Shown: one piece after another, positions 1 to 64,000 of the stretch
Layout of the letters: every line of letters begins with the position of its first letter
Numbering within the stretch: the first letter of the stretch is position 1
NCBI GenBank assembly: GCA_037178625.1
Contig: CM074135.1
Location: 2,048,001-2,112,000 of the forward strand
Direction of reading: 5' to 3'
Origin: Skeletonema tropicum
Taxonomy: Eukaryota > Bacillariophyta > Thalassiosirophyceae > Thalassiosirales > Thalassiosiraceae
Length of the DNA stretch: 64,000 nucleotides
Made by a program: the position numbers and the translations under genes
Notes under the pieces: generated by a model
The model's database searches: none
Told to the model about the DNA's origin: nothing
Seen by the model: only the letters and a program-made list of their open reading frames with translations

Positions 1-364
1 GTCTGCCTCAAAGGGAAGAGAAAGTTGTGTAGCATTCTTTCAGAACGGAAGGTTGTTCTCGTCTTCATACCACTCTACTCTTTTCTATAGGTACTCTCCC
101 TGCATTGTGTTGTCGCCAAACAATGCTGAAACTGATAGATAAGGAATGCATGGTAGCAGGTTTTAAAGTTTGGAAAGTAGTTTACGAGGAATATCAGAGA
201 ATGAATTAAGTCTCAAAAATCAACAACCTGCGTCAGCCAGGCTTGATGGTGAATTCATTTAAATAAAATCAAAACCTAACCACAGGTTGCATACTTCAAT
301 TGATAAAAAAAGAAGTTGATTGGTTGAAGTACATCGATCACGAGAAGCCACCCAAAAAGAATAG
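1..364. other. no gene recognised upstream of the tRNA
   Basis: I see no convincing coding region here. The only notable element is the A-run at 354-358, which on the minus strand is a T-run just past the tRNA 3' end and would serve as a Pol III terminator. Confidence 0.5.
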
Positions 365-437
365 TTCCGATACTGGGACTCGAACCCAGGTATGCCGCGT
401 GAGAGGCGGCTATGATAACCACCTACATCATATCGGA
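365..437 (-). tRNA. tRNA-Glu (anticodon CTC)
   Basis: Read on the minus strand this folds as a complete 73-nt tRNA. The 7-bp acceptor stem pairs 431-437 with 366-372, the B box reads GGTTCGAGTCC, and the anticodon arm GCCGC/GCGGC encloses the loop CTCTCAC, giving anticodon CTC (decodes GAG, Glu). The D-arm region contains TGTAGGTGGTTATCAT, typical of eukaryotic tRNA-Glu. No intron is visible and CCA is not encoded, as expected for a nuclear gene. A T-run on the minus strand at 358-354 is the likely Pol III terminator. Confidence 0.95.
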
Positions 438-550
438 TTGATGGCAGAACATGTCACTCTAAGTTACATAAATTACTATATGCTCTGACGAAGCGAAAGC
501 GACTCAAACTTGATCGGCATTCGGCATCCTTGCTTTGCCTCCGCTCTTGG

Positions 551-1062
551 CTACTGGCGGGAACTAAATCGTACCTCGCCGCGGTACGATTTATCAAATT
601 TTACGCACAAAACACTAACAAAATGAAAAGAGTCATAAATTCGGCCATGCTACTCGACGAAAATACATAGAGCGGTCTAAAAATAGAATCCCAAACAGTA
701 TATATACATTATATGATGCAGAAGAGACTATAGTTCGTCGAGATGGAGCACCTATCGACAAATTTGGGACCAATAACTGCTATTTCGATCTAGAATGACG
801 CATGTCTACGGCATATCTGCATGCCTGTGCTGCTGCTGCTATGCGAGTATACTACCTACAACGTTGACCAGTGGTTCTATCGAAAGCTACTTGTCTATAC
901 TATCATATTATGGTCGATTATTTGGGATAGGCGTTGACATGGAGGCTCAGAACCATGATATTAGGGTGTAGAATGCGTCGTTTTTGTGTTTTGTTAGTGA
1001 TTTGTGTGGAGATTTCTCCGTGGTACGATTTATTTCCGGTACGATTTAGTTCCCGCCAGTAG
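551..1062. mobile_element. non-autonomous terminal-inverted-repeat element, 512 bp
   Basis: The ends are inverted: the left begins CTACTGGCGGGAACTAAATC and the right ends with the reverse complement GTTCCCGCCAGTAG. The similarity continues inward (AAATCGTAC, then a shared CACAAAACACTAACAAAA-type block). A TTGG flank at 547-550 is repeated at 1063-1066 and may be a short target-site duplication. The first 265 bp match, in reverse orientation and at roughly three quarters identity by eye, the sequence at 38291-38554, which abuts a retrotransposon Pol remnant. There is no coding capacity. The superfamily is not assigned. Confidence 0.7.
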
Positions 1063-1168
1063 TTGGGTCTTGTGATCTAACATTTTTCTGTTCCGCTGTT
1101 GTGTGAGGTGAGGTTATGTTGTGTTGAGTTTTGTGCTAAGTTAATCTCACGCAAATCAATCTATTACC

Positions 1169-1726
1169 ATGGGATCAATGCTCTCAATCGAAGCCTTATT
1201 TTGGGCTCCACTAGGGATGGATCTCATGCTCCTAGCCGGCACATACAGCGCTTGTAAATTATCTGGTTTAGGCTGGTATCTGAACGAAATGAAAAAACAT
1301 ACCGAGAAGAAAAATGACGACGATGATGAAGTGATTGCCAAGTTGGTCAAGGATGAATCTCATCCCATTCACTCTGTGTGGGATATTGCTATGACTGCAT
1401 ATTCTGCCTACGGTTGTGTAAGTCGTCACATTTCATTCATTATATCTGTTGGAATTCAGTTCACCATCTGTCTTACACATTTCTTCCTCGATTCTCTATC
1501 CACACAGCTTTTGCCATGGGCAACGTACGTTGCCTATAAGGATCCGACTCTTCGTGTTTCGCTCTCCTGGGCGATGACGACACTAATGGGCGCAAAGTTA
1601 GTATCACCTACTGCATGGAAGTGGACGAACGCAAATGGGCAAAAAGGCAAAATTCTTACAATTATTTTCTTTTACATACCCACCTACGGAGGTTACGCGG
1701 CTTACAAAAGCTTCTTTTCCTCTTGA
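1169..1726 (+). CDS. small predicted membrane protein, unknown function
   Basis: The reading frame is open for 185 codons, but 1418-1507 looks like a 90-nt GT-AG intron (GTAAGT donor, CACAG acceptor) that happens to be in phase 0 and lacks stops. Splicing would give 155 residues, joining YSAYGC to LLPWATYVAYKD. Hydrophobic stretches lie near residues 9-30, around SLSWAMTTLMGAKL, and near the C-terminus (ILTIIFFYIPTYGG). Between the first two is a charged segment with a run of Asp. The start ATG sits in a good context (TTACCATGG). I do not recognise the family. The mRNA form (spliced or retained) is undecided from sequence alone. Confidence 0.6.
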   Translation: MGSMLSIEALFWAPLGMDLMLLAGTYSACKLSGLGWYLNEMKKHTEKKNDDDDEVIAKLVKDESHPIHSVWDIAMTAYSAYGCVSRHISFIISVGIQFTICLTHFFLDSLSTQLLPWATYVAYKDPTLRVSLSWAMTTLMGAKLVSPTAWKWTNANGQKGKILTIIFFYIPTYGGYAAYKSFFSS

Positions 1727-1826
1727 ACATGCACACTACTTCTCCCCTGATATTATAATGTGCAATAGAGACTCCAAATTACTTCGCTTGTGTAATGGCT
1801 TTCTTATATAGCTTTTATTCTTATAA

Positions 1827-4059
1827 TTAGCTGTTACCATAGTCGTCAAATGAGTACATCATTCTCTCCTTCATCTTGCCAACGACGTGAGGGATTTCAG
1901 TTTTCATCTTACCAACGACTTTCCCAGCAACTTTTCTACCTTGCCTCATTCCGACTTGTGCTGCCTCTAAACCAATCTTCCCAGCTGCACCTGTTACTCT
2001 TATTAATGTGTCCAACATATCTTCATCATCATCTACTTCTTCTTGATAAGAAGAGTAGCCGTAATCATCATAGGTGTCATACTCATACTCATCGGCAGGC
2101 TGTGTCAGCATTGATATGAGGCGATCAAGTTGAAAATCCATGTTTTTCACTGAGCGTTTGATGGAGCGAGCTAGTTTTTTGGTCAGATGTATGGCATTCC
2201 GTCCAGGAGAAAAGCAACCAGTTGGACTGGTAGAGTAGACACATTCGTGATGCAGTTGAGCATTGTGTGTGTGCAGCTTTTCACTTTTGTTGGATGCAGA
2301 CGATGTATCAGGTCCACTCTTAAATGAAGAAGCAGCTCCAGCACATCGGGGTCTGCCCATGAACAGTGATCCCATATTATGACGCAATTGATCGTATGCT
2401 AAAGCAGCTTTTGTCTTCCCACACTCAGTGGATGTTTTGGAAATACGTCCATAGACAGCCCCCAGCGTATCAATCACTTGAAAAGGATGCTGTGTCGATT
2501 GATCATTATCCTGCTTCTTCTTCTCGTTATCGTCTGATGTTTCTCTTACCCTATAGACGGCAATCACTCCATCATCATCTAAACTTGCATAGTAAGTAAT
2601 AGATTGTTGTTGATCTCCTTGAACCCAATAAGGTACAACAGGTGGCGTTGGAGAGTTCCAAAGAACTGAATTTCCAACCTGACCCAACCCACTTCCATAA
2701 TCAATGGACAGAATCAACCTTCCCAACGAATTCAGAGTCAAATGGCAACCGTGGGCACGAGTATCTGGAATGTACGTTTCACTACTCCAAATTATCCCAT
2801 CCTCGGGATCAATCTCATCTTTATTATCCTGATCTGTGTTATGGTCGCGGCGAATGATTTGCAACTCACACGTAGGACTAAGAAACGCTTCAAACATTCC
2901 ATTTGGTGATAGCCATGGATCTGAGGAGGAATCGTTCAATGAAATTGATTCTCCCTGTTCCAACCTAGATGTTGATGATCTTGGAGTTTTTGGTTCGTCC
3001 GCAGTAGCTTTTTCAAACTGTTGTTGTTGTTTCTGATTTTCTTTGCCGTATAATTTGTCATAATGAAAATCATCTGCACGAAATTGCTGCTGTTGCTGAG
3101 CAGATCCCTCTTCTACCAAATAAGGTCCAGTAATCGCACTGTAATACTCCCGAAGAGGAAATCCTGTGTATCGATCTACCTCCACCCCTTGGACAAAGTC
3201 CTGCCCTATCACCCTGTAGTCCCCATTTGGATACTCTTCTCTTCGGTAGACAGTGTACATATCTGCGTCCATATATGGATCGTAGCCTCGATGGACTGTT
3301 GTTTCTGATACATGTGGGGCCTGATGATGATGGTATTGATTCGTTGTGCTACTGCTGCTGCTGCCGCTGCTATCATGATGGGCAGTAGTAGTCGAATCTT
3401 GAAAGAAAAAGTCCTCAAAGACCTTCCAAGGATCAATTGTATTCAAGGACTCTTTCCATGCCTGCAAATTGCTTGCCTTATCTCTCATTTTATCATAAAA
3501 TGTCGAAGCATCATATCCCCACTCATTTCTCTTATTTTGTGTACGACGTGTACTTTGTCTTTGTTGTTGCTTTTTCTGAAGACGTTCCTCCTGTTCTCTC
3601 ATCAGCTCCGCCTCCCTTTGAAACAATCGTTCCTCTTCCTCCTCCTCTTCCGTATAAAGCAATTCCCGATCGTAATCATATCGTTGAACGGGATCCGATA
3701 AAACAGCATATGCCTCGGCTATCTGTTGAAAGCGTGACGTGGCCTCCTCTACTGTCATGTTGTTCCTTGACGCTTTGTCTGGATGATACAATTGAGCTTG
3801 TTTGCGGTAATGCCTTCTTGACCTGATCGTTGGTTATCCTTGCACGATAGGACGAACGCTTCCGTCGACTGTTCAATTGTTGTTGGTTTTTCTTTGTTGG
3901 ACGATGTGTTTCATTTGTTTCTAGGTTTAGTAGCTCGTAGTAATTGATGTTTGATGATGATACCACATATGATACAAAGACTGCAGTTAGTGATAGGAGG
4001 AGGTAGCACACTGCTATCAAGTGGCTTGAGGGATGTAGATGGTAGCATGTTTTCGTCAT
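1827..4059 (-). CDS. membrane-anchored DnaJ (Hsp40) protein, one frame break
   Basis: The chosen start (4059, context AACCATGA) gives a signal-anchor at residues about 12-33, followed at once by a J domain starting NINYYELLNLET. The HPD signature (YRKQAQLYHPDK) is present, so it should stimulate Hsp70 ATPase, probably on the lumenal side of the ER. Two oddities are visible. About 23 basic, Gln/Arg-rich residues are inserted between J-domain helices I and II. Also, the frame changes by +1 at about 3808-3813, between VKKA and YRKQ, most simply one extra base. After the J domain come an Arg/Glu/Gln-rich coiled-coil-like segment, a Ser- and His-rich linker and a long C-terminal region I do not recognise. 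The product would be about 740 residues. The family is certain; the substrate is unknown. Confidence 0.8.
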
Positions 4060-4399
4060 GGTTGTTGAACTCCTTCTGGAATGAAAGGAATTGTAACGAG
4101 GAAGGCGAGAGACGTGTGGTGGTGAACACAATAGCATTAGATGAAGGGCTATGAGGGCGATAACCGCTCATCCACCGTCGTTCAGTCCTTTGGCAGCTCC
4201 TTTGCCCTTGGCTCGTTCCCAAGCGGTAAGCTCTCTAGAGAAGCTAGAGAGAGAGGAGGCAAGAGGCTGGCAAGAGGAGAGAGCAGCTCTCGCAAGATGC
4301 ATTCGAGCTGGAATGCAGAGCATGTCTTAGAGGTATAGAGGCAGTGAAGTGTGAAGCCGTCGTTGCTTTCTATCCTGACGATATTACTTAATAATAATA

Positions 4400-5616
4400 A
4401 TGCTGATGATGACGTTGCACTGTTTCAGTAACTGGTTGCTACCTGTTGCCATCATCGTCATCATCGCATCCTTGGATGTGGCTTTCGTCGAATCATTTAC
4501 ATCATCATCATCATCGTCATCATCGCTCTCGTGTAAATGGATCAGCAGTCCAAGAATAGAAACAGATTGCTTTCACTTACAAGAGAGGTCGGTAGCTGCA
4601 GCATCATCATCATCGGCTGCATCAAAGCCACATTGTGAAGAAATCCGATACATTGCTAGGCAGACGGGCTCTACTCCTCCACCCTAAAAAATCAACCAAT
4701 CTACCAGGAGGAGGAGGAGTGGAGCACCCACCACTAATCATCCTCGGTGGGATGGCTCAATCCATTGCAAGCTGGGAATATCATTTGCCTCACTTTGCCA
4801 AGGAGAGGTCTGTTTTAATATATGAATGTTTGGGACAGGGACCTCTTCCACCAGAGGAGGTTTGCTCCAAGGAGGTAGATTTGGATATGTATTATGAAGA
4901 TGTGTCACTGGAACGACAAGGGAGTGACTTTTGGAATGTTGTAGATGAGGCCTTTGAAAGTAATCATGATAATGGTAAAGTCGATGTGGTTGGATTCTCG
5001 TTCGGTGGAAGAGTTGCAATGGCTGCAGCAGGTATCACAACCTAACAGAATACGGCGTTTGCATTTGACTGGAGTAGCAGCAGAAAGAGATGAGTATGCA
5101 AACGTTCTGTTGGCCAGTTGGAAGGAAATGTTGGGTGCGAACGATATTGATATCATTGACAAAGAAAGAGGAAGAGGAGGGAATGAACAACTCTAGCCTT
5201 ACGTGCATTTGCATGGTCAATCATCCTTTCAACCTACTCGGAACGATTCCTTGCATCGATGGGAAGCAGCAAGAGTAAGCTCTTGGGTAGACGGAGTTTG
5301 CAAATTCAATACGCAAAGCGGACTGAACTGCAATTTTGTTACAGACTCATGGTGGAGAAGGGCAATGGACACCAGGCATCAATGGCAGAACGAATGAAGG
5401 GATCTGTGGAGAGTTGCAAACTTGTTGTAGGCTCAAATGATAAAATGGCATCACCAGATCAAGTATTGAGACTGAGCGCAATTACTGGGAAAAGAAGAAG
5501 ACAGCAAACAAGGTGATTGCTCCTACAAAGTCATTCAAAATTGTGGTCATGCTGTGCCATTTGAAGCAATGCGGTTATGGAGAGAAGATGTCATCAAGTA
5601 CTTGTACGTAGCATAG
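4400..5616 (+). CDS. alpha/beta hydrolase with signal leader, multiple frame breaks
   Basis: The N-terminus is a hydrophobic leader followed by DVAFVESFTSSS and a Ser run, compatible with a secretory or plastid presequence. The body shows alpha/beta-hydrolase features in order: PPLIILGGMAQSIASW (first strand and oxyanion region), the nucleophile elbow VGFSFGGRVAM (GxSxGG), then a strand and cap region, an Asp-containing GSNDKMASPDQVLRL, and the catalytic His in NCGHAVPFEA near the C-terminus. These blocks fall in different frames: frame changes occur near 4660-4690, 5029, 5193, 5270, 5325, 5381 and 5480, nearly all +1. A MenH-like esterase or a general abhydrolase are both possible. It ends only 19 bp before the 3' end of the convergent VDE-related gene. 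Whether it is a pseudogene or a victim of consensus errors cannot be settled here. Confidence 0.65.
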
Positions 5617-5635
5617 GTCTCAATACTTCTGTTTA

Positions 5636-7485
5636 TTATCCGATTATCGAAGCAGTTTTGCGGTAGAAATCTAATGGCGGAGGACCAGCTTCCAACGCTC
5701 CTGGCGAAGGTTTCATCATTATCCACAACAAACAGTTCCCACGGCTCAATTTCAGCACTTCGCAACACGTCCCAAATCTTTGGAAGCTCTGATTCAGGAG
5801 GGAGTGTCCCATCCGGAGTGCAAAGCAACCCTCCAATAGTACCGTTGTCCAACTGCACCCGCAGCACCGGCATAATGAAAGACAATCCATGATAGATCCT
5901 CGGCGCAATCCACGATTGTCCAGAACTCGTCACTTGTCACTCCATTGTCGAGTACGCTAAATCTAAATGTGCCTGGTACCTTTTCATGTCTCACTCGATA
6001 GTGTCGTTTGCACCAAGACGTTAGCGTCCAGTCGATCGTCTCTACACGAAACACTGGGTCATACCACAAGCTATTACCTTTTGCAGAAGGATAAAACAAT
6101 TGATTCTGTGACGGAAATTGATCATACGCCACGTTTGCTCCACATGCGACTTTCCAAGACACATCGAACTCCTTACAACCCTCTAATGCTGCATCTCCAC
6201 AACCTTCCAAATGTCCAATCATGATCCCCGTTGCAATGTCCTTTGTCATTTCTTTCCCCCTAAATGAGCCCAAAGGCTTGACATACGGAATCTTTGGTAC
6301 CTCCGCACTACACCCAAAAATATTATTCCGTTGCAATATACACAAACTAAAATCCCTCAACAATTCACTTTCATAACTCACAACCGTTCTATAACTCGCC
6401 ACCTGACACAAAAACGATTCGATGATAAGTTGATATAAGCGAGGTGTTGTGATTTGTTAGTGTTCGACTACGAGAACATCAAGATTACTCTAACTTCATT
6501 AACTCACCTGGTCCCTGGTATCAATTTCATCCAATGCCTCAATACAAGCCTTGCAATTCTCATCCGCCAGACATTTCGTAATGCATGGTCCACACTTGGT
6601 AACCATGGCATAAATCTCCTCCACGTTGGTCAAACCTTTTTCCCACGTCACATCAATGCTATGTTGCACCCAGGGAATCTTTTCAATGAATCGATTGAAG
6701 AATAGCATGAGTGCCAAAGCAAATTCATCGGATGTTTGTTTCTCGAATAGATCTTTCATTTGTATGGCAAGACGTTTCCCTGATGCAGCATCAGACCATG
6801 GTGCAATGGTAGATAATACAGATGGATTAGCCTCGTCATATGGACCAACAATTGGAGCATAATTGTTTCCTCCACAGTCCACTGCAAACTGACACAGTTT
6901 GGATAACTCCATTATTTGTTCCTCATCACCATCTTTGCCTTCCCCTGCAGTAGTACGACGTTGACGAAATGTCCGTGACAAAAACTGTACATCCTGTGGA
7001 GACGTAAGTCCAAGTGCAATCAATGCATTCGAATTCAACACACAAGATGTATCCACATCTGACGGTGTCACTATCCGAGTCGCAACACGCCCATCTGAAA
7101 ATTGTCGTATTTTACGTGCCAATTGTTCGGCTGCCTCGTGGTAGGTTGGTGGCTGTACAGGAGATTTGGAACCGAATTTGGATAGACGATCATCCGAGGA
7201 GGATGGGACTAGTAATGCTACTGTGCCTATAATGTTACTGTCGTCGTCAAGTGGAGGTGTTGTTGTTTCTGTGGTGATATCATCAATGGCTTGTGAACAT
7301 AAGAACGTGTTGCTGAATGTGGCGATGTTTGATTGGTATAGAGAGTGTCGAAGAAGGTCTTGGTTGCTGCTGACAAAGGATTTTGTTGTTGTTGATCGTC
7401 GTGTTGGTGTTGTGAAGGATAAAACGAAGTCTGGTGTGTAGGCAGCTGCCAGGAGATAGCTCAGAGTTGCTACTTTCGACATCAT
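5636..7485 (-). CDS. violaxanthin de-epoxidase-related (VDR-type) protein
   Basis: Exon 1 is 6508-7485 and exon 2 is 5636-6402, separated by a 105-nt GTGAGT...CAG intron in phase 0 (6403-6507). The N-terminus is a leader ending AYTPDFVLSFTTPTRR, plausible for plastid import. The Cys-rich part CGPCITKCLADENCKAC lies just before the splice site. Exon 2 has the lipocalin-like blocks SYRTVVSYESELL, CGANVAYDQFPSQNQLFYP, WYDPVFRVETID and FRFSVLDNGVTSDEFWTIV, which match the diatom VDE-related branch better than true VDE. Two +1 breaks in exon 2 (near 5836 and 5720) separate GQRYYW from GGLLCTPDG and VVDND from PSPGALEAGPPPLDFY; both are probably consensus errors. VDE itself reduces epoxy-xanthophylls in the thylakoid lumen; the activity of VDR proteins is not well established. 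Confidence 0.82.
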
Positions 7486-7959
7486 TGTTACACTGATGCT
7501 GCTATTTTGTTGTTAGAAAAGATGTAATGTTTTTGTAGCAGGCATATTATTCATCGTATCATAAGTAGTACAACAGAAGGCAAAGAGTCAGCAACCATGT
7601 ACCTCCTTGCTTGGTGTTTCTGTGACGATGCATTGCACGGAGTCATCATGGTTTTTATTTCATCTCCTTGACTGTTCTGTGACTGACGTTTTCTCCGGGA
7701 GAGAAAATGGTGGGAGAGTTCGCATCTTGAATACCATACTGTACGTCGGAATAAGTACTTTGTATTTGCAAATCTTTCCCCTTCAAAGATCCAAAATCCA
7801 AATCCAGCCACTAAACATCAATCTTCCAGCTGTTCCATGACGCTGAAGTAACTTGATCTTGATTGGCTCACGCTACACGGATTGGCTGGAGAACGCAACC
7901 ATCACCATAACACTGCCTTGAATAATACTTATACTATTCATATCAAGCAATTCAACAGT
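7486..7959. other. 474-bp divergent intergenic region
   Basis: It separates the divergently transcribed VDE-related and cysteine synthase genes and therefore holds both promoters. No convincing coding region is present, and I do not see an unambiguous TATA box or repeat. Confidence 0.4.
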
Positions 7960-9051
7960 ATGAAGCTCTCTGCAGCCCTCACGTTTGCCACATTGGCAGC
8001 AGGCGCCACCGCCTTTGCCACTCCATCATCAACAACAACATCATCATCATCCTCCTCCATCACCTCCACCACCCTCTTGGCCGAAAGACCCAAAATCGCC
8101 AACAATGTCCTCGAACTCATCGGTCACACACCCCTCGTCAAACTCAACAAGGTCACCGCCGAAAGCGGCGCAGAAATCGTCGCCAAGCTCGAATCCTCCA
8201 ACCCCGCCAACAGTGTCAAGGACCGTATCGCACTAAGCATGATCTCCGAGGCCGAGGCACGGGGTCAAATCACCCCCGGTAAAACTGTTCTGGTGGAACC
8301 CACCTCGGGTAACACCGGTATCGGGCTGGCCATGGTTGCCGCCTCCAAGGGATATCAACTCATCCTTACCATGCCAGAATCCATGTCCATGGAACGTCGT
8401 GTCCTACTCAAGGCATTCGGTGCCGATGTCAAACTTACCCCCGCTGCCAAGGGGATGGGCGGAGCCATTGCCAAGGCGGAAGAAATTGTGGAATCGTTGG
8501 GATCCAATGGGTATTTGTTACAGCAATTTAATAATCCGGATAATCCAAAGATTCATCGGGAGACTACCGGACCGGAAATTTGGGAGGATACCGATGGCAA
8601 GGTGGACATTCTGGTGGGGGGAGTGGGAACTGGGGGGACGATTACGGGATGTGGTCAATATTTGAAACCACGTAATCCAGACTTGAAAATTGTGGCAGTC
8701 GAGCCAGCCGAGAGTGCCGTCTTGAGTGGGGGTAAGCCTGGACCACACAAAATTCAGGGGATTGGAGCGGGCTTCATCCCCGGGAATGCCGATACATCAC
8801 TAATTGATGAAGTTGTCCAAGTGTCTGGAGAGGATGCCATGGCCATGTCACGTCGTTTGGCTACCGAGGAGGGAATCTTTTGTGGTATATCCTCTGGTGC
8901 GGCTGTTACTGCTGCAATTGAGATTGGGAAGAGACCGGAGAATAAGGGTAAGAGGATTGTATTGGTGATTCCTAGTTTTGGGGAGAGGTATTTGAGTACA
9001 GCGTTGTTTCAGAATCTTTGGGATGAGTGTGCTATGCTCAAGGCCGAGTAA
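7960..9051 (+). CDS. O-acetylserine (thiol)-lyase, cysteine synthase A type, plastid-targeted
   Basis: The preferred start is the ATG at 7960, not the upstream in-frame ATG at 7882. It gives [22 protein letters not shown], a signal peptide with an ASAFAP-like plastid cleavage motif, followed by a Ser/Thr-rich transit region. The mature enzyme begins [20 protein letters not shown]. The PLP-binding lysine is in NPANSVKDR (about residue 87 from this start). The substrate/phosphate loop [11 protein letters not shown] is at about 114-124, and the glycine-rich PLP-phosphate loop [10 protein letters not shown] follows. GISSGAA and the C-terminal ERYLSTALF are also canonical. It makes cysteine from O-acetylserine and sulfide in sulfur assimilation. 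The frame is intact over 363 residues, the usual length. Confidence 0.95.
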
Positions 9052-9205
9052 ACAGGGAACGTTGTTGTTTTGTTTCATATTGGTGGATAATTCTTATCTG
9101 CAGTGGGGACGAACGTGTTGTTGTGAAGCGATTTGCTAAGCGCGACAACAGAAAAGTCGAGAAACAAAATGCATTCATCTTTTCTTCAAGAAAAGAATAA
9201 GTCCC

Positions 9206-9343
9206 AATTGAGATCATAATTAACGTATATATCTCCTATTGTTTGTTTCAAAGATTACTGTTTGTTTGAGTCCGGCAATTGAGATCATACTTTATGATAT
9301 CTCCTATGGTTTGTTCTAAAATAGCTGTTAGTTGAGTCGGTGT
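9206..9343. repeat. two imperfect tandem copies of about 65 bp
   Basis: CAATTGAGATCATA followed by ATCTCCTAT and GTTTGTT occurs at 9206-9276 and again at 9280-9343 with small differences. It lies in the 3' region between the convergent cysteine synthase and acyltransferase genes. Confidence 0.55.
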
Positions 9344-9350
9344 AATAATT

Positions 9351-10838
9351 TCATGCAATGACCTCTGATAGCAGGGGCGATGGAGCCACTCTCCTAAAGT
9401 TGTGCATTAATCCGAAATGGTCCTCGTCGAATCGAAAGATGACTGCAACATCAAGTGGCAGATCACTGATGAATGAGGCAGAAGGGAATTGGCAAATGAC
9501 GTTGGATCCAGGAAATGTTGTCTTTTGAGTGATGCTGGCAAGTGACGTTATTCGTCCAACTCTTCCACTCAATGAAGGCAACAAAGGAACCTCATCAGTA
9601 TCGTAGTAGGTGCCCGTCTCACTTGTCAAGATGTTGCGAATGACACTGGGATTAGTCGCACCTTTCTCTCTATCAAATGGGATTTCCCAGAAGAAGTTTC
9701 CTGCGTCCGATTTGTCAACTCCATCCTTTATCCCACGTGCGCTTCTATCAAAGGCAAATATATCGGAGCTTCCACACATTTGGCAAATGACAGACATTAT
9801 GACATCATTGGAGCTAATGCGTGCATTTTCGGTGCTTTTGTGTAACTCTCTTTTCTTCCTTGTTATCTTGTCCTTGCTTAGAAGCAGATATTCACACTTT
9901 CGTTTGCCTAATGTTCTTATATTCTTGAGCACACCCCAACCGAATGGCCCGCCGTAGCTTCGGTCGTAATCTTGCTTAGAGAAAGTCTCTGGGTATATCT
10001 CATGAGTAGCTTTGAGAGGATTATCCCAATTGATAGGCTGAGGCGTATGGCCATTCATGTAGGATGATAGTTGTTTGATGATCTGAAAGAATGTTGTGCC
10101 ATCTCCAAGTGCGTGAGACATCTTGATGGAATACGCTGCGTAGCCATCACCGAAGTCCATTATCTTTGCTTCAAAGAGTGGACTTGCATTCTTAATTTGA
10201 TCATACGAGAATTCTGCCTTCCCAAGCAGACATGGCGCTATGTGCGAGTGCACATGATGAAAGATCTTTTTTGCGCTTGCTGCCTTGTTGATCTCTTCAT
10301 TCATTACTTGTGCAGGACTCGACAGATTAACTGGTGGATTGACTTTAGTCAGAAAGGAATGACTTTCAGGAGGAAATACGCCAGAAATAACTTTCAAAGA
10401 ACTTGTTTGAGCCCAAGGCCATGGCGACGTTTTTTCCTCAATCAACTGTCCAGTTAGGATTGGATTGGCCCTCACTACTGCTTCAACAGCCAAAGAAAAA
10501 GCTTCTGTTGCTTGAGGAGTCCAACCATCTGACACGCTTAGACCTTCGATTGCAACACAGCGCTTGATCATCTTGATTGCATGTCCAGTATGGATGAGAT
10601 ATGTTGATGAGTCGTCGGCAGCTACATGAGCAGGACGACTTTCTTTAGATTGTACGTTGTCCCAAGATTGCTCGGTGCCTGATATGTAAGGAGCTTGAGA
10701 TATAGCCAGAATAGTAGACGGTAAGTTCTTTCTCGAAATCGGTGTAGTAAATGGCTGGATGGTCGGGCACACCCAAGCAATGCAGCTTTGGAGCGCAAGG
10801 GCTGGAAGAAGCAGTAGGATGATGAAGCACCTCATCAT
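9351..10838 (-). CDS. HxxxDG-motif acyltransferase, secreted or plastid-targeted
   Basis: The 495-residue frame starts with a strong signal peptide (MMRCFIILLLLPALALQS) followed by AWVCP, which could be a W-type plastid cleavage site. The central KMSHALGDGTTFF has His242 and the Asp-Gly pair 246-247, the active-site signature shared by BAHD, wax-ester synthase/DGAT and NRPS condensation-type acyltransferases. The BAHD C-terminal DFGWG motif is not recognisable; a PFGWG near residue 298 is in the wrong place for it. The substrate is unknown. It starts 314 bp from the divergently transcribed patatin-like lipase. A role in lipid or pigment acylation is an inference from that neighbour only. Confidence 0.68.
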   Translation of the reverse strand: MMRCFIILLLLPALALQSCIAWVCPTIQPFTTPISRKNLPSTILAISQAPYISGTEQSWDNVQSKESRPAHVAADDSSTYLIHTGHAIKMIKRCVAIEGLSVSDGWTPQATEAFSLAVEAVVRANPILTGQLIEEKTSPWPWAQTSSLKVISGVFPPESHSFLTKVNPPVNLSSPAQVMNEEINKAASAKKIFHHVHSHIAPCLLGKAEFSYDQIKNASPLFEAKIMDFGDGYAAYSIKMSHALGDGTTFFQIIKQLSSYMNGHTPQPINWDNPLKATHEIYPETFSKQDYDRSYGGPFGWGVLKNIRTLGKRKCEYLLLSKDKITRKKRELHKSTENARISSNDVIMSVICQMCGSSDIFAFDRSARGIKDGVDKSDAGNFFWEIPFDREKGATNPSVIRNILTSETGTYYDTDEVPLLPSLSGRVGRITSLASITQKTTFPGSNVICQFPSASFISDLPLDVAVIFRFDEDHFGLMHNFRRVAPSPLLSEVIA

Positions 10839-11152
10839 CGACGATTCATAGGTCGTTAGGGGTAAATGGTGAAGATGATATCCTGTTGGTTACAATGGAC
10901 TGCATTCTGAAGAGCCAAAGATCTGCTGCACTTCTCATCTGCTGATGCCTGCGGATGAGAGCTCCGTTCTTGAGACGCGTCAATTTCTGGCGGGAGACCT
11001 GACACCCACCGCCATCGACAAATCTTCTTTCTTTTCCACGTTGCTGCGCATCCTCCCATCTATTGCCAATCCCAGACCGTGCAAAAGCATAGCGTATATA
11101 GTAGGGAACAGCAGTCTTCAATCCCATAAATTTTCTTGAGCGATAGATTAAA
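10839..11152. other. 314-bp divergent promoter region
   Basis: It lies between the acyltransferase (minus) and the patatin-like gene (plus). No coding region or clear motif was identified. Confidence 0.4.
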
Positions 11153-12097
11153 ATGGTTGCAATTCCAGCCAAACTACCGCCGTCGTCCATTGGCTTCTCT
11201 TTTAGTCCAGGCGGGCTCCTATTCCCATATCACCTCGGGGTGATCACTGGTCTTGAACAACTCGGTCGTCTCCCTGATAGCACGCACTTAGCAGGAGCAT
11301 CGGCAGGATCAATAGCCGTGGCAGGTCATGCAGCTAAAACTCCTCCAGAAAAAGCTCTAGAAGCAGCAGTTCGTGTATGTGAAGCTTGTGAAACTGAATA
11401 CGGTGGGAAAGCAGTCGGAAAACTGTTGCCTCTGCTGAAAATGGAATTGGAGAAGACATTTTCAGACGATGCGCATGAAATCATCAATGAACGGGAGGGT
11501 GTGGTCGCTCTAGCCCACAGAGAATTATTTCCCACCAATCGACCGGTGCTAACAACTCAATTTGATACCCGTGATGATCTTATAGAAGCGGTCTGTGATA
11601 GCAGTATGTTCCCGTTCTTTAGTACACCATTCCCTGTCAGATTGAAATATAAAGAAGGCGAGAGGCTCCCAAGGGTTGTCGTTGATGGATTTTTTTCAGT
11701 ACCAAGGGAGAGATATGGATGCCCAGATTTCTCACAACTTAACTTTGACTGTGCTGACAAAGAAGAGTGTTACGTACCTGCAGTCGAACGCACTATAACA
11801 GTTGCTTGTTTCCCACATGAGACTGTCGGCTTAAGTGCCTCAGAAAAGCATGATCAAATCAGCCCAGAGCCAGAATATGACGACCCGGTTGGGCAAATGG
11901 GATCGCTATTTCGTTATGCAACAAAACCATCGTCTCGAAAAGAGTTGGAGGGACTGTATGAGAAAGGATTTGCAGATGCAGAGAAGTGGTGTTATGAAGA
12001 GGAGTTGAGGGAGAAAGAAATGCTGTCAAAGTGGCTGGATGAGCAGAGACAGAAAGGAGAGATAGAGGAAGCAATTAAGCGAGGAGATCTATTGTAG
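11153..12097 (+). CDS. patatin-like phospholipase
   Basis: The protein has 314 residues, is intact and has no obvious signal peptide. The oxyanion-hole glycines are in SFSPGGLLFPYHLGV (about residues 16-30), the nucleophile elbow is GASAGS (Ser50), and the catalytic-dyad aspartate is in VVVDGFF (Asp178). This is the full catalytic set of the patatin/PNPLA fold, a Ser-Asp lipid acyl hydrolase. The C-terminal 50 residues are Glu/Lys-rich and probably helical. It likely acts on phospholipids or galactolipids in the cytosol; the substrate is inferred. It ends 110 bp before the 3' end of the convergent SCP2 gene. Confidence 0.88.
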   Translation: MVAIPAKLPPSSIGFSFSPGGLLFPYHLGVITGLEQLGRLPDSTHLAGASAGSIAVAGHAAKTPPEKALEAAVRVCEACETEYGGKAVGKLLPLLKMELEKTFSDDAHEIINEREGVVALAHRELFPTNRPVLTTQFDTRDDLIEAVCDSSMFPFFSTPFPVRLKYKEGERLPRVVVDGFFSVPRERYGCPDFSQLNFDCADKEECYVPAVERTITVACFPHETVGLSASEKHDQISPEPEYDDPVGQMGSLFRYATKPSSRKELEGLYEKGFADAEKWCYEEELREKEMLSKWLDEQRQKGEIEEAIKRGDLL

Positions 12098-12206
12098 AAT
12101 GGAAATGTTTATTTTTCTTTGTTCTTTTGTTCTGTTGCATTCATATTGTAGCATTGGCTGAAACAAAATAAGTTGTGTCTCGGTCTAAACTTTCAACATA
12201 TATCTT

Positions 12207-12760
12207 CTACAGCTTCGATGAAGGTAACTTCTTACGGGTTGCTGCCAAAACTGCTGTCAATTTCATTGCTAGATTCATTTTCCCTTTGATTTTTAACATC
12301 CCCTTCATAAAAGCCTGCTGTGGTTGTATCTCTTTGTTGATCATCTTTCCCATTACCTCCTCACTGCAAAGAACTTGCAAATCAGCTTTCCCCTCAAAAA
12401 TATCCTGGAATGAAGGATGTTGTGAGTATTATTTGTACGGAATAATAACACAAGCAGCACAATATATATGAGTTGATACTTACGCCTTCTGCCACCTTGC
12501 AGTCGGTTGGCTTCGAAAGGTCAAGACTGTAAACTTTGTCGCCATCAATTGTGAAGATGACTTTGCCCTTTTGATGGTAGAAATTGATGCCGTCGTCGTA
12601 AGCAGATACACAAAAGCCAATTATTAGAGAGAGAAAAAAAGTAGAGCACCAGATGAAGATCAAGAAACGCACGCACCTTGAATTTCCTCTGCAGTGATTT
12701 GCCTCCATTGCCTGCAACTGCTTCTGCCATTGCGGCAAAGACCTCTTTTGTTGAACTCAT
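12207..12760 (-). CDS. SCP2 sterol/lipid-carrier protein with peroxisomal SKL tail
   Basis: There are three exons (12677-12760, 12484-12567 and 12207-12404) with two phase-0 GT-AG introns of 109 and 79 nt. They join to a 121-residue protein. The pieces read MSSTKEVFAAMAEAVAGNGG, then GKVIFTIDGDKVYSLDL, then DIFEGKADLQVL...QQAFMKGMLKIKGKMNLAMKL, which is the complete SCP2 fold. The last three residues are SKL, a canonical type-1 peroxisomal targeting signal. The protein should bind acyl-CoA, sterols or other lipids in peroxisomes. The exon junctions are my own reading; each keeps the frame and the fold. Good start context is not obvious but no better ATG exists. Confidence 0.9.
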
Positions 12761-12927
12761 GATTGTTATCGTCTCTGTTATCTCAGAGCAATCGTACTTA
12801 GTGAATGAAGGCTTTGAGGCGCGGCAAGAGGCAGCACACACCACGCACAATGGAAATGGACCTTGTCTACGTGTTGCGCAAAAAGAAGTATTAATTCCGA
12901 CGGTGAAAGAAAGGAGGGAAATTCGAA

Positions 12928-13729
12928 ATGAAAAGGCTCCTCTTCTTCTCTCTCTTCCCATTGGCACTTGCACTTGGCCGTCCAATGATGCTATGGAAAC
13001 CAACAAATTGGCTGTACCACGCAGAGGGAGGAAAGCATGCTATATTTCGATTTAAATCATCGGCCGCTGAGAATTCAAATTGTCACGTCGTCGGTCAAGT
13101 GCTTCGGATTTCTAAGCAATCATTTGGCTTTAGCAGACGCTGTGCTCGGAGACGCATCAGACGACGATGATGCAGTGATAGCAACAGATCATGAGGTGCC
13201 AAATAATGCAGCATATCAAGAGACAAAATCATTTCTATTCCAGCGAAATGTAGTTCAGCCGCTACTCGGGCGATGTTACCTTGACCTTCCTCGTTCGGTT
13301 GTGTTGCCTCCGCTGTTTTGTGCACAGCTTTATCGACAGGCTATGGCAAGTGGCAATATCCCTCCATCGCGATTACAATCATGGAGGATAGACAGTGCAG
13401 ATAATATGAATTCATCAAACAACTATGCTATAAAGGAGGGCATCAAAGCAACGCTCTTGCGTGATCATACAACTCTCATCCAACTCCCTCGTTTTCAAGA
13501 CGAACAAAATGATGTGATAAGTGTCGAGATTAAACCCAAAGCGGGATACATCACTTCTTCTCCACTCGTTTCTCCAAAGCATAGGTGCAAATACAACCAC
13601 TCTAGATATTCATTGCAGCAACAACTAATGCAGCTCGGACATGTTCACAAAGGATGGCGACGTCAAGATTCAAAAACTTTACAAAGCTCAAAGCCATATC
13701 AAGAGATCGCTAGTATCAATCAAACATGA
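12928..13729 (+). pseudogene. truncated copy of inositol-pentakisphosphate 2-kinase
   Basis: This is about 90% identical by eye to the first half of the copy at 16025-17683. It contains WLYHAEGGKHAIFRF, PLLGRCYLDLP and the family signature VEIKPKAGYI. One extra T near 13118 (AAGCAATCATTT here, AAGCAACATTT in the other copy) breaks the frame. Homology stops near 13700 inside the kinase, so the C-terminal lobe is missing. Oddly, the ATG at 12928 puts a typical signal peptide (MKRLLFFSLFPLALALG) in front of the kinase start, absent from the other copy. It is most likely a dead partial duplicate. Confidence 0.75.
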
Positions 13730-13968
13730 ACGAAAAGACCAACGCAATAAGACTATGGGTTAGTTCAGTGATTAATACAATGGAACGCTACGAAGCTGAA
13801 CACAACAAGCTATTGAAGGACGAACGCATGACACAACTCGAACTCACCATTTGGAAGGCCAAGCTTGACGAGAAAGAGGATGAGCTTTGCTCTTGCAATC
13901 CAAGACAGCAGCTTGACGTTGAGAGCATGAGGAGGAAAAACACATCACGTCCGGTGCAAGTATTGTGA
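13726..13968 (+). CDS. 80-residue ORF, unknown
   Basis: The frame overlaps the stop of the truncated kinase copy by 4 nt (ATGA). It encodes a charged, probably helical protein rich in Lys and Glu (IWKAKLDEKEDEL). I do not recognise it. It may be a tail of whatever sequence the kinase duplicate was joined to. Confidence 0.25.
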   Translation: MNEKTNAIRLWVSSVINTMERYEAEHNKLLKDERMTQLELTIWKAKLDEKEDELCSCNPRQQLDVESMRRKNTSRPVQVL

Positions 13969-14264
13969 TCAAGAATGTTTTTCCTTTCCTTGAAATGCGA
14001 TGAAATGGAACAACAGCGGTATTGGTCACGTATCACGCTGTGGTGGCACTATTTATCCGTGATGTGGTGTTTAGTATAACCCACGCCCTACCTAGCGTCG
14101 CCTATCTTCGTCAATAAAAACAATGAATAGATGTAATCGCTCCTATTAATGTATGATAACAAGATTATTGACTAGGCTCTTATTTCATCTGTCCAGCTCT
14201 CCAAGAGCAAGAGCTGAGACGGATATGCTCATGATGTATCTGAGAAACGCAAAACTAACTTTGA

Positions 14265-14684
14265 CTACTTCTTCCGTGCTGCCTCTTGCCGTAAGAGCTT
14301 CTTTTGCAAGGCTTTCTTGCCTTCCTTGCCCCTTCCCAACATGACTGATACCACCGCTCGACTTTTTCGTTGTGCAGCTTCTTTGATCATATTGCCTTGT
14401 GAATCAATTCGAATCTCTTTTTTAGTAAAAACGACAGTTTTCTTGCCATCCGGTAATGTTATCATGTCATACCCACGGTCACTGTTATTGTAGATTCTTG
14501 GTTGGCCGTTGGCCCTTCGCATCTTCAGAACAGCCTCAACAGATTTGCTATTTGCTACGTCCGGCCTTGAGATTACTTTATGATACGTGTGGGGTGCGTC
14601 TCTCCCAAGACCACACCTGCAGCATGAAATAGCACTTGTGCTGTAGCTTCCCAAGGCTTGTGTAGTACGGCTTTTGGTACTCAT
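14265..14684 (-). CDS. basic 139-residue hypothetical protein
   Basis: The frame is intact and starts with ATG. It has a CCRCG motif near the N-terminus, then a compact stretch with IYNNSDRGYDMITLPDGKK, and a strongly basic, helical C-terminus ending RQEAARKK. I do not recognise the family. The basic tail would suit nucleic-acid or ribosome association, but nothing proves that. Confidence 0.4.
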   Translation of the reverse strand: MSTKSRTTQALGSYSTSAISCCRCGLGRDAPHTYHKVISRPDVANSKSVEAVLKMRRANGQPRIYNNSDRGYDMITLPDGKKTVVFTKKEIRIDSQGNMIKEAAQRKSRAVVSVMLGRGKEGKKALQKKLLRQEAARKK

Positions 14685-15355
14685 AGCTTGGATAGCTCAG
14701 GACACCATTATTTTTTTCTTCGTCATTCGCCGCTGGCATCCTGAGAAGCGGCAACAGGTGACATGATAAAACTCCATTGATCTATGCCCGATCGACCCGC
14801 ATTCTGCCACATTATTGAGTTGTAGCCGAGTCGGCATCGACTAGAGTGTAATGAAACCACTTTGCTCCTCTCATCCAATTCACTCTCAGATACTCAACCA
14901 AGGAAGAGACGACGACCATCCTGACAGATTGCGTCGACCAGCCGGTGCGCCGCAGGTCTATTTGACAACAAGTTGATAACAATTAAAGATTAAAGAAGTG
15001 CAATAGTGGATGCACAACGACCTAATGATGCACCGTCTGCACATAGTATGGTGTGTCTCCGTTACTATTATATGCATGACCAACTTAGACTTTAAATTCG
15101 ACAGCGCACTATCCTATCACCTGTTGCGTACCACCTTCAATTAGGTAGCCAAACATGCTCTGTAGTACGATCATAAGGAACTGCCCAAACAGCATTAGTC
15201 GGCAAGTTACGGTTCAGTGGCTTCCTCTCTAGCTAGAGAGAGCGGCCACATTCGGCAGCCATGGCGGATCATGGCGGCCACCGTTAGTGTGATGTGGATG
15301 GTGCGTATGATCTTTCAGCAATTACTATGATGAACCTTTCATGTAAATAAAGAAA
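14685..15355. other. intergenic, no gene seen
   Basis: No convincing reading frame or RNA gene was found. The only local structure is a short AGCTAGAGAGA-rich stretch near 15230. Confidence 0.4.
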
Positions 15356-15569
15356 GTTTCACAAAAGTTGTTGCAAGATTTCACAGAAGTTTCACGCACC
15401 TAGCACGCACCTAGCACGCACCTAGCACGCACCTAGCACGCACCTAGCACGCACCTAGCACAGTGCTAGGTGCGTGCTAGGTGCGTGCTAGGTGCGTGCT
15501 AGGTGCGTGCTAGGTGCGTGCGAGGTGCTTGAAACTTCTGTGAAATCTTGCAACAACTTTTGTGAAAAC
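15356..15569. repeat. 214-bp near-perfect palindrome built of 11-bp tandem units
   Basis: The left arm runs from GTTTCACAAAAGTTG through TTGCAAGATTTCACAGAAG to six or so copies of the 11-mer GCACCTAGCAC. The right arm is its reverse complement, ending CAACAACTTTTGTGAAAAC. The axis is at 15462, with a one-base loop and only a few mismatches in arms of about 106 bp. No terminal duplication was identified, so I do not call it a transposon. Confidence 0.9.
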
Positions 15570-16024
15570 AATTGAATCTCACTCAGTCTTCGCTTCATCA
15601 GTCTGCTACTTCAACTTCCAATTTCAACAGTCACGATGGATGATGACGATACTTACGTCACGATACGTTTATTTTAGTTCCTACTCTCTACGCCCGAGGG
15701 TCAGGATGACAAGGAAAATAATATTTAAGTTTACCGTCGCCGTTGCCATATTGTGAATGTATGACGTAGAGCGTGGCCTTGAGTGAGTGAATCACGACGA
15801 GCTACGCGCTCCATTGCGGTTTGGTCGGTTGGAGGGTGGCGCGGCGAGGGAAGTCTTGAGACGGCCTGGGCATGGCTTATCTATTTGACACAAAAACTCC
15901 ATCGACACGCAAAGAGAATAAGTCCATTGAAAGAAGATATGTATCATTAGGGATGCCCTGGTCGGTTTCCTCTCTAATCCGTCTCAGCAGCAGTTCAGGA
16001 TCATCTGATGAGATTTTTGTCAAC

Positions 16025-17683
16025 ATGAGCGTCGACGCCGAATACAGTCCAATGATGCCATGGAAACCAACGGATTGGCTGTACCACGCCGAAGGAGGAA
16101 AGCATGCTATATTTCGATTTAAATCATCGGCCGCTGAGAATTCAAATTGTGTCTCAGGTCAAGTGCTTCGGATTTCTAAGCAACATTTGGCTTTAGCATA
16201 CGCTGTGCTCGGAGACGCATCAAACGACGATGATGCAGTGATAGCAACAGATCATGAGGTGTCAATTAATAATACATCACATGAAGATACAAAATCATTT
16301 CTATTCCAGCAAAATGTCGTTCAGCCGCTACTCGGGCGATGTTACCTTGACCTTCCTGGTTCGGTTGTGTTGCCTCCGCTGTTTTGTGCACAGCTTTATC
16401 GACAGGCTATGGCAAGTGGTAATATCCCTCCATCGCGATTACAATCATGGAGAATAGACAGTGCAGATAATAATATGAATTCATCAAACAATCATGCTAT
16501 AAAGGAGGGCATTAAAGCAACGCTCTTGCGTGATCATACAAGCTCTTATTCAACACCCTCGTTTTCAAGACCAACCAAAACAAAATGATGTGATAAGTGT
16601 CGAGATTAAACCCAAAGCGGGATACATCACTTCTTCTCCACTCGTTTCTCCAAAGCATAGGTGCAAATACAACCACTCTAGATATTCATTGCAACAACAA
16701 CTAATGCATCTCGGACATGTTCACAAAGGATGGCAACAATATAATTCAAAAACACAAAGCGCAAAGCCATTCATTCCCAGCACCTATTCACCATTGGATC
16801 TCTTCTCTGGAAACGCATCACGAATAGAAACTGCTCTAAAGGATTTATCGAATCACATGCAGAATAACTTTCGTGTCTTTTATAATGGAACACAAATATT
16901 TGGCTGAGGACATCTCTACCTTTGGAGGAAGAGAGGAACGGACATTATAGACGCTTTGGTTGGGCAGTTTAGAAGCAGTGCGTTCAGTAATCATGATGAG
17001 GATAGAATGCTGCTGGATTTCATATGCAGAATAGTATCGAAAATATTGCATCGAGAAGAACTGTTGCGAAATCTACTGTCGATGCAAGTACTGGATGTGA
17101 TAGACGGCGATGGGGCAATAAGAGTATATGATAGGTTAGTGCATTTATGTGATGGTTCAAACTCAAAAGCTGAAGAACTATTGGACAAGGGCATGCTGTG
17201 CGTTGAAGAAACATTGGTAGAGCAACGCAAGAAACCTCAACTACATGGAAAAGATCTTGCCAAATCGCCATTTGAACTTCCCAATTGCTCAGTTTTGTAC
17301 AAATTGATCGAGGAAATGGATATCTTCCAATCACATTCCAAGAAATGACTATGGATTCTTCTCATGAATTGTGCGTTGAACTTGTTGATCAGCTTTCTCA
17401 AGAAGGCTGCATTTACCTGCTCCAAAACTGGCTGTTATCGTTAGCAATGTGCGATGTGAGCTTCTTTGTAACATTTCAATGTTTGTCCGACGATCAGTGC
17501 TCAAAAGAAGAGTGCCAGAGCACTGAAAATGGAGGTATACTGCATTACGAAGACGTTGAAGAAGAGAAATCATTATTTGAAAGTACACGCACAATGATTC
17601 ATTACGAGGTAAAAGTAGTCGATTGCGATGCCAAGCCTGCAAAGAAACTACGATCCACGAAAAAAGGTAGAAGATGTCTTTAA
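16025..17683 (+). CDS. inositol-pentakisphosphate 2-kinase (IPK1 family), several frame breaks
   Basis: The start at 16025 (CAACATGAGC) precedes MMPWKPTDWLYHAEGGKHAI, the N-lobe nucleotide-binding region. The family signature VEIKPKAGYITSS follows, then STYSPLDLFSGN and NNFRVFYNGTQIFG. A C-lobe block has LLSMQVLDVIDGDGAIRVYD and LQNWLLSLAMCDVSFFVTFQ. These are the IPK1 blocks in the right order. IPK1 phosphorylates Ins(1,3,4,5,6)P5 at the 2-position to make phytate. Frame breaks lie near 16543 (one extra base relative to the 13-kb copy), about 16905, about 16945 and about 17330. An in-frame ATG at 15872 would add an unusual leader. It is either a functional gene with consensus errors or a recent pseudogene. 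Confidence 0.75.
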
Positions 17684-17960
17684 ATTCATAACATCATGAT
17701 GATGATTCAAGTTGAATTCATTCTCTACTTTTTCTCTAATTTATAATATGTCTAATACTCCTCTAATAGCGCTCTTGAGGAATACTATGTACAATACACT
17801 GTTCATATGGTTGCTCTCTCTCTCTCTCTCTCGACTACATACCTCTTCTTCTTCACAGTTTCCACTCTATCCACCAAAGTAGGAAACCTCACTCCTCGGA
17901 GCAGGCCCACCCCCAATAAGACACGACACCCACTTAACCGACGACGGATACAAACAAGTT

Positions 17961-18553
17961 TCATTGCACCATGGCCTTATAAAAATCCACCGGATCGTCC
18001 TTCTTCTTCCCCTCCTCCTCCTCCGATCGACAACACAACACCCACATTTTCTTTCCATTCACAACTCGTTTCTCAATCGAATACTCGACATCTTTCCCAT
18101 CATACCTTGCCGATCGTGTGTATCGATTACAATGTTTTTTGTAGGTCCCATTGACTTCCTTCTGTTCCGGCCCGTTTGATGGTAACAATGACATCATCAT
18201 CGCACTCCCCTCGATTAGTTCCATGTAGCTCATCATCATCATCTTCATTAAATGCACGGACTATCCCACCCATTTTTTTGTAATCTGATTTACACAGACA
18301 GTGTCCACACGGTAGGCCGACAATGTCCTCACATACCTCGAGGACAAATGGCACATTCGGCAGTAGCACCGAATAATTCGAGTACGCCAAAGTCACTACT
18401 GCCTTGGTAATGGTCGGAGGATGAGGAGGAGGATGATTTGTTATTGTGGCAGAGGTTTCCGAATACGTCTGTTTTGGCGTGGTGTTCGGCATTGCAGGTG
18501 GGGCATTTTAGGGTGGTTGGTGCGCCTTGTCGGCTGGGAGATGAGAGGGTCAT
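17961..18553 (-). CDS. RING-finger protein with diatom-type C-terminal domain, frame breaks
   Basis: From the ATG at 18553 the protein has a CPTCNAEHHAKTDVFGN motif, then a Ser-rich linker. A RING half-site follows, ATAECAIC, continued in the next frame as LEVCEDIVGLPCGHCLCKSDY. One extra C at about 18345 explains the shift. Further down, after an acidic patch, comes VNGTYKKHCNRYTRSARYDG, followed by a strand-rich segment ending DPVDFYKAMVQ. I associate this domain with many RING proteins of centric diatoms. A second +1 shift lies near 18190. A ubiquitin ligase role follows from the RING; no substrate is evident. Confidence 0.65.
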
Positions 18554-18951
18554 TGTTGTGGATAGGTAATTAATGGAGATCCTTACTTTAGGAGTGTTGG
18601 AATTCCTTTTTATGACGCGATGCAATCAATGATTGAGATTGAGCTGAGTGCTTTGTGATGTTGTTTCCAGCGATGGTTTGAAAGTAAAATAACGGCTCTT
18701 TTGCATCCCAAGAAAGGTCATTTTCCATTTGAGCTTCATAAAAGAGGCTTGAATGATGATGATTATCAATGATGATGTTGGACATGAATTCAAATATTTT
18801 TATCCTATCAAGAAGCTCTACCTGATCTCATCTCACAAAAAATTGACATCTTCAAATCTTTTGGCCACATCACACAGGAGATCACAGGCACAACGACCAA
18901 CGAAGTCATAAGGCGCTGTGTTTGTGTTGAGCCCCATAAATTGTAGCCACC
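18554..18951. other. 398-bp divergent intergenic region
   Basis: It separates the RING gene from the kinase gene. An in-frame upstream extension of the RING reading frame reaches 18625 but lacks recognisable domain sequence. No other feature is seen. Confidence 0.35.
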
Positions 18952-19092
18952 ATGCCAGAGAGCTGCAAGCACTGCACCAAAGGAACCTCCTCAATAGGCT
19001 TCTGCCCATTCTCCCTCGCCCTATTCGCCGGAACCGCCCTCTCCTACGTCAAATACCTCCAAAACAAAAATCATCCAAATCATCCACAATGA
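18952..19092 (+). CDS. 46-codon upstream ORF with a membrane segment
   Basis: The ATG at 18952 has a near-ideal context (GTAGCCACCATGCC). It encodes a Cys-containing start MPESCKHCTKGTSSIGFC and a hydrophobic stretch PFSLALFAGTALSYVKYL. Its stop TGA overlaps the ATG of the kinase at 19089 (ATGA). It is either a genuine regulatory upstream ORF or the true N-terminal anchor of the kinase, cut off by a frame error. Confidence 0.45.
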   Translation: MPESCKHCTKGTSSIGFCPFSLALFAGTALSYVKYLQNKNHPNHPQ

Positions 19093-19821
19093 CCTCCTCC
19101 ACCACTTCTGACGATGAGCCCTTTCGCGTAGTATTCGTCCTAGGCGGTCCCGGAGCCGGCAAGGGCACGCAATGCACACTCCTCTCCCAAAATCACGGTT
19201 GGGCACACCTCTCCGCCGGTGACCTTCTCCGTGCCGAACGCAAAAAGGAAAATTCTCCCCTTGCCGACATTATCAATTCCAATATTTCGGCCGGAAAGAT
19301 TGTCCCTTCGGAAATTACCACACAATTACTCAAGAATGCCATGGTGGAATTACGACAGAGTGATAATAAGGGGCAGCAACTTAAATTTTTGATTGATGGG
19401 TTTCCAAGGAGTGAGGGGAATGTGACTGCGTGGAAGGAGGTTGTGGGAGATGCGGCTGTTTTGGAATATGTGTTGTTCTTTGAGTGTCCGTATGATATAT
19501 TGACGAGTCGCCTATTGGAGAGGGGGAAGACTTCGGGGAGGAGTGATGATTCTCTTGTAAGTGATGATGGGCAATGTGAATTTGTGTTGTTCTGTATCTT
19601 CGTATCAATTATGTTATTATTTGCCTTGCTTGTTCTAACACTCATCTTCTCTTTTCCACACAACACAATAGGATGTCATTCGAAAACGATTCGACACCTA
19701 CCGTGAGGAAAGTATGCCAATCATTGAAATGTATGAAAAAGAGGGTAAGGTTCGTAAGATTTTGGCCGATCGATCAATTGAAGATGTGTATGCAGAGGTG
19801 GAATCCATTCTTAAAAACTAA
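19089..19821 (+). CDS. UMP-CMP kinase (adenylate kinase family)
   Basis: Exon 1 is 19089-19556 and exon 2 is 19672-19821; the intron (19557-19671, GTAAGT...ATAG, 115 nt) is in phase 0. The P-loop GGPGAGKGTQ is at residues 19-28. LSAGDLLRAE and FLIDGFPRSEGN are the NMP-binding and Walker-B-like blocks. LLERGKTSGRSDDSL, spliced to DVIRKRFDTYREESMPII, is the UMP-CMP kinase lid sequence, shorter than in long-form adenylate kinases. The C-terminus reads IEDVYAEVESILKN. The enzyme phosphorylates UMP and CMP using ATP. An upstream ORF overlaps its start codon, which may lower initiation at 19089. Confidence 0.9.
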
Positions 19822-20014
19822 TATAATACTTAGATGTAGTCTGCCTTTAGTACAATAGTATGGTTGTACAATGGTTGCTTAGTTCTTGTTGTCTTACCAT
19901 CCATCAAACCAAAGAGGGTACAAATACTGATGTTCACTTTCCAAAATGCTCTATCGTGTCCCAACACTCTTTCTGCATCAATTCTGCACAGTGTTTTATC
20001 TACAGCTTATATAT

Positions 20015-22339
20015 CTACACATCCACAGCCGCCTTATCAGGATCCAAATTCATAACCCGACACCCTCCCAAAAGAACTTCTGGCATTTCCTCATCATGCT
20101 TCGCCTCAATCGTGAAACCAATGTTGAAAATAAAGTCTTGAAAATACGGCATCAACGAATGCAAGCCCTTCCTAGCCAAAAATGCCCAGTAATTCACATT
20201 GATGGTAAACTCAATGTAATTCTCATGCCTCGTAAACGTACCCGATTTGGTCACAAGGGCCGGCTTTCCATTATACCCATGAATAAATTTCGGAATGCTA
20301 CTCGATTCAATGTCCTCAATCCGTCCCATGCACTTGAACCGACCTCGAAAGTCTGGTTCCGACTCGGCTCGACGGCACCATTCCGATAATAACTTCACTC
20401 CAGGACTAGCCGTATCAATATCCTTGAGCTGTTCCAACGTATCCTTGGACAAGACAAACACCATTGGGATGGAATAGGTGTCACCATCGGTAGTATTTTT
20501 CGCAGCAAAGACACTGGGCTCTTCACCGGGTAACCACGTGTTAATCACCAACATTGGAGGGATGTGTGCATGACCCGTCGAAACATCCGTAATACCCGGA
20601 ATGGATGGGATCTGAAACTTATCCGATACATTCTTCAAGGGGGTACTATCGTACAAAAAGTCCATCGAGTACAAATCGTACAATGCTGGTGCACTAGGTG
20701 CCTTTTGTTTGTTACGTTTGTAGTTTGGTCCGATTCGTAGATGGAAGAGTGATGCATCCGTTTGGACGTAGGAGTGGGGTTGGACTTGGATCGATTCGGG
20801 GGGTGCTGCTGCATAGGCACGAAGTGCTTCGGCCGAGTTGGAACCACAGTTTTGTAATTTCATTTCCAACTCTGAATTCTCTACCGGGTTTGATCGTGAA
20901 ATTGTTGAGCCAGGCATAATTTTGACATGATGCAACTTTTCAGTTTCCATTGCTGCTGGTGCATTGATCCCCCCTTCTGTTGTGTTTTCCATTGCTCGTT
21001 TCTTCTTCTTTGCCACCTTGGCTTTGAGGCTCTTGCCATTTGTTTGTTTGGAACTTGACTTTATCCCAGTCCGTTCCATTACGAAATACAAGACAAACGC
21101 ATTGATAAAGAATAATGTCGTATGAAAAGTCTCCTCTGATCCATTCCTTACAATGTACAATGCCGCATTCATTGTAACAAATAGCAACACTATTGTACTC
21201 GTCGACATTACCTTCCTATTCATAATGTTGTTTCCCTTTTCCATCCAAACCTCCACCGCCTTTTCAGCCACCTTGGTAAGCAAAGCATCCTCCTGCTGTT
21301 CCATCGATGGTGACCTCTGAATCATCATCTTCTTATTGTTCATTGAGAATAAATTATGACCACCAACCCCACTATAATCCAGACTATTCGGATCATGCTC
21401 GTGAGTAAGTGACGACAAACCTCTCCCCGTCGATGACATCTGCTGCTGCGGTGGACCATCATGAGCCCTAATGGCATTATACCACATAACCTGCTCCTCC
21501 TTCGAAATACACCACATCTCCCACTTTCGTTTATTCCGAATCACTGGATCATAAATATTAATTGTCAACAAGTGATCGGTGGGCAATCCGAGTTTATGCT
21601 TGGAGTGCATTTCGGCAATGGTTTCAGTTTTGGCCAGGTTGAGACGTGCTCGTGGTTTGGATGGGTCGGTGATTTGGTCGGGGGTGGGTTCTTCGTGGTA
21701 GCAGAGGATTTGTCCGTAGAGTGTGAATGATCGTTTTACCCTGGATTTGTTGTATATAGAGTTGTGGAAGATGGAGAGTCATTGTGCGTGTTGATTAGAA
21801 ACGATATCTTCTATCAATCAATAAAGGAAGTAGAAAAAGAAGAATTCATCAAATGCTTCTTACCAATTGTTCTCCTTATTCCTCCCAAAGCCCCCACGTC
21901 GTTTATACATACTCCCACACAAATCATACTTTCTCCCCGCCACAATCACCTTATTGTTCTTCCCAGTAGTCGCAGTAGTAGTGTTCGCAATACCACCACC
22001 ACCACCAGCAGCAGAAGAAGAAGAACCTCGAATTGGACTCGATGATTCTCCCGGAGCCAAAGCTTCCAAAATCAACATTCCCGATCCCATCAAATCATCC
22101 TCCTCATATTTATTATCATGGTTGTCATGATGATGTTGAAATTCGTCCACTTCTTGTTGCGAATCAGCAATGGAATCATAATCTTCATCTTTACTGTACG
22201 ATGGGGAGAGGAGGTTTCCGCTGTCGGGGTAAGTGTTGGCACGTTCTTTGCTGGGGGTGTAGCCGCCATTATTGTTGTTGTTGTGGAAGGACTCGGAGCT
22301 GGAGCGGTTGACGATGTTGTGGAGGGGTGATGAGGCCAT
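20015..22339 (-). CDS. PH domain, two-TM, DUF1336 (EDR2 C-terminal) protein
   Basis: Exon 1 is 21864-22339 and exon 2 is 20015-21740, separated by a 123-nt intron in phase 2, giving 733 residues. The N-terminal 135 residues are low-complexity (Asn, Ser, Gly, His). A PH domain follows at about 139-251, from GSMYKRRGGFGRNKENNW to KWEMWCISKEEQVMWYNAI. Two hydrophobic spans lie at about 339-356 and 364-381. The C-terminal part from about 500 has the DUF1336 features: MLVINTWLPGE, FKCMGRIEDIE, FIHGYNGKPALVTKSGTF, and FTINVNYWAFLARKGL. In plants EDR2 couples PH and START lipid domains to DUF1336. Here a membrane hairpin takes the place of START. A membrane-contact or lipid-signalling role is inferred. 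Confidence 0.85.
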
Positions 22340-22631
22340 TGTTATTGTTGTTGTTGCTGTTATTAATGCTAATGCTCTACAGTCATCTCCATCGACAATA
22401 CTATTGGCTGTAAAGTAGTAGTGTGAAGGTCATTGGATAGTGGCATTTGAACGAAGAGTTGTGAACGGAGCGAGGCGAGCCGAGAGCGAGAGGCGAGGAG
22501 GTGAGAATCTTTTTTCGCCTTTTTTGTACGCGTCAGCAGTACCGTACTGTACATGGGCTTTTTCTCGTGTTCTCAGCCTTCACTCACTCACCACTCACAC
22601 TCGCTCACCCACAACCCCACACAAAAGCACC
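22340..22631. promoter_or_regulatory. 292-bp divergent promoter region of the PRP8 and DUF1336 genes
   Basis: It lies between two divergent start codons. It contains a GAGGCGAG/GAGCGAG purine-rich cluster at 22470-22500 and a CACTCAC-rich pyrimidine stretch at 22580-22615. No TATA box was recognised. Confidence 0.3.
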
Positions 22632-30768
<8,137 letters not shown>

Positions 30769-31398
30769 TTGCTTCACACTACATACGACTGTCTTGAAAT
30801 TAGTCTATCTCCTTAATCGTTATTATTTATCATACTATTTCATTTCCATTGAGAGCCCCAATATTCATCTCGTCAATATCTATCTTCCTGCTATGATTTA
30901 CAAGTTTGCCACGAAACAGTCACAGCGTTGTACACTTCCAGAGATAGGGGCATTTCCCCATGAAGTGCAGACGCTTCCTTCTCAAATCAATTCTTGAGCG
31001 AGAAGTATCCCTCTTTACTTATTACTTCCGTCAGTAGCCAGTAGGGAAGAAGTATGTGCCTAATTCGTATTCGTATTCGGGGACGGTGGGGACCGGCCTC
31101 GCTCAGTGAGAGCATAGCAGGAGCACGCTTACTTCTTCGGTCGCTCATTGCTCCCGCCCGCACAGTGGGGGTACACTTGATTTGAGACGTGACCAATCTC
31201 AGCAAATATGGGGGTATCTAAATAAAGTGCATCAATTAACAATCTAAATAAAGTGCATCAGGTACGTACATAACTTAACTTTCCGCCAATGCTTCCACGG
31301 GAGCTGCTCTTCCCCAAAGCAATAGTATCAATCAAACCAACCGATTCTCTGTCGGCGCTATCATCCTGATCGTGAAGAGCAACGGAGTCAGAGGGCCA
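30769..31398. other. intergenic with a small direct repeat
   Basis: No gene is seen. CTAAATAAAGTGCATCA occurs twice in tandem at about 31217-31260. The last 70 bp resemble the upstream flank of the second F-box copy, so the duplicated segment begins here. Confidence 0.4.
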
Positions 31399-34300
31399 AT
31401 GAATCATCCTAGTAATATAGACAATGGAGCGCCTTTACCCGACGATCATGTTGGATCTCCATCATCTGCAGAGCGCGCCTCGAAGCGCCTGCGACGTTCA
31501 GCATGCAATGACACTCCGACTTTGGCTGATGACACCCCGAACGATCAACTAACTTTGCCAGCGGAGGTGTGGGCGGGCGTCATGCAGTTCCTTTCTTTTG
31601 AAGATATTTTGACGTGCGGAGCCGTGTGTCGTAGCATTCTTCATGAGACCATGCCGCTGCTTACTCTATTACGAATTGATACGGCGGCGCAGATGCATTT
31701 GGGAGTTGCTTCCCGCTTCCGGGATGTTACTGACATTCACATCAATTCACTTTTGACAGAGGAGCTGATTGACGCAGGGACAGAATCAGAGATGAGAGAT
31801 ATTGAGGTTGATTTTAGAAACTAGAATAAAATGCATCCCTTTCATATCCAAATTCTTGCCAACACTTGAGCGAGTTCATTTTGGTGGGAAGAATGAACAT
31901 GGAAAAGTCATAAAAGGATTTGCTCCTGCAGACGGATACTTTTATGAAGGAGATGACCTTTATCCTAATGATGGAGCGCGGTCAAGCATGAAGGCTTTTA
32001 TTGATATGCTCTCGGGAGCTTTTGATATTGGGGCACTTCCAAATCATTTGAAGATATCGGGTCTCACTTGCCCAAACAATTGCAATTGGATGATGACTAG
32101 CAATAACTGCACTACATGTCAAAGGGCTTGTAAAAGCTTTCCACTTGAATCTGCAGTTGCATTTGAATCTAAGGGTTCATCTGCCAGCAATGCTCGCTCT
32201 GGGAGGCCGTATGGCCTGGACGTTTGCTTGAGAGTTGCAGAGGTGGAGAGGATCATTGAAAATCGGCCTGGAGGGAAAGAGCTGCTTCGAGCTGATTCAC
32301 GCCTTTTGAGGCTTTTGGGTAGTGGGAGGCGGTGGGTACTCAGTTCAGACGACAATGGTATTCAAGCACTCATAATTGTCAAGTACACACAAGCTCAACT
32401 TGCCGAGATCAAGAGAGTGATTCAATATGCTGAATTGGACGTAAAAAAGTTGTCTGCGCAAAAAGTGCACGAAGCAGTTTCAAAGTCATTCACTGGGGCA
32501 CCAACACTTCTTTTAGAACGATGGCATCTATCCGAAAAGGCACTGGCAGTTTTGAAGGATGAGATAGGCCTTTCGATTGACAGAGGTCAATTTAGGTGTC
32601 ATCTTCAGATATCCGTCCGCATTTGAAGGCAGTCGTCCAGATATTGGTAGACTATTATGATGATGATGATGAACGTCCTTTCACTTTCATCTTTGATAAC
32701 GAAGCCATTTTGAGTGATTGTTTCAAGCTCCTCAGACGTCTCGTCGAGTTTGAAAATGATGTGACAATGGAAGACATTAATGATGCTATACCCTGCTTGG
32801 TTGAAGCGTTGAGTTTGTATGGTGATAAAGAAAATCAAATGGAAGCGGCAAGTGCGTTAGGAATCATTTTTGCCAAAGGTACTGAAGGACAACGAAAGAA
32901 GATCACTGATGCTGGAGTGATTCCCAAATTTACTCGGTTGCTGAATTCTTCCGAAGATAGCATTACCAAGATTGCTTTACTCGGATTGGTCGATATTTTG
33001 GTCGGCGAGAAGAAGGATCACGTCGAGGCAATGGTAAATGCAGGTGGCACACCAAAGCTTGTTGAGTTGTTGCGCTCGTCAGAAGACGTGAGGGTCAAGG
33101 GATCTCAAAGTCTACTGGTTATCTCTGCTGATGATCACATTCAAAAGGTGATCGATGCTAAAGTTCATGACAGTCTCTTCCGTATCATACTTTCCGATGA
33201 TCAGGCAGAGAGTTTACCGAAGTGCTCTTTGTTACTTCGCAAGATATTCGAGGTTGAAAAGCCTCCCATTCAGCAAGCAATCGACGCAAATTTGGTGTCA
33301 AGACTTGTGCAAATCATAAGTACAAGTGAGGATGAAAGTGTTGAGACAAATCTAGCTTTCGTATGCATCTCTCTTGCATCAAAGGCTATTGAAGACAACA
33401 TTGAATCATTGATGAGAGATACCGGCCTTCTTCAGTTGCTGGTGAGTTTACAAGACTCATTGATTGAATCCATTTCGGTACAAGCTGCTACTTGCCTTGA
33501 TCACATTGCAAATATTAGGACATCGTTTGATGCTGAATGTGAGGAGGCTCTCTCCTGGGGAGAGTACCGTGTGCTTGATCTTGTCGATAGTGATGACGAC
33601 AGCGCAATCTCATTCGAGGAAGCTATGGAAGTAAGCAATGAGCAAGTTGCATTGGAAGAGCAGCAAGCAGCGGCTGCCAATGCCTCGATTTATGTATACC
33701 AAGCTGATTCTTCGGCATATGAGGAGGATAAAACAGAGACTCCTTCGCTACTTGACATTCCTCAAAGTTTGCTACAGACTATTCTCATCTACACCACTAG
33801 AAAACAAGCTGAACTCAACGTTCTAGCGACTGTTTGCAAAAAATTCAGCACAATTGTGGACATTCGCAATGACAGTGGGATTCATAGATGTCACCCTCTT
33901 AAATGTCACCCTTCCATTAGAAAAGTGCATGGCTACAAAGTCGGCAAGTCGGCTCAAGTTGCAGGGCTGCGCATGATTAGATTGGCTCAAAGTCGAGGGA
34001 ACACGGACAATGAAATAATGGAAGTCATTTGTGAAAGAGGCTTGGTCGATGGAGTTGCTCATTTGTATGCAGACGAGTTGAGCAAGTTAGCAGCTGATAT
34101 TTTGACAAGAATGAATCATTTTGGGACAGATTTTTCTTTTCGACTCCGAGGAGACACTGTTGATCATCTTTTCGGTGCGTATTTGAAAGGCTAGTGTGTA
34201 TGCAGCTTTAACTCTGATCTGCTGCTAACTTGTGTCATCTTATTATCTTCGCCTTGGCAGAATTGTTACAGGAATTATATGGTGAGGAGACTTGAGGATG

Positions 34301-35379
34301 CATTGTTGATGGCAATTCATTGTGGGAGAACAGAGGTCCAGGAGCAAGATTTTACTCTCTTACCTTCTCAGGAGAATCATTCGAAGTGTAATGTGGCCGC
34401 AAATTATCATGGGGTGGAAGGCCTTGGCTTTCTTTGCTCGTGTGGCCTTGCGTCATCCAGTAACATTGTTTGGCGATGGCCAACAAATAACTGCCGGGAT
34501 TTATTGCCACCAGGTGCTGGTCGCAAAATCATCAGGAGACTCGCTTACAGGGCTGGGATAGTTCGATTAACCAGTGCTGCTTTTGAGATTGCCGAAGCTG
34601 AACTTCTTCATACTCTGGGCGTTCTACTAGTAGAGGCGTACGAATCATCTGTGGAAATATCGAAGAGTGCCCGGTTCCTCGGTCCTAAACAAGCACTCCC
34701 TTACAAAATGAGAATAGTTCCTGGCTGCATTGATATGTTTTATGTGCCACCCCCTCCGCTCACTCAATCTCTCAATGACGAAGAAACAAACCAGACTGAC
34801 GAAAATCCTCCTGTTTACACGATTGTTCCAGGACAGATCAGTGCTGCAGCCCAGCGAAGGAATATTGAGCCTCATGACGTTTACGCATCCGATGGTTGGA
34901 TGATCTCAAGGAATTCACCTGAAGATGAGGAGGTTATCGAAAGGAGCTATTACTACAAAGATCATTATTATGAAGACTGTGATCATTGCTTCCCACGTGA
35001 TTGTGATTGTGACTGTAAAATCGGCGGTAATGGTAATGAAGAGCTCAAAGGCACTGCTAGTGGTAATGACGAGATGCCAGCTGACAACGTTGTCGACGAT
35101 AGCGATTCTCATGTTGCCAACCATCATGAAGCAGCCCCTGTTATTGCACCTGCTGTTGCCGATGCCAATGCTGCGAACGCCCCTCAACCAGCACCAGCAC
35201 CAGCACGGAATGAATTAGATGCACTGCGCAATCATCCACAATTCCAGGAGCTGCGAAGAAGCTTCCAGAACGGCTTTGCTTCAGGACAGGTTTTGCTCCG
35301 TGAAATTATTCAGCAGCACCCAGGACTAGGAGATGCCATTGATTCCAATCAGGCTCTATTTTATGATATGATGAGCTAG
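31399..35379 (+). CDS. F-box / armadillo / H3-like + H4-like histone fold / STI1 protein, copy 1
   Basis: Start at the ATG 31399. Exon 1 runs to 34174 and exon 2 is 34261-35379, with an 86-nt intron in phase 1. The product is about 1,295 residues. In order: an F-box (LTLPAEVWAGVMQFLSFEDI); a Cys cluster (CPNNC...CTTCQRAC); armadillo-type repeats (for example ITDAGVIPKFTRLLNSSEDS and AMVNAGGTPKLVELLRSSED); a second F-box-like motif (LLDIPQSLLQTILIY). Then an H3-like fold spans the splice site (LEDALLMAIHCGRT) and an H4-like fold follows (RKIIRRLAYRAGIVRLTSAA). A Cys/Asp-rich linker precedes a RAD23-type XPC-binding/STI1 tail (LRNHPQFQELRRSFQN). Three frame breaks exist relative to the other copies: +1 at about 31815, -1 at about 32595 and +1 at about 34274. 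No function is known; a ubiquitin-chromatin link is my inference. Confidence 0.8.
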
Positions 35380-35659
35380 TGAGAGTGAGTGATCACCGAT
35401 AGACAGCGACGAACGAATGCAGGAATCTACTTTGCTGGTATTTTGCTGGAGGCATATGAAATGCTCTCAGAGAAAACACCCAGCAATAACGAGTTTATGA
35501 AATATAAGCATCACATAACAAGAAGTCTTTTTGCAGCCAAGTTTTCATTACTATCGTGCACAAACTATTATCAATCACTTGTCTCCAAGGATCTTCTTTG
35601 CCTAAACTGGACGCTTCAATGCTGATCGCTTCGCCTCCTTTGCTAGCTGTGCATTCCTC

Positions 35660-36757
35660 TCACTGTCCAAAGTAATGCTTCGTGTGCTGCCATGTTTCTC
35701 GTAGAGCTAGCCTCTCCGTCATTTTGGATACGGCATCAATCTCATCTGCGGTGTAGTAATCTCTGTACGTCTTCCCTGTGACAAAGGGCGGCGCATCTGC
35801 AACTTCTTCTTGCTCCAAGAACTCAAGCAGAGCATGCTTCGTCTCGTTCAGGCTAGTAGTATAGCTCTCGTAGTGAATGACGAGAGTTGGGATCCCAAGA
35901 TCCCACGTGGTGGTAAAAGCCATGTTATGCCACTGAATGTAGCGATAGAAGTCGGCCTTGCAAGGAATGTCAAGATCGAGAACATCTTCAAAGAATATAT
36001 GTGCCTGTTTTTGCGCCTCCTCTAACTTTCCTAAATCGTTACAAAAATGACGGAATCCTTCTCTTGAATTAGGATAATGCGCTTTATTCTTCTTCTCCAG
36101 CGTTCGCCGCTCCAAATGAAACCTTGCTACTACATTATCAAAGGGGTCTCGAATAATATGCACTGCGCGAGCAATCTTGTCCTTTGATGCAAACCCTTTC
36201 GAAACCTCAAACCCAGAAGCAGAAGTAGCATTGGTGACGTAGTCTCCTTCGAGGCACTTCTTCAAGAAGATGTGCGAGTTATATATGAAGGAGTCACAAG
36301 CTGCACAGAAAGAGAACCCACCGCAATGTGTCTTGGTGAGGATGTAGCCTTTGGAGGGCGGCTGTAGATTAGCATTCCAGCTTTCCGTCCACGTTGGGAT
36401 AGGGTTGTCATTGAAGATGCCGACAGAGGGGCTGAATTCAGCCAGCTCGTCTATTCCACTTTCGTGACCATAATTTGAACCTGTATTTGTTTTTGTGACT
36501 GTTCTTATGAGATATGAAGTATATGACGTGCCAGAATTGGGAAACGACATCAACCAGGCAATCCGATTGAGACCATTCTCTAGCGGCGTGGTGGTGTTTG
36601 TAGTGGAAGTCGTCGATTCGAAATGTTGAGGGGCTAGTAGATCAGCTTCGTGATTGAAATTTAGAGATGAGAAGTAGCGGCTGGAGGAGATGAGCCCGTC
36701 CAACAATATGCCCGCCCCGACTGAAAGAAGCATGAGAGAGATTCGGATTGTTTTCAT
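35660..36757 (-). CDS. type II membrane sulfotransferase
   Basis: The 365-residue frame is intact. It begins with a short basic segment and a signal-anchor (ISLMLLSVGAGILLDGLI), so the enzyme is probably Golgi-lumenal. The PAPS 5'-phosphosulfate loop is SFPNSGTSY (residues 71-79), and the 3'-phosphate block is VHIIRDPFDNVVARFHLE (about 199-216). It would transfer sulfate from PAPS to a carbohydrate or protein acceptor that the sequence does not reveal. It lies tail-to-tail with F-box copy 1. The pair is duplicated together, and the second sulfotransferase copy is degenerate. Confidence 0.87.
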   Translation of the reverse strand: MKTIRISLMLLSVGAGILLDGLISSSRYFSSLNFNHEADLLAPQHFESTTSTTNTTTPLENGLNRIAWLMSFPNSGTSYTSYLIRTVTKTNTGSNYGHESGIDELAEFSPSVGIFNDNPIPTWTESWNANLQPPSKGYILTKTHCGGFSFCAACDSFIYNSHIFLKKCLEGDYVTNATSASGFEVSKGFASKDKIARAVHIIRDPFDNVVARFHLERRTLEKKNKAHYPNSREGFRHFCNDLGKLEEAQKQAHIFFEDVLDLDIPCKADFYRYIQWHNMAFTTTWDLGIPTLVIHYESYTTSLNETKHALLEFLEQEEVADAPPFVTGKTYRDYYTADEIDAVSKMTERLALRETWQHTKHYFGQ

Positions 36758-37036
36758 ATTGTGTTGGAGAACGACTGCAGAGTCTGCTATGCAAAATTAT
36801 TGAAGACCAAGAAGATTGAAGTTTAAAAAATAGAGAAAGGAGTGAGAATTTTTTTGGGAGCCATGCTTGATCAGAGCCAAGTTAATCAAAAAATAGTATT
36901 ATTAAAGCGAGACCCTACTCCTTGATGAGTTAGGGCTGTGTACAATTGACCTCATGACAGAACTAGTTGTCCTTGCAGTCCCTAGGTACTCCTCCCACGT
37001 AGCGGCAGCTTGATGAATTGATGGCCCTCTTAAGAT

Positions 37037-37303
37037 TCACTTCGTCGTTATGATTATGATTCCACATTCTTTCTGAAGTACCAGTGGTCGAAGTCGACAC
37101 AAGGGAATAACTAGTCGACAGTTGGCTGACTCCAACGTACCTTCCTCTTCTTCTTTAAACTTTCCGAACTTAAAAACTTGTGGCGCTTCACCTTCACATC
37201 TCCGTAGCGTTTCCTGAGCAAGGTGGTCCTCTCCTCCAAACAAACTCCTCCAGAACAAGTCTTGGGGAGGTAACTCTTGATTATGATTATCAGAATCAGA
37301 CAT
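37037..37303 (-). CDS. short hypothetical ORF
   Basis: From the ATG at 37303 the frame reads MSDSDNHNQELPPQDLFWRS and continues for 88 codons, with an acidic segment KFKEEEEG. It has no recognisable domain. It could be a first exon or chance. Confidence 0.22.
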   Translation of the reverse strand: MSDSDNHNQELPPQDLFWRSLFGGEDHLAQETLRRCEGEAPQVFKFGKFKEEEEGTLESANCRLVIPLCRLRPLVLQKECGIIIITTK

Positions 37304-37969
37304 TTTTGAAGAGAATAAAACGAAGACCTTGCGTTGTAGAAAAGAATCGTGATGTACCAATCGATTTGGCCCAGCAAATAATGATAATGGTCATCAAATA
37401 TTCGATGTAGGGTTCGGTCTTCATCGCGCTTAACGAGTAGTAGCAATCCGGGCTCCAAAAAGATATTATGCCGACCACAAAAGCGCGTGTTCTACCACGG
37501 TCAGTGAATGACTGGAATAGGCATAATTCGAACGAATTGTTTAGCAATATTATGGCTATTGATCATCGATCTATGTACCTGCCAACGCATAACGCATCGA
37601 GTTTCCAACTAACTCAACGCCTCTGGATCATTTCTCAAAACTACGACTTACTCTGAAACCAGAACTTCAGGAATCCATAGAATTCCTAGGTTATGACATG
37701 GACTTGTCGTACTGGGCATAACACTCTTCTCCACCAGGATCAATCTCCGCATTGACCCTGCATTATTTAACCTTTGATATCAAGTCACCGCGATCATGAA
37801 CTGTCACACGGTGTGCGCGCACTTAAAGACATTGGTTGTTGTGGGTAAGATGGAAGGGATTTAAACCTTCTGAAGGAATTTAAACCTTCTGCTAGGAAAG
37901 CATCGAAAGTCGAAAACCTAGCTCAAGAGACTGATCAGCCCTCTTGCTTCGTCGGGAGGAGAACGGTAT
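37304..37969. other. intergenic, no gene seen
   Basis: No frame with protein-like composition was found. A small direct repeat GGAATTTAAACCTTCTG occurs around 37856-37890. Confidence 0.35.
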
Positions 37970-38305
37970 TATTCACGATAGGGAATCACCCTTCGGATAT
38001 TAATGCGTCACTGGTCTTAGACGTTGTAGAATGGTAGCAGTTTCATTCACGTGTACTTGTGTAACATTGTAGGGACCTTCTGTCTTATGCCCTAATTTGT
38101 TTGGCTTGTGCAACTTCTTTAGTACACGTTGTCCGACTGTGTAATCATATCTTCGTCGTTTTGCATTGTGCCGTCTGAGGCGGTCGTTAACGAATTGCTC
38201 ATGATGTGCAGCAATCATGCGCCAATCTGCAATGAGTGGCAAGTTGATGAACATGTCTCCGTGGTGCCGCTGCCGAAATAGACCAAAGAGGTAGGCATGC
38301 GTCAT
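37970..38305 (-). pseudogene. retrotransposon Pol fragment (integrase C-terminal region)
   Basis: The frame contains DMFINLPLIADWRMIAAHHE, then LRRHNAKRRRYDYTVGQRVL and TEGPYNVTQVHVNETATI. After a +1 shift near 37993 it ends RINIRRVIPYRE. This is the pattern at the C-terminus of LTR-retrotransposon polyproteins abundant in diatoms. Everything upstream (protease, RT, RNase H, integrase core) is missing and is replaced by the repeat at 38291-38554. It is a dead fragment. Confidence 0.72.
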
Positions 38306-38554
38306 TCTAGATCGAAATCGCAGTTATTGAGTTCAAATTTGTCGAGAGGTGCTCCATATCGACGAATTATAGTTTCTTATGCAACAAATAATGTATTAAT
38401 AATGTTTGGGATGTTACATTTAGCTTACTTTATGTATTTTTGTCCAGTATGATGGCCATTTTTATGACTCTTTTCATGTTGCTCTAGTGTTTTGTGCGTG
38501 AAAATTGCTAAATGGTATACCGCGGCTACGGTACCATTTGGTTCCCGCCAGTAG
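38291..38554 (-). repeat. partial copy of the 0.55-1.06 kb element
   Basis: Read on the minus strand from 38554 it starts CTACTGGCGGGAACCAAATG and follows the left 265 bp of the element at 551-1062, through CACGCACAAAACACTA, GAAAAGAGTCATAAA and TTTCGATCTAGAATGACGCATG. Its outer end lies about 85 bp upstream of the start codon of F-box copy 2, so it has probably replaced part of that promoter. Confidence 0.75.
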
Positions 38555-40078
38555 CAAGCCAAACCAATCAGATCCATAATAATATCTTCTGTCGACACTA
38601 TCATCCTGATCGTGAAGAGCAACGGAGTCAGAGGGCCAATGAATCATCCTAGTAATATAGACAATGGAGCGCCGTTGCACGACGGTCATGTTGGATCTCC
38701 ATCATCTGCAGAGCGCGCCTCGAAGCGCTTGCGACGTTCACCACGCAATGACACTCCGACTTTGGCTGATGACACCCCGAACGATCAACTAACTTTGCCA
38801 GCGGAGGTGTGGGCGGGCGTTATGCAGTTCCTTCCTTTTGGAGATATTTTGACGTGCGGAGCCGTGTCTCGTAGCATTCTCCATGAGACCATGCCGCTGC
38901 TTACTTTATTACGAATTGATACGGCGGCGCAGATGCATTTGGGAGTTGCTTCCCGCTTCCGGGATGTTACTGACATTCACATCAATTCACTTTTGACAGA
39001 GGAGCCGGTGGAAGTAGGAGGCGAAGCAGAGTTGAAAGTTATTGATGTAGATATTGAAACTAGAATCAAATGCATCCCTTTTATATCCAGGTTCTTGCCA
39101 ACACTTGAGCGAGTTCATTTTGGTGGAAAGACAGAAGAAGACGGAGAAGACATAGAGGGGTTTGCTCTTGCAGACGGATACTTTTATGAAGGAGATGACC
39201 TGTATCCTGATGATGGAGCGTGGTCAAGCATGAAGGCTTTTATTGATATGCTCTCGGGAGCTTTTGGCATAGTGGCATTTCCAAATCATTTGAAGATATC
39301 GGGTCTCACTTGCCCTAACAATTGCAATGGGATGATGAGTGGCAATAACTGCACTACATGTCAAAGGGCATGTAAAAGCTTTCCACTTGAATCTGCAGTT
39401 GCATTTGAATCTAGATGTTCATCTATCAGCAATGCTCGCTCTGGGAGGCCGTATGGCCTGGACGTTTGCTTGCGAGTTGCAGAGGTGGAGAGGATAATTG
39501 AAAATCGGCCTGGAGGGAAAGAGCTGCTTCGATCTGATTCACGCCTTTTGAGGCTTTTGGGTAGCGGAAGGCGGTGGGTACTCAATTCTGATGACAATAA
39601 TATTCAAGCGCTCATAATTATAATTGTCAAGTACACACAAGCTCAACTTGCCGAGATCAAGAGAGTGATTCATTATGCTGAATTGGATGTAAAAAAGTTG
39701 TCTGCGCAAAAAGTGCACGAAGCAGTTTCAAAGTCATTCACTGGGGCACCAACACTTCCTCTAGAACGATGGCATCTATCCGAAAAATCAATGGCAGTTT
39801 TGAAAGATGAGGTGGGCCTTTTAATTGACAGAGGTCAATTTAGCGTGTCATCTTCAGATATCCGTCCGTATTTGAAGGCAGTCGTCCAGATATTGGTAGA
39901 ATATGTTGATGATGAGGAGGAGGAATATCCTTCCATCTTTGATAACGAAGCCATTTTGAGTGATTGTTTCAAGCTCCTCAGGCGTCTCATCGAGTATGAC
40001 AATGACAGTGACAATGGAAGACATTAATGATGCTATACTACTATGCCTTGTTTGGTTAAAGCCTTGGATACTAGTAAC

Positions 40079-40578
40079 NNNNNNNNNNNNNNNNNNNNNN
40101 NNNNNNNNNNNNNNNNNNNNNNNNNNNNNNNNNNNNNNNNNNNNNNNNNNNNNNNNNNNNNNNNNNNNNNNNNNNNNNNNNNNNNNNNNNNNNNNNNNNN
40201 NNNNNNNNNNNNNNNNNNNNNNNNNNNNNNNNNNNNNNNNNNNNNNNNNNNNNNNNNNNNNNNNNNNNNNNNNNNNNNNNNNNNNNNNNNNNNNNNNNNN
40301 NNNNNNNNNNNNNNNNNNNNNNNNNNNNNNNNNNNNNNNNNNNNNNNNNNNNNNNNNNNNNNNNNNNNNNNNNNNNNNNNNNNNNNNNNNNNNNNNNNNN
40401 NNNNNNNNNNNNNNNNNNNNNNNNNNNNNNNNNNNNNNNNNNNNNNNNNNNNNNNNNNNNNNNNNNNNNNNNNNNNNNNNNNNNNNNNNNNNNNNNNNNN
40501 NNNNNNNNNNNNNNNNNNNNNNNNNNNNNNNNNNNNNNNNNNNNNNNNNNNNNNNNNNNNNNNNNNNNNNNNNNNNNN
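40079..40578. other. assembly gap, 500 N
   Basis: Exactly 500 ambiguous bases, a usual placeholder for a gap of unknown size. The homologous stretch in copy 1 (about 32795-32835) is only some 40 bp, so the true content is either a short join or another insertion. Confidence 0.95.
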
Positions 40579-41247
40579 GAGAATCAAATGGAAGCGGCAA
40601 GTGCATTAGGAATCATTTTTGCTAAAGGTACTGAAGGACAACGAGAGAAGATCACTGATGCTGAAGTGATTCCCAAATTTACTCTGTTGCTGAATTCATC
40701 TGAAGATAGCATTACCAAGATTGCTCTACGCGGATTGGTCGATATTTTGGTCGGCGAGAAGAAGGATCACGTCGAGGCAATGGTGAATGCAGGTGGCATA
40801 CCAAAGCTTGTTGAGTTGTTGCGCTCGTCAGAAGACGTGCGAGTCAAGGGGTCTCAAAGTCTACTGGTTATCGCTGCAGATGATCACATTCAAAAGGTGA
40901 TCGATGCTAAAGTTCATGACAGTCTCTTCCGTATCATACTTTCCGATGATCAGGCAGAGAGTTTACCGAAGTGCTCTTTGTTACTTCGCAAGATATTCGA
41001 GGTTGAAAAGCCTCCCATTCAGCAAGCAATCGACGCAAATTTGGTGTCAAGACTTGTGCAAATCATAAGTACAAGTGAGGATGAAAGTGTTGAGACAAAT
41101 CTAGCTTTCGTATGCATCTCTCTTGCATCAAAGGCTATTGAAGACAACATTGAATCATTGATGAGAGATACCGGCCTTCTTCAGTTGCTGGTGAGTTTAC
41201 AAGACTCATTGATTGAATCCATTTCGGTACAAGCTGCTACTTGCCTT

Positions 41248-41680
41248 TGTTAGAAATGATAAAGTCACTGTCCCAGTAATCGATTACTGGGACAGTGACT
41301 TTATCATTTCTAACATAATGCAAGTCACCAGTCCGTTCCTAGACTGATGACAGGATTACGAGCCTTGACAGGACCGTAAGTCCATGCCATCTCTAGTCGA
41401 TTACTGGAGACAGGAGTAGGCTAGCGCAGGTCACACCTTGCAGCGTACACCTACATCTAGTGGGAATTACAGTACTAGTATTCCTCTAGCTAGATCTTTA
41501 TCTCCTAGTCCGCCTACTCGCAGTAGTACATATTTCCTCTTATCCATACCTGTCTCTAGGTGGGAAATAGAGGCTTTTTACCTCGCTGGACTCGAACTGG
41601 TGACTTGCATTATGTTAGAAATGATAAAGTCACTGTCCCAGTAATCGATTACTGGGACAGTGACTTTATCATTTCTAACA
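41248..41680. mobile_element. 433-bp element with identical palindromic termini and 5-bp target duplication
   Basis: The sequence GCCTT flanks both sides (41243-41247 and 41681-41685), and copy 1 shows the uninterrupted site near 33498. Each end carries the same 68-bp perfect palindrome starting TGTTAGAAATGATAAAGTCA and centred on ATCGAT (41248-41315 and 41613-41680). Being palindromic, these are both direct and inverted repeats. Inverted homology continues about 19 bp further in (TAATGCAAGTCACCAGT versus its complement). Inside the right end, on the minus strand, is a Pol III B-box-like AGTTCGAGTCC. No coding capacity. TG...CA ends and a 5-bp duplication recall LTR elements, but I do not assign a class. 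Confidence 0.85.
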
Positions 41681-43847
41681 GCCTTGATCACGTTGCACAT
41701 ATTAGGACCTCATTTGATGCTGAATGTGAAGAGGCTCTCTCCTGGGGAGAGTACCGTGTGCTTGATCTTGTCGATAGTGATGATGACAGCGCAATCTCAT
41801 TCGAGGAAGCTATGGAAGTTAACAATGAGCAAGTTGCATTGGAAGAGCAGCAAGCAGCGGCTGCCAATGCCTCGATTTATGTATACCAACCTGAATCTTC
41901 GGCATATGAGGAGGATAAAACAGAGACTCCTTCGCTACTTGACATTCCTCAAAGTTTGCTAGAGACTATTCTCATCTACACCACTAGAAAACAAGCTGAA
42001 CTCAACGTTCTAGCGACTGTTTGCAAAAAATTCAGCACAATTGTGGACATTCGCAATGACGGTGGGATTCATAGATGTCACCCTCTTAAATGTCACCCTT
42101 CAATTACGAAAGTGCATGGCTACAAAGTCGGCAAGTCGGCTCATGCTTCAGGGCTGCTCATGATTAGAAGGGCTCAAAGTCGAGGGAACACGGACAATGC
42201 AATAATGGAAGTCATTTGTGAAAGAGGCTTGGTCGATGGGGTTGCTCATTTGTATGCAGACGAGTTGAGCAAGTTAGCAGCTGATATTTTGACAAGAATG
42301 AATCATTTTGGGACAGATTTTTCTTTTCGACTCTGAGGAGACACTGTTGATTATCTTTTCGGTGCGTATTTGAAAGGCTAGTGTGTATGCAGCTTTAACT
42401 CTGATCTGCTGCTGACTTGTGTCATCTTATCATCTTCGCCTTGACAGAATTATTACAGGATTATATGGTGAGGAGACTTGAGGATGCATTGTTGATGGCA
42501 ATTCATTGTGGGAGAACGGAGGTTCAGGAGCAAGATTTTACTCTCTCACCTTCTCGGGAGAATCATTCGAAGTGTTGTGTGGCCGCAAATTATCATGGGG
42601 CGGAAGATCATAGCTTTCTTTGCTCTTGTGGCCTTGCGTCATCCAGCAACATTGTTTGGCGATGGCCAACAAATAACTGCCGGGATTTATTGCCACCAGG
42701 TGCTGGTCGCAAAATCATCAGGAGACTCGCTTACAGGGCTGGGATAGTTCGATTAACCAGTGCTGCTTTTGAGATTATCGAAGCTGAACTTCTTCATACT
42801 CTGGGCGTTCTACTAGTAGAGGCGTACGAATCATCTGTGGAAATATCGAAGAGTGCCCGGTTCCTCGGTCCTAAACAAGCACCCCCTTACAAAATGAGAA
42901 TAGTTCCTGGCTGCATTGATATGTTTTATGTGCCACCCCCTCCGCTCACTCAACCTCTCAATGACGAAGAAACAAACCAGACTGACGAAAATCCTCCTGT
43001 TTACACGATTGTTCCAGGACAGATCAGTGCTGCAGCCCAGCGAAGGAATATTGAGCCTCATGACGTTTACGCATCCAATGGTTGGATGATCTCAAGGAAT
43101 TCACCTGAAGATGAGGAGGTTATCGAAAGGAGCTATTACTACAAAGATCATTATTATGAAGACTGTGATCATTGCTTCCCACGCGATTGTGATTGTGACG
43201 GTAAAGGCAAAGAAATCGATGGTAATGGTAATGAGGAGGTCAACGACTCTTCTAGGGGCAATGACGAGGTGCCAGCTGACAACTTTGTCGCGAACGATAG
43301 CGATAACGATTCTCATTCTGCCAACCGTCATGACGCAGCCCCTGTTGTTGCACCTGCTGTTGCCGATGCCAATGCTGCGAACGCCCCTCAACCAGTAGGG
43401 AATGAATTAGATGCACTGCGCAATCATCGACTATTCCAGGAGCTGCGAAGAAGCTTCCAGAACGGCTTTGCTTCAGGACAGGTTTTGCTCCGTGAAATTA
43501 TTCAGCAGCACCCAGGACTAGGAGATGCCATTGATTCCAATCAGGCTCTATTTTATGATATGATGAGCCAGTGAGAGCCAGCGAGAGCGAGTGATCATCT
43601 ATAGACAGCGACGAACGAGTGCAGGAATCTACTTTGCTGGTATTTTGCTGGAGGCATATGGAATGCTTTCAGAGAAAACACCCAGCAATAATTAGTTTAT
43701 GAAATAATAAGCATCACATAACAAGAAGTCTTTTTGTTGCCAAGTTTTCATTATTATCGTGCACAACAAACTAGTGTCAATCACTTGTCTCCAAGGATCT
43801 TCTTTGACTAAACTGGACGCTTCAATGCTGATCGCCTCCCTCCTTTT

Positions 43848-44095
43848 CTAGCTGTGCATCCCTCTCACTGTCCAAAGTAATGCTTCGTGTGCTGCCATAT
43901 TTCTCGTAGAGCTGCCCTCCGTTGTAGTTTGCGTTAATGTTCTGATGAAGTATGAAGTAATCGACGTGAAAGAATTGAGGAACGACATCAACCAGGCAAT
44001 CCATTTGAGACCATCTATGGCGGTCGATTCGTAATGTTGAGGAGCAATTAGCTCTTGATTGAAATAGAGTGGAGAAGCAGGGACCCAACAATACT
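43848..44095 (-). pseudogene. sulfotransferase remnant, internally deleted
   Basis: It holds the last ~70 bp and the first ~170 bp of the coding region of the sulfotransferase at 35660-36757, fused by a deletion of roughly 770 bp. Recognisable pieces are LIAPQHYEST and WIAWLMSFLNSFTS. The PAPS loop is altered (SFLNSFTS instead of SFPNSGTS), so it is not functional. Confidence 0.8.
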
Positions 44096-44353
44096 TATGC
44101 ATGGCAAATAGATATCTTTCCTCGTCGTCCCCTTTCCTATGACATAGAAATGTTGCCCATACTTTTGTGCGTGCGATCCGCAACAATCTGAAACCACCTC
44201 CTCCGAAGAGGATCCAGCTGCGTTTGTTGCATCGAGAATATTTGAGTCCGTACGTTCATGGCATCACATTTGTAACAGCAGAAACTAAAAAAGTTTGTGC
44301 ACCGATAGAACAACGCATTAGTCACTCATTTCACTAATTACTCTTTAATAGAA

Positions 44354-47300
44354 TTACTGTCTCCTTTCATCCCCAGAATTTTGCAGTTTCCGGTTACGTT
44401 CACAGACTGAATTAAATTTCCTAACGTTTGAGTTAAATTCATCTCTCCGTGATGATTGATTCTTTAGAGACCCGAGGAAGGCACTCTTCGCGTGTTCGGG
44501 CGCTGACACAAGGGGTGGTTGAATCCACTGGAGGAGAAGATGGGGACACAACATGTTGAGGTGAAACAAAACTCCCGCAATGGATCCACTCCCATAATCT
44601 AGTCGGTAGGCGGGCAAGTTGCCCAAAAGAGCCTGGGCAAGGTTGATAACCAGCTGCTCTCCCTCTGCCATGATAGCTTTCTCCAATGCAGCCAGACTCG
44701 CCTCCTCAATCGCATTTAGAGCATTAGCCGTTCTAAGTTTCAAACTGTAAGACATCGTCGCCTCCAAGAAGTTCAATGTTCCTCTATTTGCATCGCGATG
44801 GTCCAACTTCATTCCGAGTGCAGCGTATTGCAGCAATGAATTCAAAAGTGGACTTTGTACTAGCGGACCTGGACAATAATTAATCATACGTCCAGCAAGG
44901 TAGAAGAACTCCTCCACAACGTCGGGGTGTGCTGTTAAGTCATCGGCCGTCCGACACGAGTTAAATACTGAGGTTGATAGATTCGCCATCATGCCATACA
45001 ATAACTGTGAATATGCTGAATTTCTCCCAAACTCCGATACGCAAATACTAGCCAGATACAGGTAGGGAGATAGCAAGGAGAGAGAGAAGTTCTTGACAAT
45101 TTGATCAGTCAATGGCTCTAGCATTGGTGCATACGATGCAGCTCCGCATTCTCTCATGGCATGTTTGTGAAGTCGACATAATTTCTCTCCACAGTTGAAA
45201 TCTCTCGGATGTTTCTTACTCACGGAATCGAGCATGGGCCATGATTCTTTCATTAGGCTAAGAATGAAGTCAGACCGGCTAAGTGATGATTGCTTTGGCA
45301 AACGCAAGTGCTGAACGAGTACTGTCAATCGAGATAGTTCGGCAGCAATCTGCTTTGGGCTAGCTGAAAATTCTGGTGATGCTACCACTTTCATACTCGC
45401 CATAATTGGTTGTGCCAAATGATTGATGTAGCTATTGATAACATCCGAGCTGATCGATGAATCGTTGAGCAATTTCGTTGAGATTGCTTTACATACACCC
45501 TCGAGGACTTCCAATTCATTTTTTAGATCAATCACAAAGTCCTCCCCACTCCCCGCAGTTCCCCGTTGCAGATCTCTAGCTGCAACAATTCCATCGTAGA
45601 GTTGAAGAGCTGCATCTCCCATCGTTTGGCAGTTTTCACAAATTTCTCGAATTGCTACAGCAGATGAACGAGCACATTTGGGAATGGAGAGACCTTGTGC
45701 CAAATATGGTAAGAGTGGTTGTAAGTATGATGAATGTCTCCCCAACCACGGTGCAAATTTTCCAACCGCCCGGCATGCAGTGGACCTCAACAGTGGAACC
45801 TGTGTCGGAAGCTGCGGAATCAACCCCATTACAAAAGGAATCACTTGCGGTTCATCACTAGGAACGTACATGGCAATAGTCTGAATGGCATACAAATAGG
45901 CTTCGATACCATGCCAATCTGAAGGTTGTCGATTCTGAGGCAATGCCGCTACTCTATGACACTCTTCCTCTAATGCACCACCAACATTGCGCAGCACAGC
46001 ATCTCCACCCAACAGTCGACAGCAATCATCGATAGTATCGGCAAAGTAAGACCGATTTACCTCGATATCCTCCAATCGATCCGCACTCAGATCTTCCACT
46101 CCTACCGGATACCTCAGTAAATTGGTGCATATAGACAACAATCTTGTAAGTTGTCCCGAAAAGGAATCGATCTTAATCTGTCGATACTCAAATGGTTCCA
46201 ACTCTTCCAAACCCATGACAAACCTATACCAAAAATGCAATGTAATACCCGCAATATCTGGATCAGGTATAGCGGAGCATCGCAAAACCAACTCTACCAA
46301 TGCACCCTGATTCATCTCCTCATGACTTAGTATCAAACTATTGTACGATTCACCCATCTCGGTGAAAATCCGACAATATCCACGCATACCATCCTCATCC
46401 TCCTCTTGAATCGATTTCTGAAATGGACTCAATCCACCTCCCGCCACACCATCCTGTCCCAACGCCATGGCCTTGGGTATAATACTAAAAATCAACCCCT
46501 CATTCCCCCTCCGATGACTCGGATACGTCCGCAGCAACTCCACCACCACATCCACCGCCAATTCAAACCCCCCATTCGCCGAATCTCCCAATAATTCAAA
46601 TACCCACGGAACCAACACCGTCTTCTCCAACAATTGTGGGTCCATATCTACAATCCGTATCCAACTTTGCAAACAACTCAACACTGCCTCAGTCGTCGCC
46701 ACGTCATCAAATCCTGACGATTTGGTCGACTGTACGGCATGCTCACACAATCCCAATACAATCCTTGATGAATTCCGGAGCATATCACGATAACTCCATA
46801 AATCCTCCTCACGTGATACTACCAATCGATTGCTATCGGCTTCTTCGGGAATACTCCGGAATAATTCCAATACCGCCGGACCTAACTCTGGATGGGGCTG
46901 CAGCACATTGGTCGAAATGTCATTGAGACACGTATGCCATGACAATTGTACGGCGAGTGCGGCAATTGTCATGGCGAGACGTGTCACGAGTGGACGGTTG
47001 GCCGGTCGATTCTCAATGTTGGCACGGACACTATCGGTAGCGTGGGAGATGAAGTGACGCACGAGTGAGTCTCGGAGGGAGGGGAGAGAGTCGGGGGGGA
47101 GTTGATGGACGTCACTGAGGCATTTGGCGTGGAGGGTTTGGGCGGCGAAGAATTGACGTTGGGTGGATAAGGTGGAGTCTTCGTTAGTATTGTTGGGAGC
47201 TGGTGATGAGAGCAGTCGATCGCAAACTATCCAGGCTACGGCGGTGCGTTGAAATGAAGTTAGGTAGCGATCGGCCACATCTCGTCGATCGAAGGGAGAC

Positions 47301-47482
47301 GATGATCCATTGTTGCCTCCGCTGGGGTTGTTGCCACCGCCTCCGCCAACGTTGGGGGCGTAGACAGTTTGTAGGGCAAGGAGGACACGTGGAAGTTCTT
47401 CTTCTGGATCAGAGCTGTGTGGAGGAAGCTGCTGCTGCTGTTGCTGCTGTGGAGGCTGCTGTTGGTAGCTCATGTTTGACAT
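44354..47482 (-). CDS. transportin-3 / MTR10-like importin beta family receptor
   Basis: A single intact frame of 1,042 residues. After a Gln/Pro-rich N-terminus, it shows the exportin/importin N-terminal HEAT pattern: SFQRTAVAWIVCDRLLS, FFAAQTLHAKC, LPSLRDSLVRHF. The middle has YCRIFTEMGESY and FWYRFVMGLEEL; the C-terminal part has HPDVVEEFFYLAGRMI and KLDHRDANRGTLNFLEA. These are the best-conserved points of transportin-3 (yeast Mtr10). The protein would import SR-type splicing factors in a RanGTP-dependent way. Length compares with about 920-970 in other eukaryotes; the excess is N-terminal low complexity. ATG 47482 and the nearby 47473 are both possible starts. Confidence 0.92.
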   Translation of the reverse strand: MSNMSYQQQPPQQQQQQQLPPHSSDPEEELPRVLLALQTVYAPNVGGGGGNNPSGGNNGSSSPFDRRDVADRYLTSFQRTAVAWIVCDRLLSSPAPNNTNEDSTLSTQRQFFAAQTLHAKCLSDVHQLPPDSLPSLRDSLVRHFISHATDSVRANIENRPANRPLVTRLAMTIAALAVQLSWHTCLNDISTNVLQPHPELGPAVLELFRSIPEEADSNRLVVSREEDLWSYRDMLRNSSRIVLGLCEHAVQSTKSSGFDDVATTEAVLSCLQSWIRIVDMDPQLLEKTVLVPWVFELLGDSANGGFELAVDVVVELLRTYPSHRRGNEGLIFSIIPKAMALGQDGVAGGGLSPFQKSIQEEDEDGMRGYCRIFTEMGESYNSLILSHEEMNQGALVELVLRCSAIPDPDIAGITLHFWYRFVMGLEELEPFEYRQIKIDSFSGQLTRLLSICTNLLRYPVGVEDLSADRLEDIEVNRSYFADTIDDCCRLLGGDAVLRNVGGALEEECHRVAALPQNRQPSDWHGIEAYLYAIQTIAMYVPSDEPQVIPFVMGLIPQLPTQVPLLRSTACRAVGKFAPWLGRHSSYLQPLLPYLAQGLSIPKCARSSAVAIREICENCQTMGDAALQLYDGIVAARDLQRGTAGSGEDFVIDLKNELEVLEGVCKAISTKLLNDSSISSDVINSYINHLAQPIMASMKVVASPEFSASPKQIAAELSRLTVLVQHLRLPKQSSLSRSDFILSLMKESWPMLDSVSKKHPRDFNCGEKLCRLHKHAMRECGAASYAPMLEPLTDQIVKNFSLSLLSPYLYLASICVSEFGRNSAYSQLLYGMMANLSTSVFNSCRTADDLTAHPDVVEEFFYLAGRMINYCPGPLVQSPLLNSLLQYAALGMKLDHRDANRGTLNFLEATMSYSLKLRTANALNAIEEASLAALEKAIMAEGEQLVINLAQALLGNLPAYRLDYGSGSIAGVLFHLNMLCPHLLLQWIQPPLVSAPEHAKSAFLGSLKNQSSRRDEFNSNVRKFNSVCERNRKLQNSGDERRQ

Positions 47483-47995
47483 TTAAATTTAGTGGCTACT
47501 GCATGCAATGATCGTCATGGTCATCGCCATTTTTGTGGTTGTTTTGTGATCGTGTTAGATGTTAGATTTGATGGTGGCCCACGCTATTGTATTGCCCACG
47601 TACAACTAGAGCATCGCAAATCGCAACAAAAGCACAGAAAATTCTGAAATCTGTGGTTCGCCCCCTTATACCCCCATTTGTGGGCAGAAATGGGATTAAA
47701 TATCCGATTATGAATGTAAAATAACCATTGGTCCATGATTTATACGCATTATTGTCGGGGTAAATTCCCAAGCCCCCTCCCAATCTCTCACTTTTTTGGA
47801 CATGACATGCACCATACATGCTATGCTACACTTACCTAAAAGTTGCGTTGCACTGCTAGCTATTAGCTATTCTCCTAGAGAGAGCTACAAAGCAGCCTAT
47901 CTGAGCAGCCGGATGTCCCCTTGCTCTTGAAAGAGAGATTTCTCCATTATATTCGAAGAGCACTGGCTGAGTTTTTGCTGACCGTACAACGCAAC
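47483..47995. other. 513-bp divergent intergenic region
   Basis: It lies between the transportin-3 and MYND genes. The MYND reading frame extends upstream to 47921, but the 47996 start fits better. CTAGAGAGAGC near 47874 resembles AGCTAGAGAG motifs seen near 4230 and 15230. Confidence 0.35.
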
Positions 47996-48868
47996 ATGCC
48001 GTCGAAGAAAGAAGCGAGAGGCAAAGCGCGGCGGGTGGCAAAAAATGTCATGGGGGAGGATGGCACGAAAATACAGCGGCTGAAGAAGATTAGCAACAAC
48101 AGTAACAACAAAGATGAGGACGCTTTATTGGAGGAAGCGATCAATCTTGCTGCAGTTGAAAGGGAAGAGCTAGAAACAGCCGCTAAAAATGACAAGGTTA
48201 ATAATTCCGAGGAATGCCATCATGGTTTGCCCAAAGGACACGTTTGTGCAGGGTTTATGGAGTCATTTGACAATGTATGTGCTGCATTCAGTAAACTCAA
48301 TCTAACAGCAGGTGATTTGTTTAAAAACGCTTATGAAGCAACAAAAACAAAGTATGCCAATGTATGGAATGATCCAGATAAGTTGAAATGGGTTGTGTCT
48401 AATTATTTGACTCGGGGAACGGACTGGATTCTTGAGGGGGAATACGCTGTTGCTTGCCTTGCCGCAATGCATGTAAGCTTCTTTGAGCAATGGATGGCAA
48501 TAAAGGAATACACGAATAACGAAGCTCAAGCCTCTTGGAACTTGTGTGACTGGGGCAAGATTTCTGAGTTGTACAAGGGAGATGAGCACACACTCGTTAG
48601 CTTCTTCAGGAAACGAATTCCCTGTAAATGCTTGGATGAAAAACTCAAAGAGGTAAAGTCAATCACAAAGATTGGTATCTGTCAAAATCCAAGCTTCAGT
48701 CTTCCTGATTCGATGACTGCACGTAGTAAAATGTTGTATTGCACTCAGTGCCGTAGGGCAAACTATTGTTCCATTGCGTGCCAAGAGGCCGATTGGCCGT
48801 CGCACAAAAAATACTGCGCCGTTGATGCGAGAAGGTTGGCTGCACTGAAGTCAAGACAGAAGGAATAG
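47996..48868 (+). CDS. MYND zinc-finger protein
   Basis: The start at 47996 (CAACATGCC) gives a basic N-terminus (MPSKKEARGKARR). The ORF is open further upstream but lacks protein-like sequence there. The 290-residue product has CHHGLPKGHVC near residue 80, a middle part with WVVSNYLTRGTDWILEGEY, and a C-terminal MYND finger: CTQCRRANYCSIACQEADW followed by PSHKKYC. The preceding pair, usually two cysteines, reads CQNPSF, so one zinc ligand seems to be missing or replaced. This is a multigene type in centric diatoms; MYND fingers mediate protein contacts. Function is unknown. Confidence 0.82.
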   Translation: MPSKKEARGKARRVAKNVMGEDGTKIQRLKKISNNSNNKDEDALLEEAINLAAVEREELETAAKNDKVNNSEECHHGLPKGHVCAGFMESFDNVCAAFSKLNLTAGDLFKNAYEATKTKYANVWNDPDKLKWVVSNYLTRGTDWILEGEYAVACLAAMHVSFFEQWMAIKEYTNNEAQASWNLCDWGKISELYKGDEHTLVSFFRKRIPCKCLDEKLKEVKSITKIGICQNPSFSLPDSMTARSKMLYCTQCRRANYCSIACQEADWPSHKKYCAVDARRLAALKSRQKE

Positions 48869-48993
48869 ACGACCTCAGTATATTTCATATTGAACACAGA
48901 ATTCTCAGGACATCGCGATCTACTATTTGGGAGAGTTCGACTTGGATGATTTTTGTAATTCACAAAGGTAATTTTCATTTCGCAGTTACATAC

Positions 48994-49443
48994 TTAGTTT
49001 TGTAAGTCATAGATACCAACTTGAACTTCAATATTGCTTGTCACTCGGCACTCGAATTGCCCACGAAAATCATTTTCCAAAGAGGCGAGGGATGATGACC
49101 ACACCTGTTGGACAATTCGCTTTAAGTATATCTTCCTCAAAAGCAGAGGGAATGATGAATGAACTTCGAGCATTCGAGGCCCTGCACTCGTCCCTCGGAA
49201 AGCCATGGAACGATGTGAAAATAACTCTCTCATACGCAGTAGCGGCGTAATTATTGTGCCATTTTGATCAGGTCCGAGATACAAACTATCTCCTTCTACA
49301 AAAAAAGCTGCAGAAATGATACATTCAAAGCTGTCAAAATATTCTTCGCAGGTCACTTCACTGGTAGATAGAGGTAACAAGTTCGAGGTCATTGCCATGG
49401 ATCGAGAACACATAAATGACCTTGTCAAAGCTTTTACGACCAT
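48994..49443 (-). CDS. hypothetical 149-residue ORF
   Basis: The frame is open, with blocks such as FECIISAAFFVEGDSLYLGP and FPLLLRKIYLKRIVQQVW. Its C-terminal end (ECRVTSNIEVQVGIYDLQ) resembles a second degenerate stretch on the minus strand near 50000-50100, so it belongs to a locally duplicated sequence. I do not recognise the family. Confidence 0.35.
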   Translation of the reverse strand: MVVKALTRSFMCSRSMAMTSNLLPLSTSEVTCEEYFDSFECIISAAFFVEGDSLYLGPDQNGTIITPLLRMRELFSHRSMAFRGTSAGPRMLEVHSSFPLLLRKIYLKRIVQQVWSSSLASLENDFRGQFECRVTSNIEVQVGIYDLQN

Positions 49444-49473
49444 TCAATATCCTCTTATTTGATAAAATAGCTG

Positions 49474-49577
49474 TGTGCTTTTGTCTTTGATTTGCTTGCC
49501 GTGTAGATTTGCTTGCCGTGTAGTGCTTTTGTCTTTGATTTGCTTGCCGTGTAAAATGATAGCCGTGTAAAATAAGT
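49474..49577. repeat. short tandem repeat, TTTGCTTGCCGTGTA units
   Basis: GTGCTTTTGTCTTTGATTTG and GCTTGCCGTGTA recur two to four times. The last unit is degenerate (GATAGCCGTGTAAAAT). Confidence 0.7.
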
Positions 49578-50483
49578 ATGATTTGTATCATTGACAGAGT
49601 TGTGGATGAGAAGTGAAGGAGCTCTTGTGTTGACAAGTATAGACGGCAGTAGCAGTGTATTGTTTCGGCCAAAAAACTTTGATTGTCAAGCTTGTCAAAC
49701 TCTTGTTCCACCTGAGCAATAAAGAGGAAAATGAAGATAGGGAAGGAAGTGCATAACACATCAATGGCTAATGCCAATCCCTTGTTGCATGAGTCATTGA
49801 TGGTCGTCACGGAAATCTTGTAACACCGCTGATTTGTTGTTTGTTGCAGAATTCGTGGCAGACGCAGCGGCCTCATATGTATCAACGGTGGCTGCAGCGT
49901 TATGGTTGTCTGTCAAAGTTCTTGATGTTCGAAATAATCTGACAGCACGGTATCTGGAGAGAAGGGACGAAGAGATAAGTACATATTATTTCTGCTTGAT
50001 GCGAAAATGTGTGTGTTTCAACTTTAACGTCAACATCACTCGGTACTCGAAATGTCCACCAAAATCGCTCACATCGCAACGTTAATTCAATCATGCCGAC
50101 CAAAAGCACCGGAGAGCCATTCATTCAATCATGCCGACAGACAGCATCGTGAGGAACTCTCACAGCCATTCATTCAATCATGGATGGCAATTTGCTGTTG
50201 CAAGCCTCATGCCGCTGCTTGCTGTGCTCATAATTTTTCATCGAGCAAACTGCCAACATCATTCGCTACCAAACCACCATGTCGGCCAATTCTCCGCCCT
50301 CCGCTGGCCGGCCACTTGCTATACTGCCGCCGCCTCCCAACAACGTTCACCCGCAAGCATCGCCGCCGCCTTGAAGCAGGCTCCGCCCCTAACGACTGCA
50401 GCCGACGATCGATGATTACAGGTGAGTTACAACCGACTCATGATCCCCTGTCCGGTTTTAATGGCTGATCGAGCAACAACTTT
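49578..50483. other. intergenic, decayed duplicate sequence
   Basis: It contains a stretch near 50010-50090 resembling 49020-49080 (ACTCGGTACTCGAAATGTCC versus ACTCGGCACTCGAATTGCCC) and three copies of ATTCATTCAATCATG-like sequence at 50080-50185. No gene is called. Confidence 0.4.
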
Positions 50484-50662
50484 AGCGCCGAGGAAAGCCG
50501 GCGCTATACAAATTGGCCCAGAACCGTGGAAGCCGGTGCTATACAAATTGGCCCAGCACCGTGGAAGCCGGTGCTTTACAAATTGGCCCAGGGCTCAGTC
50601 CCAGCACCGAGGCAAAGCCGGTGCTATACAAATAAGGCCCATCGCCGAGGTTAGCCGGCGAT
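50484..50662. repeat. five-unit array of covarying hairpins
   Basis: Units at 50484-50505, 50521-50540, 50555-50575, 50603-50625 and 50641-50662 each form a stem of 6-8 bp around an AGG/TGG-(N)-AAGC-type loop. They are separated by ATACAAATTGGCCCA-like spacers. The stems differ between units but four of five stay paired: AGCGCCG/CGGCGCT, AGCACCG/CGGTGCT (twice) and ATCGCCG/CGGCGAT. The second unit is imperfect. Confidence 0.75.
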
Positions 50663-52108
50663 TAATTAAATTGGCCCAGCTTTTCTTTGCGCCTTCGGGT
50701 GTACTCGATTTGGGGTTCCGAGAGAGATAGTAACGGTCGGTTTCCAAGGTTGGTCACGGCGGCCTTCGGAGGTGCTGAGAGGCTTAAACAGAGTGTCCGT
50801 CCTCCTCAGGGAAAGATTGGCACAGTTCCTTTAGGGTTTGCTAGACCATAAATCCGTCGCTAAACTACCGTTCGATCTCGTTGAAAAGCATCTCCACCAA
50901 CATTTTTAAATCTTTGTTGTGTTTGTCTGATGTCTCTTTGTACCAACACTCTCTAATGAATCATTTGCTTTGTTTCCTATCTCTAAATACAGTGCTTTGC
51001 AGTTCATATAAAGGCTCTCTTCGCAAGATGTATCGCAAGCTACACAGCTACCGTCCATACATCCACCGCAACTCGGACCAGGACCAAGCAGAGACTCTTG
51101 ACGTGAGGCCTTTAATAGTAGGGCAGGAGCAAGACGGCAAGTTTAGTTTGAGCAGTCGAGCAGGGCCTGCTCTCAAGTTGCGACCATCGCTGTCGTGTGT
51201 CTTATGGCACATTATTTGCTGCCTCTCTCTAGAGATAGAGAGACGGGATGATTGGGAATTGGCGTTTCTGTCTCCATAGGTCGTAGGAATGAGTCTTTAG
51301 ATAATGTGTCTCATGTTTGTCAGACGTAAATAATAAGCCCAATTCCCCTGCTAGCTTGATCTTATGCTCGACCCTCTTGAGATCCACTCAACAAGTGTGT
51401 CCGTCACGCTCGGTTCCAATTCACATCACTGGATCATATCGTCCTCGTCTCTACTTGCTGCTTTCATTGTCCTTCCGCATGCATACTTTGCACACAGTAT
51501 CGAGTGCAGAGTGCAGGAGTGCGAAGTTAATTTTGAAACTTCCCTCCGACAAAAATGACACACCATGTATGACCTCGCCGGGACCTCGGCCCCTCGCCCC
51601 TCGCCCCTCGCCCTCTCTGACATCGACCATCGACTCTGTATACCACCAAACACATCATGTTGCTGTAATGGCATTCAACCTAACATAGAGAACAATAATG
51701 ATGTCATCAATGATGATGGCAGCCAAGCCGCCTAACCATCTCAGTGCCCCGAGATTTGTACCACCAAACGATGATAGGGAAGAAGTAGACGAAGATAAAA
51801 TCATCCCCAACCAAATGCTCCTCTATCACAACCTCGGGCTGAATCGGTCAAAAAAGCAGTTCAGCCCCAGGAGGGGAAAGCTTATGGAACAGTGTCTATC
51901 AAGTGAATGAAGTAGCAAGCAGAGAGAGTTTATCTGTTCGTTCCTTCATTACATTACTTATGATGCAATAGGGTCAAGGCGGCGACCTCTATCTTCTACT
52001 CATGTATAACTTTTGCTCCGGTCTCTCCTTCAATTGAATTATCAAGCTCAAACTTCGCTTCACCATCACCCATTTGACAGCTAGCTCCCCTTTGCAAGAG
52101 GATATGCT
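50663..52108. other. intergenic, no gene supported
   Basis: Open frames of 60-130 codons exist but show no domain or convincing start context. CCCCTCG is tandemly repeated at about 51590-51612. The last ~100 bp resemble 53110-53210, marking the edge of the LRR duplication. Confidence 0.35.
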
Positions 52109-53090
52109 TCATTTGATACGTCTCCCACAAATCAAGACGGTCTTCTGTCTCTTATTCAGGTGTGCTCCTACTTCACAAACATTGGATTCTTCGGCTTCTT
52201 TCTGCTCAATCGCTGCTATCTCCTTTTGTAAATCCATCTGTATCGATTCCAATTCTAACTTCTTCACAACGAGACAATCAATTTGATCAGATACCTCTTT
52301 TGCCTTCTGGACCAATACTTGCTTCCTGTTTATTGTTGTCCACAGATCTGCCACTGACACAGTGAACGTCTGATACAGCCTGCTGTGCCCGAGGTGTTCA
52401 CCGACAATCTGGAGGACTTCTGGGAGTAACAGTGGACCGATTTCGGTAAGTGGTACAGCGATACTGTGATATTGACTGTCTATCCCTTGCGAGCAGCACA
52501 TCGATTGTCGCTTGTCGCTATCAAGCTGAGTGTGGATTACTTTCAATCTCCCAGGATTTTCATTAATCATGTTGCGATGAGAGCGCACGTAATGTGTTCT
52601 TGAAATGCGCACATCTCGTAAATATCGGGACACACCATTCGTTCCAAGGTGTGATTTGATTGGAGAGTTGCTTTGATGCTAGAAATATCGTTCAGATGCT
52701 AGAAATATCGTTCACCAATTTCAACAACGAAGATATTCCTTCCCTTGTGATCTCCTCGTTTCCTAACAATTCAATAGACGTCAACGATGTGTTGCTGCGC
52801 AGTGCATTTACAAGAATTTGAACAGCTTCGTCATTGATATTGTTGTGATTGAGGAACAATGCACGTAACGTAGAATTTGTTTTTGCAGTAACTCTGCCAA
52901 CACACGACATCCATCTGGGCCAATATGTTGTCATTAAGGGTCAGATATAACAGTTGTCTGGGTACGTGGTTGCTGTCAATATCAAGAGAGCTTAGACCAC
53001 AATGACTCAAATCCAAATCTTCCACCGCACTACTGTGTTGCCCACGTACAAAGCAAGTCAGCGGTACGGAATAGCTAGCCAATTAACCAG
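52109..53090 (-). pseudogene. decayed copy of the LRR gene
   Basis: Fragments in different frames align in order with the gene at 53275-54579. They are VEDLDLSHCGLSSLDIDSNH, then NDEAVQILVNALRSNTSLTS, then HSIAVPLTEIGPLLLPEVLQ and EIAAIEQKEAEESNVCEVGA. The N-terminal third is absent and there are several frame changes. It arose by tandem duplication with its flank. Confidence 0.75.
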
Positions 53091-53274
53091 CCAAAATGAT
53101 GGTGGACGAGCGGGCTCGGTGACCTCGCTCTATCATCTACTTACTTATTACTAACTCTCCTTCAATTGAATTATCGCTTGATAGCCTCCCATTATTTGCA
53201 AAAAGATACGGGTGTAGTATGTGACTAATCGGGATACTCATCATCACCTGTCGCTAAATAATTGTTCCTTTAGT

Positions 53275-54579
53275 TCAAGATATCTTCTGTCTCTTATTTC
53301 TGTGTACTCCTACTTCACAAACATTGGATTCTTCGGCTTCTTTCTGTTCAATTGCAGCTATCTCCTTGAGCACTTCCACCTTCTTCATAGTGAGACATCC
53401 AATTTGATCAGATAACACCTTTGCCTTATCAATCAATACTTGCTTTCTGCTGATGGTTGCCCACAGATCTGCCACTGTTAGGGTTAGGGCTTCGTACAAG
53501 TTGAAGCGTCCGTGGTGTTCGTATATTATGGTGAGGACTTCAGGGAGCAACAGTGGCCCAATTTCGTTAAGTGGCACAGCTATACTGTGAAATTGGCTCT
53601 CTATCCCTTGCGAGAGGCACATCCGCCGTCGAATGTTACTTTCAAGCTGAGTCCAGATTACTTTGAACTTGCCAACCGCTGCATCTCCATCAAGACCGTC
53701 AAGATTGTTGCATTGGAGAGCACAGCTAATCTCGGATTCGATTTCTGAATACTCATCATTGTAAGGACAATCGATTTCTATCAAGGTATGATTTGATTGA
53801 AGAGTTGCTTTGATGCTAGAAACATCATTCAACAATTTTAGCAATAACATCATTCCTTCCTTTGTGACTCCCATGTTCCCTTCCAAATTAATATAGGTCA
53901 GCGATGTGTTGCTGCGCAGTCCATTGACAAGAATTTGAATAGCTTCGTCATTCAGATTGTTGTTACGAAGATTCAAAGAATGTAGCTTAGAATTTTCCTT
54001 CTGCAATAACATTGCCAACCCACGGCATCCATCAGGGCCAATGTTGTTGCTTGAAAGGTCCAAGTACGACAAATGTTCGGGCATGCAGTTGCCATCAATA
54101 TCAAGAGAAGTCAAACCACATAATCTCAAATCTAAATCTTCCAATGCACTATTACTTAACGCACGGAACAGAGCTGCAAACCCATCTGTTGTCATCTGAA
54201 CACCGATACGTAACGCTTTGAGACGGCTAGCATTTTGTACAAATGGAATCATACTGCGCACGTCATAAATTCCAGTTTCATTGCTCCTATCGTAAAATTT
54301 AAAGTTATCGATTGAGCTGCTCCCTGTTAACCCACGGAACAGTGATGTCATCTTTTCACTATCAAGAGCACCCATCCTGATAGTGAATTCTCTCAAATAT
54401 TCGTTGCTTGCAACTTCCCTACCCAGTTGTTCCCAATCGCCTTCAGTCAAATTCTGCTCATAACGATTTGCCCCATGACATATTAGAGTTGTGTGTTCGT
54501 CGTTGGTATTGTCTCTCAACAGACGCCGCATCCGGGGGCCTAATAACCCGAACGACACATCGTCCAGTTGAAGTGACAT
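53275..54579 (-). CDS. leucine-rich-repeat protein (ribonuclease-inhibitor type)
   Basis: The 434-residue frame is intact. Repeats such as HLSYLDLSSNNIGPDG, KLHSLNLRNNNLNDEA and SLTYINLEGNMGVTKEG have the 28-residue RI-type spacing. The C-terminal third is helical, with a coiled-coil-like end (VEVLKEIAAIEQKEAEE) and a basic last segment NKRQK that could be a nuclear signal. Such LRR genes form large families in centric diatoms and no specific function is known. Confidence 0.82.
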   Translation of the reverse strand: MSLQLDDVSFGLLGPRMRRLLRDNTNDEHTTLICHGANRYEQNLTEGDWEQLGREVASNEYLREFTIRMGALDSEKMTSLFRGLTGSSSIDNFKFYDRSNETGIYDVRSMIPFVQNASRLKALRIGVQMTTDGFAALFRALSNSALEDLDLRLCGLTSLDIDGNCMPEHLSYLDLSSNNIGPDGCRGLAMLLQKENSKLHSLNLRNNNLNDEAIQILVNGLRSNTSLTYINLEGNMGVTKEGMMLLLKLLNDVSSIKATLQSNHTLIEIDCPYNDEYSEIESEISCALQCNNLDGLDGDAAVGKFKVIWTQLESNIRRRMCLSQGIESQFHSIAVPLNEIGPLLLPEVLTIIYEHHGRFNLYEALTLTVADLWATISRKQVLIDKAKVLSDQIGCLTMKKVEVLKEIAAIEQKEAEESNVCEVGVHRNKRQKIS

Positions 54580-54993
54580 TATTATTTTATCTTTCAGAGT
54601 AAGAAATCAGGATTTTTGAGAACACAAAGACGATAGCCCCTTTCTACCGCCATCTACAACTTTATTGCTGATGCTTTCGAATACTTCATTGCTGATTTGA
54701 CGCGAGCGACAACCAATACAACGAAAGATTCTCCGATGTGTCTTACTTCAGAGTTCAGAGTACTTCTTTAGATTGGGCTTTCAGAAAGGGGGGTTCTTTC
54801 TCTTCAAAGGCAATTATGCCCCCTTTTATTGCCTCGGATGTTATTTTGTTTGTAGTATTGATTTCCTTCTTACTGGAGGGCAATTTCCTGAGCCCCCTAT
54901 TATTTTCAAATTCGTCATCCCCTAGGACACCAAGCTCCACCTAACACCACACAACACACAACAAGCAACCATCATCCAAACACCAACAAAACA

Positions 54994-55911
54994 ATGCCAA
55001 CCGAAACCAAATTTGACAGCGAAGGGTTCGACCTCGGCGCCTCCAATGAAGCAGCCGAGGTAGTCTACGAAATAGGCGGAGGAACCACCTCAATAGCACC
55101 ACCACCATCATCACAAAAGGAAGAGGAAGAACACAAAAATAGCGGAAGCCCGATTGCCGAAGCCGAAAGACTCAAAGAGCTGGGCAACATTGAATTCCGG
55201 CAGAAGAATCATCTCGATGCATATGATTACTACACTGATGCTATTCAGGCGTGTCCCACGGGGGAGGGGATGGGGCCATCGGGGGAGGAATTATTAAAAT
55301 TACGTGAGGAATTTGATGAGGCGCAGATGGAGCGACAGGCGGAGCGGCATAGGAGGGATATGGAGCGGAGGCGAGGGCAGGGGAAGGGTAGTAAAGATGG
55401 AGAGGACAAAAAAGATGAAGACGATGAGGAGAATAATGACGATGATGAGGTAGAGAAGGGACCAGTTGAATTCATCCCACCTCGACACACGTATGGATCA
55501 AAAATAGCGGTCTACTATGCCAACAGAGCGGCAACCTCTCTCCACTTGGGTAATCACGACGAAGCAATTGAAGATTGTGACATTGCTCTACTCTACAACC
55601 CTACCTACATCAAAGCTTTGTTACGGAGATGCACTGCCAAAGAGCACATCGAAGATACCGAAGGTGCTCTACGAGATGCCAAAAGGGCATATGAACTCGA
55701 TCCAACCAACTCTGTGGCGCGGAAGAATGTAGCCAGACTGCAAAAGATTGAAAATGAACGATTGGAGAAGTTGAAGGAAGAGACTATGGGGAAATTGAAA
55801 GATTTGGGGAATAGTATTTTGGGCAACTTTGGTTTGAGTTTGGATAATTTTGCTGCGGTGCAGGATCCAAACACAGGTGGTTATTCGATCTCTTTTAATC
55901 AGAACAAGTGA
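54994..55911 (+). CDS. tetratricopeptide repeat protein 1 (TTC1) homologue
   Basis: The 305-residue frame is intact. TPR 1 begins AERLKELGNIEFRQKNHLDA. An acidic, charged insertion of about 60 residues (KDGEDKKDEDDEENN) separates it from TPR 2 (AVYYANRAATSLHLGNHDEA) and TPR 3 (KALLRRCTAKEHIEDTEGAL). The C-terminus, LKDLGNSILGNFGLSLDNF followed by QDPNTGGYSISFNQ, is the hallmark of TTC1. TTC1 binds Hsp70/Hsp90 as a co-chaperone adaptor in other eukaryotes. The start sits in an A-rich, good context (AACAATGCC). Confidence 0.93.
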   Translation: MPTETKFDSEGFDLGASNEAAEVVYEIGGGTTSIAPPPSSQKEEEEHKNSGSPIAEAERLKELGNIEFRQKNHLDAYDYYTDAIQACPTGEGMGPSGEELLKLREEFDEAQMERQAERHRRDMERRRGQGKGSKDGEDKKDEDDEENNDDDEVEKGPVEFIPPRHTYGSKIAVYYANRAATSLHLGNHDEAIEDCDIALLYNPTYIKALLRRCTAKEHIEDTEGALRDAKRAYELDPTNSVARKNVARLQKIENERLEKLKEETMGKLKDLGNSILGNFGLSLDNFAAVQDPNTGGYSISFNQNK

Positions 55912-56043
55912 GCTGCGATTAGAAATGAACAACATAAACTAGACTTGATAGAGAATAGACTAAATAATGAATTATCACAATTTAAGGAGTTCAATTGTAA
56001 TGTTGTGTCCAATCAATCGTTGATTGAGCATTGTCATCTTCGT

Positions 56044-57499
56044 CTAATTTGCAGTCTCTATCATTTTCATGGGATCAGTCATCTGTCCCTGATAAAGACT
56101 CCTCATCAACCGTGAGTCCGATCTAGGATCCCTCGTAGCATCCAAAGCATTGTAACACATTAATGCCGCCCTGGCAAGATTGCCATTGTAATGTCCCGCT
56201 CCAGCTTTAACTTCTGCCCTTGGTTTAACCTCGGCCTCTTTTAACCATCGAAGTAGTGCTTCCTTCCTCTCCTCGTCGGTCCACCCCGGTCCTCCGATAA
56301 GACGTGCAGAGCATGCTTCGGATAGTAAGTTGGAGTTGATTGAGTCAATATCAATGTTTTGGTCGATAATAAATTCATCCGCGCGTGTAACAGATTCAAT
56401 GTGTTTCAGCGGACTAATGCCAAACATCGATGAGCCCTTGTTGAGTGGATCAGCACTAATCGCTTTCGTCAATCCCTTCACGAATTGCTTCGGTATGGTG
56501 TTACCCGCAAGGAGCATACGTTGTTTGGATGGAGCATCCTTTGTGTAAATTTCGTTCCTCAACTTTTTCAATATAACCTTACAACCACTCGGTCCCGACA
56601 CTCCATATTCTTCCAATACTGCACTACCATCACTGACAAAACTACCCAGACGATCCATAGCCCTCTGTGTTGCCCTTCCTCCAAAGGGATTTAGCTTGGC
56701 AGTCCACGGTGCCACCCTTGCACCCTTTTCAATATCCAACAATGTCGAAATGACCGCATGGCACCTCTCCCTGCTTATTTCCTGCATATCTTTGACTTTT
56801 AAGAATGGTGATGGCATCATGTCCGGGAACGACCACAGGTAGTAGACGAAGTAATTGGGAAGGCACGCCATGACCATTGCCACTGCAAACAGTTTGTTTC
56901 TGTCTACCAAACCCTTCCTCAAGAAGTCGTATTCTTTGTACATATTTTATGAAGGAGTGACATCAGCGAACACGAACGCAAAAATGAAATAGACGAACAA
57001 AATAATTTTGGTGATTTGTCTCACCTTCATAAGATATGCCTCCAGTCTGAATCCCCTTCACACCTCGAGGACGCTTAAAACCATTACTCGTTGCAAAAAT
57101 TCTTTGCTTGGCACGGATGTCATTACAGCGGCGATGATCAATATTCATTTGACCGAGACCGTTTTTAAAGTTGACGAAGGAATCTTTGACATACGTCGCT
57201 AGTTGAACGATGGGGTTCGATGACGCAGCTTTTTTAGTAGCCACTGCTGTACTGGGTGTTGTCATAGCACTTGACGAACTTTCTATTTGAGGAACTGATG
57301 CTGCATCCTGAGATTCATCTGTAGGTGATTGGGCAGTTGTAGCTACTTTTTGTGCCTTTCGCTTCGTTGCCAAACGAGCTGCTAGCGGGGGAGCAATCGC
57401 AGACGCTGATACACTGTAGTGAGAAGATGTTGACAGCAGCGTCACCAATAGTATGGCAATGGTTGCCGACCGGCGTGCACCCCTTCGAAGACCCATCAT
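56044..57499 (-). CDS. LETM1-like domain protein, probably plastid-targeted
   Basis: Exon 1 is 57025-57499 and exon 2 is 56044-56933, with a 91-nt intron in phase 1, for 454 residues. A signal peptide (ATIAILLVTLLSTSSHYSVS) is followed by ASAIAPPLAARL, close to the ASAFAP plastid motif. After an Ala/Thr-rich linker comes DFLRKGLVDRNKLFAVAMVM, then a hydrophobic span and FPDMMPSPFLK, which resembles the FPNMLPSTF region of LETM1 domains. The C-terminal region includes ARLIGGPGWTDEERKEALLR. LETM1 is a mitochondrial K+/H+ or Ca2+/H+ exchange factor; a plastid relative is plausible but inferred. The acceptor choice (ACAAAG) is dictated by frame. Confidence 0.68.
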
Positions 57500-57728
57500 T
57501 TTAACTAATATGCAGTATGATTACATATTTATGAATGAACTGGTTACAATACGCCTTGAGGATGGAATGGATGATGGATGGCACTGTTGATGCAAAGATT
57601 CACAACGTGCTTCGAAGATCTGCGGTGACGAGGATCAAGTCTGTCTGTGCCTGAGAACCCAGCGGTATTGACCTTTCCACAGCGGGCACGCCCACTGGGA
57701 TATGTGATCATTCCCCGCTTTTCCAAAT
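57500..57728. other. intergenic, no gene seen
   Basis: This is the 5' flank of the LETM1-like gene. It ends where the outer inverted repeat of the 57.7-62.3 kb block begins. Confidence 0.35.
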
Positions 57729-60700
57729 TCTGTGACTACAGACTACAGATCGATTTTTTCACAATTTTGTTAGCAAAATCCTCTAGCTTTGGGCCATGGT
57801 GGCCAAAATTAAGTTTCAGGGAAGTGGTCTAAATGCTAGCCCCGAGATACTATCCTTTAGGTGACTATTATGTGAGTATATACTGTGCGTGGAAGGTGGT
57901 GAAGGCGTATATTTTCGTCGAGATATGCATTTGAAGGTGCTCTCTAACTGGGTGCTAGCTTTGATGGCTGATGTAGCGTAATGGAATTTCACCATTTTTG
58001 GAGGGGGTTGAAAATTGCAGGTTGAAATTTCAGAAATTTCAGAAATTTCAAGGGATTAAATTTCACTCTACCTTATCCTGAGATAGTCGTAATATAATAC
58101 TTTGCACTCTGCAGTCAACACATCACTCTAAGAGAGACTGTCAGCAAGCTTCTTTCCAAGCATCTTCTTCGCATCCATGATATGACGGAGGTTTTCCTTC
58201 CCTCGAAGAAGTGCAACACCAGTTGGATCCTTCATCCTATTCCTATCCTTCACAAGAATGCTGTTCTTCAGAGGTTTGGCCCTACGCTCACAATCCATCG
58301 ATCCGACAGTTCCCATAGACATTAGAGGCTTAGCAACCAATCGATAGAAGTCAGATGAAGAGTTACTCTCCGCTGAGTTGACAAACTCATCATCTGGATG
58401 GTGCGTGGTGTTCTTTGGGGTTTGGTGGTTGGTGGAATGAAGGGTCTTAGGTTATTTTTGTGCTACGTGTTGGTTCAGTACCATCCGTTCGCGCCAGAAT
58501 TTTTGTGAAATTTCATTGTTGGCCAAAATTGGTGCAACTTTCACCCTGTAAATTTCACGAAAGTTGCAGTAGTGAAATTTCACCCTTTTGAAATTCCATT
58601 ACGCTAGGCTGATGGCCAAAGTTTTTTACATACATGGCAAAAAGCTAGTGTACTCTCACATGCATTTCTCAGCGGGGAATTGGAATTTTCGGCCGACCAA
58701 CATATGTATAGAGTCGACAATATAGTCGACGAAAGGTTGGTAGTACTGGAAATGCATACTAGACATCTTCCTGAGAATTAATTTTGGCCATGAGAGCTGC
58801 TCTCTAAGAGGCTGTCTTTGCGCTCTATACACACGAGACGGATTTTTTTCTACAATCACACAAAAATCCGTAATTGTGTCTCTGCGCTCTGAAACGCTCG
58901 TACACACGAGAATACAAGAGAGAACACACGAGAGAACACTCATCTAAGCAGGACCTAAAAAGATACTAAACAGTCACACTTTTCTCACAACGACTCATCA
59001 CACAATCACAATTTTACCATGACAGCACTGATTGATACCACAAGTACAATGCCTTTAACACCGGCAACCTTACGTCTACCAAACCCAAAATATTGTATTT
59101 AGACCAATTTTCAACGCAGAATCGAATGGTCCCATCAATTTGTACCGATATTAAGTGTGTGACGACGTATTGCTCACTAAATAGTACGTTTCCGTATTTC
59201 GACCGAGCGTCAAATGGTCAATGCGGGTCATTTATTCCATGTTATCATTCAACCAATGGGTCATTACCCTCATATATCCTTCATATAACTATCCTATAGG
59301 AGTTGCAAATGTTTTTGGTGAGGAGTCATCCATATTACTCTCATTATTTACCTACTGAACGCACATCACCGGCACCCCACAATATGTTGCAAGGGTCTTA
59401 GATGATCCCAAATAATATGATACCAGCACCTATGCCACAATATCTCATTATTCAATGATATTTCAACCGTTATATGGAGAAATAACCCTGTGGATGAGCT
59501 GATCTGAGGTGATACAGGACAACAATGTAACTCTTTGGATTGTGATTGCAGGGTATGGTTGATAAATTTGTTGCATATTTATACTCTTTACGAAGTAATC
59601 TAGCCATCATGACATTATGAAGCCATTCTCCATGATGGTGAAGCGCATATGATCAGTTGGTGTTTAACATTATTGGAGTGAGTGACAGTTTGTGCATGTT
59701 CTTTGGAATTATTTGATCTGAACAACAATACACAATTCAACTATAATGAGCTGACATTCTTTGTATATAGATGGAGGACACCAAACTATTGTCCCCCCTC
59801 GCTCTCAATAGTGTAAATCCAAACTTTTTCGCTTGGTATATCGTCTCTTTCCGTTTTATTGCGTCATTAACCACCCAACAGATGTGTGGATAGCATGATC
59901 ACCTCCTCCAAAATAGGTAGATAACACGGATAATTTTGGTAGAAACAGTTTTTGAGAGCCAGCCTGAGCGGCAAATCAAAGATGATTATTGTGTTGATCA
60001 TTGGGGGTAGCGGTGTCAGTAACAGAGCGGCAACACACCATTAAATATAACGATGACATCGTCGGCAGCATCGTCCGAGCACAGGCGAGTCGGTCTAATA
60101 TAACGTATCAAATGAGACCTACGACCGCCCAATAATTCTACAATGTTGCAGATACCTTCCTTACATATCATAAGACGATTTACGCCACGGCTTGCATTGA
60201 TTTGTTGCGTTATCCGCCTTACATTTCATGTGCATAAATAATAAACGCTTCGATCGATGTCCTCATTTTCGACACAAAACGCTATATTTTGAATAATACC
60301 CCACCTACAACGCCGACCGGCAGCTCTAACGGAAGCTCATAACATAGGCAAACGCATTGTGGCCGGAGGTTGTGGTGGCTGGTCAGCTAGGGGTGTAGAA
60401 GTGCCATGATGGGAGGGCATAGGGGGTGTTTGATAGATTCGTGTGGCCGTACAAAATTGTACAAAATCTCGTGTGAGCTGGCCACATCTCACACGAGATC
60501 TCGTGTGGCCACACGAATCCGTCTGAGACGTTCATCGGGGAAATGTGCAACAAAATGACAATTCGTACAGTGATTCCCGGTAATGTTAGGTAAATGTGCA
60601 AAAAGGCATAAATTCGTCTCGTGTGTAGAGCGCAAAGACTGCCCCTAACCGTAGTCCAATTTTCACCTCCATTTGGAGGTAAAAATCGATTTTGCCTCCA

Positions 60701-62255
60701 ACCGCGCTCTCCCTCAAAATTTTTTGCTCCCATTTGGAGGTGAAAATCGTCTCGGCGGAGTGCAGCCATTACTACATCAATACTACGCCGATCTCCTCCG
60801 TTCAAAGACCAATATTATTCCATTTGGTTAGTTTAGAGTGCATCTGCAACTTGGGTTGGTCACAATCCATCCACTCGCCGAGATAGTAGGGGTGTCAAAT
60901 CAGTTGCATCGGTGTCGGTGGGCGGCTGACGAGGCGATTTTGAATCAAAAATCACACATCTCACAAAAAGCATCCCCACCATGACGCATCACATGGCATT
61001 ATTGGCCATGAATGAACAATAGCAACAACTCCAACTCAGTTTCTACCCCAAAATTTTGTGCTGAATCCATTTTTGAGGTCGGCGGGGCCTGAATGTCAAC
61101 GGATGCGGCAGTATAACGACGTGAACACAATACATGTAAAATCAACACATTCGACATCACCAGAACCGGCCTCATATATTCACACCGACGCAAATACGAT
61201 GCCACCACGCAATAATAACCGATACTATATACCTATACCGAAGTCATGGTGACTTGGTGGTCGCTGCATTGCACAGAGAATTTAGAGCATCACGTATTCG
61301 CTGCGCAGCGGCATGTGTATGGAGAGCATGCCGATCACCAACTTGGCCGCTGTGTGTGGGGCAACAATCGATGCAATGGAGTCATCAAACGTCACCCTTC
61401 GTCCCTGCCATATAGTAAGTGGCAAATGGTGTGATATTCCTGGTTTATAATGCGATAGACCTCCCCCAAACACTATGTTAAGGAATTGAGTTCATGACAA
61501 TCAAAAATAGGGCACATCATAACAAAATAGAGAGGAATTAATCATTTTAAGTAGCTCAAGATCACCCAAAACCGTCATGTATATGTGTTGAGTGAAATGG
61601 ATGGGTATTATTCTGTGTATCATTCCTGACATGGCCGAAGTAGAGGTGAATTGATTGTAATATGATGATTTTATGCACTTAATGATGCGTATTATTTCTC
61701 TTCACAGACGATGATATCAAACAATCCCCGTTAGGAACACCTAGCCGATGGTATTAACTTCGGGATATTAATCACAGCATAGGTGTATTCGTTTCGTGTG
61801 TGGCGTTAGGGGTGTAGGAGCAGAGGTCATCATGGAGAGCATCCTTTTGAGCTCAGAATTGAGGCGGGGAGGGAAAACAGGCAGAGTGAAGGGGCCTCTG
61901 TAGAATATTGACGTAGGAATCAATTCATTTTTTTCACCTCCATTTGGGAGCAAAAAATCAGCCAATTTTGTTGAAGTCAAAAACACGTCGATCATGATCA
62001 TGCCATGCCCTACCAAAGGCACTTATGGCACTGTAGTGGCCAAATATGAACTCAAACATTTTAGGCGATGGTATTAGCCAAAATTTGATGTGCCGGCACG
62101 AGCTATAAGTCCACTGGAACCCTCCATACTAATGTGCTGAAAAGTGCTATTTTTGCTCCCATTTTCACCTCCATTTTGGGCTGGACTACGGCTAACTTCC
62201 AACTGTAAAAGCTCTAACAAAATTGTGAAAAAATCGATCTGTAGTCACAGAATCG
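57729..62255. repeat. gene-poor block bounded by inverted repeats, nested transposon remains
   Basis: ATTCTGTGACTACAG, then ATCGATTTTTTCACAATTTTGTTAG, at 57729-57773 recurs inverted at 62213-62252. Inside are two further inverted pairs. TGTCTTTGCGCTCTATACAC at 58813-58832 pairs with GTGTGTAGAGCGCAAAGACT at about 60621-60640. TAACCGTAGTCCA at about 60647 pairs with TGGACTACGGCTA at about 62175. No intact transposase frame is present. This is a stack of decayed inverted-repeat elements. Confidence 0.6.
57974..58606. mobile_element. hAT-type miniature element, 633 bp
   Basis: It has perfect 18-bp terminal inverted repeats (TAGCGTAATGGAATTTCA and its complement) and a perfect 8-bp target duplication GGCTGATG at 57966-57973 and 58607-58614. 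An 8-bp duplication and TAGCG ends (YARNG pattern) are hAT features. A 70-codon basic frame on the minus strand (58128-58340) is not recognised as transposase. GAAATTTCA repeats occur near both ends. Confidence 0.9.
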
Positions 62256-62822
62256 GGGAAAAAGTGGATGAGAAGAGAAAGGAAGAGAAAGTGGGCTGCC
62301 GTGGATTGAAGAAAGGCCACTAAAGAGGATCGCCTTGATCGGCCTTGATAAATACTTCAGTAAATGTTGATGAGCTGATTGAGCTTGGCTTGAGAGTGTC
62401 GAAACATACTTAACAAACAGGGAAGTACCATAATGAAGGTAGAAGTAATGAAGGTAGAAGCAGTGATGATAGGGCAGAAGCTTGTTCATCTCAGCCACGT
62501 TGTTGGAATGATAGTGATCTAAGAAGCTTCCTACCTTGTCTTTGCTTTGCTTCTCATGTCAGGTCTTGCAATACATAGCGAAGCAATTGCCCATGAACAA
62601 GACGATGACGATGAAAATGCCTTGCTATTCAATCTGCCTGCAGCCATCTTAGACAAATAAACAAGTACGTATGTTATGTCATGTTTATCTGTGCTTATAT
62701 TTCATAAACTCGATATTGCTGGGTGTTTTCTCTGAGAGCATTCCATATGCATTCAGTAGAATACCAGCAACTTAGATTCCTGCACTCGTTCGTCGCTGTC
62801 TATCGGTGATCACGCACTCTCA
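62256..62822. other. intergenic, 3' flank of F-box copy 3
   Basis: The last 120 bp (about 62700-62822) match, inverted, the 3' flanks of the two other F-box copies (about 35380-35510 and 43590-43710). No gene is called. Confidence 0.45.
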
Positions 62823-63937
62823 CTAGCTCATCATATCATAAAATAGAGCCTGATTGGAATCAATGGCACCTCCTAGTCCTGGGTGCTGCTGAATAATTTC
62901 ACGGAGCAAAACCTGTCCGGAAGCAAAGCCGTTCTGGAAGCTTCGTCGCAGCTCCTGGAATAGTCGATGATTGCGCAGTGCATCTAATTCATTCCGTGCT
63001 GGTTGATGAAGGTTCGCAGCATTGGCATCGGCATCAGCAGGTGCAACAACAGGAGCTGCTTCATGACGGTTGGCAGAATGAGAATCGTTATCGTTCGCGA
63101 CAACGTTGTCAGCTGGCACCTCGTCATTGCCCCTAGAAGAGTCGTTGACCTCCTCAATACCATTACCATCGATTTCTTTGCCTTTACCGTCACAATCACA
63201 ATCGCGTGGGAAGCAATTATCACAGTCTTCATAATAATGATCTTTGTAGTAATAGCTCCTTTCGATAACCTCCTCATCTTCAGGTGAATTCTTTGAGTTC
63301 ATCCAACCATCGGATGCGTAAACGTCATGGGGCTCAATATTCCTTCGCTGGGCTGCAGCACTGATCTGCCCTGGAACAATCGTGTGAACAGGAGTAATTT
63401 CGGCTTCCTGGTCTGTTTCTTCGTCATTGACAGGTTGGGTGAGCGGAGGTGGTGGCACATGAAACATATCAATGCAGCCAGGAACTATTCTCATTTTGTA
63501 AGGGAGTGCTTGTTTAGGACCGAGGAATCGTGAGCTCTTCGACATTTCCACAGATGATTCGTACGCCTCTGCTAGTAGAACGCCCAGAGTATGAAGAAGT
63601 TCAGCTTCGGCAATCTCAAAAGCAGCACTGGTTAATCGAACTATCCCAGCCCTGTAAGCGAGTCTCCTGATGATTTTGCGACCAGCACCTGGTGGCAATA
63701 AATCCCTGCAGTTATTTGCTGGCCATCGCCAAACGTTACTGGATGACGCAAGGCCACAAGAGCAAAGAAAGCTATGATCTTCCACCCCATGATAATTTGC
63801 GGCCACATTACACTTCGAATGATTCTCCCGAGAAGGTAAGAGAGTAAAATCTTGCTCCTGAACCTCCGTTCTGTCAGAATGAATTGCCATCAACAATGCA
63901 TCCTCAAGTCTCCTCACCATATATCCCTGTAATAATT
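62823..63937 (-). CDS. F-box / armadillo / histone-fold gene, copy 3, 3' exon (partial at window edge)
   Basis: This is the last exon only. The acceptor is at 63938-63939 and the rest of the gene lies beyond the window. The frame is open across the exon and encodes the second half of the H3-like fold (LLQGYMVRRLEDALLMAIHS), the H4-like fold (RKIIRRLAYRAGIVRLTSAA), the Cys/Asp-rich linker and the STI1-like tail. Compared with the other copies there is one in-frame codon loss (SSSNVWRW for SSSNIVWRW) and substitutions scattered mostly in the linker. The pattern suggests that the histone-fold segments are held conserved. Confidence 0.85.
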
Positions 63938-64000
63938 CTATCAAGGCGAAGATGATAAGATGACGCAAGTTAGCAGCAGATCAGAATTAAAAGCTGCATA
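63938..64000 (-). other. intron of F-box copy 3, cut by the window end
   Basis: The sequence matches the 3' part of the 86-nt introns at 34175-34260 and 42362-42447, including the CATCTTCGCCTTG stretch before the acceptor. Confidence 0.8.

Follow-up and report, generated by a model that had tools for sequence, protein, structure and literature searches.

Can a gene that does not encode a histone carry the two halves of a histone dimer in one chain, and if so, what might that chain do? The question is raised by a locus, here called copy A, in a window of 64,000 nucleotides from the diatom Skeletonema tropicum, where the initial annotation placed an H3-like fold followed by an H4-like fold at 34075-34715. 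The locus at these coordinates is decayed. It has relatives in a diatom family whose long form runs from an F-box through armadillo repeats, a second F-box, an H3-like domain, a Cys/His-rich linker and an H4-like domain to an XPC-binding domain; shorter members consist of an F-box and the H3-H4 doublet. This domain order, the homology to H3, the similarity to H4 over alpha1-L1 and the loss of charge are established by sequence comparison. On balance, we lean towards reading copy A as a decayed member of a family of F-box proteins in which an H3-H4-like pseudodimer would serve as the SCF receptor for a chromatin-related partner. The features of copy A, in window positions, are as follows.

31546..31653, + strand: first F-box (PF12937 F-box-like, E 1.8e-5, 24.8 bits against a cut-off of 24.3)
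32896..33516, + strand: armadillo repeats (PF00514 Arm, E 3.1e-18, four stretches)
33745..33864, + strand: second F-box (PF00646, E 0.0057, 17 bits, below the cut-off of 20.5; F-box-like matched by 15 of 41 relatives)
33964..34029, + strand: H3-like alpha-N helix (family LRxIR+YQKST; H3 LREIRRYQKST), where the hhalign match to H3 begins
34069..34174, + strand: H3-like alpha1, L1 and start of alpha2, to the end of exon 1 (PDB profile match to histone H3)
34175..34260, + strand: intron GTGCGT...CAG inside H3-like alpha2, its junction one base out of frame
34273..34368, + strand: 3' part of H3-like alpha2, L2 and alpha3 (YMVRRLEDALLMAIHCGR-TEVQEQDF; profile comparison)
34384..34494, + strand: linker with a C-H-CxC-C pattern, ending in WRWPxxxC; possible metal site
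34519..34680, + strand: H4-like alpha1, L1 and putative alpha2
34681..34818, + strand: variable insert with a PPPP motif
34819..34899, + strand: conserved helix TIVPGQI..., candidate alpha3 of the H4-like half (from conservation)
35209..35376, + strand: C-terminal XPC-binding domain, as in Rad23 (PF09280, E 3e-10, 40 bits)

The extent first proposed for the doublet is too narrow, since the likeness to H3 starts at the alpha-N motif (33964-34029); on the 3' side the H4-like half may reach about 34899. Both strings quoted in the annotation, [N]YMVRRLEDALLMAIHCGR (34273-34329) and GRKIIRRLAYRAGIVRLTS (34519-34575), are present in copy A and are above chance. The product read across the splice site is not encoded by copy A as it stands: the donor (after 34174) and the acceptor (before 34261) join out of frame, with one extra base ahead of the MVRRL codons, and exon 1 holds two further frame changes. 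The residue G in that product came from the sister copies, as had been stated. In copies C and E the intron joins TVDHLF/TVDYLF to ELLQGYMV.

At least eight related loci are found in the S. tropicum genome, five of the long type and three of the short type. Among the long copies A-E only C and E (2/5) are uninterrupted, and intact copies lie both at the right edge of the window (copy C) and elsewhere in the genome, with uninterrupted gene models of 1293 aa (copy C) and 1302 aa. The other copies that touch the window are laid out as follows.

38507..43568, + strand: copy B, a broken gene
40079-40578: run of N in copy B
41248-41680: inserted element with 88-nt inverted repeats in copy B
42334-42336: in-frame TGA within the H3-like part of copy B
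62826..63937, - strand: exon 2 of copy C (the 1293-aa gene model)
C9 2112025-2114791: exon 1 of copy C, outside the window

The doublet is not confined to copy A: among proteins with both halves, the H3-like half comes first in 80 of 80. Judged from their sequences, uninterrupted and transcriptome-derived members both exist in the family. For example, the MMETSP-derived protein P0027 has both halves of the doublet, and P0080, also MMETSP-derived, has both with the first one truncated. Paralogue dN/dS values are modest, 0.59 (C-E) and 0.44 (C-D). For the H4 alpha1-alpha2 part they are 1.10 and 0.60, calculated from few changes, and do not prove constraint on that part.

The H3-like half is the clearer of the two. 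A PDB search with profile A1, which comprises 41 family members, found histone H3 with a best E of 5e-6; among the 60 of 187 matches listed, 59 are named as H3/CENP-A type and the remaining one as 'Histone domain-containing protein'. In hhalign comparisons with the core histones the first half scores 47.1 with H3, versus 11.8 with H4, 11.0 with H2A and 10.7 with H2B. An unselected profile, whose start was not picked by the H3-like motif (a motif-picked version would be circular), matches H3 with a probability of 95% over 80 columns, the alpha-N helix included. Chance similarity was considered and rejected: neither any of 200 column shuffles nor the reversed profile reaches the real score. In an earlier run one of 100 shuffles had topped it with the odd value of 133.6, possibly an artefact; the rerun gave 0/200. 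Pfam Histone is matched at E<=1 by nine of the 41 A1 members (best 1.8e-4), and in P0012 the match falls in the H3 half. In the AIH motif around His113, the histidine is kept in 30 of the 39 rows that could be used. On these comparisons the first half can be firmly assigned as H3-derived, with homology that includes the alpha-N helix, alpha2 and alpha3.

Two details of the H3 alignment first offered need adjustment. The spacing is inexact, the stretch from the L1 loop to Tyr99 being two residues longer than in H3 when the family splice is used (...DTVDHLF-ELLQGYMVRRL...). The upstream TDFSF, likened to a motif of H3, occurs in copies A and B and in one database protein, P0088. AAVSF, PAVHF or similar stands in its place in copies C, D and E and in most of the other sequences shown, so the identity of TDFSF with H3 is partly coincidental. 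Searches of the same genome with PF00125 and PF15511 (60 and 38 matches) did not include the copy A locus, so these family models alone would miss it.

Between the two halves lies the linker, whose C-H-CxC-C pattern is found, in a loosened form, in 52 of 70 relatives; the initial narrower pattern was found in none of the 70.

The second half resembles H4 over alpha1-L1, more weakly than the first resembles H3. Its hhalign score is 26.6 with H4, versus 12.9 with H3, 16.6 with H2A and 16.2 with H2B, and none of 200 shuffles reaches the H4 score. The match covers 25 columns, all in alpha1-L1. These profile methods back the original claim of a single chain in which an H3-like segment is followed by an H4-like one, each half preferring its own histone; for the histone-profile search proposed with that claim, the H3 half gave a clear hit and the H4 half a weaker one (PDB E 0.034, over alpha1-L1 only). 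It is unlikely, in our judgement, that there is no doublet at all, that is, that only the H3-derived half is a histone fold and the second half is a helical domain of other origin, with an IRRLAxxAGIxxxS start that is H4-like by chance or convergence. Several results would fit that reading. No Pfam histone family was matched in any of 16 segments of the H4 half, and the reversed profile scores 19.4 against 26.6 for the real one. For the putative second helix, hydrophobicity gives no in-register match (r 0.18, with p 0.18 by permutation), and shifts of -4 and +7 give higher values. Matches to histones in the PDB have E-values of 0.034 to 1.9, and Spc34 and borneol dehydrogenase are also among the matches. 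In part, the same PDB searches also speak against a single fold. The insert-free profile gave three matches at E<=5, all histones with H4 first; a further search gave H4 first and borneol dehydrogenase second; and with the insert kept Spc34 came first, via the insert, and histones made up three of eight matches. H4 and the second fold of HMk were matched in all three. The shuffles and the preference for H4 over H3, H2A and H2B argue likewise for a doublet, and the H4-like segment is placed where the dimer partner of the H3-like fold would be expected. The candidate alpha3 of this half comes only past the variable insert. By eye TIVPGQI resembles alpha3 of H3/H4; the D4c-H3 score is attained by nine of 100 shuffles, which is not significant, and the comparison was set aside.

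Charge distinguishes both halves from true histones. The net charge of the H3 half is -4 in copy C and -2 in copy E, versus +6 in human H3, and that of the H4 half with its alpha3 candidate is +1 and +4, versus +9 in human H4. With net charge as the proxy, the H3 half of copies C and E shows no basic DNA-binding surface. The positive charge of histones being largely lost, DNA wrapping is unlikely. The earlier suggestion that the doublet binds partners rather than DNA would fit this loss. That the module still binds DNA or nucleosomes directly and recruits an SCF ligase to chromatin, perhaps at lesions and together with XPC/Rad4-type factors, is decidedly improbable: net charge is largely lost in both halves and is -65 for the whole protein, and in the H4 half the insert separates alpha2 from the candidate alpha3. 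On its side are the joint occurrence of histone-like domains with a Rad23-type XPC-binding domain and the view, given in a review, that many double histone folds bind DNA (PMC13088155). A possibility of some, if limited, weight is that the doublet is a neutral scaffold, providing stability or intramolecular contacts without any link to chromatin. The histone domain of Sos is the model, described in that review as a double histone fold that lacks DNA-binding electrostatics and serves autoinhibition and protein contacts (PMC13088155). Charge is lost in the diatom doublet too, and in the Cyclotella relative P0086 the doublet is combined with an AAA+ ATPase, and no F-box family was matched. However, the H3 half retains alpha-N and the AIH motif with His113, more than a bare scaffold seems to need.

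The domains around the doublet suggest the preferred role, that of an SCF receptor. F-box-like is matched at E<=1 by 15 of the 41 A1 relatives (best E 4.9e-8) and by 14 of 19 in another set, and F-box proteins account for 15 of 41 PDB matches of profile A3, counting 1fs1 and KDM2B, which we take to be F-box proteins. The XPC-binding domain is found in 10, and a HYPK-type UBA in three, of the 41 A1 members. Rad23 combines a ubiquitin-like domain and UBA domains with the XPC-binding domain; of this set, the four copy A reading frames yielded only the XPC-binding domain. P0012 matches TIGR00601 (rad23) in part, with E 4.3e-6 and 26.2 bits, far below the cut-off of 207.3.

Most likely the H3-like and H4-like domains pack together into a pseudodimer of the H3-H4 kind. 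Through its F-box the protein would bind Skp1-Cullin1 and so act as the substrate receptor in an SCF ubiquitin ligase. The charge-depleted pseudodimer would be a recognition surface for the normal contacts of H3-H4, whether these are histones, a histone chaperone or some other factor of chromatin. Long members may gain extra binding surface from their armadillo repeats, and their XPC-binding domain, of the Rad23 type, may connect the protein to repair or proteasome-shuttle factors. A more specific version, which we regard as doubtful, takes the built-in copy of H3-H4 as bait with which the ligase receptor catches chaperones or free H3-H4 and so controls histone supply; capture could occur, for example, via an H3-H3'-like four-helix contact that retains His113. 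If true, this would be a cellular eukaryotic H3-then-H4 fusion, opposite in order to the viral doublets. To our knowledge no histone-mimic disposal system has been described in any other lineage. Taken as a whole, the family points to a possible protein-disposal factor that mimics the central unit from which chromatin is built.

Cullin adaptors include BTB proteins for Cul3 and F-box proteins for Cul1. The nearest eukaryotic parallel is ABTB2, which joins tandem histone folds, as the diatom family probably does, to repeats and a possible cullin-adaptor domain. It is an animal protein with BTB and ankyrin repeats, in contrast to the F-box and armadillo repeats of the diatom family; no BTB or ankyrin family was matched in the copy A reading frames or the 41 A1 members. 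In the review, ABTB2/Cca3 is described as a double histone fold with ankyrin repeats and BTB/POZ, and the folds of the related Cca3S as having about 25% identity to H2B and about 30% to H2A (PMC13088155), whereas the diatom domains are H3/H4-like. In yeast, the F-box ligases SCF-Met30 and SCF-Cdc4 control the H3 variant CENP-A (PMC7032732). They are a precedent for the kind of job proposed here. We know of no histone fold in the F-box proteins Met30 and Cdc4.

HMk of Methanopyrus kandleri (1f1e) has tandem histone folds, the second of which is among the PDB matches of the H4-like half; it is archaeal and lacks an F-box. It is also free-standing, and its halves are not known to be specialised as H3 and H4. 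Marseillevirus-type doublets (H4-H3, H2B-H2A) combine H3- and H4-like folds within a single chain, as is probable here, but in the order H4-H3 (PDB 'Histone doublet H4-H3'; PMC12297534) rather than H3-H4. The viral doublets form nucleosome particles with DNA (PMC13088155), whereas in the diatom family charge is largely lost and extra domains are present. A viral origin was considered and not adopted: IMG/VR contigs gave no relative, and 24 stretches fitted a pattern with none confirmed. The Sos histone domain and SAGA SPT3 are, as is probable for the diatom doublet, eukaryotic double histone folds outside the nucleosome histones; the domains joined to them differ, they resemble core histones little, and the review mentions no F-box for them (PMC13088155).

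Eukaryotes 'as a rule' have no fused histones (PMC10919886). The words diatom, F-box and ubiquitin occur zero times each in the review on double histone folds from 2026 (PMC13088155), and no report of an F-box/histone doublet in diatoms was found among the listed titles and abstract openings outside subscription papers and preprints. A recognisable H3 with alpha-N followed by an H4-like segment in cullin-type adaptors would be a further case in which histones fused independently, and in the reverse of the viral order. It makes the idea of a histone pseudodimer as a ligase recognition module testable, and would offer a natural H3-H4-like scaffold largely freed from DNA binding.

Five histone-fold proteins of the same genome (L047-L051) were considered as nearest kin and rejected: none scores as high as H3 with the first half or as high as H4 with the second. 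With the first half, two of them do outscore H4 and H2A. For scale, the comparison of H4 with L047, a protein that has a Pfam histone match, gave 25.3 in that run.

The gene that carries the histone-like segments encodes, in order, an F-box, armadillo repeats, a second and weaker F-box, the H3/H4-like segment and a Rad23-type XPC-binding domain. The five long-type copies in the genome (A to E) and the features that lie beside them are as follows.

Prp8 (splicing factor) C-terminal part, 28405-30768, plus strand: PRP8 domain IV, JAB and PROCT domains
Copy A, 31546-35376: broken by two frame changes in exon 1 and an exon junction off by one base
Sulfotransferase-like ORF adjoining copy A, 35660-36796, minus strand: PF00685 at E 0.0079, under the cut-off
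Copy B, 38507-43568: broken by a run of N, an in-frame TGA and a 433-base insert whose inverted repeats are 88 nt long
MITE-like element (the insert in copy B), 41248-41680: inverted repeats 99% complementary
Copy C, exon 2 at 62826-63937, minus strand: uninterrupted model of 1293 aa
Copy D, contig C19: frame-shifted close to the N-terminus
Copy E, outside the window on contig C9, to which the window also belongs: uninterrupted model of 1302 aa

The N run in copy B spans 500 bases (40079-40578) and is either a gap or withheld sequence. Each arm of the insert holds one perfect palindrome with 34-nt halves. Three shorter relatives are found on contig C14. In two of these, one open frame (506 and 516 aa) encodes both H3-like and H4-like segments as well as an F-box that scores weakly (F-box-like E 0.057 and 5.4e-4, under the cut-off).

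The H3-like segment proposed in the initial annotation is borne out by profile searches. A profile of 41 relatives gave 187 matches at E<=5 among 177,635 PDB sequences (best E 5e-6); 59 of the best 60 are named as H3/CENP-A type and the other as 'Histone domain-containing protein'. A more divergent profile of 19 sequences had 41 matches, of which 24 are histones (HPhA counted among them), 15 contain an F-box (1fs1 and KDM2B included) and 2 are Nek2 chains. A further profile was built from a fixed stretch cut around the domain in 67 proteins, with H3 motifs playing no part in the choice. It scored 47.1 against H3 (47.5 with gaps trimmed) over 80 columns, compared with a maximum of 19.6 for 200 column shuffles and 9.7 for the reversed profile. 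Scores of the first half against the other core histones were 11.8 (H4), 11.0 (H2A) and 10.7 (H2B). Across eight members, hydrophobicity along alpha2-alpha3 correlates best with H3 at the in-register offset (r 0.63). The H3 alignment begins at the alpha-N helix (LRxIR+YQKST for LREIRRYQKST in H3), and the AIH motif at His113 keeps its H in 30 of the 39 rows that could be used; of 43 rows, 4 were removed as armadillo false matches, and one row is out of register. These two features point to descent of the first half from H3 itself.

The H4-like segment fared less evenly: it held over alpha1-L1 and failed in the Pfam and second-helix comparisons. A profile of 63 second halves scored 26.6 against H4, versus 12.9 for H3, 16.6 for H2A and 16.2 for H2B (maximum of 200 shuffles 19.9, reversed profile 19.4), in an alignment spanning 25 columns only. 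With three versions of this half, PDB searches returned histones as 3 of 8, 3 of 3 and 3 of 4 matches, in every case two H4s together with HMk's second fold. The best histone E, 0.034, came from the search with four matches, whose single non-histone was borneol dehydrogenase; in the search with eight, Spc34 ranked top through the insert. By contrast, no Pfam histone family was detected in any of 16 second-half segments, and the hydrophobicity of the second helix did not match in register (r 0.18, p 0.18; offsets -4 and +7 were higher). Given the profile and PDB support set against these negatives, the predicted H4-like alpha1-L1 is regarded as real and a complete H4 fold as likely.

The doublet recurs in diatom proteins. 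The database search for relatives retrieved 57 matches, the profile search 105 and a third search 18, counts bounded by a preselection in which only about 8,000 candidates sharing most words were scored each time. One of the 57, P0057, is similar through the Rad23-type end alone. Names given by the sources include Skeletonema marinoi, S. dohrnii, Cyclotella meneghiniana and MMETSP transcriptomes; the MMETSP-derived members P0027 and P0080 suggest that the family is transcribed. Among 125 collected proteins, 80 carry both halves, always H3 before H4, 19 the first alone, 23 the second alone and 3 neither. One source labels relative P0071 'histone H3/H4', so the likeness has already been noticed by automatic annotation. 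A C-H-CxC-C pattern between the halves, possibly a metal site, is kept in 52 of the 70 relatives, out of the 125, with a WxWP motif and at least 45 residues preceding it.

Attached domains differ among relatives and include F-box, armadillo, XPC-binding, HYPK-type UBA (3 of 41) and AAA+ ATPase. For example, in P0086 of C. meneghiniana the doublet segment is fused to an AAA+ ATPase (PF00004, E 1.1e-31), with no F-box family among the 25 matches listed out of 26. A coiled-coil-like stretch, judged by eye, is also joined to it. Precomputed Pfam labels are PF02671 (PAH) on P0064 and PF13306/PF13855 (leucine-rich repeats) on P0079.

The H3 half has a net charge of -4 in copy C (101 residues) and -2 in copy E (106 residues), whereas human H3 has +6 (88 residues). 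The H4 half (56 residues) together with the candidate alpha3 (29 residues) has +1 in copy C and +4 in copy E, compared with +9 for human H4 (79 residues). Whole-protein charges are -65 (C) and -76 (E). Wrapping of DNA by the doublet is therefore unlikely on charge. Paralogue dN/dS is 0.59 (C-E), 0.44 (C-D) and 0.57 (C-A, exon 2). Per-domain values, all noisy, are 0.41 and 0.59 for the H3 half (C-E and C-D), 1.10 and 0.60 for H4 alpha1-alpha2, 1.32 and 0.56 for the insert, and 0.98 and 3.1 for the second F-box, with one synonymous change in each. Judged from these ratios, the paralogues are under selection overall, though not strict, and the C-E values do not show it for the H4 half.

The best reading is of a putative SCF substrate receptor whose H3–H4-like surface would be displayed to a partner connected with chromatin. 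In yeast, an H3 variant is controlled by F-box ligases (PMC7032732). Animal ABTB2, as described in a review of double histone folds (PMC13088155), carries such a fold in a multidomain protein, joined to BTB rather than to an F-box. The words diatom, F-box and ubiquitin are absent from the term-searched text of that review. Fused histones are as a rule absent from eukaryotes, according to PMC10919886. Viral doublets, going by a PDB entry name and a published abstract, run H4-H3, the reverse of the diatom order, and the search of viral contigs yielded no relative. Titles and abstract openings in the literature searched held nothing on an F-box/histone-doublet family. The family probably belongs among double histone folds in multidomain proteins, a kind already known; the new points are the H3-then-H4 make-up and the F-box as partner.

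Several side features were observed. A short ORF at 38003-38323 (minus strand) looks by eye like a retrotransposon integrase end, with nothing in Pfam at E<=0.1. Elsewhere in the genome, L037 (G000:C3:3720953-3721473) is a divergent H3 variant, PYRWQGSAILALQEAAEAHLVG, that could be a centromeric H3. Beside copy E lies a reading frame (L013) that by eye is near-identical to the sulfotransferase-like ORF by copy A, so the duplicated unit may take in that ORF.
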